From: Blastocatellia bacterium
Lineage (GTDB): Bacteria; Acidobacteriota; Blastocatellia; HR10; J050
Assembly: GCA_025054955.1 (NCBI GenBank)
Contig: JANWZE010000045.1
Span: 1 to 35,415 of the forward strand
Length of the DNA stretch: 35,415 nt
Reading direction: 5' to 3'
Both the position numbers and the translations under genes were made by a program. This document shows positions 1-35,415 of the stretch, piece after piece; the first letter of the stretch is position 1, and each line of letters opens with the position of its first letter. The notes under the pieces are model-generated. The model did no database searches. It was not told where the DNA came from and saw only the letters and a list, made by a program, of their open reading frames with translations.

Positions 1-51
1 GCACTGGACGATTTCAGGCGCCTCCGAGCGAAGTATTTGATCTATCCGTGA
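1..51 (+). CDS. Possible 3' end of an upstream gene (16 residues visible)
   Basis: An open frame enters from the window edge and ends at TGA 49-51, giving a tail ALDDFRRLRAKYLIYP. It is too short to assign. It could be the C-terminus of a gene on the preceding sequence or a chance open frame. Confidence 0.25.
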   Translation, partial: ALDDFRRLRAKYLIYP

Positions 52-73
52 AACAGCTCGCCGGCCAGAAGTT

Positions 74-151
74 GAGGCGTTGTTCATACCGTCGGTAACG
101 ACGCAGGTGAAACGATGAAATGGAGCACAGGCGGGAACGCCTATGCCACAA
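74..151 (+). repeat. Two-hairpin start-site element, copy E1
   Basis: The head GTTGTTCATA, a first stem around CGTCGGTAACGACG, the core GAAACGATGAAA and a second hairpin (CACAGGCGGGAACGCCTATG) lie directly before the SD (GTGGAG) and start codon of the glycoside hydrolase-like gene at 170. It belongs to the family described at 27548-27635. Confidence 0.7.
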
Positions 152-169
152 TCCCAGTGGAGAAGCTCG

Positions 170-1726
170 ATGAATTATCTCGCTGGTTTGTTATGTCTGA
201 GCATGACGTTGATCGTCGCCTGCTGTGTGGAGACTTCCATGATGGCTTCCCTGCGCCAAGCGCCTACCGGGCAATTCCGCGCCTTCTGGGTTGATGCGTT
301 CAATCCCGGATTCAAAACGCCTGAGCAGATTGACGCTCTCATCACTCATGCCAAACAAGCGAATGTCAATGCGCTGTTGCTGCAAGTGCGACGACGCGGC
401 GATTCATATTACCTGAACTCATTGGAACCGCCCGCGCAGGATGCGAGCTACAATCCGCAATTTGACGCGCTTCAGTATGCAATTGAACGCGCTCGCGCCA
501 ACGGTATCGAGGTGCATGCGTTCGTGGCCACGCTGGCCATCTGGCAGACAACATTCGGCGTGCCCGCCCATCCCAATCACGTTTACAACCAGCATGGCCC
601 AACCAAGACAGGTCGTGACTTCTGGCTGACACACGATCAGACCGGCGCGCTTGCGCCGGCTGGAGGCGGTCGGATTTACCTTGATCCCGGCCATCCTGAT
701 GCCGTTGACTATACCGTCAACGTGCTGGTGCATCTGATCAAGCATTACGAGCTTGACGGCCTGCATCTTGACATCATCCGTTATCCCGAAGGCGGCAACT
801 GGGGCTACAATCCGGTGAATATCGAACGGTTCCAGCGCCGCTATGGTCGCGCGGCTGTTCCTTCGCCTGCTGATCCTGACTTTCAACAGTGGCGCCGCGA
901 TCAAGTGACGAACCTGGTGAGGAAAATCTACCTGCATGTCATCGCCATCAAACCTCACTTGAAACTTTCGATGGCCGCTATCGCCTTTGGCGCCGCGCCG
1001 GTGACCGAATCGGATTGGCGTGCCTCAGCCGCTTACGCCGAGGTTTACCAGGATTGGCGAGCCTGGCTCGAAGAAGGCATCATTGACATGGCCATCGTCA
1101 TGAACTACGACCGCGAACATAACACAACACAACGAACATGGTTCAACGATTGGATCGAGTGGGATAAGAATCATCGCTACAATCGTCACGTGGTGATTGG
1201 CATCGGGGCATTCCTTAACAGCATCGAGGGAAGCCTTGCGCAAGCGCGCCGCGCGTTGCTCATGCCGTCACGTCAAGGCGCCTGGGCCGATGGCATCGCT
1301 TTTTACTCGTATGCGACGACGAACGCAGCGGCGCCCCCGTCGAATATCATCCGCCCCAACACAGAATTTTATCGCGCGCTCTCACAACCAACATCCTACG
1401 ATCCGGTTCAACCGCCCATCTTCGCCGATCCTGCGCCGACGCCACCGATGACATGGAAAACCCACCCGACACAAGGACACGTGATGGGCACAGTCAAATC
1501 TGCCGACGGTCAACCGGTTGATGGCGCATTGATCGAAATTGCATCGGCAAGCAATTCATCAATCAAGTGGGTTCAAAGCGATGGCAGCGGCTTTTTCGGC
1601 GCTGTCGGGCTTGAGCCGGATTCATATCGGATTCGCGTCAGGCGAAACGGAGTTGCTACGGCATCGGTCACAGCCCTGATTGCTGCGGGGCAAGTCACCA
1701 TCGCCAATTTAAGAATAGAGCACTAA
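170..1726 (+). CDS. Exported GHL10-type glycoside hydrolase-like protein with C-terminal Ig-like/carboxypeptidase-regulatory domain
   Basis: About 518 residues. ATG 170 is preferred because GTGGAG lies 7 bases upstream; an in-frame ATG at 143 lies inside a repeat. The N-terminus (MNYLAGLLCLSMTLIVACC) is a signal peptide, possibly of a lipoprotein because of its cysteines. The body starts with FRAFWVDAFNPGFKTPEQID and carries RRRGDSYYLNSLEPPAQD, a LDGLHLDIIRYP strand, IDMAIVMNYDRE and a late WADGIAFYSYA segment. This is the (beta/alpha)8 layout of the GHL10 (PF02638, YngK-like) family, whose members act on cell-wall or exopolysaccharide glycans. The last ~80 residues (GTVKSADGQPVDGALIEI...) form a carboxypeptidase-regulatory-like beta-sandwich. 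Its position before NagZ and MurQ fits envelope glycan turnover, but the substrate is inferred. Confidence 0.85.
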   Translation: MNYLAGLLCLSMTLIVACCVETSMMASLRQAPTGQFRAFWVDAFNPGFKTPEQIDALITHAKQANVNALLLQVRRRGDSYYLNSLEPPAQDASYNPQFDALQYAIERARANGIEVHAFVATLAIWQTTFGVPAHPNHVYNQHGPTKTGRDFWLTHDQTGALAPAGGGRIYLDPGHPDAVDYTVNVLVHLIKHYELDGLHLDIIRYPEGGNWGYNPVNIERFQRRYGRAAVPSPADPDFQQWRRDQVTNLVRKIYLHVIAIKPHLKLSMAAIAFGAAPVTESDWRASAAYAEVYQDWRAWLEEGIIDMAIVMNYDREHNTTQRTWFNDWIEWDKNHRYNRHVVIGIGAFLNSIEGSLAQARRALLMPSRQGAWADGIAFYSYATTNAAAPPSNIIRPNTEFYRALSQPTSYDPVQPPIFADPAPTPPMTWKTHPTQGHVMGTVKSADGQPVDGALIEIASASNSSIKWVQSDGSGFFGAVGLEPDSYRIRVRRNGVATASVTALIAAGQVTIANLRIEH

Positions 1727-1840
1727 CGCTGCCTCCGACGATCAGTTTTCGCTCACGGTCGAGCTACCGACACTGGCGCTATCTTGACTCACCCCAGTAC
1801 CGGACACAATGCTCTCGCACGCTCAGGCGATTGACACTTG

Positions 1841-3604
1841 CTATCTTGCTGGTGACGCACTTCGCGTCAGGCCGTGGCCGACAGGATACAGTCCGGGCAG
1901 ACTCGTCGGCAGTTTGCCTGTTATAGGAATTTCCCCCATGATGGCGCGCACGGCAGCGCGTTCAGCCTCCGGGTAATACTCGTAGGTAAGCATGTAGCTC
2001 GGCAGCTCAGGAACAAACGACAGCACATAAGGGCTCCCGAACACAATGAAGATCACTGGCCGTTCCAGCTTGGACAGCGACTTGAGCAGATCAAGCTGCC
2101 ACTGATTTAGATCAATCGTGCCCTTATATGCTGAAACGCGAATGAACGCCGTGACCACAACTGCGTCTGAGGCGTAGGCCAATTGCTTGATGACTTCGAT
2201 CGTGTCCTTAGTGGTTTTATCATCCACATCAACTTTGATCGTCTGCCGGTGTCGCTGCATCAGTTCCTGAGCAAATGCATTTCCCGGCCTGCCCTCGCGC
2301 CAGCCTTCGTCAAAGTCTTTGACATTGACATACAACAGACGCTGATCCGCGTTCAAACGAAGCGGCACAGCTTCTTTTTCATCCCGGACCAGCGTGATGG
2401 CTTGTTCGATCATGGCGCGCGCCAGTTGCGCGTGTTCGAGATTGCCCACCACTGTGTCAAGTTGGGTCAGATCAACGAAGCGATTTTTATTCAGTCCCAG
2501 TCTGGCTTTGGCTTGCAAAATCCTACGCACCGATTCGTCCAGGCGGGCCAGCGGAATATCGCCGGATTGAACGGCGCTCTTGAGCGCGTGAAACGTCTTC
2601 TCCACATCAACCGGCAACAAGATGATGTCAGCGCCGGCCCGAAAGGCGCGTCGCGCGGCATCTTCCGGCAGGTAGCGATCAGCCACGCCTTTCATCACCA
2701 TCGCGTCGGTGAAGATCAATCCGGTGAAGCCCAGCTCCTGCCGCAACAGGTCTGTGGTCACGGTCTTTGAGAGCGTGGCCGGCAAGCCTTGCTCTGGCTC
2801 CACGCGAGGGATATAGACGTGTGTCGTCATGACAGCGCCCACGTGGGCTTCAATCGCGGCGCGGAATGGCGGCAATTCCACTTGATTCAACCGATCTCGA
2901 CTCACGTCCACAACAGCCAGCTCCAGATGCGAATCCTGACTCGTATCGCCATGTCCGGGAAAATGCTTGGCAGTGGCGATCTGGCCGTGCTCTTGCGCGC
3001 CGCGGATATAAGCTTGTGCCATCCGCGACACCAGCGCCACATCTTCGCCAAACGAGCGAATGTTAATGATCGGATTGCGCGGATTGTTGTTGACATCCAC
3101 GACGGGATAGAAATTGACATGGATGCCCATTGCCCGACCTTCAATCGCGGCGATCCGTCCAGCCTGATAAGCGAGCTCTTGACGACCGCTCGCGCCCAGT
3201 GCCATGGCGCGTGGCAGGCGCGTCGCTCCTGCCATCTGATAGCCAGGCCCTCCTTCCAGATCAGCGGTAATCAATAACGGCGTTTTCGCTAATCCTTGCA
3301 TTCGATTCACCAGGAGCGCCAACGAGGCCGGGTCGCCGCCGAAGGCATGATACCCACCCACGTGAAATTCCTTGATATTGCGTTCAATCACCTTGAAGCG
3401 CTCGCTATCTTTATTGGTGAACGTTGACGTGAGAGCGGGAAAGATCACCTGACCGACCTTCTCGTCAAGCGACATCTGGGCCAGCGTCTGCTCGACCCAA
3501 TCCACATTGGGCGGCACAGGTTTTTGACGGCTGCGCTGCCCTTGAGCCAAGCCGATGAAGCTCGTCAACAAGACGACGCTCCACAGAAGAGCCATTCGTT
3601 TCAT
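1841..3604 (-). CDS. nagZ: Exported beta-N-acetylhexosaminidase, glycoside hydrolase family 3
   Basis: 587 residues. ATG 3604 is chosen because GGAGG precedes it and a signal peptide (MKRMALLWSVVLLTSFIGLAQG) follows directly; the longer open frame upstream has no such features. The family 3 hallmark KHFPGHGDT at residues ~213-221 with DSH at 224-226 supplies the NagZ-type catalytic histidine loop. Asp 300 in FTDAMVMKGV is the expected nucleophile. A C-terminal domain (~380-587) makes it resemble the long secreted Bacillus NagZ rather than the short cytosolic E. coli enzyme. These enzymes release terminal GlcNAc from muropeptides or GlcNAc-MurNAc. It is divergent from murQ with 222 bases between starts, which supports an extracytoplasmic peptidoglycan-recycling route. 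Confidence 0.93.
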   Translation of the reverse strand: MKRMALLWSVVLLTSFIGLAQGQRSRQKPVPPNVDWVEQTLAQMSLDEKVGQVIFPALTSTFTNKDSERFKVIERNIKEFHVGGYHAFGGDPASLALLVNRMQGLAKTPLLITADLEGGPGYQMAGATRLPRAMALGASGRQELAYQAGRIAAIEGRAMGIHVNFYPVVDVNNNPRNPIINIRSFGEDVALVSRMAQAYIRGAQEHGQIATAKHFPGHGDTSQDSHLELAVVDVSRDRLNQVELPPFRAAIEAHVGAVMTTHVYIPRVEPEQGLPATLSKTVTTDLLRQELGFTGLIFTDAMVMKGVADRYLPEDAARRAFRAGADIILLPVDVEKTFHALKSAVQSGDIPLARLDESVRRILQAKARLGLNKNRFVDLTQLDTVVGNLEHAQLARAMIEQAITLVRDEKEAVPLRLNADQRLLYVNVKDFDEGWREGRPGNAFAQELMQRHRQTIKVDVDDKTTKDTIEVIKQLAYASDAVVVTAFIRVSAYKGTIDLNQWQLDLLKSLSKLERPVIFIVFGSPYVLSFVPELPSYMLTYEYYPEAERAAVRAIMGEIPITGKLPTSLPGLYPVGHGLTRSASPAR

Positions 3605-3791
3605 TGCAGACCTCCATATTTGATCATACAGGCGCGCGTAAGTGTATCGCCACTGCTCGGTCGTGGCAAACGGATCGGCCTGTTGATCGTCCCGTAAGCG
3701 GCGGCACAAACACGTTGATGCAGCGGCAACGGCCGCGCCGACGATCAGCGGCAGCGCGGCGCACCGCTGCTTGTTTATGACAACCTCACGC

Positions 3792-3819
3792 TTGACATCC
3801 TGAAATCACTAGCTACGCT
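3792..3819 (+). promoter_or_regulatory. Candidate promoter for murQ
   Basis: A perfect -35 TTGACA (3792-3797) is followed after 16 bases by a weak -10 TACGCT (3814-3819), only 7 bases before the murQ ATG. If real, the transcript would be leaderless or nearly so. The weak -10 keeps confidence low. Confidence 0.35.
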
Positions 3820-3826
3820 TGGGCGC

Positions 3827-4735
3827 ATGACGCTGTTAATCACCGAGCAGGTTAACCCAGAGACAGTCGGTATTGACGAAGTCTCCACGCTGGAATTAGT
3901 CAGGCTCATCAACCAACAAGATCAACGTGTGGCCGCTGCGGTTGCAGACGAGTTACCTCGTATTGCTGCGGCGATTGACGCCATCGTTGAGCGATGGCAA
4001 CAGGGCGGACGATTGTTTTATGTCGGCACAGGCACAAGCGGACGTTTGGGCGTGCTGGACGCCGTCGAATGCCCGCCCACGTTCGGCATTTCGCCTGACC
4101 GCGTGCAAGCCATCATCGCTGGCGGGTACGAAGCCTGCTGGCGCGCTGTTGAAGTTGCAGAAGACGATCCGGACGCCGGCGCTCAGTCCATCATCGAACG
4201 AGGCGTCACCGCGCAGGATGCCGTCGTCGGCATTGCGGCCAGCGGTCGCACGCCGTTTACAATCGGCGCCCTCACACAGGCGCGGGCACTCGGCGCATTG
4301 ACCATCGGCCTCGCCTGCAACCCTGAACCAGAGCTGGCCACCGTGGTGCATATCTGCATCACGCCCGTCGTCGGACCGGAAGTCATCGCCGGCTCGACCC
4401 GCATGAAGGCCGGAACGGCGCAAAAAATGGTGCTCAATATGCTCAGCACCGGCGTCATGATTCGCCTGGGTTACACCTATGACAATCTGATGGCCAATCT
4501 GCAACTGAAGAATGAGAAACTGCGGCAGCGCGCCTGTGGCATTTTGCAGGCTCAGTTCGGCATGAGTAAGCAAGAGGCTATCGAATTACTCAGCTCAGCT
4601 CAGTGGGACTTGAAAGTGGCGTTTGTGATGCGGCAGGCTCAGGTCACTGCCGATCACGCCCGCGACGCGCTGGCAAAATCCAATCACTCCATTAAGCGAG
4701 CCCTTGCTCTTTTGAACCGAGTGGATAAGCCGTGA
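3827..4735 (+). CDS. murQ: N-acetylmuramic acid 6-phosphate etherase
   Basis: 302 residues, the normal MurQ length. MurQ cleaves the D-lactyl ether of MurNAc-6-phosphate to GlcNAc-6-phosphate in the cytoplasm. The SIS-domain signature GTGTSGRLGVLDAVECPPTFG spans ~67-87; Glu 81 and Glu 112 (VEVAEDD) match the two catalytic acids of E. coli MurQ. KAGTAQKMVLNMLST is the second family signature, and the C-terminus forms a small helical (UBA-like) domain. It faces nagZ divergently and is followed convergently by the symporter gene. Its product, GlcNAc-6-P, is the substrate of NagA encoded at 8126. No obvious MurNAc kinase or PTS gene is in the window, so the source of MurNAc-6-P is open. Confidence 0.95.
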   Translation: MTLLITEQVNPETVGIDEVSTLELVRLINQQDQRVAAAVADELPRIAAAIDAIVERWQQGGRLFYVGTGTSGRLGVLDAVECPPTFGISPDRVQAIIAGGYEACWRAVEVAEDDPDAGAQSIIERGVTAQDAVVGIAASGRTPFTIGALTQARALGALTIGLACNPEPELATVVHICITPVVGPEVIAGSTRMKAGTAQKMVLNMLSTGVMIRLGYTYDNLMANLQLKNEKLRQRACGILQAQFGMSKQEAIELLSSAQWDLKVAFVMRQAQVTADHARDALAKSNHSIKRALALLNRVDKP

Positions 4736-4762
4736 TTGCTCCATGATGGCCAGCCGCGCCGC

Positions 4763-6520
4763 TCACGCAGGACGATCACTGAGCGATTGCCAGCCGCGCC
4801 GCTCAAGAAGCCAGAAGATGATGATGCCGGCCAGCGCTCCCAGCGCGAGATAACTCAAGCCACTCTGCCACTGACCAAATACCAATTTGCCGATGCCGAT
4901 GAGAAACAGGTAGACCAATCCACAGCCCAGCAACCAACTCACAAACAAATCGCCCAACTGACCAGGCGACTCAACGCCTTCCTGCTGCGCGATGCGTCGC
5001 CAGCCAGGACCATCGGGGCGCACGCGCCGATAAAATGACCGCAACGTCTCATCCGGCTCCGCCGGCGTCAACCACATCACCGTCATCCAGATCAACGTCG
5101 TCGCGCTGACGGTGATCAGCATTGAAGCAGCGAAACCGCGCGGATCATCAGCGCTGAACTGAGGAAACTGTTGCACAATCAAGCTCACGATGAGCGCCCC
5201 AGCCATCGCGCTGATTTCTGACCAGGCATTGATCCGCCACCAAAACCAGCGCAGGATGTAGACCAGCCCCGTTCCCGCGCCAAGACTGATCAGAATTTTC
5301 CACGCTCCTTCCACAGTTTCCAGATAGTACGCAACCACCATCACCATCAACGTCACGCCAACTGTGGCCAGGCGAGAAACAATCACATAATGGCGCGGCC
5401 CGGCATCGCGCCGAATGAATCGGCGATAGAAATCGTTGACCAGATAGGACGCGCCCCAATTCAGTTGCGTGGCCACCGTTGACATGTAGGCAGCGGCAAA
5501 TGACGCTAGCAACAACCCACGCCACAGCGGCGGCAAATGGTCTACCATGACCCGCACGTATCCAGATTCTTTATCCGTCAGCTCCGGATAGAGCGCCATC
5601 GAACAGAGCGCCACCAGAATCCACGGCCACGGTCGCAGCGCATAATGCGCGATGGAAAACCAGAGCGTGGCCAGCAAGCTGTGCTTCTCATTTTTGGCCG
5701 AGAAGATGCGTTGCGCCACATAGCCGCCGCCGCCCGGCTCTGCGCCCGGATACCACGAAGCCCACCACTGCACGCCGAGATAGACCAGCAACGTGGACAG
5801 CGGCATCCAGGCAGAGTCTGTCCCCGGCCAGACCGCCAACAACGACTCGGTATCTCCATAGTGCTGCTCGAGCCGAGCAATGAGTCCATCAATCCCGCCC
5901 AGCACGTTCAGGCCAAAATACGCCAAAGCGACCGAACCGATCATCGCGATGAGAAACTGCACGGCGTCGGTCACCAATACGCCCCAATAGCCCGATAGCA
6001 CCGAATAGAGCGCAGTCACGCTCATGCAAATGAGGATCGCTTGCCACTTGCCCACACCTAACGACAATCCGATCACCTTGGCCATGCCAAGTGTCACCCA
6101 ACCAAGAATGATGCAGTTGATCGGAATGGCCAGGTAAAGCGCCCGAAAGCCACGCAGGAATGCAGCCGGTCGGCCAGCATAGCGAATTTCGACAAATTCA
6201 ACATCGGTCATCACGCCGGCGCGCCGCCACAGCCGCGCATAAAAAAAGACCGTCAGCATGCCGCTCATGACGAAGTTCCACCACAGCCAGTTGCCGGCCA
6301 CACCATGATTGGCGACCATGCCGGTCACCGCCAACGGCGTGTCAGCCGCAAACGTTGTGGCGACCATGGAGGTGCCAGCTAACCACCACGGGACGCTTCG
6401 ATCGGCCAGAAAATACTCATCCACGTTCTTGCTGGCGCGACGAGTGTAATACAACCCGACCAACAGCGATAAAACAAAATACGCGACGATAATCAACCAA
6501 TCGGCAACGGTCAGTTTCAT
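4763..6520 (-). CDS. Sodium:solute symporter family (SSS) transporter
   Basis: 585 residues with about 13 hydrophobic segments. The N-terminal YFVLSLLVGLYYTRRASKNVDEYFLADRSVPWWLAGTS with FAADTPLAVTG is a standard SSS opening (Na+-binding helix TM1). An EIRYAGRPAAFLRGFRALYLAIPIN segment and a long hydrophobic tail ending LLERRGWQ follow. It lies between murQ and an rRNA/tRNA modification gene, and the amino-sugar context suggests it imports a cell-wall sugar or amino sugar; this is inferred from neighbours only. A 17-base sequence (GCCAGCCGCGCCGCTCA) at its 3' end (from 4789) is repeated just past the stop (from 4749), pointing to a small local duplication around the stop codon. Confidence 0.88.
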   Translation of the reverse strand: MKLTVADWLIIVAYFVLSLLVGLYYTRRASKNVDEYFLADRSVPWWLAGTSMVATTFAADTPLAVTGMVANHGVAGNWLWWNFVMSGMLTVFFYARLWRRAGVMTDVEFVEIRYAGRPAAFLRGFRALYLAIPINCIILGWVTLGMAKVIGLSLGVGKWQAILICMSVTALYSVLSGYWGVLVTDAVQFLIAMIGSVALAYFGLNVLGGIDGLIARLEQHYGDTESLLAVWPGTDSAWMPLSTLLVYLGVQWWASWYPGAEPGGGGYVAQRIFSAKNEKHSLLATLWFSIAHYALRPWPWILVALCSMALYPELTDKESGYVRVMVDHLPPLWRGLLLASFAAAYMSTVATQLNWGASYLVNDFYRRFIRRDAGPRHYVIVSRLATVGVTLMVMVVAYYLETVEGAWKILISLGAGTGLVYILRWFWWRINAWSEISAMAGALIVSLIVQQFPQFSADDPRGFAASMLITVSATTLIWMTVMWLTPAEPDETLRSFYRRVRPDGPGWRRIAQQEGVESPGQLGDLFVSWLLGCGLVYLFLIGIGKLVFGQWQSGLSYLALGALAGIIIFWLLERRGWQSLSDRPA

Positions 6521-6617
6521 AATGGTGGAGGCGCTACTCTAGCACAAATGATTGCCCGTCGTCAGTGGCGCGAGGCGCGTGTGGTCCGTCGCGACGTTGC
6601 GCTATACTGGAGTCCGT

Positions 6618-7544
6618 ATGGGCGAAGAAATCAGCAAGACGCTGCTGGAGGCCGGCGCTGAAGCCGAAGGCATGCGGTTGGATCACTTCCTGGCTCGGCG
6701 CATGACAACAGCCGGACGTTACGCGCTCAGACAAGCCATTGCCAACGGATTGGTCACCGTTAATCAACAAGCGCGACGGCGCAGCTATAAGCTCAAAGCC
6801 GGCGATCTGGTCGAAGTCTCTACACCAATTCCCTGCTCACACGCATTCATCCCGGAGGCAATTCCGATCACCGTTGTGTTTGAAGACGAACATATCCTCG
6901 TCGTGGACAAGCCGGCTAATATGCTCGTCCATCCAAGCAAGAGCGTGCGCTGCGGCACACTCATGAATGCCTTGACACACTACTTGCAACAGCACGATCC
7001 ATCGGCTCGTCCCGGCCTCATTCACAGGCTCGATCGGCACACCTCCGGATTGATGGTCATCGCCAAAACTGAGCAGGCGCACCGCGTCCTCTCTCGGCAC
7101 TTTGGCAAGCGCATGGTCACGAAAAAATATCTGGCGCTTGTGCACGGCGTCGTTGAACAAGACCATCTGGAGATCCGACTGCCGATCGCATGGACCGGCG
7201 AGACATTTCCTCACTGGCACGCCTCACCCGAAGGGCGCCAGACGTTGACCATTGTGCGAGTCATTGAACGCTTCCGCGCGTTTACGTTGCTCGAAGCGGA
7301 ACCCAAAACGGGGCGCACGCATCAGATCAGGATTCATCTAGCGGCGCTGGGTCATCCGCTGGCCGGCGAAGAGCTTTATGCCCGGCAAGAGTGCGAGTCG
7401 TCACTTCTGCGCCGCCATTTTCTGCACGCCTCGTTTCTCCAGTTTCGTCATCCACGAACTGGCCAATGGCTTTCTTTTACCTCGCCATTGCCCGAAGAGC
7501 TTGATCAATTTATTCGCCGCTTGCGCCAGAACGCTAGCGCGTGA
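6618..7544 (+). CDS. RluA/RluD-family pseudouridine synthase
   Basis: 308 residues from ATG 6618, which has GGAG 6 bases upstream; an upstream TTG at 6552 only extends the frame into non-homologous sequence. Residues ~18-68 form an S4 RNA-binding domain (MRLDHFLARRM...VTVNQQARRRSYKLKAGDLVEV). The catalytic domain has VVDKPANMLVHPS and the active-site motif HRLDRHTSGLMVIAKT with Asp 139, then TGRTHQIRIHLAALGHPLAGEELY. The family isomerises uridines in 23S rRNA (RluD/RluC) or tRNA (RluA). The S4 domain favours the RluC/RluD branch, but the target site cannot be read from sequence. Confidence 0.93.
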   Translation: MGEEISKTLLEAGAEAEGMRLDHFLARRMTTAGRYALRQAIANGLVTVNQQARRRSYKLKAGDLVEVSTPIPCSHAFIPEAIPITVVFEDEHILVVDKPANMLVHPSKSVRCGTLMNALTHYLQQHDPSARPGLIHRLDRHTSGLMVIAKTEQAHRVLSRHFGKRMVTKKYLALVHGVVEQDHLEIRLPIAWTGETFPHWHASPEGRQTLTIVRVIERFRAFTLLEAEPKTGRTHQIRIHLAALGHPLAGEELYARQECESSLLRRHFLHASFLQFRHPRTGQWLSFTSPLPEELDQFIRRLRQNASA

Positions 7545-7620
7545 ACTGCGTCAATCAGCTTTACAGGCCTCCTGGAGATGGCTATCATGCCGCAAAATGC
7601 AATTCAACCCAATTCACCGC

Positions 7621-7706
7621 AGGAGTCGTCCCTATGCGATGGCGCGCCACGAAGAATGAAAATGGAACACAGGCAGGAACGCCTGTGCCACATTCTCAAG
7701 GGAGGG
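7621..7706 (+). repeat. Two-hairpin start-site element, copy E2
   Basis: Head GGAGTCGTCCC, first stem GCG/CGC, linker GCCACGAAGAATGAAAATGG, second hairpin ACAGGCAGGAACGCCTGT, tail ATTCTCAAGGGAGG. The terminal GGGAGG is the SD of the small exported protein at 7709. Confidence 0.75.
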
Positions 7707-7708
7707 CT

Positions 7709-8119
7709 TTGACGCGCAAGAGTGAATCTCCAATGCACCTGTTGCACTTGGTATTTCTTTTCATGTTGATTGGGTCTTCATGGTATGTTCACGGCCAAAC
7801 GTTCCGTAGTTGGATCGCCGGAACGATGCTAGCCCCGGCCGGCGCCGCTGAGATCCAGGCCGGCACGCCTCAAGATGAATCTACCTCCCACATGTTGGAT
7901 GGCATTCCCCAATCGAACAAGATTAAAGAGGTTCCCATTGACGGGCGTGACGCACGAGATTTTCAACGCGCATCCCGAGCGCAAGTGGAGACGCTGGAGC
8001 AGGCGCCAATTCAGGCGTTAGAGCTGGGTTGTGCAGCAAGAAAGGCCATCACGCAGGATCAAACAATATCCTACTCGCTATGGAATGCACCTGTCCCTGG
8101 GTGCACCGCTGAACGATAA
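7709..8119 (+). CDS. Small exported protein of unknown function
   Basis: 136 residues if started at TTG 7709, which sits directly after a strong GGGAGGG SD supplied by the upstream repeat; the alternative is ATG 7733. A short basic n-region (TRKSESP) and MHLLHLVFLFMLIGSSWYVHGQ make a clear Sec signal peptide. The mature part is low in hydrophobic residues, rich in Gln, Ala and charged residues, and has two cysteines (LELGCAAR, VPGCTAER), which could form a disulfide. No family is recognised. nagA starts six bases after its stop, so the two are probably co-transcribed. Confidence 0.55.
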   Translation: MTRKSESPMHLLHLVFLFMLIGSSWYVHGQTFRSWIAGTMLAPAGAAEIQAGTPQDESTSHMLDGIPQSNKIKEVPIDGRDARDFQRASRAQVETLEQAPIQALELGCAARKAITQDQTISYSLWNAPVPGCTAER

Positions 8120-8125
8120 CTGGAT

Positions 8126-9310
8126 ATGCCAATGCTGCCACGAGTCGCGTTCCAACACTGCCAGATTATCCTGCCTGATGCGGTTCTGACCGACGGAGCC
8201 GTTGTAACAAACGGGCGCGGTATTGAGCATGTGTCGCCGCGTTGGGATCAGATACCGGCGGTTGATCAAATCCTCGACCTTGGTGGACGGTATCTTGCTC
8301 CCGGCCTGATTGATCTTCACATTCATGGCTCCAACGGCGTGGATGTGTTGGATGCCACCGCCGATCATCTGGCGACGCTCTCCCGCTTTCTGGTGAAACA
8401 GGGCGTCACACGCTACTTGCCGACGACAGTCCCGACGGACGAAAGCAGTTTTGTCCGGGTCATTGAGGCGGTCAGTCACTATCGCCAGAGGCAACCAGTG
8501 AATCTAGCGCAAGTCCTCGGCATTCATTTTGAAGGACCATTTGTCAATCCGTCTCGTTGCGGCGCGTTGCGCGTCGAATACATCCGCGATTTCTCCTCGG
8601 CGACTTCGGCTGATGTCTTTCTCGATCACGCTCTCACAACACAAATTCCTATCCGCATGATGACGGTTGCGCCGGAGATTCAAGGCGGATTGGCGCTGAT
8701 CCGCACGCTTGCCGATCACGGTTACGTCGTTTCAATTGGACACAGCCAGGCCTCGTTCGAGGTCTGCGAGGCAGCCAGCGCGGCGGGCGCTCGCCACGTC
8801 ACTCATTTCCCCAACGCGCTCGCGCCGCTTCATCATCGGCAGCCGGGCGTGTTCGGCTGGGCCTTGCTCAACCAAAACGTGACTCTCGACGTGATTGCCG
8901 ATGGTCATCACGTTGACTGGCGCGTCATCGAACTGATCAACCGGCTTAAGGGTTCGAATCAGATGGCGCTCATCAGCGATGCCATTGCGCCTGCCGGACT
9001 GGGCGACGGCGTGTATCAGGTGTGGGGCGAAACAATCGAGGTGACAAACGGGCGCACGCGCAACGCAAGCGGGACCATCGCTGGCTCGGTCATCAGCCTG
9101 TGGGATGCTGTATGTAACCTGTGGCGACGTGGTTACCGCCTGTCGGACCTCTTTAAGATGGCATCGCTCAGTCCGGCTCGCGTCGTCGGCATTGATGGGT
9201 TGTGTGGTTCGATTGAAAAAGGAAAACGCGCCGACCTCATCTGTTTCGACGAAGCCGGCGCGATCCATTTCGTCATGGTGAACGGGCAGATGGCTTATCA
9301 GGCAACGTGA
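8126..9310 (+). CDS. nagA: N-acetylglucosamine-6-phosphate deacetylase
   Basis: 394 residues. NagA removes acetate from GlcNAc-6-P to give GlcN-6-P. The amidohydrolase entry motif APGLIDLHIHG has the metal-binding HIH at 65-67. HFEGPFVNPSRCGAL (~135-147) carries the metal-binding Glu. SIGHSQASFEV and HVTHFPNALAPLHHRQPG give the later histidines, and LISDAIAPAG the catalytic Asp. SPARVVGIDGLCGSIEKGKRADLI is the usual C-terminal motif. It completes the NagZ-MurQ-NagA route encoded nearby. The next gene, recQ, begins at or within its last bases. Confidence 0.94.
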   Translation: MPMLPRVAFQHCQIILPDAVLTDGAVVTNGRGIEHVSPRWDQIPAVDQILDLGGRYLAPGLIDLHIHGSNGVDVLDATADHLATLSRFLVKQGVTRYLPTTVPTDESSFVRVIEAVSHYRQRQPVNLAQVLGIHFEGPFVNPSRCGALRVEYIRDFSSATSADVFLDHALTTQIPIRMMTVAPEIQGGLALIRTLADHGYVVSIGHSQASFEVCEAASAAGARHVTHFPNALAPLHHRQPGVFGWALLNQNVTLDVIADGHHVDWRVIELINRLKGSNQMALISDAIAPAGLGDGVYQVWGETIEVTNGRTRNASGTIAGSVISLWDAVCNLWRRGYRLSDLFKMASLSPARVVGIDGLCGSIEKGKRADLICFDEAGAIHFVMVNGQMAYQAT

Positions 9311-11286
9311 GAATGCAAGACGCAGCGGCTGACAAGATCAATCTGGCGCGAGCCGTCTTGCAACGGCAGTTCGGCTACCACGACTTCCGCGAAGGACAGG
9401 CCGAGGTCATCGCTGCCGTGCTGCAAGGGCACAATTGCATCGTGGTCATGCCGACCGGCAGCGGAAAATCGCTCTGCTATCAATTGCCCGCCTTGCTGCT
9501 GCCAGGGCGAACGATTGTCATTTCACCATTGATCGCGCTGATGAAAGATCAAACAGCCGCGTTGCAAAACCGAGCCATCACCGCCTCGTTCATCAATAGC
9601 TCGATCCCGTTTGAACAACAAAAAGAGACGCTCTCAGCATTCCTGGCCGGTCAACTGCGCATTTTGTACATCGCGCCAGAACGATTTCGCTCAGCCTATT
9701 TTGTGAATGCGCTCAAACAGGTACCACTCTCGTTATTCGTGGTGGACGAAGCGCACTGCATTTCCCAGTGGGGACATGATTTTCGACCCGATTACCTTCG
9801 GCTTCGCGATGTCATTCAAACCTTGAATCATCCGCCCGTCATGGCGCTCACCGCGACAGCCACGCCACACATTCGAGTGGACATCGCTGAGCAACTGGGC
9901 TTGACGCAGGCCGATCATTTCGTCGCCGGCTTCGACCGCAGCAATCTACACCTGAGCGTTGACCAGACAAAAACACAAAAATCGAAGCTGGCCGCGCTGG
10001 ATGGTTTCCTGCGTGATATGTCGGGACCTGGCATTGTCTATGCGGCGACCAGAAAAATTGTAGAATGGTTAGCCCGCGAACTCACCTTCCGACGCATTCG
10101 CGCGCTTCCCTATCACGCCGGCCTGACCGCCGATGAGCGCAACCGCACACAGGATGCGTTCATGAACAATCAGGTGGAGGCGATTGTCGCAACCAATGCT
10201 TTTGGCATGGGCATTGATAAACCGGATATTCGATGGATTGCGCACTTCAATATGCCTGATTCAATCGAGAGCTACTATCAAGAGATTGGGCGGGCAGGCC
10301 GAGATGGACGCCCGTCAACGTGCACATTGCTGTTTGCCCCGAGAGACGTGGTCATTCAACAGTATTTCCTCGAAGCTGACAACCCTCATCCGGAGCTGAT
10401 CGCTCGCGTCTACAGGTATCTGTGGCAACGAGCCGCGCCTCAACTGGAAATCACCTCAGCGCAAATCGCCGAGGCAATTGATGTCCGTCACGTGATGGCT
10501 GTGGGCACAGCGCTGGTCAAACTGGAAAAGGCTGGCCACATCCAGCTCATGCGACGCGGGCATACCGATGAGCAGGCCTATCTGATCCGAATGCTCGACC
10601 CAGAACCGCGTGACACGTTGAACATTGATCAAGTGGAATTGGCGCGGCGAGCGGCCTACGATCAATGGAAACTCCAGCAGATGATTGATTACGCTTCAAC
10701 CGGCCAATGCCTGCGTCGGTTCATCCTCAATTACTTTGGGGACAGGAAAAAGTTGGAGCGTTGCGGCGCTTGCTCGAATTGCCACTCACCCACTCGCCCT
10801 CTCCGAACAACTCGACAGCCAGCGCCCACCGATATGGACGATTTCTTCATCGCCCATGCGCCTTCAGGTCATGCGTTGAAAGAATCGTTGAGGCGTCAAT
10901 CACACAGGCTGCGGAGCCTGCAACGCCAGCAGACATCTCTCGCTCCACAACCATCCGCTCCACAATCGCCGCCCACTGCCGCCGCGTCGAACATTCACGA
11001 CATGGAAACGGCCCGCGTGATCCTCCAGTGTGTTGCTGCGATGAACTTCCGCTTCGGTCAGAGCACGATCATCGCCGTGCTGCGCGGATCACACAATCAA
11101 ACAATCAAACGCTGGAGGCTCGATCAAACGCTTTTTCACGGACGACTCGCTTATCTGAAACAAAGCGAAATCCAACAAACCATTGAGTGGCTCATGGCCA
11201 ATAACTTTCTCGTCATTCAGAAAAAGCAACACACCTACCCGCTGATTGGGCTGACGGAAAAGGGTTGGGAATTGGTCAAGAAATAG
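9307..11286 (+). CDS. recQ: ATP-dependent DNA helicase RecQ
   Basis: 659 residues from GTG 9307 (overlapping the nagA stop) or 657 from ATG 9313. Walker A is MPTGSGKS (~48-55), the Walker B box DEAH at 147-150 followed by CISQWGHDFRPDYLRL (the RecQ aromatic loop), motif III ATATPHIR, and motif VI QEIGRAGRDGRPS. A RecQ zinc-binding module follows (CLRRFILNYFG...CGACSNC). The last ~150 residues contain a Pro/Gln-rich linker and a winged-helix-like RQC segment ending EKGWELVKK; no typical HRDC domain is apparent. It functions in recombination and fork repair. It converges with the IscU-like gene and overlaps it by 11 bases. Confidence 0.95.
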   Translation: MRMQDAAADKINLARAVLQRQFGYHDFREGQAEVIAAVLQGHNCIVVMPTGSGKSLCYQLPALLLPGRTIVISPLIALMKDQTAALQNRAITASFINSSIPFEQQKETLSAFLAGQLRILYIAPERFRSAYFVNALKQVPLSLFVVDEAHCISQWGHDFRPDYLRLRDVIQTLNHPPVMALTATATPHIRVDIAEQLGLTQADHFVAGFDRSNLHLSVDQTKTQKSKLAALDGFLRDMSGPGIVYAATRKIVEWLARELTFRRIRALPYHAGLTADERNRTQDAFMNNQVEAIVATNAFGMGIDKPDIRWIAHFNMPDSIESYYQEIGRAGRDGRPSTCTLLFAPRDVVIQQYFLEADNPHPELIARVYRYLWQRAAPQLEITSAQIAEAIDVRHVMAVGTALVKLEKAGHIQLMRRGHTDEQAYLIRMLDPEPRDTLNIDQVELARRAAYDQWKLQQMIDYASTGQCLRRFILNYFGDRKKLERCGACSNCHSPTRPLRTTRQPAPTDMDDFFIAHAPSGHALKESLRRQSHRLRSLQRQQTSLAPQPSAPQSPPTAAASNIHDMETARVILQCVAAMNFRFGQSTIIAVLRGSHNQTIKRWRLDQTLFHGRLAYLKQSEIQQTIEWLMANNFLVIQKKQHTYPLIGLTEKGWELVKK

Positions 11287-11650
11287 CCTTCCGTCGCTCG
11301 ACATCGCGCATGGCCGCCTCAATGGCATCCACGGCGAGCGTGGCGCAATGCAGCTTGCTTGCTGGCAGACCACCCAATGCTTGATTGATCTCGTCACGGC
11401 TGATACGCAAGGCCTGTTCAACAGATCGCCCAATGAGCATCTCGGCAGCAACCGAACCTGCGGCAATGGTTGGCGCGCAGCCGTAGGCTTTGAATTTTGC
11501 CTCCTTGATCACATGATCAACAACGAGCACGCTCAATCGTAATCGGTCGCCGCACACCGGATTCGTGACATCGGCGACGCCTGACGGTTCGGCCACTTCA
11601 CCGACGTGGCGTGGATATTGGATCAATTCTGCCAGTTTGCCCGTGTACAA
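11276..11650 (-). CDS. iscU: IscU/NifU-type iron-sulfur cluster scaffold
   Basis: 124 residues with the three conserved cluster-ligand cysteines: NPVCGD, KAYGCAPTIAAGS and KLHCATLAVDAI. This length is the usual IscU/NifU N-domain. The N-terminus (YTGKLAELIQYPRHVGEV) matches the family opening, and the start codon is TTG 11650. It lies three bases downstream of the iscS stop, so the two form an iscS-iscU operon in which IscS delivers sulfur to the scaffold. No iscA, hscAB or fdx genes are adjacent. The 3' end overlaps convergent recQ. Confidence 0.92.
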   Translation of the reverse strand: MYTGKLAELIQYPRHVGEVAEPSGVADVTNPVCGDRLRLSVLVVDHVIKEAKFKAYGCAPTIAAGSVAAEMLIGRSVEQALRISRDEINQALGGLPASKLHCATLAVDAIEAAMRDVERRKAIS

Positions 11651-11653
11651 TGT

Positions 11654-12850
11654 CTATGCTTGAGTCGTCGCCGTTCTTTCCAACGGCGACATGGCGCGCA
11701 ATGCTTCAACTTCTTGAGTCAGAATTTCGAGAGCTTCATCAATCTCTTCACGGGTTGTGTTCTTGCTAAGCGAAATTCGAATGCTGCCGCGAGCCAATTC
11801 ACGATCACGCCCCAATGCTAACAATACAGGCGAAGGTTCAATCGAACCGGAGGCGCAGGCCGAGCCGGTGGACACAGCCACGCCGCGCAGATCGAGCCGG
11901 ATCATCAGCGCTTCACCTTGAATCGAACGAAAGCTGCAGTTGCACACGTTGGGAACGCGACGCTGGCGGTGACCATTAAAAACGACATCCGGGATGCGTC
12001 GCTCAATTTCTGTCTCCATGTAATCGCGCAGCTCACGCACACGGTTCATCCACTCAGCGCCGTGCTCTCGCGCCAGTTCAGCCGCTTTGCCCAGCCCCAC
12101 GATGCCGGGCACATTTTCCGTGCCGGCGCGGCGGTCTCGCTCATGATGGCCGCCGTGCATGTGAGCTTCCAATCGAATGCCTTGCCTGACGTACAGCGCG
12201 CCGATTCCTTTCGGAGCATGAATCTTGTGCCCGCTCAGAGAGAGCAAGTCAACGCCCCATTCGTCAACATTGATAGGAATTTTACCAACCGCTTGAACGG
12301 CATCGGTGTGCACATACGGATAGGATGTGTGCTGCCGACGCCGCCACGCGGCGACCATCTGACCGATCTCGGCAATCGGCTGCAAGGTCCCAATTTCGTT
12401 ATTGGCCGCCATTACGCTGATGAGAATCGTGTCGTCACGGAGCGCGCGCTCGAGCTCATCGAGCCGAATCAAACCGGTCTCGTCAACCGGCAAATAGGTG
12501 ACTTCAAACCCGCGCTGTTCCAGTTGCTGACAGCAATTGTACACAGCCGGATGTTCAATCTTCGATGTGATGATGTGTCGGCCATAATTGGCCAACGCCC
12601 ATGCAGCGCCTTTAACGGCCAGATTATCAGCTTCTGTGCCGCCGCTGGTAAATACGACCTCGCGGGGATCGGCGCCGATCAACTCGGCTACCTGCGCCCG
12701 CGCGGCTTCGACCGCTGCCTTCGCCTTCTGCCCAAACAGATGCACCGACGAAGCGTTCCCGAAATCTTCGACGAAGTAAGGGATCATCGCTTCTAAAACC
12801 GGCGGATCAACCGCTGTCGTCGCGCTGTTATCAAGGTAAATTCTCTTCAT
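11654..12850 (-). CDS. iscS: Cysteine desulfurase, IscS/NifS family
   Basis: 398 residues from ATG 12850 (MKRIYLDNSATTAVDPPVLEAM). It is a PLP enzyme that removes sulfur from cysteine for Fe-S assembly. The PLP lysine is in SLSGHKIHAPKGIGALYV; the persulfide-carrying cysteine is in STGSACASGSIEPSPVLLALG; TSGGTEADNLAVKG and MAANNEIGTLQPI are family motifs. It is the first gene of the iscS-iscU operon, with a good promoter 12-42 bases upstream. A truncated relative of its first 55 codons is found at 25840. Confidence 0.95.
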   Translation of the reverse strand: MKRIYLDNSATTAVDPPVLEAMIPYFVEDFGNASSVHLFGQKAKAAVEAARAQVAELIGADPREVVFTSGGTEADNLAVKGAAWALANYGRHIITSKIEHPAVYNCCQQLEQRGFEVTYLPVDETGLIRLDELERALRDDTILISVMAANNEIGTLQPIAEIGQMVAAWRRRQHTSYPYVHTDAVQAVGKIPINVDEWGVDLLSLSGHKIHAPKGIGALYVRQGIRLEAHMHGGHHERDRRAGTENVPGIVGLGKAAELAREHGAEWMNRVRELRDYMETEIERRIPDVVFNGHRQRRVPNVCNCSFRSIQGEALMIRLDLRGVAVSTGSACASGSIEPSPVLLALGRDRELARGSIRISLSKNTTREEIDEALEILTQEVEALRAMSPLERTATTQA

Positions 12851-12862
12851 AGCCCTGTGCAA

Positions 12863-12892
12863 CTTATAGGCTCCACAGTGAGAGCTTGTCAA
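12863..12892 (-). promoter_or_regulatory. Sigma-70-type promoter of iscS
   Basis: Reading on the minus strand: TTGACA (12892-12887), 18 bases, TATAAG (12868-12863). Only 12 bases separate the -10 box from the ATG at 12850, so the mRNA leader would be about six bases or absent. Both hexamers are at or one base from consensus. Confidence 0.65.
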
Positions 12893-12932
12893 TCTCTTGC
12901 CAGTAACAGTGCTGTTAAGCTACAACACCTGC

Positions 12933-13751
12933 ATGAACACTCGACCTTCAGTGATTACGCTGACGACCGATTTCGGCCTTGATGACTTTTTTGTCGGCGC
13001 GATGAAAGGCGTCATCTTATCTATCAATCCAGCCGTCCACATCGTTGACATCACGCATACCATCCGCGCGCATGATGTGCGCGAGGGGGCGTTCACACTT
13101 GCTCAGGCCTATGCTGAATTTCCACCGGGTACGATTCATGTGGCGATTGTGGACCCGGGCGTCGGCTCCGCTCGCCGGCCAATCATCGTGCTCACTCCTA
13201 TGCACCTGTTTGTTGGGCCGGACAACGGGATTTTCAGTTTCGTTTACGCGCAAGAGGATGTGCGCGCCATCATTCACATCACGGCGGAGCACTATTTCCG
13301 CAAGCCGGTCAGCCGGACATTTCACGGGCGCGACATTTTCGCGCCGGTGGCCGCATGGTTATCGGCAGGCGTTGCCCCTGAATCGTTCGGCCAGCCGATC
13401 CATGATCCTGTCCGATTTGAGCTGCCTCAACCTGAACGGATCAGCGCCACTCACATACGTGGACAGGTCATTCACGTTGATCGCTTTGGCAATTTACTCA
13501 CAAACCTGACCGGTCAACATCTTTCATCGGACGTGGCGCTGCGCGGCGCCACGCTTGTGGTGAATGAGCGGCGCATCACGCGATTTCAATCGCATTTTGC
13601 CGAGGCTGCCGCCGAGGAACCATTTGCGGTGGTCGGCAGTACAGGCCGAGTCGAGATCGCTGTTTACCAGGATTCAGCAGAAAGAATTCTGAACGCCTCG
13701 GTGGGAACGACCGTGGACGTGTATATCGAAACTGATCACGCGCTCGGGTAA
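12933..13751 (+). CDS. SAM hydrolase/adenosyltransferase (DUF62, chlorinase-fluorinase fold)
   Basis: 272 residues from ATG 12933; an upstream TTG adds 12 residues without support. ITLTTDFGLDDFFVGAMKGVI, IVDPGVGSARRP, VGPDNGIFSF and SRTFHGRDIFAPVAAWL are the DUF62 signatures, and a C-terminal beta-barrel (IHVDRFGNLLTNLT) follows. Non-halogenating members split S-adenosylmethionine with water to adenosine and methionine, with the Asp-Arg-His triad visible here (D near the N-terminus, R of SARRP, H of HGRD). It is divergent from iscS with 82 bases between starts and may share that promoter region. Confidence 0.92.
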   Translation: MNTRPSVITLTTDFGLDDFFVGAMKGVILSINPAVHIVDITHTIRAHDVREGAFTLAQAYAEFPPGTIHVAIVDPGVGSARRPIIVLTPMHLFVGPDNGIFSFVYAQEDVRAIIHITAEHYFRKPVSRTFHGRDIFAPVAAWLSAGVAPESFGQPIHDPVRFELPQPERISATHIRGQVIHVDRFGNLLTNLTGQHLSSDVALRGATLVVNERRITRFQSHFAEAAAEEPFAVVGSTGRVEIAVYQDSAERILNASVGTTVDVYIETDHALG

Positions 13752-13921
13752 CAGATGCCTCACGTGATTACAAGATGAAGCGTTCGGCTAACGGCTCCCT
13801 ACCTCACGTAGTTCCAACGAGGAACGTTGAGTCTGGCCGATATGTCTGTTCGGTCGGCCTTCCAGTCTCTGCAGGAATCCAAGACCGAATCTGAGCAGGT
13901 CCATCTCGCCCCAGTAGCAGC

Positions 13922-14277
13922 ACGAGATTCTTCACCGACCAAGATGTTTATGGCTAACCGTAAAGTGGCTGATGGCGTTGGGGCACAACGTAGTCCGTGC
14001 TCGGCAGGTGAGCTTATTCCGCCTCGGTGATGCCCAGTTGCTACGTTATGCCCACGAAGCTGGACGATTTCTTATCACGCGCGATAAGGGATTTGGGCAA
14101 CTGGCGTTTCTGTCGCAGCAACCTCATTCGGGAGTCATTTTACTGCGAGTGAAGCCAGCGACGCCTACGACCCATCAAGAATTAGAGCGGTTCCTGCATG
14201 AGCACGCGGACGAGGATTTGAGTGGGCGCTTTGTTGTCATGGAACCTGTCGGTCACCGGATTCGGAAATCTGGATGA
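13922..14277 (+). pseudogene. Decayed DUF5615 (PIN-like) toxin gene
   Basis: Bases 13922-13954 encode (T)RFFTDQDVYG, the standard opening of DUF5615 proteins, but the expected ATG is ACG. After GGC 13952-13954 the frame stops (TAA 13955). Adding one base restores continuity with LTVKWLMALGHNVVRARQVSLFRLGDAQLLRYAHEAGRFLITRDKGFGQLAFL, which has the family's GHNVV and RFLITRDKGFG motifs. So a single-base deletion and a start-codon loss separate it from a normal ~118-residue protein. The remaining open part could still be translated from ATG 13972 (101 residues), but without the first catalytic Asp. No DUF433-type antitoxin is recognisable upstream. Confidence 0.7.
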
Positions 14278-14301
14278 GCGCACTATTGATCTGTCGCGAT
14301 C

Positions 14302-17043
14302 TTACGGCTGGGGCAAGTGAGCGCGATACTGGGCAGCCTTCCCCGGCTTGCCCCAGGCTTCGTAGAGGTCAATCAGCCGCTGGAGCGTTTGCTGCGTGTG
14401 TCGGTTTCGCCCTCCGCGTTGAGCCTTGAGTGTGGCGTAGCTTTTCACCAACAGCGGTTCGGCTTCGTCATATCGCCGCAACGCCACCAGACACGCGCCG
14501 AGTCCGCTCTCGGCCTGAGCAATCCACCAGTGATCTTCAGGTAGTGTTCGGCGCAGAGCGTTGAGGCCATCGCGCAGGAGCGGTTCGGCAGCCTGTGGGT
14601 TCCCCTTGTCGGTCAGAAGCACGCCAAGTCCGACCAGTGAAGTAGCAACAGCCGGATGCCCTTCCGGCAATGTCTTTCGTCGCAGCTCGAGCGCCTGTCG
14701 GTACAGCGGCTCGGCCGGCGCCAGGTCACCTTTGACGTGCAGCAATCCAGCCAGGTTAAACAAGCTGAAGGCCACCAGCGGGTGCTGCTCGCCCAGCGCT
14801 TTCCGGCGGATGGCCAGCGCCTCGCGCAACAGCGGCTCAGCGGCCTCATAATCCCCCTTGTCTTGCAGCAAGAGAGCCAGATTGTTCATGTCAGCCGCCA
14901 CATCCGGGTGCTCGTTTCCCAGCAATTTGCGATCAATAGCGAGGGCTTGGCGGAACAAGGGTTCGGCGGCTTCGAGCTCGCCCTTGGTGTGTAGCAACGT
15001 CGCGAGGTTATACAAGCTGAGAGCGATGAGCGGATGCTCTTCGCCCAACAACTTGCGACGGAGCGCCAGCGCCTCGCGGTAGAGCGGCTCAGCCGCCGCC
15101 AGATTGCCTTTGGATTTCAACAGCAACGCCAGGTTATTCAAGCTCTGCGCCACATCTGGATGTTGCTCACCCAGGAGTTTGCGGCGCATTGTCAGCGCCT
15201 CACGGAACAGCGGCTCGGCTGCCTCATAATCGGCTTTGTCGTAGTGTAACAACGCCAGGTTGTTCAGACTCGTCGCCACATCTGGATGCTCGTCGCCGAG
15301 TAGCTTGCGACGCATCGTCAGCGCCTGGCGAAAAAGCGGCTCGGCTGCCTCATACTGGCCCTTGTCGTGCCACAATCCGCCCAAACTGTCCAGGCTACTG
15401 GCTACATCTAGATGTTCCTCCCCCAGCATCTGCTGCCGCCGCTTCAGCGCCTCTTCCAGCAGCGGGGCGGCCTGGTCATACAATCCAAGGCTCTGGTACA
15501 CCCGACCCATCGTGTCCATCATCGTTGCTTGCACCTCCGGCTGGCCTTTCAGCTCCTTGCCGATTTTCTCTGCCCCTTTGTCTAGAATCTCTCGCGCCGT
15601 GATTGTATTGCCCCGGGCTTCGCTCGGATCAGAAACCTTGAACAGGTCTACCAAAAACGCTGACACCTGCTTGGCTTTGGCCTCTCCCTGCTCGGCCCTC
15701 TCTAACGCCCGCGCAATCCTGGCCGATTGGATGGCCATGGTAACGCCAAAGCCGATGATAAGCGCCACGAAGGCTGCTGTCACCACGATCCCAATCTTGT
15801 GTCGCCCAATGAACTTTCCAACTCGATACCTGACGGTGCCTTTTTGAGCAATGACCGGCAGCCCCACCAAGTGTCGCCGAATGTCTTCTGAGAATTGCTC
15901 CACAGACGAGTAGCGGCGTTGCGGCTCTTTGCGCATCGCCATCAACACAATGTTATCCAAATCTCCTTCAAGCTCATGGCGAAGCTTTTTCGCTGTCCGT
16001 TGTTCTTCGTCCATTGACCGTTGTTTTTCGTCCGTTGACCGTTGTCTTTCGTCCGTTGCCACTGACCACCGACCACCGACCACTGACCACTGACGGCTAA
16101 CAGCCGTGCTGGGTTTCTCCGGCTCTTCCTCGCAAATGACCCGTTCAATCTCCTGCAGCGAGTGGCTTTTGAACAGATACGGTGGGTGGCCGGTCAGCAG
16201 TTTGTACAGGAGCACTCCGAGCGAACAGACATCGCTGGCCGTCGTGATCGGCTCGCCTCGCACCTGCTCCGGGCTGGCGTACTCTGGCGTCATCGGTCGC
16301 AGTCCCATCACGGTGGCGGTGAGCGTCTGAGCATCAGATTCAGGATGCAGCAGCTTGGCCACACCAAAGTCCAGCAGCTTGGGCACGCCGTCGCTCGTGA
16401 CGAGAATGTTGCTGGGCTTCAGATCACGATGCACGACCAGATTTTGATGGGCGTAGTGCACGGCGGAGCAGACCGTGCGAAAGAGCTTCAATCGCTCTCT
16501 AGTTGACAGGGCGTGGGCGTGGCAATACTCGTCAATGGGCTGGCCTTCGACGTATTCCATCACGAAATAAGGCCGCCCATCTTCGGTGGTGCCACCGTCC
16601 AGGAGTCGGGCAATGTTCGGGTGATCCAGATTGGCTAGAATCTGCCGTTCGTGGCGGAAACGGCGAATGATCTCGTCCGTATCCATGCCGCGTTTGATTA
16701 GCTTGACGGTGACCTGCTTCTGGTATTGCTCGTCAGCGCGCGCCGCCAGATAGACCGTGCCCATTCCACCGTGCCCAATCTCGCGGATGAGCTGATAAGG
16801 ACCAACCTGCTGCCCGGCTTCTGATGGGGCTTGTTCCTGGGTGGCGAGTGTGACTACGTCCTCTATGGCCGCGTGAACGAGGCTCTCGGCTCGTTCAGCC
16901 GACTCTAGCAGCGACTCGACTTCAGCGCGTAGGTCCAGATCCCCGGCACAGACCTCGTCCAAGTACGCCGCCCGTTGACCTGGTTCGCGCTCCAAAGTGG
17001 CATAAAAGACATCCTGGATTTGTTGCCAGCGGTCTGGTGTCAT
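14302..17043 (-). CDS. Membrane Ser/Thr protein kinase with C-terminal TPR array
   Basis: 913 residues. Residues 1-80 are the N-terminal helical segment common to acidobacterial kinases. The kinase domain (~82-395) has IGHGGMGTVYLA (90-100), Lys 114, HRDLKPSN (205-212), DFG (225-227) and TPEYASPEQ. Residues ~317-350 (QWSVVGGRWSVATDERQRS...) are a low-complexity insertion encoded by DNA repeats between the conserved EEEPEKPS and LRHELEGDLDNIVLMAMRKEP segments. A single membrane helix at ~417-439 is followed by a coil and about ten TPR units of ~42 residues (AEPLFRQALTMRRKLLG(D/E)EHPDVATSLNNLA). It is encoded after the sigma factor, suggesting kinase control of, or by, that regulator. Confidence 0.92.
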   Translation of the reverse strand: MTPDRWQQIQDVFYATLEREPGQRAAYLDEVCAGDLDLRAEVESLLESAERAESLVHAAIEDVVTLATQEQAPSEAGQQVGPYQLIREIGHGGMGTVYLAARADEQYQKQVTVKLIKRGMDTDEIIRRFRHERQILANLDHPNIARLLDGGTTEDGRPYFVMEYVEGQPIDEYCHAHALSTRERLKLFRTVCSAVHYAHQNLVVHRDLKPSNILVTSDGVPKLLDFGVAKLLHPESDAQTLTATVMGLRPMTPEYASPEQVRGEPITTASDVCSLGVLLYKLLTGHPPYLFKSHSLQEIERVICEEEPEKPSTAVSRQWSVVGGRWSVATDERQRSTDEKQRSMDEEQRTAKKLRHELEGDLDNIVLMAMRKEPQRRYSSVEQFSEDIRRHLVGLPVIAQKGTVRYRVGKFIGRHKIGIVVTAAFVALIIGFGVTMAIQSARIARALERAEQGEAKAKQVSAFLVDLFKVSDPSEARGNTITAREILDKGAEKIGKELKGQPEVQATMMDTMGRVYQSLGLYDQAAPLLEEALKRRQQMLGEEHLDVASSLDSLGGLWHDKGQYEAAEPLFRQALTMRRKLLGDEHPDVATSLNNLALLHYDKADYEAAEPLFREALTMRRKLLGEQHPDVAQSLNNLALLLKSKGNLAAAEPLYREALALRRKLLGEEHPLIALSLYNLATLLHTKGELEAAEPLFRQALAIDRKLLGNEHPDVAADMNNLALLLQDKGDYEAAEPLLREALAIRRKALGEQHPLVAFSLFNLAGLLHVKGDLAPAEPLYRQALELRRKTLPEGHPAVATSLVGLGVLLTDKGNPQAAEPLLRDGLNALRRTLPEDHWWIAQAESGLGACLVALRRYDEAEPLLVKSYATLKAQRGGRNRHTQQTLQRLIDLYEAWGKPGKAAQYRAHLPQP
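15997..16095 (-). repeat. Low-complexity DNA repeat inside the kinase gene
   Basis: On the minus strand it runs as about five imperfect copies of a GTCAGTGGTC/GGTCGGTGGTC unit, followed by about four copies of an ACGGAC-GAAAGACA-type unit of 15-18 bases. It translates as QWSVVGGRWSV followed by TDERQRS/TDEKQRS/MDEEQRT. Similar QWSVV tracts are familiar as intergenic repeats in several phyla; here the reading frame is kept. Confidence 0.75.
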
Positions 17044-17047
17044 AGTG

Positions 17048-17478
17048 GTTATTGGTCTTGTCTTTTGGCGGCAGTGCTGAGAGATCGCAGGTAGGCGTTC
17101 AGTTTGGGAACAAGCTCACTTATGACTGGTTTCCGGTTGTTCACCTGCTCCTTCGTCAACAGCCTACGATTGTAAGCCCGTCTGAGCCTATGTCTGGTTC
17201 CATACAGAGAACCTCTGGCAATGGTCACAAACCGACGATTGTCCTGATAGGCGCCTCGTCCAGTTCCTTCAGCGATATTGGCGCCAATACTATCGGCGGC
17301 GCGCACGAGTTGTTTTCCCACAGTGTCCTTGGCGAAATCATCCCATTCAATAACGATCTCCCATATACCATCAGCTAGCCGCTCCGCCAGTTGATAAACT
17401 TGCAGACCCTCAAAGCTCTTCTTCATCATATTGACTCTCAGACAAGCAACAAATAACAAGTAACAAATAACCAATAAC
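17048..17478. mobile_element. Possible inserted cassette: four-helix-bundle gene between short inverted repeats
   Basis: GTTATTGGT (17048-17056) and ACCAATAAC (17470-17478) form a perfect 9-base inverted repeat flanking the four-helix-bundle gene. The right flank also contains short direct repeats (ACAAATAAC, ACAAGTAAC, ACAAATAACC). The gene splits an otherwise ordinary sigma-kinase pair. No transposase or clear target duplication is visible. Confidence 0.4.
17049..17429 (-). CDS. Four-helix-bundle protein (23S rRNA intervening-sequence protein family)
   Basis: 126 residues from ATG 17429; a longer frame to 17474 runs through simple repeats and is discounted. MKKSFEGLQVYQLAERLADGIWEIV, QLVRAADSIGANIAEGTGRG and RGSLYGTRHRLRRAYNRRLL match the TIGR02436 family: the short F..L.VYQ.A start, a charged loop, then SI..NIAEG. 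Family members are encoded in rRNA intervening sequences or stand alone in genomes; their biochemical role is unknown, though they form oligomeric helical bundles. It lies five bases before the kinase start and 55 bases after the sigma factor stop. Its stop codon lies in the left inverted repeat. Confidence 0.88.
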   Translation of the reverse strand: MMKKSFEGLQVYQLAERLADGIWEIVIEWDDFAKDTVGKQLVRAADSIGANIAEGTGRGAYQDNRRFVTIARGSLYGTRHRLRRAYNRRLLTKEQVNNRKPVISELVPKLNAYLRSLSTAAKRQDQ

Positions 17479-17484
17479 TCTTAA

Positions 17485-18051
17485 CTATTTTTTCATTTCG
17501 CGACCAAGCCACGCCATGGCCATTTTCAACTCGCGTTCAACCGTGGCGTGTGAAATACCCAACGCTTCGGCCGTCTCTTCAATGGTGAGCCCCCCAAAAA
17601 ATTTTAGCTCGACGATTTGACTTTTCCTCGGATCGATGGCGGCCAGGCTTTGTAGCGCCTCGTCCAGTGCGACCAAGTCCGGAGTGCGCTCTTGGGCGAC
17701 ATCGGCTGCTTCCTCCAGCGAAAGTTTATGTTCGCCACTGCCTCGCTTGGCGGCGCGATGGCTTTTAGCATAATCAACCAGGACGCGACGCATCATCTGG
17801 GCGGCCACGGCGAAGAAATGGACGCGATCCTGCCAGGTTATATCTTTTAATTCGATCAGTCGGAGATAAGCTTCGTGAATGAGCGCCGTAGGTTGCAGCG
17901 TGTGGTCAGAGCGTTCGCCGTGCATATAGTGTTGAGCTAACCGGTGAAGTTCCTCGTAGACGATGGGCATGAGTTGATCCAGCGCACGCTGATCGCCGTT
18001 TCGCCACGCCACCAGCAGCCGAGTCAGATCTTTGGTGGATGGATCGGTCAT
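17485..18051 (-). CDS. ECF RNA polymerase sigma factor
   Basis: 188 residues from ATG 18051, preceded by GGGAGGGG; the GTG four codons earlier overlaps the SD. Region 2: LLVAWRNGDQRALDQLMPIVYEELHRLAQHYM. Then TALIHEAYLRLI, FFAVAAQMMRRVLVDYA and the region 4 helix-turn-helix IVELKFFGGLTIEETAEALGISHATVERELKMAMAWL. This is the TIGR02999 subfamily typical of Acidobacteria and Planctomycetes, usually paired with Ser/Thr kinases instead of a classical anti-sigma factor, as here. Confidence 0.94.
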   Translation of the reverse strand: MTDPSTKDLTRLLVAWRNGDQRALDQLMPIVYEELHRLAQHYMHGERSDHTLQPTALIHEAYLRLIELKDITWQDRVHFFAVAAQMMRRVLVDYAKSHRAAKRGSGEHKLSLEEAADVAQERTPDLVALDEALQSLAAIDPRKSQIVELKFFGGLTIEETAEALGISHATVERELKMAMAWLGREMKK

Positions 18052-18067
18052 GGCCCCTCCCACCTGT

Positions 18068-18101
18068 GTTTGTAACGTATCCTACCGAAGGGGTTTGTAA
18101 C
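18068..18101 (-). promoter_or_regulatory. Direct repeats upstream of the ECF sigma gene
   Basis: GTTACAAAC (minus strand) occurs twice, at 18101-18093 and 18076-18068, 25 bases apart, starting 17 bases upstream of the sigma start codon. This could be an operator or part of an autoregulated ECF promoter; no function is shown. Confidence 0.4.
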
Positions 18102-18171
18102 ATGTTGACGCGATTCCAGTCAATGCAGGGAATGACACGCTAGTCAGGTCCTATGTACTGGGAAAGGAACT

Positions 18172-18369
18172 CAGCCCACGAAGTGGGCAACAGAGAGTAG
18201 CCCAGCGTGGAGCCACGCGGAAGGCTGGGTGTCGAGCCGCATTAATCGTCCAGCCTACGTAGTGGGCGACAGATTCGGCTGATCTCTGCCGCCCGTTTCA
18301 CGAGCTCAATTGATTGGTGGTGGCGCGAGCCCAGGGTTCCGCTCCCGCTTCACCCAGGGCTATTCTCTC
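18172..18369. repeat. Dispersed repeat pair and inverted partner
   Basis: CAGCCCACGAAGTGGGCAAC (18172-18191) and CAGCCTACGTAGTGGGCGAC (18251-18270) are near-identical palindromic units. The first is followed by GAGAGTAGCCCAGCGTGG...CTGGGT (18194-18230). An inverted relative, GAGCCCAGGGTTCCGCTCC...GGGCTATTCTCTC, lies at 18327-18369. Similar sequences are common between genes in Acidobacteria-like genomes. Confidence 0.6.
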
Positions 18370-18540
18370 GCGCCTGCTGCGGCAGGCTTACAGGGATTCC
18401 AGTAAAAGTGACCTGCGTAACACCGAAGTTGAGGGCTTGTATTTTCAATCAACCTGTGCTTAACCGGGTGTTTGATAGTAGCTCGTTCTGCTCGCAGAAG
18501 TGATCTAGCACCATTTGAATCTTGAACGCGAACTTTGGTT

Positions 18541-18638
18541 GACGGAGAATCGTCCATGAGCTTCGCGCTCGCCACGAACGATGAAAAAGAAATTCTTTCG
18601 CGTCTTTCGGGTTTTTCGTGGGCTATTTTCGCGGAGCG
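18541..18638 (+). repeat. Two-hairpin start-site element, copy E3
   Basis: Head GGAGAATCGTCCATG, first stem GAGC/GCTC, linker GCCACGAACGATGAAAAAG, weak second stem (AAAGAA/TTCTTT), then TTTTTCGTGGGCTATTTTCG and a terminal GGAG. No gene follows it directly. Confidence 0.65.
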
Positions 18639-18718
18639 ATAAATTCAAAGCACGAAATCCGAAACTCGATACAAATTCCAATGAGCGAGGTCCAAAAGTC
18701 AACATATTGAGTCAGGAA

Positions 18719-18769
18719 CTGCCCATGAGCTGAGGCACGCCACAAACGATGAAAATGTAATTTTCCGGC
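18719..18769 (+). repeat. Two-hairpin start-site element, copy E4 (short)
   Basis: CTGCCCATGAGC, GCCACAAACGATGAAAATG and a shortened 3' half. It abuts copy E5. Confidence 0.55.
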
Positions 18770-18838
18770 GAATCGCCCATGTGCGACAGCAGGCCACCAA
18801 TGATGAAAACCTGGGAGCGCCCGCTTCGAGCGGGCTAA
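18770..18838 (+). repeat. Two-hairpin start-site element, copy E5
   Basis: Head GAATCGCCCATG, first stem TGC/GCA, linker GGCCACCAATGATGAAAAC, and a strong second hairpin GCCCGCTTCGAGCGGGC at a position where other copies have a different stem. Confidence 0.6.
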
Positions 18839-19071
18839 CCGAGCAGGCAGATGCCCAGGCTCCTAGGGTTTTCGGGGGAGTTGCGTGGCATTTGTGATTC
18901 TTGAAGCCGCAACTCATAAACTGAAACCCGCAATCTGCAATCCACAATCGGTATGACACGCATGATATCTGTGAAAAAATCTCGGCGCCGTGAGGGAATT
19001 CGGCCCGGAATCTCGCCTTATTAACTGAGGGCTTGCGAGACGCTGGCCCCAAGTGAGACAAAGAAGGGATT

Positions 19072-19629
19072 ATGGAAAAGATTGATTCGCAGACGAGAAT
19101 AGAAAACCACCATCTTTTTGTTCCACTGGGCTATGGTCACAGGTGCGCTTATGGTCTTCGATTAGCACTCTCCGTGCTCTTGTTAATGGCGCTTATGAGT
19201 GCGGGCAGCCACCTGCCTCTCACCAAAGCCCAAGATGAGGCACTGCCTTTGATCTCCGTGCCGTCATTTCGGAATGGACGGATCATGCTGCCACGGGCCA
19301 GGGAAACACTTGAGGTGATAGTCACGAACCGGAATGGGATGCCGTTAAGGGACGTGGATGTGATCTTCATTGCTCCCGAGTCAGGCTCGACTGGCACATT
19401 TGCTGGAGCAACACCAGCGGGCGCGACTTATTTCCGAACGCGTACCAACGCCAATGGGATGGCCTCGGCCATGTTCACGGCCAACAACATACCGGGCGTT
19501 TATTTGGTAGATGCTGTCATCGAAGGGACGGAGGCTGCCACCAGTTTTGCCATCACGAATGTGCCGCGACAGACCCGTCCCAGACTGACAGCCGACGCGG
19601 CCCGCCGCCTGGTGAGCAACTGTTGCTGA
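19072..19629 (+). CDS. Exported protein with a bacterial Ig-like (Big-1) domain
   Basis: 185 residues; AAGGG precedes ATG 19072. After a polar ~30-residue N-terminal extension comes a hydrophobic stretch LRLALSVLLLMALMSAGSHLPLTKAQ, a late signal peptide or anchor. Residues ~60-165 form one Big-1-like beta-sandwich: VTNRNGMPLRDVDVIFIAPESGSTGTF, ATYFRTRTNANGMASAMFTANNIPGVYLVDAVIEG, ending SFAITNV. The C-terminus ends NCC. Big-1 domains occur in adhesins and surface proteins; here there is only one, so it may be a small envelope component. It is first of five plus-strand genes with strong SD sites. Confidence 0.75.
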   Translation: MEKIDSQTRIENHHLFVPLGYGHRCAYGLRLALSVLLLMALMSAGSHLPLTKAQDEALPLISVPSFRNGRIMLPRARETLEVIVTNRNGMPLRDVDVIFIAPESGSTGTFAGATPAGATYFRTRTNANGMASAMFTANNIPGVYLVDAVIEGTEAATSFAITNVPRQTRPRLTADAARRLVSNCC

Positions 19630-19798
19630 ACACCCGTGAGGATGAAACATTCCGGTCGGCTTTCGCGGGAAGGAACCAGTTGCTGCGGAGCCACGCCGGT
19701 TCACACGATTTGAAGTTTGGCCTGACCGATGGCAGAGGGATGTGTCGAGAAGTTCGCCATTGGGTACTTGTCAGGTCATCAAACAAGGAGACGAGACG

Positions 19799-20116
19799 AT
19801 GGCTGAATATGAACTGAAAGTTATTCCCAGTTCCACCAAGCCCAATGGAGAGGTGACGGTGGTTATCGGGTATCTTGCAGACCAAGATGAGATTTCGGCC
19901 AACGATTATCACCTCGCGGTATACAAGGAGTTACGCGGAGGAAGGTTGGGGAAGAGACAATGGAAAGCAGAGGGAACGATCGAAGGGGAAGGGTGGATCG
20001 TGCGAGATTATTTCGATGCTCCCTCTCAACCAGGGAAATATAGGATAGTGGCCAGATGGACATTGGATGGCGAAACCCTTGCACAACTCGACACAGGGCT
20101 ATCCGTGCGAGATTAG
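19799..20116 (+). CDS. Small protein of unknown function, probable beta-sandwich
   Basis: 105 residues from ATG 19799, with AAGGAG 8 bases upstream; the frame extends further but without initiation signals. MAEYELKVIPSSTKPNGEVTVVIGYLADQDEISANDYHLAVYKELRGG...PGKYRIVARWTLDGETLAQLDTGLSVRD alternates hydrophobic residues as in Ig-like or CopC-like folds. There is no signal peptide and no cysteine. No family recognised. It lies 169 bases after the Big-1 protein and 73 before the next gene. Confidence 0.7.
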   Translation: MAEYELKVIPSSTKPNGEVTVVIGYLADQDEISANDYHLAVYKELRGGRLGKRQWKAEGTIEGEGWIVRDYFDAPSQPGKYRIVARWTLDGETLAQLDTGLSVRD

Positions 20117-20189
20117 CCGTCTTCGTTATGGGTGTCAGAAGGCTAATGACGAGTTGTTCTCAACGACCAAGCTCAAGGAGGATTAAGCG

Positions 20190-20594
20190 ATGCCAGACAT
20201 AACTCGAACAGTCAAGGGTGGCGTGGACGAGGATAATGATGTACAGGATGAGATCATTTTCTCGGTTGTGCCGGAAGAGAAACAGCTCTTTCAACATCCA
20301 GGAGAAGCTAAGTACGCGGTTCAGGTCGAGAATAATTGGTCAGAGAGCATCCAGGTTCTTCGGTGGCGTGCGGACGTGCAAGGCGAGGGAGAATATGAGT
20401 TATTACCTGGGTCCATCGAGCCAGGGGCTCGCATAACAATGGACCACATCATTGTCAGACATGGTGGTGACCCACATCCCAGGGTGCCAATTTTAGAGGT
20501 TGAAAAAGTTGTAAAATACAGAGTGGCCATCAGCGAACTGCGGTATCCTGTCGAGCTTCGCGTCAAGGCTGACTGTCAGTCGAGGGGACAGTGA
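20190..20594 (+). CDS. Small protein of unknown function, probable beta-sandwich
   Basis: 134 residues; a full AAGGAGG SD precedes ATG 20190. The acidic N-terminus (GGVDEDNDVQDEIIFSVVPEEKQLF) leads to KYAVQVENNWSESIQVLRWRADVQGEGEYELLPGSIEPGARITMDHIIV and VVKYRVAISELRYPVELRVKADCQ. The strand pattern is beta-rich. No signal peptide; one cysteine. It looks like a sibling in design of the preceding 105-residue protein, but I see no direct sequence similarity. Confidence 0.72.
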   Translation: MPDITRTVKGGVDEDNDVQDEIIFSVVPEEKQLFQHPGEAKYAVQVENNWSESIQVLRWRADVQGEGEYELLPGSIEPGARITMDHIIVRHGGDPHPRVPILEVEKVVKYRVAISELRYPVELRVKADCQSRGQ

Positions 20595-20620
20595 AGGCAA
20601 CTACGCTCAAGGAGAGAACT

Positions 20621-20935
20621 ATGATGAGCAAGAGCGTTCTCATTTTGCCGACTCTCTTTGCTGTCAGCTTGTCCGCGAGCATCTCAGCTTCTTCAGGAGT
20701 ATTGGGACGGAGAAGCAGCAACAACGACGGGAACCAGCCCGATTCATTACCTATCGTCAAAGACGATGGGGTTTCACACGGTATGTCCTTAGCGTCCCTG
20801 GGGGCGCAACCTTCCAGCGTGCTGCCTTTCATTCAAAGCTTGCAGGCAAGGATGCGTGCGCTCCCAGGAATTTCCGTCCTGGCAGGCGGCAGTGGCACTC
20901 ATTCAGTACATGAGCAAAACTGTTTGTTCCAATAA
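20621..20935 (+). CDS. Small exported protein of unknown function
   Basis: 104 residues from ATG 20621 (or 20624), with AAGGAG 7 bases upstream. MMSKSVLILPTLFAVSLSASISASSG is a signal peptide. The mature part is Ser/Gly-rich and ends with GISVLAGGSGTHSVHEQNCLFQ. It begins 26 bases after the preceding stop. No family recognised. Confidence 0.6.
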   Translation: MMSKSVLILPTLFAVSLSASISASSGVLGRRSSNNDGNQPDSLPIVKDDGVSHGMSLASLGAQPSSVLPFIQSLQARMRALPGISVLAGGSGTHSVHEQNCLFQ

Positions 20936-20985
20936 GGATGTTTTGATGAATTTAATTCTAAAGACTCAAAAGGAGGAATCAGGTT

Positions 20986-22593
20986 ATGAAACGTACAGTA
21001 GTGATGGTTGTACTGATGACGCTTTGTCAAATGTCGATGAGTTTCGCCCAAAGCCCGCAACCGATGAGGTATCAGGGCGTGCTCACGGATGCTCAGGGTC
21101 GTCCGCTTCCCGATGGCCCCGTTTCACTCACATTTCGTTTGTATGATGTCGCCGCAGGGGGGACGGCGCTGTGGGAAGAAACGCAGCCGGTGACGGTCAC
21201 GAGCGGCGTGTTCAGTGTGATGTTGGGACGTGTCAAGCCGCTCGATGTGCCGCCGGAGAAGCCGTATTGGTTGGGGATCACCGTGGGCAACGGCGCTGAG
21301 CTGGCCCAGCGTGCGCAACTAACGGCTTCGCGCCGCAACTTGAGGTGGAAACCGCTCGATAACTCGAATCTGATCCCAAATTCTCAGAGATCCCCATGTT
21401 GTTGCGAGTGTGCTAGCCAACGAGGAGGTGTCACGAAAATAGAACCCTCCAGCGTGCAGCTAGAAGGCCCAGGAGAAACGAAAGGGGGAGACAGCGTTCT
21501 TTCTTATGTCGATCACAAAGTTGTTATTACAAAGAATGCGCCAGGGGGTCAGTCCAGCGCGCCAGGTGAGCTAGCCCAACGTCCTTTACCAGTCGTTCTA
21601 TACTTTGGACGGGATATGACAGGGAGCAACACGGCTGGGGCGTTCCTCGATGTCTCGGGCATCAGGCCGAGCCTATTTGCCCAAAAAAGGCCGCCTGGGC
21701 AATCCGGCAAACTCACCACCACCGACGTCATAAACGAGCAGCAGGAAATTTTGAATCAGTCGGCTGCCGACGCGCAGACTGTTCTGCCTGTGGAGTTGTC
21801 CCAATTCTTGCAGCAGCAGCAAAGCAATCCGGCCATCTGGGGACACGCTGCCATGCCCGATACGGGGGCGATTTTAGGTCAGATTAGTTTAACCACCAGC
21901 ACCTCTTCAGCCGTGCGAGGCGTCCATCAAGGGCTCGGCGTGGGCGTGCTCGGGCAGATCGCCAACAGCATGAGCACGGCGCCCGCCGTGTGGGGCGTCT
22001 CCGACGGGACCGGTTCGGGCGTGGCGGCGACCATGACGGGCAATGGGACGGGCTTGCTGGTTGATCACAACGGAGCGACGGGCAATCTGGCAGTCTTTCG
22101 CAGCAGCAATGCCAATCGTGTGCGCTTCGACAAAACGGGACGGGGCTTCTTCAACGGCGGCACGCAAAATAGCGGCGCGGATGTGGCCGAAGCCTTTGAA
22201 GTCGAAGGGTCCGTGCACGCCTACGAGCCGGGCGATGTGTTGGTGATCTCCACGCGCACGGATCGCACGGTGGAGAAAAGCCGCGAGCCGTACTCCACGT
22301 TAGTAGCCGGCGTGTATTCGACCAAGTCCGGCGTGCTGCTGACGGAGCGAAGTATGGACGATGCGCACGAAGACACGGTGCCGCTGGGCATCGTTGGCGT
22401 GATTCCCACCAAGGTGAGCGCTGAGAATGGCCCGATCCGTCGTGGTGATTTGTTGGTGACATCGAGCCTTCCTGGCCACGCCATGAAGGCCACAGATCAG
22501 AGCCGTTTGGTGGGCGCGGTGCTGGGCAAAGCATTGGAGAATTTTGACGGCCAGGGGACGGGCGTGATCCGCGTGCTGGTCAGCGTCAAGTGA
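20986..22593 (+). CDS. Exported fibre-like surface protein
   Basis: 535 residues; AAGGAGGA precedes ATG 20986. Signal peptide MKRTVVMVVLMTLCQMSMSFAQ. Residues ~24-110 (MRYQGVLTDAQGRPLPDGPVSLTFRLYDVAAGGTALWEETQPVTVTSGVFSVMLG) form the beta domain that opens many predicted surface-fibre proteins. A middle region contains an odd CCCEC cluster (~138-143), Gln-rich stretches, and repeated AVRGVHQGLGVGVLGQIAN/AVWGVSDGTGSGVAATM motifs. The C-terminal ~145 residues (DVAEAFEVEG...EPGDVLVIS...GVYSTKSGVL...VKVSAENGPIRRGDLLVTSSLPGHAM...GAVLGKALE) are a domain often seen at the end of such proteins, possibly for trimer assembly or self-cleavage. Function unknown; it is the last of the five-gene set. Confidence 0.78.
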   Translation: MKRTVVMVVLMTLCQMSMSFAQSPQPMRYQGVLTDAQGRPLPDGPVSLTFRLYDVAAGGTALWEETQPVTVTSGVFSVMLGRVKPLDVPPEKPYWLGITVGNGAELAQRAQLTASRRNLRWKPLDNSNLIPNSQRSPCCCECASQRGGVTKIEPSSVQLEGPGETKGGDSVLSYVDHKVVITKNAPGGQSSAPGELAQRPLPVVLYFGRDMTGSNTAGAFLDVSGIRPSLFAQKRPPGQSGKLTTTDVINEQQEILNQSAADAQTVLPVELSQFLQQQQSNPAIWGHAAMPDTGAILGQISLTTSTSSAVRGVHQGLGVGVLGQIANSMSTAPAVWGVSDGTGSGVAATMTGNGTGLLVDHNGATGNLAVFRSSNANRVRFDKTGRGFFNGGTQNSGADVAEAFEVEGSVHAYEPGDVLVISTRTDRTVEKSREPYSTLVAGVYSTKSGVLLTERSMDDAHEDTVPLGIVGVIPTKVSAENGPIRRGDLLVTSSLPGHAMKATDQSRLVGAVLGKALENFDGQGTGVIRVLVSVK

Positions 22594-22778
22594 GCAGTGA
22601 TGGAACACAGTTGGACAATCCACGAATGGCGCGAATAGACGCAAATGGAATGAAGCGGTCTGAGAAACTTTTGGCGTGGATTCGCGCCGATTCGCGGAGT
22701 CAATAACTCTTCTGATCGTCAGGTTCCTGGCGCGTTACTTCCTCGTCGGCTATAACCCTCCTACGGAGGCTCAGAGCT

Positions 22779-23015
22779 ATGAGGTCTTTGGATGGACTTG
22801 CCGAGCAGATCAACAATCTGTGCAACCAGGAGAATGCCGCGTTGCTTCGGAAGCTTGGCACTCGGGAATACCAAGACGCTCACCGATGACTGCGAGTCGC
22901 TATCGAGGCGGGATTGGCTCATGAGGAGAGGCTGCACCAATCCGAAGAAGATGTGCGGGCTAAGCTGCACCAAATCCGTGAGCAAGTCGCCTCCAAGTGC
23001 TTTTCAGGTGCATAG
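22779..23015 (+). pseudogene. Small helical protein gene interrupted by in-frame TGA
   Basis: GGAGG lies 9 bases before ATG 22779. The frame reads MRSLDGLAEQINNLCNQENAALLRKLGTREYQDAHR, TGA at 22887-22889, then LRVAIEAGLAHEERLHQSEEDVRAKLHQIREQVASKCFSGA and TAG. Both halves are charged and helical and continue one another, so TGA probably replaces CGA (Arg). The intact product would be 78 residues. No family recognised; the size and the accessory neighbourhood suggest a toxin-antitoxin component, which is a guess. Confidence 0.45.
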
Positions 23016-23261
23016 CCGGAAGAGCTACGCTGAAGGGCTAGGCTGAATTTCTCCAAACACACTTTGATGCTCAACCCCAATATCTCAATTTTCGGTCTGC
23101 GTCCGCAGTTGCACATGAGAGTTGTTTAAGACGCCTTCCTCCTGATCGTCACCTCTCAAGTTCTGATGTAGCGGCGGCTCGTCTTCGCAGGCCAAGGATC
23201 AAGCGCACGACAGACTCATACTGAAGCCTCTTCGTCGCAGCCATCCCCGAACCGACGTGAT

Positions 23262-23507
23262 TTACTCCTGTGACGCATCGAGAATCTCAATGCCGATCAA
23301 CTCCTTTCCCCGGTAATCGTACACAAGGCCGTTTTCGGCATCATCTTCACTATGAGTGGGAGCCACTCCTTCCTTGAAGCATAAATAGAGCGTGTCCACA
23401 TCGGCATCGTACTCAATCCGCACCGGCAGCACGGGGAGTTCCACACGTTCTGCCGCCAACATGAGTAAACGACTCGGGCTGACTCTTATTGCTTTCCTTC
23501 GTGCCAT
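23262..23507 (-). CDS. DUF2283 family protein, probable antitoxin partner
   Basis: 81 residues. RIEYDADVDTLYLCFKEG...SEDDAENGLVYDYRGKELIGIEILDAS is the DUF2283 motif set (EYD..vD.LYi.F, D..G..vGiEILDAS). The N-terminal 25 residues are basic. The start (ATG 23507) lies inside the last 22 bases of the upstream toxin-like frame, a usual arrangement for coupled small operons. DUF2283 proteins often follow genes like that one and are presumed antitoxins. Confidence 0.8.
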   Translation of the reverse strand: MARRKAIRVSPSRLLMLAAERVELPVLPVRIEYDADVDTLYLCFKEGVAPTHSEDDAENGLVYDYRGKELIGIEILDASQE

Positions 23508-23833
23508 ATCACTTGCCTTTTATTGACTCTCGGCTTGATATAAGCTGTGATGATAAACCCATCACGCTGGCCTATCTCGCCATAGACTACATGCAGGTAC
23601 TTCGATCAGCCCAGTGATGAGACCCGTAACGGCGAGCCTCGGTGACCAAGCAGCATATACGTCGGCTGCTCAACGGCATCAAGCACCGTGTCATAGTAAG
23701 CAGTCATATAAGGTCGCCGATCAACAATGTGATCCCATCTCTCTTCCGTAAGACGAATGGGGACATGGTTGATTGAGTATTCTGTGTCAAGAAACATTCT
23801 TGCTTGATGGGTGAAGATACCATGCACAGACAC
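23486..23833 (-). pseudogene. Toxin-like nuclease gene with premature TGA (partner of DUF2283)
   Basis: Residues 1-75 read ...TEYSINHVPIRLTEERWDHIVDRRPYMTAYYDTVLDAVEQPTYMLLGHRGSPLRVSSLG, then TGA (23608-23606), then in the same frame SKYLHVVYGEIGQRDGFIITAYIKPRVNKRQVIW to a stop at 23486. IRLTEERW.HI and the C-terminal YLHVVYGE....GFIITAY are the two halves of a family usually paired with DUF2283 (phage-Barnase-EndoU/RelE-like nucleases). TGA most simply comes from CGA (Arg). The gene start may be ATG 23797 rather than 23833. As it stands, only the N-terminal half would be made, so the toxin is probably inactive. Confidence 0.7.
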
Positions 23834-23925
23834 TCATCGCCGATGATGAACTCACCGTGATCAACTTTCCGCGCTTGACAAAAGACTCATCATCAGAGAT
23901 AAGTGTGAATCAACTTGGACAGCAT

Positions 23926-24010
23926 GGGAGTCGCCCATGAGCTTACCCTCGCCACGAAGCATGAAAATGAAGCAAAGGTGGGAGCCGCCTGTGCCACATT
24001 CTCAAAGGGA
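23926..24010 (+). repeat. Two-hairpin start-site element, copy E6
   Basis: Head GGGAGTCGCCCATGAGC, linker GCCACGAAGCATGAAAATG, a second hairpin with altered stem (GGTGGGAGCCGCC), tail CACATTCTCAAAGGGA, which is shared with the head of copy E7. Confidence 0.7.
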
Positions 24011-24130
24011 ATCGCCCATGAGCTTACCCTCGCCACGTTGAAGGAAGTGATTCGTGTCGTTCGCTACGACGCGAGAGAAACGATGAAAAACGCCACTGGC
24101 GCGAACGCCTGTGCCACATTCACAAAGGGA
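24008..24130 (+). repeat. Two-hairpin start-site element, copy E7 (hybrid)
   Basis: Starts with the type-2 head GGGAATCGCCCATGAGC and continues into a type-1 stem GTCGT/ACGAC, the linker GAGAAACGATGAAAAACGCC, the second hairpin and tail ACAAAGGGAG. The terminal GGGAG is the SD of the metalloprotease-like gene at 24139. Confidence 0.7.
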
Positions 24131-24142
24131 GAAAACGTATGA
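24083..24142 (+). other. Short leader frame inside element E7, overlapping the next start by ATGA
   Basis: ATG 24083 opens MKNATGANACATFTKGENV and ends at TGA 24140-24142, sharing ATGA with the start at 24139. The same peptide (MKNATG.NACATF) is readable in copies E10 and E13, but reading frames differ in copies E2, E6 and E14, so conservation probably reflects the DNA/RNA element. Translation would couple to the downstream gene if it occurs. Confidence 0.3.
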
Positions 24143-25575
24143 AAAACATTTTGCCAATACTGATCACGCTCGTCATCACCATCGGCCTCCTAGCGCCGAT
24201 TGGCGTGCAGTCAACTCCGGGTCAGGAGGACCAGTCACTTGAAGCGCCGGACCTATTGGACTTGAGCCGCGTTGAGAACTCACACCTTGCGCCCTGCTTC
24301 GATGCGCTTTCGGCAAACTATCAGGTGGATCAGACGGCCAATACGCTGACCTCTTTTGAAATCAGGCCGTTTGTGTTTGTGTCCGATCAACGCTCCACGT
24401 CAAAAATTCTCATGGGGGTGGGAACGTCTACGGTGGATCATATCAGTCTTGACGCTTCAAAGATCGTCAATTGGTTTGACAACACCCCCGTCATCCTGCG
24501 AGACGACGGCATGGATCCGGACGAGCGCGCGAACGACCGGCTGTTCACCGGCAACTTACGCTTGGCTAATCCGCCCACCCAGGCGTCCAGCGTGCAGGTG
24601 ATCCGTAATCTGACCTTCACGCTTCATCTGAAGAATGGCAGGGTCCAGGAGGTCACCGAGGACGTGGCCAGTTCGATTGGAGTAATTAACACACTGCGAA
24701 ACGTGCCTGTCACCTCGGTCGCCTCGAATGTTTTCAGAACAAGCAATGTTGTCAACATTGTCCGGCAAAACCTCCTGGAAGGAACCTATCCTCTTATCGG
24801 TATCAACTTCTTCACCGCCGCGCAGACGTTCTATCGGAATTTCCCCGATCAGTTCGATTGGCTCGTGTTTTTCCACATTTACAACGGTCGCGGCTCCCCC
24901 GCAGGAAGTTACACGCAGGTGAGCAACTCCATCCAGGGCATCGGTCAGCAGATCATTAATAGAGCCAATGAATACGGAAGTCGAGGAAGATTGCGGGGCA
25001 TCATCTCCCTTTTCTTTAAGCATGCCGCGCCCATGTCGCACGAGATCTTTCACACCTGGGGCGTGTATGGCTTCGGTGCGCTCGGACTGGCTTCATCGGT
25101 GGGTGGAGGGGGACATTGGGGCGCGTTGGCCAATGCAACGAATCACACGGTCTTTGGTTTTCCTCTGACCCTGAGAAGCCTCACGCGAACTGCGAACGGA
25201 AATTTCTGCGGTCCTTGGGGGTCGGGGCCGATCCTCGGGCTGGAACTCTACCTCATGGGACTGGCGCCGGCCAGCGAAATCGGAATCTATCAATACGTCG
25301 TCGACTCCGCCTTCGTGGGCTTCAACTGCAACGGCTACGAGTTTTCAGGCTCCCGGATTGCCACGCTCGATCAGAATGCGGTGATCACTGCGTTTGGCCC
25401 GCGAGTGCCGGCCCACCCGGATCAGAGCGACTTCCGCGCGGCGGTGATCGTTGTGTCCAATCGCGCGCTGGTGCCGGCCGAGTGGGATTATGTGTCGAGG
25501 TGGTTCGAAGATCATGCCAGCACATTCCCTAGGGACTTCGCTGGACGGGCGCGGATCTCCTATCAGCTTCAGTAA
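24139..25575 (+). CDS. Exported putative zinc metalloprotease (HEIFH motif)
   Basis: 478 residues; GGGAG precedes ATG 24139. Signal peptide MKNILPILITLVITIGLLAPIGVQS. The N-terminal half includes VILRDDGMDPDERANDRLFTGNLRL, resembling an Ig-like domain with a calcium-type DDG....D..ND.L.T loop. The C-terminal half has PMSHEIFHTWG (His301, Glu302, His305), then GGGGHWGALANATNH with candidate third ligands, and LELYLMGLAPASEIG. The combination of HExxH, a downstream HW and a LELYLMGL motif recurs in secreted proteins of Acidobacteria and relatives; I know no named family for it. Extracellular proteolysis is inferred from the motif alone. Confidence 0.7.
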   Translation: MKNILPILITLVITIGLLAPIGVQSTPGQEDQSLEAPDLLDLSRVENSHLAPCFDALSANYQVDQTANTLTSFEIRPFVFVSDQRSTSKILMGVGTSTVDHISLDASKIVNWFDNTPVILRDDGMDPDERANDRLFTGNLRLANPPTQASSVQVIRNLTFTLHLKNGRVQEVTEDVASSIGVINTLRNVPVTSVASNVFRTSNVVNIVRQNLLEGTYPLIGINFFTAAQTFYRNFPDQFDWLVFFHIYNGRGSPAGSYTQVSNSIQGIGQQIINRANEYGSRGRLRGIISLFFKHAAPMSHEIFHTWGVYGFGALGLASSVGGGGHWGALANATNHTVFGFPLTLRSLTRTANGNFCGPWGSGPILGLELYLMGLAPASEIGIYQYVVDSAFVGFNCNGYEFSGSRIATLDQNAVITAFGPRVPAHPDQSDFRAAVIVVSNRALVPAEWDYVSRWFEDHASTFPRDFAGRARISYQLQ

Positions 25576-25705
25576 AAATGAAACCGCTGCTGAATCCGGA
25601 TGCTCGCCGATTCAACGCGATCATCGGCGCGCATCGGCGGTCTATTTTCAGGTTGCATCGAGGAGCCAGTCGGTTCTTTGCAAGCGTGGCCCGCTTCTCC
25701 ACCTT

Positions 25706-25809
25706 TAGAGCGATTTGCGAATGAGTTTACCCTGGAAGCGCACGCTTCAACGTGCACTCGCCCGCACGATGCGGGTCTTCCAAATTAAAGGCAATTGGAA
25801 ATCGCTCTA
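25706..25809. mobile_element. MITE-like element, copy A
   Basis: 104 bp with perfect 11-base terminal inverted repeats (TAGAGCGATTT/AAATCGCTCTA). The inside contains GAATGAGTTTACCCTGG, GCGCACGCTTCAACGTGC and AAAGGCAATTG. It aligns end to end with 32901-33003. No open frame; target duplication not evident. Confidence 0.75.
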
Positions 25810-25823
25810 GATGGGAAGTTGCC

Positions 25824-26007
25824 ATGAAGCGCATATATCATGAAGCGCATATATCTGGACAAGAGCGCCACGACCTCCATCTACGTTGACGTGCTGGCGG
25901 CGATGTTGCCTTACTTTTATGAAGATTTCAGCAACGCCTCCTTGGTGCACTCGGTCGGGCAACGGGCCAAAGCAGCGATGGAAAAAGCCCGGTCGCAAGT
26001 GGCGTAA
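25824..26007 (+). pseudogene. Cysteine desulfurase (IscS/NifS) N-terminal fragment
   Basis: The frame from ATG 25840 gives 55 residues, MKRIYLDKSATTSIYVDVLAAM...SNASLVHSVGQRAKAAMEKARSQVA, then TAA 26005-26007. It aligns without gaps to residues 1-55 of the IscS encoded at 12850 (MKRIYLDNSATTAVDPPVLEAM...GNASSVHLFGQKAKAAVEAARAQVA). The first 16 bases (ATGAAGCGCATATATC) are also duplicated in tandem from 25824. The remainder of the gene is absent downstream. It starts 15 bases after the MITE-like element, which may have been involved in the rearrangement. Confidence 0.85.
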
Positions 26008-26185
26008 CTCAGGAGACCCGCCAAGCCATGGGTGTTCGTGGCGAGCCGTTTAACGGCATGAATGATTCAATGGGAGAACGGGTGGCGCCTCTTCAAGGCG
26101 CGAAGGATTCGGGATGACGCCCATCCAAACGTTTCACGTCTGGCTACCCGCTTGCGGCGTCTAACAACGCCGCTGCCCAAGATCG

Positions 26186-26279
26186 CTCACTTGAGAATGG
26201 CCTACGAATCAGACGAGCGTCACGGAAGAACTGTTTTCTCATCGTTCGCGGTGAGCAAAGAGCTCAGGGGCGATTCCCT
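26186..26279 (-). repeat. Two-hairpin start-site element, copy E8
   Basis: Minus strand: head GGGAATCGCCCCTGAGC, first stem GAGC/GCTC, linker CACCGCGAACGATGAGAAAAC, then a 3' half ending in TTCTCAAGTGAG. Downstream member of a tandem pair with E9. Confidence 0.6.
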
Positions 26280-26360
26280 TGAAACTAGCCCACGAAACAC
26301 GCGAAGCTCACGAAAGATTCCATCGTTCGCGGTGAGCGCAAATCTCATGGGCGATTCCTG
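26276..26360 (-). repeat. Two-hairpin start-site element, copy E9
   Basis: Minus strand: head AGGAATCGCCCATGAG, linker CACCGCGAACGATGG, TTTCGTGAGCTTCGCG, TTTCGTGGGCTAGTTTC and AAGGGA shared with E8. No gene follows. Confidence 0.6.
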
Positions 26361-26609
26361 GGAAAACGCCTAAGCTCAGCTTGCGCCGAAGGCACAAACA
26401 GAAGGTAGCCAGACGTGCAACGTCTGGAACAGCCGATCGAACCAGAGTGGCGCTTGGAGACGCGCCGAGACGTGCGCGTTCGTGCCCAGCAATTTTGAAC
26501 AGCGGAAACGAGTTTCTATGAGAACGAGGTGCGCACCCCTTCAAGGCACGAGCGATTTAGAATGACGCCCACTGTCCGCCTCAATCCCTACAAAACGATT
26601 TACCGCCTC

Positions 26610-26716
26610 AAGGAGGCTCGGCAGAACTGGACTTCTTTACGTTACTAACGTCCAAGAGCGTGCGGAAGAACGCCTTCAACAAGGAGCCTCGGCAGAATGG
26701 ACTTCTTTACGTTACT
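26610..26716 (+). repeat. 37-base direct repeat overlapping the ClpP-fold gene stop
   Basis: AAGGAGGCTCGGCAGAAC...TTTACGTTACT (26610-26646) recurs at 26681-26716 with two or three differences. The second copy covers the stop codon of the minus-strand gene at 26712, so the protein's present C-terminus may derive from the repeat. Confidence 0.6.
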
Positions 26717-27542
26717 GTCTACGAGCCTCACGCTGGCGCGGCACAGGGAGAAACTCGACAGCACCCCCTTGTCGTCGCACCGGCTGCGGATACAGGGCCA
26801 TGAGTTCGAGAATCGCTGCTGGCATATCAAAACTCACCGGCAGTCCGAGCGACAGTGCCTCTTCAGCAGATATAGGATAGTCATGAGTCCACGTGCCGGT
26901 AGCCAGCTTCGCCGCCAAAGCGCGAGCGGCATCTTCGTTCATGTGTTTACTCAATAGACTGGTGGCTGCTGTTTCCAATTGTTGAATGGCTTTGCGCCCA
27001 ATATCAGCCATGAGCAAGGTGTGGTCATCCACTTCGGAAATCGGCTTCTGGTCAATCACCTTGATCAAAGAGGCGGCGGGAAATTGCCCTATTTGTGGAT
27101 CAATCGGTCCCAGGATGGAATGCTTACACATCACGATCTCATCGGCGGCCAATGCGATCAATGTTCCTCCCGACATAGCATAGTGAGGCACGAAGACAGT
27201 GACCTTACCCTTATGCGCGCGAATCGCGCGGGCAATTTGCAGCGCAGCCACAACTAATCCACCCGGCGTATGCAAGACGATGTCCAGCGGCACATCATCA
27301 TCAGTCATGTGAATGGCACGCAAGACCTCTTCGGAGTCGTTCACGTCAATGTACCTCATCAAAGGAAACCCCAAAAGCCCCATCGTTTCCTGCCGATGCA
27401 CCAGCAGAATGACCCGCGAGCCGCGCATCTTCTCAATCTCTGCAATCTTGCGTGTGCGCATTGCCTCAAGAAAACGCCGTTGCAGCAACGGCTGTAAGGC
27501 TGAGATCATGAAAAAAATCCAAAATATGTCCACTATCCCCAT
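26712..27542 (-). CDS. SDH-family ClpP-fold serine protease with N-terminal membrane helix
   Basis: 276 residues from ATG 27542, which has GAGGAGGAG upstream; codons before it lie in a repeat. MGIVDIFWIFFMISALQPLLQRRFLEAMRTRKIAEIEKMRGSRVILLVHRQE is the usual opening of the PF01972 (SDH_sah) family, with one membrane helix (~4-20). HTPGGLVVAALQIARAI supplies the oxyanion Gly-Gly; YAMSGGTLIALAADEIVM carries the nucleophile Ser124; LGPIDPQIG follows. These proteins process membrane or membrane-near substrates. Preceded by two tandem start-site elements (E10, E11). Confidence 0.88.
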   Translation of the reverse strand: MGIVDIFWIFFMISALQPLLQRRFLEAMRTRKIAEIEKMRGSRVILLVHRQETMGLLGFPLMRYIDVNDSEEVLRAIHMTDDDVPLDIVLHTPGGLVVAALQIARAIRAHKGKVTVFVPHYAMSGGTLIALAADEIVMCKHSILGPIDPQIGQFPAASLIKVIDQKPISEVDDHTLLMADIGRKAIQQLETAATSLLSKHMNEDAARALAAKLATGTWTHDYPISAEEALSLGLPVSFDMPAAILELMALYPQPVRRQGGAVEFLPVPRQREARRQ

Positions 27543-27547
27543 AGTTC

Positions 27548-27635
27548 TCCTCCTCAGAAAAAGTGGCACAGGCATTCCTGCCTGTGGCGTTTTTCATCGT
27601 TTCCGGGCGTCGTCCAGACGACATGAACAACTCCT
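27548..27635 (-). repeat. Two-hairpin start-site element, copy E10 (reference copy)
   Basis: Read on the minus strand: head AGGAG-TTGTTC-ATG; first hairpin GTCGTC-TG-GACGAC; linker GCCCGGAAACGATGAAAAAC; second hairpin GCCACAGGC-(AGGAAT)-GCCTGTGCC; tail TTTTTCTGAGGAGGAG, which serves as SD for the gene at 27542. Type-2 copies have the head GGGAATCGCCCATGAGC and the linker GCCACGAACGATGAAAA. Confidence 0.8.
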
Positions 27636-27770
27636 ATGATGAGTCATCAACGCTCGTGCGAAGATGCAAGCACAGATTCACCGATGAAGAAATTTTCAAT
27701 CAGTCAATCAGTGAATCTGCGCTTGAGTTTTATCGTTTCTGGGCGTCGCCACAAGCGGTATGAACAACTG
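27632..27770 (-). repeat. Two-hairpin start-site element, copy E11 (replaced second hairpin)
   Basis: Minus strand: GTTGTTCATA, first stem CCGC/GGCG, GACGCCCAGAAACGATAAAAC, and then a different, longer second hairpin whose arms are CAAGCGCAGATTCAC and GTGAATCTGTGCTTG (27725-27667, one wobble pair), ending in ATAGGAG, which is the head of E10. Confidence 0.7.
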
Positions 27771-27845
27771 CGCTCTTATGCGCTTCTCCGATTGAAATGT
27801 CATGTGCTGCTTGAATGCACACTGTCAGACCGATTCATACGCTGC

Positions 27846-29528
27846 CTATTTGATTTTCTTCGCGGGTTGGTTCAACCCAAATTGATGAAGAATCAGATGT
27901 GTTACCTTGCCGGCTTCATCTTTGACAAATGTGATCTGCGCGTCAACTACGATGTAGAAAAACTTCGTTTCCGATTCAGGGAACAGCTCAAATTTGGGCT
28001 GGCCGGTCAGTTGCGCCATGAGCCTGTTTTCTTCCTTGCCGATCGTGAAAATCAGACCCGGTGCTAATTCGTACTGACCGACGTAGGCATCGTACACCTT
28101 GGGATCAAGCGTGATAGCCTTGCGCTCTTCCGGCGCGGGCTTGTCCGTCTTGGGTGCGCTCTGCTTGGTGCCGTCACTTTGATACAAGACCATGTGCGTC
28201 ACCTTGCCTGCAGCGTCTTTCACGAAACTCAGGTGAACGTTGGCACCTTGAATGAAGAAATCAGTTTCCGATTCAGGGCGAATCTCTCGCTTCAGTCCGC
28301 CGGTTGGCTGCAAGAAGAGCCGATCGGTGATCTTGGTGACGGTGACGAATGTGTCAGCGTTGAGCTGATAGACTCCGACATAGGCGTCCAGGATTTTCGG
28401 ATCAACCTTGATAGGCACTCGCTCTTTGTAAAGTGGATAGGTGCTCTCCAGCAGATGCAATCCGATGTCATCAATGTTGTTTATCGAATTGGATAAGACG
28501 GCGACGCCCAGGCGCTTCTTTTTGTCAAACCCGATGAAGCTATGGTAACCGCCCGTGCCGCCGTTATGCCACACAATCTGCGCGCCGTGCTTGTTGTAGA
28601 TATGCCAGCCCAGCCCGACTTCAACGCCCGGAGCGCCCGCGTTCTGCTGAGCCAGATGCGTCTTCTCCAACGCGGGAAACAGAGCAGTTTTCGTGAGCCC
28701 CAAGTTCGCCGCCAGGAACTTGAGTAGATCGTTTACTGTCGAGCGCAACGCGCCTGCGCCCGCCAACGTGGGAATATCCCAGTTGGCAGCCACTTTCAAA
28801 TCTCCGTCATGCCCAGTCGCCAACCGCGCCCGCAGATCGGGTGGAAGCTGAATCCGCGTGCTGCGCATCGTGAGTGGATCGCAGATGCGAGTCTTTACCA
28901 ACGTTTCATAATCCATCCCCGCTTTGAGCGCCAGGATGTGACCTAACAGGCCGGCGCCGTAATTTGAATATTCATATTTGACGCCGATGTCTCTGCTCAG
29001 CGTGTAGTTCGACAGAAACGCATACATCTGCTCGACAGTGTAATCAGCGTAAGGATTGTTCGCATCCTTGGGAGCAAAATTACTCGGCAGTCGTGGAAGT
29101 CCGGATGTATGCGTTGCTAGATCACGTAGCGTGATCTCTTTTCCATTTCTTGTTGGAACCTTCACTGATTGGGGTAGGAATTTGGATATCGGATCGTCAA
29201 GTTTCACTTCCCCACGCTCGACCATGTCAGCGAGCAGTATCGCTGTGAAGACCTTAGTGATTGAGCCGACTTCAAAGACGGTGTCCCCATCAGGCTTGCG
29301 ATCGCTCTCTTGACTGAGACGCCCATAGCTGATCACCCGGCTCCCGTCTTGGTTGATCACGCCAACGACAATGCCCACGCTCTTTTTGTATTGATCAATC
29401 CGCTGTTGAAGAATGGTCAGGATTTCAGCGTCGGACGGACGACTTTGAGCAACAGCGACGCGTTGAATTGAACCGGGTCTAAGGCCAAGCAAAATGACAA
29501 TGAGGAATACTACAGGTCGTTTCTTCAT
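27846..29528 (-). CDS. Exported serine hydrolase, class C beta-lactamase family, with duplicated C-terminal domain
   Basis: 560 residues. Signal peptide MKKRPVVFLIVILLGLRPGSIQRVAVAQ. The catalytic SxxK is SITK (89-92) in FEVGSITKVFTAILLADMV, the second motif Tyr-Ser-Asn at 187-189 (YEYSNYG), and the third element is HNGG in WHNGGTGGYHSFIGFD. LRDLATHTSGLPRLPSN is typical. Two copies of a ~90-residue beta domain follow (DAYVGVYQLNADTFVTVTK...PESETDFFI...LSFVKDAAGKVTHMVLYQ and DAYVGQYELAPGLIFTIGK...PESETKFFY...ITFVKDEAGKVTHLILHQ), like DUF3471-type tails. Probably a D-aminopeptidase, esterase or PBP-like hydrolase; antibiotic resistance should not be assumed. SD GGGAGA comes from element E12. 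Confidence 0.9.
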   Translation of the reverse strand: MKKRPVVFLIVILLGLRPGSIQRVAVAQSRPSDAEILTILQQRIDQYKKSVGIVVGVINQDGSRVISYGRLSQESDRKPDGDTVFEVGSITKVFTAILLADMVERGEVKLDDPISKFLPQSVKVPTRNGKEITLRDLATHTSGLPRLPSNFAPKDANNPYADYTVEQMYAFLSNYTLSRDIGVKYEYSNYGAGLLGHILALKAGMDYETLVKTRICDPLTMRSTRIQLPPDLRARLATGHDGDLKVAANWDIPTLAGAGALRSTVNDLLKFLAANLGLTKTALFPALEKTHLAQQNAGAPGVEVGLGWHIYNKHGAQIVWHNGGTGGYHSFIGFDKKKRLGVAVLSNSINNIDDIGLHLLESTYPLYKERVPIKVDPKILDAYVGVYQLNADTFVTVTKITDRLFLQPTGGLKREIRPESETDFFIQGANVHLSFVKDAAGKVTHMVLYQSDGTKQSAPKTDKPAPEERKAITLDPKVYDAYVGQYELAPGLIFTIGKEENRLMAQLTGQPKFELFPESETKFFYIVVDAQITFVKDEAGKVTHLILHQFGLNQPAKKIK

Positions 29529-29535
29529 AGACGAT

Positions 29536-29627
29536 CTCCCGAAAATAGTCCACGAAACACACGAACCTCACGAAAGAATTGTACTTTCATCGTTCGTGGC
29601 ATGCTGTTGCATAGGGGCGATTCTCCC
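29536..29627 (-). repeat. Two-hairpin start-site element, copy E12
   Basis: Minus strand: head GGGAGAATCGCCCCTATG, first stem ATGC/GCAT, linker GCCACGAACGATGAAAG, TTTCGTGAGGTTCGTG, TTTCGTGGACTATTTTCG and terminal GGGAGA, the SD for the gene at 29528. Confidence 0.7.
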
Positions 29628-30106
29628 GAAAATAGCCACAGAGGCCAAGAGAGCACAGCGGGACAGCCCGCAGAGATGGAGAGAGGGCTCTCGGTGAACT
29701 CTGTAACCTGCGTGACTCCTTAATTTCATTCTTCGTTGCGGTGCACATGGAACATGCGCGGCTCCTCTAAAATCAAGTGCCCGATTATCTCACATCGCGA
29801 GTGTTCTTACCCCGTCAAGAATGTGATTACACCGTTCTCCTCTTGCGGCCAAAAGATTTTGCACCAGGCTTTCTGAAACAAGCTAGCGCCTGATGAGCCG
29901 CATTTTCTGGCCTTGGCAAGGCCACGCTCCATGCCTCGACAAGGCCTTGCTCCACGCCTCGACAAGGCCAGGTTACAAGCCCCGGCGAGCCCTTGCTCCA
30001 AAAAAGGATTTAACAACCGTTAGGACAAACGAACCTGCAATTCAACACACGACCACCCCACAGGCGTGGGTATGATCTGGTGCGTTGCATGAATCACAAC
30101 GTTGGA
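29628..30106. other. Intergenic interval without a supported gene
   Basis: Apart from a tandem repeat (29911-30002) I see no coding region. Small open frames over the repeat are compositional. Confidence 0.5.
29911..30002 (+). repeat. 23-base tandem repeat, four units
   Basis: Units start at 29911, 29934, 29957 and 29980, with the pattern CCTYGRCAAGGCC.TGCTCCA.G. Units 1 and 2 differ at 4 positions; units 3 and 4 are more diverged. Each unit contains a partial CCTTG/CAAGG palindrome. Head-to-tail arrangement without spacers excludes a CRISPR array. Confidence 0.75.
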
Positions 30107-30901
30107 TCACAACTTCTTCAACAGTTCCTTCCACCGGGCCCAGGCCTCATCACGGGCTTTTTTGTTAGCTTCGGCAGCGTCAGGCATTTCACCTGTGCGC
30201 ATGAAGCCGTGCCCTGCGCCTTCGTAAATCACCGGCTCGTACCTTTTGCCCAGTTCTTTCATCAGCGCAGCCGTCGGTTCAATCGTTGCATTGACGCGAG
30301 CATCGTTGCCGCCATAGAAACCGTAGACAGGGCATTTGATCCGAGCGATTGCTTCTTTCTCTCGCGGGCCTGAGCCATAAAACACGAAGGCTGCTTGAAG
30401 CTTCTCTCGATTGGTGGCAAAACGAAACGTCTGACTTCCGCCCCAGCAGAAGCCGGCCACAGCGAGTTTTCCGTTTGCTGCCGGCAGCTTCACCACGTAA
30501 TCAGCCACCGCGTTCAGGTCAGCCGTCACTTGATCGGGCTGCAATTTGGAGATGGCTTCACGGGCAGCGTCAGCGTTGGGAAAGTCGCTCGTCTTACCGC
30601 CGTTGGGCGCTGAGCCGGAAAGCAAATCGGGCGCAATGGCGATATATCCGGCTTCGGCTAACTGATCAGCCACGTTGCGAACCCAATCAGTCAAGCCCTG
30701 GTTTTCGTGGATGACAATGATGGAAAGCGCTTTGGTTTTGATCTCCGGATAGACCAGAAACGCGTGGACCGTGCGCTCGCCGTATTTGACCGCTACCCAC
30801 TCTTGATGTCGCGGTGATTTTTCCAGCTTCTGCCGGAACATATCTTGGGCAAGCGCGGAACCAACCATTAACACAACGACAAAAACAGATGCGAGTCTCA
30901 T
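30107..30901 (-). CDS. Exported dienelactone hydrolase family protein
   Basis: 264 residues from ATG 30901; the frame continues upstream through a repeat (MKNATGRNACATF...) but MRLASVFVVVLMVGSALAQ is a complete signal peptide and has GAGGAG before it. The alpha/beta-hydrolase core shows IIVIHENQGLTDWVRNVADQLAEAGYIAIAPDLL, nucleophile Cys152 in AGFCWGG, Asp200 in YGGNDARV and His231 in GAGHGFMR: the Cys-Asp-His triad of dienelactone hydrolases. A secreted version is unusual for ring-cleavage metabolism, so a broader ester or peptide substrate is likely. Confidence 0.88.
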   Translation of the reverse strand: MRLASVFVVVLMVGSALAQDMFRQKLEKSPRHQEWVAVKYGERTVHAFLVYPEIKTKALSIIVIHENQGLTDWVRNVADQLAEAGYIAIAPDLLSGSAPNGGKTSDFPNADAAREAISKLQPDQVTADLNAVADYVVKLPAANGKLAVAGFCWGGSQTFRFATNREKLQAAFVFYGSGPREKEAIARIKCPVYGFYGGNDARVNATIEPTAALMKELGKRYEPVIYEGAGHGFMRTGEMPDAAEANKKARDEAWARWKELLKKL

Positions 30902-30906
30902 GGAAA

Positions 30907-30995
30907 TCTCCTCAGAAAAAGTGGCACAGGCATTCCTGCCTGTGGCGTTTTTCATCGTTTCTGGGCGTCCTCCCGCACGACATGAACAACTCCTC
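30907..30995 (-). repeat. Two-hairpin start-site element, copy E13
   Basis: Minus strand: head GAGGAGTTGTTCATG, linker GCCCAGAAACGATGAAAAAC, the reference second hairpin, tail TTTTTCTGAGGAG that is the SD for the gene at 30901. Confidence 0.75.
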
Positions 30996-31074
30996 AGAAA
31001 AAGTGGCACAGGCGTTCCCGCCTGTGGCGTTTTTCATCGTTTCTCTCGCGTCGTCCAGACGGCATGTAGAACTC
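30991..31074 (-). repeat. Two-hairpin start-site element, copy E14
   Basis: Minus strand: head GAGTTCTACATG, first stem CCGTC/GACG, linker GCGAGAGAAACGATGAAAAAC, second hairpin GCCACAGGCGGGAACGCCTGTGCC, tail sharing GAGGAG with E13. The head begins within the stop codon of the gene ending at 31073. Confidence 0.75.
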
Positions 31075-31834
31075 ACTTGAGCGACGGTGGATCGCCTTCG
31101 CGCACATAGAGGCCAGTAACGGTGAGGGCATTCCCACCATCCGCACAACGTCCGCCATCGTCGTGGACGAGCAGATAACGGCCAATGGGAACGAGGAACA
31201 TGGAGCAGCTAGAACCTTCAACCTCTGTCACCGTCAGATATGGGTCTGAAGTCAGTCGTACGCGAGCTTCACCCATCCTGAACGGCGCATCCCGAACTGG
31301 TGTGCCATCCTTTTCAATAATCTCGACGCTGAAACTGACGATCAGGTCGGCCCCTTGCTGACGCAGGTTGATGGAGGCGCGATTGTCGGGGCGGGTGTAG
31401 GCGAGCCAGTTACCAACCAGCGCAGCCGGGCGTACCGGCTTCGCCTCCTCGTCTATTTCCAGGTCGGCAGTGGCAATGATGCCCGCTGTCATTGGTCCGT
31501 CCCCTTTCGCCCTGTAGAGCACGCGGACGTATCGCGGCCTATTGCCCTCGTAGAGCATCACCACCACTTGGTCTCCGCCAACGAGATAGGCAGACCTGCG
31601 GCATCCCGGATTCGGATTTGGGCAGCCACCGCCTTCGCGCAAAAAGTACGTTTTCGCTACCGAAGATTTGACACGCCCCGGCACCGAGCGGATGCCAAGT
31701 TGGGCAACTTGTTCATCCCAAGTGGCTGTCCGCTTGCTCTGCGTTAGAGCCGGCGGATGAACCAACAACAAACATAAACCAAAGGCGATCACGAAACACC
31801 ATGTCGGAATTGACGTGTGGTAGTTTGAATGCAT
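31073..31834 (-). CDS. Exported protein of unknown function
   Basis: 253 residues from ATG 31834 with AGAGGAG upstream; the longer frame to 32191 overlaps the neighbouring gene and is rejected. Signal peptide region MHSNYHTSIPTWCFVIAFGLCLLLVHPPALTQS. The mature part has a GGGCPNPNPGCRRSAYLVGGDQVVVMLYEGNRPRYVRVLY segment and paired cysteines (SSCSMF, GGRCAD), probably disulfide-bonded, with an overall beta-strand pattern. No family recognised. It is 20 bases after the membrane protein gene at 32514, so they likely form an operon. Confidence 0.65.
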   Translation of the reverse strand: MHSNYHTSIPTWCFVIAFGLCLLLVHPPALTQSKRTATWDEQVAQLGIRSVPGRVKSSVAKTYFLREGGGCPNPNPGCRRSAYLVGGDQVVVMLYEGNRPRYVRVLYRAKGDGPMTAGIIATADLEIDEEAKPVRPAALVGNWLAYTRPDNRASINLRQQGADLIVSFSVEIIEKDGTPVRDAPFRMGEARVRLTSDPYLTVTEVEGSSCSMFLVPIGRYLLVHDDGGRCADGGNALTVTGLYVREGDPPSLK

Positions 31835-31854
31835 AGTGCTCCTCTTGTTTGGTT

Positions 31855-32514
31855 TTAAGTCAAGTAGTGCCGTCCAATATGCAGGCAAAAAAAGCCGAGC
31901 AAGGGACCTGCGAAGATCCAAAGCATAAGTCCCCGATGAAAAGGCAAAACATGCTGCTGAAGCGTGATCGTATAGGCGGGGCGATAACGTGCATCTTCCG
32001 CACTCTGAGGTTCGATCCACACCCGCAACTTTTCCGCCGCCTGCCAGTCTTGCGGGATGTCGAGAATCTCCTGCCGTTCCGTGGTACCGCTCGTTCGGGC
32101 CTGCTTCTCGATGCGGAGATTGGTGATGGCCCGTTCGCCTGGTTTTCCATCGGGCAGGACCGATTCGACCGTAGCGATCATGTCCGCCCATGGTCTTGCC
32201 CCGACCGAAGGGGTAACACCCAGCGTCCCTTCGGCGATCAGGCGTATGGGCGACATGTCGGGTTGCACGTTGAATTCGACGGCCTGCTCGATCCGCTGGG
32301 TGTGCTGCAACCTTCCACCGGCCAACGGAGCGGTATTGGCGACATCCAGATGCAGGCTCATGACGTTCTGCCCCGAGTAAAAGTTGGCGTACACCGTGTA
32401 AGCCATCATCGCGAACCCTGAGAGGATGAGCAGCGAACCGAGGACGTACATCATCGTCCGCATAAGCCGGCGCCGCGTTTGTCCAGCATTTTCTTTACGC
32501 CGTTCCTTTTTCAT
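31855..32514 (-). CDS. Membrane protein of unknown function, two membrane helices
   Basis: 219 residues from ATG 32514, which has AGGAGG upstream; codons before it lack signals. A basic N-terminus (MKKERRKENAGQTRRRLMR) precedes helix 1 (~TMMYVLGSLLILSGFAMMAYTVYANFY). A periplasmic beta-rich domain of ~145 residues follows, and the C-terminal helix HRGLMLWIFAGPLLGFFCLHIGRHYLT returns through the membrane. Placed before the exported 253-residue protein, it may be its membrane partner; neither is recognised. Confidence 0.65.
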   Translation of the reverse strand: MKKERRKENAGQTRRRLMRTMMYVLGSLLILSGFAMMAYTVYANFYSGQNVMSLHLDVANTAPLAGGRLQHTQRIEQAVEFNVQPDMSPIRLIAEGTLGVTPSVGARPWADMIATVESVLPDGKPGERAITNLRIEKQARTSGTTERQEILDIPQDWQAAEKLRVWIEPQSAEDARYRPAYTITLQQHVLPFHRGLMLWIFAGPLLGFFCLHIGRHYLT

Positions 32515-33014
32515 ATTGCCTCCTGTTGCAAGCTCCCCAGTTGCCCGATCGGCAAGCCCTGTACACCGGTGGGCAACGGCAGTGTGCTTGCACCTATCAA
32601 GTCTCTCCAAGACGTTGCATATTGGTTCATTGTTAACGGAGTCAGTGTATGAAATTCCTGATCACTGTTACTCGTGACGAAGGTGGCATGTTCAACGCTG
32701 TTGCGTACGTGACTACGCAAAAAGAGAGCACGCTGTTGACGGCTGGTTCTGAGTTGACACCCACACCCGCCCAGCCAGTAAAGTGGATCATCAGACTGTG
32801 CTAGAAGCAGAGATACTCTGTCATCTTGAATCTCATCGTGCGCCCGCCCAACGTTCCGGTTTAGCGGGGACCCGTTGCGCTGGTGGTTGCATGCGGTTAT
32901 TAGAGCGGTTTGTGAACGAGTTTGCCCTGGGGCGCACGCTTCCAGCGTGCATGAGCCTGCATGATGTGGGACCTCCAGCCAAAGGCAATTGAAAATCGCT
33001 CCAGGCCCCGCGCC
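32515..33014. other. Intergenic interval without a supported gene
   Basis: Holds the upstream region of the membrane-protein operon and MITE-like copy B. No other signal seen. Confidence 0.5.
32901..33003. mobile_element. MITE-like element, copy B
   Basis: 103 bp aligned end to end with 25706-25809: TAGAGCGGTTTGTGAACGAG at the left, GCGCACGCTTCCAGCGTGC inside, and AAAGGCAATTGAAAATCGCT at the right. The terminal repeats are slightly degraded (TAGAGCGGTTT versus AAATCGCTCCA). No coding capacity. Confidence 0.75.
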
Positions 33015-33497
33015 TCATTCACTTTCAGCCACACGTTCTAACTCTCGAAATGCTGCAGCCCATGCCTTCTCTTGCCAGGCCCGCGCTTCTTCCCACTCAG
33101 GGCTGCTGCGCCAACCGGAGTGAACCAAGTGAATACGCGCCCCTGTACCCTCCGGAACAACAATGACAACAACATGGGTCAGTGGATCCGCCGCGTTCGC
33201 GAAGGACTTGAACTGCTGGGGACTCCGCCACTGAAACGCCAGCACCTGCCCAGGCGTGATCGCTGTTATCCGACACCCGATTGTGCTGTTGTTTTCGCGA
33301 TCGTCAGGTTGCCAAAACAGTTCGTACTTGCCACCGACACGCGGTTCAACGTCAGCTACTACAGTAAGCCACTGCTGCAGGAGCGCGTTCGATGTGAAGT
33401 ACCTGAACGCTTCATCCGGCGATTTGGGAACAAAGACTGACAAATGAATGACCTTGTCAGGCACTGGTGCGACTGGTGAGCGAGCCATCGTCATCAT
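33015..33497 (-). CDS. SRPBCC/AHSA1-domain protein
   Basis: 160 residues from ATG 33497 (MMTMARSPVAPVPDKVIHLSVFVPKSPDEAFRYFTSNALLQQWLTVVADVEPRVGGKYELFWQPDD), which has GGAGGAG just upstream. ITPGQVLAFQWRSPQQF, THVVVIVVPEGTGARIHLVHSGW and WEEARAWQEKAWAAAFRELERV complete the AHSA1 (activator of Hsp90 ATPase-like) fold used by many small ligand-binding or stress proteins. The open frame extends upstream through a hydrophobic stretch (CGGCILLMFVFAGLAADGG) into attC-like DNA; a GTG/TTG start giving a signal peptide is possible but the SD argues for 33497. No substrate can be inferred. Confidence 0.8.
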   Translation of the reverse strand: MMTMARSPVAPVPDKVIHLSVFVPKSPDEAFRYFTSNALLQQWLTVVADVEPRVGGKYELFWQPDDRENNSTIGCRITAITPGQVLAFQWRSPQQFKSFANAADPLTHVVVIVVPEGTGARIHLVHSGWRSSPEWEEARAWQEKAWAAAFRELERVAESE

Positions 33498-33612
33498 TTC
33501 TCCTCCATCAGCGGCTAGACCCGCGAAAACGAACATCAACAAGATGCAGCCGCCACAAAGTGCGTAACTTTGTAACTCCTTTACCTGTGCTGCGGGTTGC
33601 GTAGGGCCTTGC

Positions 33613-33683
33613 AGCTCGCGCATCAGCCGCACACGGAGCGAGCGAAGCGAGCGGAGCGTGTCGGCTCGATGCGCTTGTTAGCC
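33613..33683 (-). other. Degenerate attC-like integron recombination site
   Basis: GTTAGCC at 33677-33683 bounds an imperfect palindrome: GCGCATC-AGCCG-ACAC on the left matches GTGTCGGCTCGATGCGC on the right, with a purine-rich GAGCGAGCGAAGCGAGCGGAG centre and one extrahelical base on the right arm. The outer AAC partner on the left is lost, so the site looks eroded or one-sided. It lies 13 bases after the broken endonuclease III-like gene, where a cassette attC should be. Confidence 0.55.
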
Positions 33684-33695
33684 TGCCGTCCAATA

Positions 33696-34468
33696 TCACA
33701 AAGCGGTTTCGCCTATTGTTCTCTTCGCAGTTGGACAATGCCGTTGCATATAGCATTTTCCGCAATTTGGCATACGAGGACGACACCACTCCCGTCCAAT
33801 CTCCCACGCAGCCAAATCAAAAATGCCATGGTATTCAGGGTTCAATTCTCGGGCTGTGTAGATGATTTCTTCGTTTGACGCACCTTTACGGATAAGACCA
33901 AGGCGTTCAAAAACGCGACGAACTTATACATCAGCCCAAATGTCAATCGTGAATTTATCGCTGACCTGTACTTTGAAATCACGGACAAGGATGTTGGCAG
34001 CCATTGTAGCAATCTTCGGGCCTGCTCCGTGAAACTCCAAAAAACCTCTTACAATAGTTGCGCTGCTGGGTTGACCTTGCCAGATTCGAGCCGCATCTCC
34101 TGAATACTGCTCTCGAATGTGCTGAATGGCTGAATAGAAGATACCCGCCATCGCCTCTTTCAGTCTATGAAGTGGTGAACCTTGGATGAATAGCGAGGTA
34201 ACCTTCCCCTGCGAAAGAGATGCCAGATCATCAAATTCAAACGAGCCTAGCCTTTCTTTGAAGCGATAGGGCACTGACCAACACTTTTCTGCTTGCCATT
34301 GCCTATCCATCAAGCAAGCGGTAAAAAAGCGTGCGGATAATGTTCAATGTCATTCAAAAGAGCATCGGCAACTGAATCACCAGTGAACAGATTAGTCTCG
34401 CGAGGTTGCGACAGTAGTTCTTCGCTACGCTTTTTGAGAATGCCATGAATGGCTTTTGCGCTCATCAT
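33696..34468 (-). pseudogene. Endonuclease III-like HhH-GPD DNA glycosylase, frameshifted and stopped
   Basis: From ATG 34468: MSAKAIHGILKKRSEELL...ALLNDIEHYPHAF, then a frameshift at a run of six A (34323-34328, plus strand). One added base restores FTACLMDRQWQAEKCWSVPYRFKERLGSF...GFLEFHGAGPKIATMAANILVRDFKVQVSDKFTIDIWADV, with the helix-hairpin-helix FHGAGPKIATMAA and catalytic-region Asp. A TAA (33926-33924) then interrupts, but the same frame continues VRRVFERLGLIRKGASNEEIIYTARELNPEYHGIFDLAAWEIGREWC, and the C-x6-C-x2-C-x5-C iron-sulfur motif of endonuclease III. Corrected, it would be 257 residues. It is the only gene in its cassette. Confidence 0.75.
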
Positions 34469-34502
34469 CAAAAAGAGGCTGAAGTGACCTGCCCCGTAGG
34501 CA

Positions 34503-34579
34503 CGCTAACGGCCTAGGCTTAACCTGCGGTGAGCCGAGCACAGCGAGGCGAAGCAGTCAGGTGCAAGCGCTTGTTAGCC
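34503..34579 (-). other. attC-like integron recombination site
   Basis: Outer core sites CGCTAAC (34503-34509) and GTTAGCC (34573-34579) flank inner arms AACCTGC (34521-34527) and GCAGTCAGGT, with a GGTGAGCCGAGCACAGCGAGGCG centre. The AAC...GTT cores and two-box palindrome are the attC hallmark; the outer heptamers deviate by one base from RYYYAAC/GTTRRRY. It lies 16 bases after the antitoxin stop. Confidence 0.7.
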
Positions 34580-34595
34580 CGCCGCTTCTCCCAAA

Positions 34596-34838
34596 TTATG
34601 CAAACTCCGCAATGGCTACTTGTCGCTTCCTTGCAAGACTGTGACGATGTAGTTTGATACGCTCAATCCCATGCAGCGTTTCTGCCGTGAAATAACTCTC
34701 GCCACAATGCGGACAAGCGACCAAGGGAATATTTTCGATCACAAGCAGATCATCACCCTTGCCATAACTACGAGTGACATATCGAATGCGTGCGCCCTCT
34801 TTTCCACAAATTTCACAAATCATAGTGTTCACCTTCAT
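34596..34838 (-). CDS. MqsA/YgiT-type zinc-finger antitoxin
   Basis: 80 residues. MICEICGKEG and LVACPHCGESYFTAETLHGIERIKLHR show the paired CxxC zinc ligands and the YFTAE motif of YgiT-type (TIGR03831) antitoxins. The start overlaps the toxin stop by ATGA (34838-34835); ATG 34823 with GGTG upstream is the alternative. It lacks the long C-terminal DNA-binding domain of E. coli MqsA, as most cassette-borne forms do. Inferred role: neutralises the preceding DUF4258 toxin. Confidence 0.85.
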   Translation of the reverse strand: MKVNTMICEICGKEGARIRYVTRSYGKGDDLLVIENIPLVACPHCGESYFTAETLHGIERIKLHRHSLARKRQVAIAEFA

Positions 34839-35116
34839 AAACGATACACCGTGATAATCACCAATTTGCCTCTCGGACTAATTTTTATCACCGCAACCAT
34901 CTCATCGCCTGAAACCGTCTGCCCTTTGACCAGATACTTCCATTCACCGCTGGCTATATCTTTCTGACGTTCGAAAATCTCGCCTGTGAGCAGGCACCTT
35001 TCCACATCGAAGATGCTCAATCCATCATCGCTCATTTCTTCTTCCGCGTGCAGGGTCATCACATATTGGCGGCGGCGAACCCTGTCGCGGATTTTGTTCA
35101 AGATGCGTTGCAACAC
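34835..35116 (-). CDS. DUF4258 toxin
   Basis: 93 residues from GTG 35116 with AGGAG upstream. YVMTLHAEEEMSDDGLSIFDVERCLLTGEIFERQKDIASGEWKYLVKGQTVSGDEMVAVIKISPRGKLVIITVYRL follows the DUF4258 pattern: H..EEM..DGLSI.DV...L..GEI.E...., then a strand-rich end, close to RelE/MqsR-like folds. It is translationally coupled by ATGA to the YgiT-type gene. DUF4258-MqsA pairs are known toxin-antitoxin modules and are common integron cassette cargo. Confidence 0.85.
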   Translation of the reverse strand: MLQRILNKIRDRVRRRQYVMTLHAEEEMSDDGLSIFDVERCLLTGEIFERQKDIASGEWKYLVKGQTVSGDEMVAVIKISPRGKLVIITVYRL

Positions 35117-35168
35117 AGCCTGCTCCTATCGTTGCACGAGAATTGTAACAGACTGCGCAAGACACGGG

Positions 35169-35231
35169 GGCTAACGACTCCGGTTCAGCGGCGGGCCACG
35201 CAGCGCCGGCCGCTGCAACCGACGGTTAGCC
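35169..35231 (-). other. attC-like integron recombination site, well preserved
   Basis: GGCTAAC (35169-35175) pairs with GTTAGCC (35225-35231). Inner arms GGTTCAGCGGC (35182-35192) and GCCGCTGCAACC pair with one extrahelical base on the right arm, around a short GC-rich centre. Two nested complementary boxes with spacer loops and an unpaired base are what integron integrase recognises. The unpaired base orients the site on the minus strand, in line with the cassette genes. The window-edge gene ends exactly at its border. Confidence 0.78.
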
Positions 35232-35415
35232 TATCGTTCCTCTCCCATCGCTTCTTTTATCGTGTGGCAAGCCACATCACCACGGGTGATCAACTGTGCC
35301 TGAAATGCAAGCACCTTCAAAATAATGTCATCCTTTATCTCGTCACGTTTCCTCGCAATCAGCTCCTTAGCTTCAGAGAATCTGCCAGCACGACGCAGCA
35401 GGTCTACTAAGATAG
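35231..35415 (-). CDS. C-terminal part of a cassette gene, cut by the window edge
   Basis: 60 residues: ILVDLLRRAGRFSEAKELIARKRDEIKDDIILKVLAFQAQLITRGDVACHTIKEAMGEER, ending at TAG 35231-35233 inside the attC boundary. The helical, TPR-like LLRRAGRFSEA...KVLAFQ..LI..GDVACHTI pattern is seen at the C-terminus of a family of uncharacterised zinc-ribbon proteins; the N-terminus is outside the window. Confidence 0.55.
   Translation of the reverse strand, partial: ILVDLLRRAGRFSEAKELIARKRDEIKDDIILKVLAFQAQLITRGDVACHTIKEAMGEER

Follow-up and report, generated by a model that had tools for sequence, protein, structure and literature searches.

The window, by which we mean the whole stretch of 35,415 nucleotides that was analysed (contig JANWZE010000045.1 of a Blastocatellia bacterium), carries eight arrays of a short repeat, in which cores of two types are followed by sequences referred to here as cargo and junction. 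The copy that was first singled out is a type-1 core on the minus strand (27591..27633, nhmmer E 6.8e-14) that leads, through a CACAGGC hairpin cargo and a GAGGAG junction (27543..27590), to the ATG at 27542 of a gene for a ClpP-like SDH protease; another type-1 core of this array, with a cargo of the CAGATT type, lies at 27728..27769 (minus strand, E 9.9e-11). Two further minus-strand arrays end at genes. A type-2 core (29585..29623, E 6e-9) with a CGTGG cargo and a GGGAG junction (29529..29584) precedes the ATG at 29528 of a beta-lactamase-family gene, and two type-1 cores located by profile search (31031..31074 and 30949..30992) precede, through a CACAGGC hairpin cargo and a GAGGAG junction (30902..30948), the ATG at 30901 of a dienelactone hydrolase gene. 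On the plus strand, a type-1 core (78..120, E 4.5e-10) with a CACAGGC hairpin cargo and a GGAG junction (121..169) stands before the ATG at 170 of a GHL10 gene, and a type-2 core (7622..7662, E 1.7e-8) with a CACAGGC hairpin cargo and a GGGAGG junction (7663..7708) stands before a putative TTG start at 7709. A longer plus-strand array, made up of a type-2 core with a CACAGGC-like cargo (23927..23967, profile search), a truncated type-2 core (24008..24037, E 1e-4) and a type-1 core (24051..24089, E 2.6e-7), ends in a hairpin cargo and a GGGAG junction (24090..24138) before an ATG at 24139. The other two arrays, whose cores were all located by profile search, comprise three plus-strand type-2 cores, namely one with a CGTGG cargo ending GTGGGCTATTTTC (18547..18630, whole-unit RNA fold z -2.0), one with a short cargo (18715..18755) and one with a GGGAGCGC cargo (18770..18809), and two minus-strand type-2 cores (26319..26358 and 26239..26277). 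Six of the eight arrays abut a start codon. Genes were called with a simple script based on open reading frames and codon usage, not with a standard gene finder.

The window also holds, between the beta-lactamase-family gene and the dienelactone hydrolase gene, 23-nt units of GCCTCGACAAGGCC... in tandem (29910-30000), and further a gene for a protein kinase (14302-17043) whose TPR array is specified by 126-nt repeats. Imperfect inverted repeats of the GGCTAACG...GTTAGCC type (34460-34585, 35110-35180 and ~33590-33688) are by sequence look-alikes of integron attC sites, and they show a cassette-like spacing around small ORFs of the minus strand, one of them belonging to the AHSA1 family.

A sequence-only reading of this DNA had listed eight places and about fourteen copies of the element. 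Extraction of the coordinates together with profile searches recovered the repeat at all eight places, and the nhmmer searches of the window find 15 cores, nine of type 2 and six of type 1. The repeat is far beyond chance, since the 4.69-Mb genome contains 57 copies of the 12-mer GAACGATGAAAA and none of its reversed control. A sample of about 1.05 Mb of the genome contains 138 cores in 76 arrays and a covariance model (R1) gives at least 151 matches genome-wide; extrapolation from the sample's less biased portion suggests a total of approximately 300-400 copies. Several contigs of the assembly break off within these repeats. Covariance models of Rfam produced 0 matches in the window at the gathering threshold, and searches of an open-access library turned up neither such a family in Acidobacteriota nor a repeat with a Shine-Dalgarno end.

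Each unit consists of a ~42-nt core, an exchangeable cargo that is often a palindrome, and a purine junction with GGA(G) at its end, through which units are joined head to tail. About 8-9 nt separate the head, GGA(A/G), from a hairpin of 3-5 bp (hairpin 1). Type 2 has the form GGAATCGCCCATG-hairpin-GCCACGAANGATGAAAA and type 1 the form GAGTTGTTCATG-hairpin-GC..GAAACGATGAAAA. The previously proposed layout of head, hairpin 1, CGATGAAA linker, hairpin 2 or a replacement, and purine tail is correct in its order but not in its invariant linker, CGATGAAA being a consensus with the variants GCATGAAA, GAATGAAA and CGATAAAA; the purine tail is the GGA(G) at the junction to the following unit or gene. 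GAAAA marks the start of the cargo and TTTTC or TTCTC its end, after which come 2-4 bases and GGA(G). A rough pattern classification distinguishes at least six classes of cargo behind the core, including the CACAGGCGGGAACGCCTGTG hairpin (38 copies), TTCGTG...CGTGG (24 copies, an undercount), short loops such as GAAAATGGTTATTTTC (22), GGGAGCGC (8), CACGGAG (7) and CAGATT (5), with other or truncated cargo in 34 copies. The CACAGGC palindrome has 59 strand-wise matches, equivalent to about 31 places read on both strands, and 27 of the matches come immediately after a core; the majority of CACAGGC hairpins and 11 of 12 short loops follow a core. The CACAGGC hairpin was also considered as a phylum-wide repeat and rejected, its exact form being found only in the window's genome among 149.

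In the 1.05-Mb sample, 75 of the 76 arrays have a single orientation and 74 are intergenic. The units have no set of terminal inverted repeats in common: where the ends of a classical MITE would be inverted copies of each other, GGAATCGCCC and TTTTC..GGAG are not, and the inverted ends AATCGCCC/GGGCGATT occur only in the version with CGTGG cargo. As to a target-site duplication, another trait of classical MITEs, GGA(G), which may be borne by the unit itself, flanks units on both sides, and the other flanking bases do not match. The constant ends with variable inner modules are those of a BOX-like modular repeat.

The head of the core resembles a Shine-Dalgarno sequence followed by ATG, and many units are open, so the repeat could consist of small translated ORFs, with GAGGAGTTGTTCATG readable as a start site and several units open in frame on inspection. 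The frame, however, is not kept, as the loop is 4 nt long in 42 of 90 copies and 5 nt long in 48, and many copies have another sequence in place of the head ATG or have it at another position. A coding role was rejected and we regard it as very improbable.

The sequence-only reading had interpreted the element as structured, dispersed and modular, with selection acting on a paired but variable first stem. The first part of this interpretation agrees with our results, as does the lack of an Rfam match, while the case for selection on the stem is weak. One of the stem pairs quoted for it, CCGC/GGCG, is not complementary as written. Among 90 type-2 copies, 83.0% of stem cells are paired compared to 75.9% in shuffles, and the second pair is the only one with more than one double change (UA 29, AU 27, unpaired 26); it tracks subfamilies defined by loop length, with TA accompanying a 4-nt loop in 23 of 30 copies and AT a 5-nt loop in 21 of 27. 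In type 1 a single pair covaries (UA 20, CG 6), and pairs with double changes are no more numerous than in shuffles. The consensus stem energy is -0.72 kcal/mol. On their own, three cores fold no more stably than shuffled sequence (z -0.35, -0.37 and -1.5); for whole units the fold is moderately more stable than that of shuffles (z -1.2 to -3.0). The pairing-preserving changes that had been taken as a sign of selection come down to one strongly covarying pair per core type, which follows subfamilies. Significant covariation, on whose presence the earlier interpretation had been made to depend, is nearly absent, and the repeat itself stands regardless. With covariation and fold tests this weak, RNA-structure selection was rejected as the main explanation, and selection on hairpin 1 is not demonstrated.

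The junction often coincides with the Shine-Dalgarno sequence of the downstream gene. About 24 of the 76 sampled arrays abut a start codon according to a manual count, the automatic tail classes including some false positives, and most arrays (about two thirds) lie away from start codons, some of them between convergent genes. The distance from the core end to the start codon peaks at 40-60 nt, with 15 in the bin compared to 0-3 in most other bins, and only two core heads lie within 40 nt of a divergent start. The repeat is likewise found ahead of start codons in relatives of the order. The count of GGAG followed by a start shows no enrichment when compared with intergenic RGGAG sites; of those that lie outside the arrays, 36% precede a start. 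Many of these sites are Shine-Dalgarno sequences in their own right, and the positional case therefore rests on the distance distribution and the orientation. For the same reason a preference for insertion at GGAG suffices to explain the position of the units, and a preference for genes is unnecessary.

With about a third of the arrays abutting start codons in the sense direction, the core and hairpin upstream of the Shine-Dalgarno sequence could act in the mRNA as a cis-regulatory 5' leader, for instance one that stabilises the transcript or serves translation. The moderate folding of whole units is consistent with such a role, and conservation between genera extends over the core sequence, the unpaired stretches GCCACGAA and GATGAAAA included. 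On the other hand, the strong covariation is limited to the subfamily-linked pair of each type, the majority of arrays lie elsewhere, and the conservation of cores at start codons does not significantly exceed that of the others (p 0.88 and 0.17), which gives no indication of selection for a function at that position. Orthologous genes also lack the core. The SDH-protease orthologues in G001 and G002 and the dienelactone-hydrolase orthologues in G003 to G006 have a purine-rich Shine-Dalgarno sequence and no core, despite 45, 20 and 64 cores elsewhere in G001, G002 and G006, respectively, which are relatives of the same order; the units are therefore not inherited leaders of these genes. We consider a leader function unlikely.

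The remaining genomes searched have 0 to 3 core matches each. Cores are present in two of the three sampled families of the order, other orders of the class have none save one match in one genome, and the cores are essentially confined to the same order. In the relatives the copies often bear a different cargo. Most cores of G006 carry a CCAACGGAT...ATCCGTTGG cargo that is absent among the examined copies of the window's genome; as judged from these sequences, the cargo turns over and the core and the junction are retained. A cross-phylum element was considered and rejected, the 18-mer GCCACGAACGATGAAAAT being found in 13 genomes and full cores only in a Blastocatellia contig (L027); the 18-mer matches outside that contig look like chance. 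Modular and intergenic, the repeats form a real family that is specific to the order and unusual in its link to ribosome-binding sites.

With their short palindromes, intergenic position and GGAG-like tag, the units are reminiscent of REPs and could be a REP or REPIN family mobilised by a RAYT; a Y1 transposase gene is present in the window's genome, and canonical GTAG-tagged palindromes share mosaics with the cores. The Y1 gene, however, has no cores around it, its flanks carrying another palindrome, CAGACGTGAAACGTCTG; G006 has its 64 cores and no Y1 match, and G003 has eight Y1 matches and no core. Known REPs, moreover, are situated close to the 3' ends of the genes upstream of them (PMC3733652), unlike the cores. 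Given the lack of linkage to the Y1 gene and copy numbers that disagree across the order, mobilisation by a RAYT was rejected; we judge it decidedly unlikely.

Two Y1_Tnp matches are found in the genome, one of which is a normal-sized transposase gene. At L034 (1486-1932) a Y1 (IS200-like) transposase gene adjoins a RAMP-superfamily gene and is surrounded by repeated CAGACGTTTCACGTCTG-type palindromes, whose GTAG-tagged form also occurs in core mosaics; this gene and its palindromes are likely a canonical REP system of the genome. At L035 (G000:C75:22380-22652) a Y1_Tnp match lies within a 1324-aa open frame. Mosaics at L017, L068, L016 and L012 also hold other dispersed palindromes, for example TCGGGCGGCCACGGCGAGCCGCCCG and GTTTTGGAGTGCGGCGGCAAGCCCGCAGGGCGCGACGCCGC, which likewise begin after GAGGAG or GGGAG.

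We consider it probable, at roughly 0.6, that the units belong to a family of modular non-coding repeats, short and interspersed, which spread through insertion into intergenic GGAG-like sites. A unit consisting of the core, the hairpin cargo, TTTTC, a few bases and GGA(G) would insert at a GGAG-like site between genes, with GGAG as the target and a putative enzyme acting in trans. Insertion at a Shine-Dalgarno sequence would leave a Shine-Dalgarno sequence at normal spacing before the start codon and would be tolerated because the unit ends in GGAG, and each junction could accept a further unit, which would give rise to the head-to-tail arrays. Tolerance, and not benefit, would be the likely reason for the position. 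The case for insertion comes from orthologues in other genera, where the units may instead have been lost. It is possible, though doubtful, that the repeat is a mobile element whose specific targets are Shine-Dalgarno sequences and which brings along one of its own, thereby swapping the gene's signal and installing an exchangeable hairpin leader; if so, the translation of many genes would have been rewired without breaking them. A repeat that often resides on ribosome-binding sites without spoiling them, and that swaps its hairpin cargo from genus to genus, would offer a natural means of spreading 5' leaders, and the family would be a tractable case of a mobile element made harmless by its target preference.

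To our knowledge, the repeat is unrelated in sequence to the pneumococcal BOX elements and to the enterobacterial ERIC and RU elements. The BOX elements (boxA-boxB-boxC; PMC3049150) have the same modular plan of constant ends and exchangeable inner modules, and both families are intergenic, structured and present in over a hundred copies. BOX has terminal inverted repeats and target duplications (PMC3049150); the present repeat differs from it in having diverse palindromes rather than a repeated boxB as cargo, in its Shine-Dalgarno-like GGAG at the 3' end, and in its host phylum. ERIC and RU (PMC2229807) are likewise non-autonomous, shorter than 200 bp and intergenic, with a MITE-like spread, whereas no common terminal inverted repeat or TA ends are seen in our repeat. 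REPs with GTAG or CGTC tags (PMC3733652) are also short, palindromic, intergenic, high in copy number and found in mosaics. In contrast to them, our repeat has no tetranucleotide directly beside a 20-40 bp palindrome, its copy number does not follow RAYT genes, and its arrays are uniform in orientation in 75 of 76 cases, while REP units in BIMEs and REPINs are often opposed. REPs, the best studied small bacterial repeats, are found mostly beside the 3' ends of genes (PMC3733652), and our repeat often at the 5' ends of downstream genes. By this comparison BOX appears to be the nearest known system in layout and REPs the nearest in general kind, and the best reading is that the repeat constitutes a new family of a general kind already known, the small mosaic intergenic repeats of BOX- or REP-like character.
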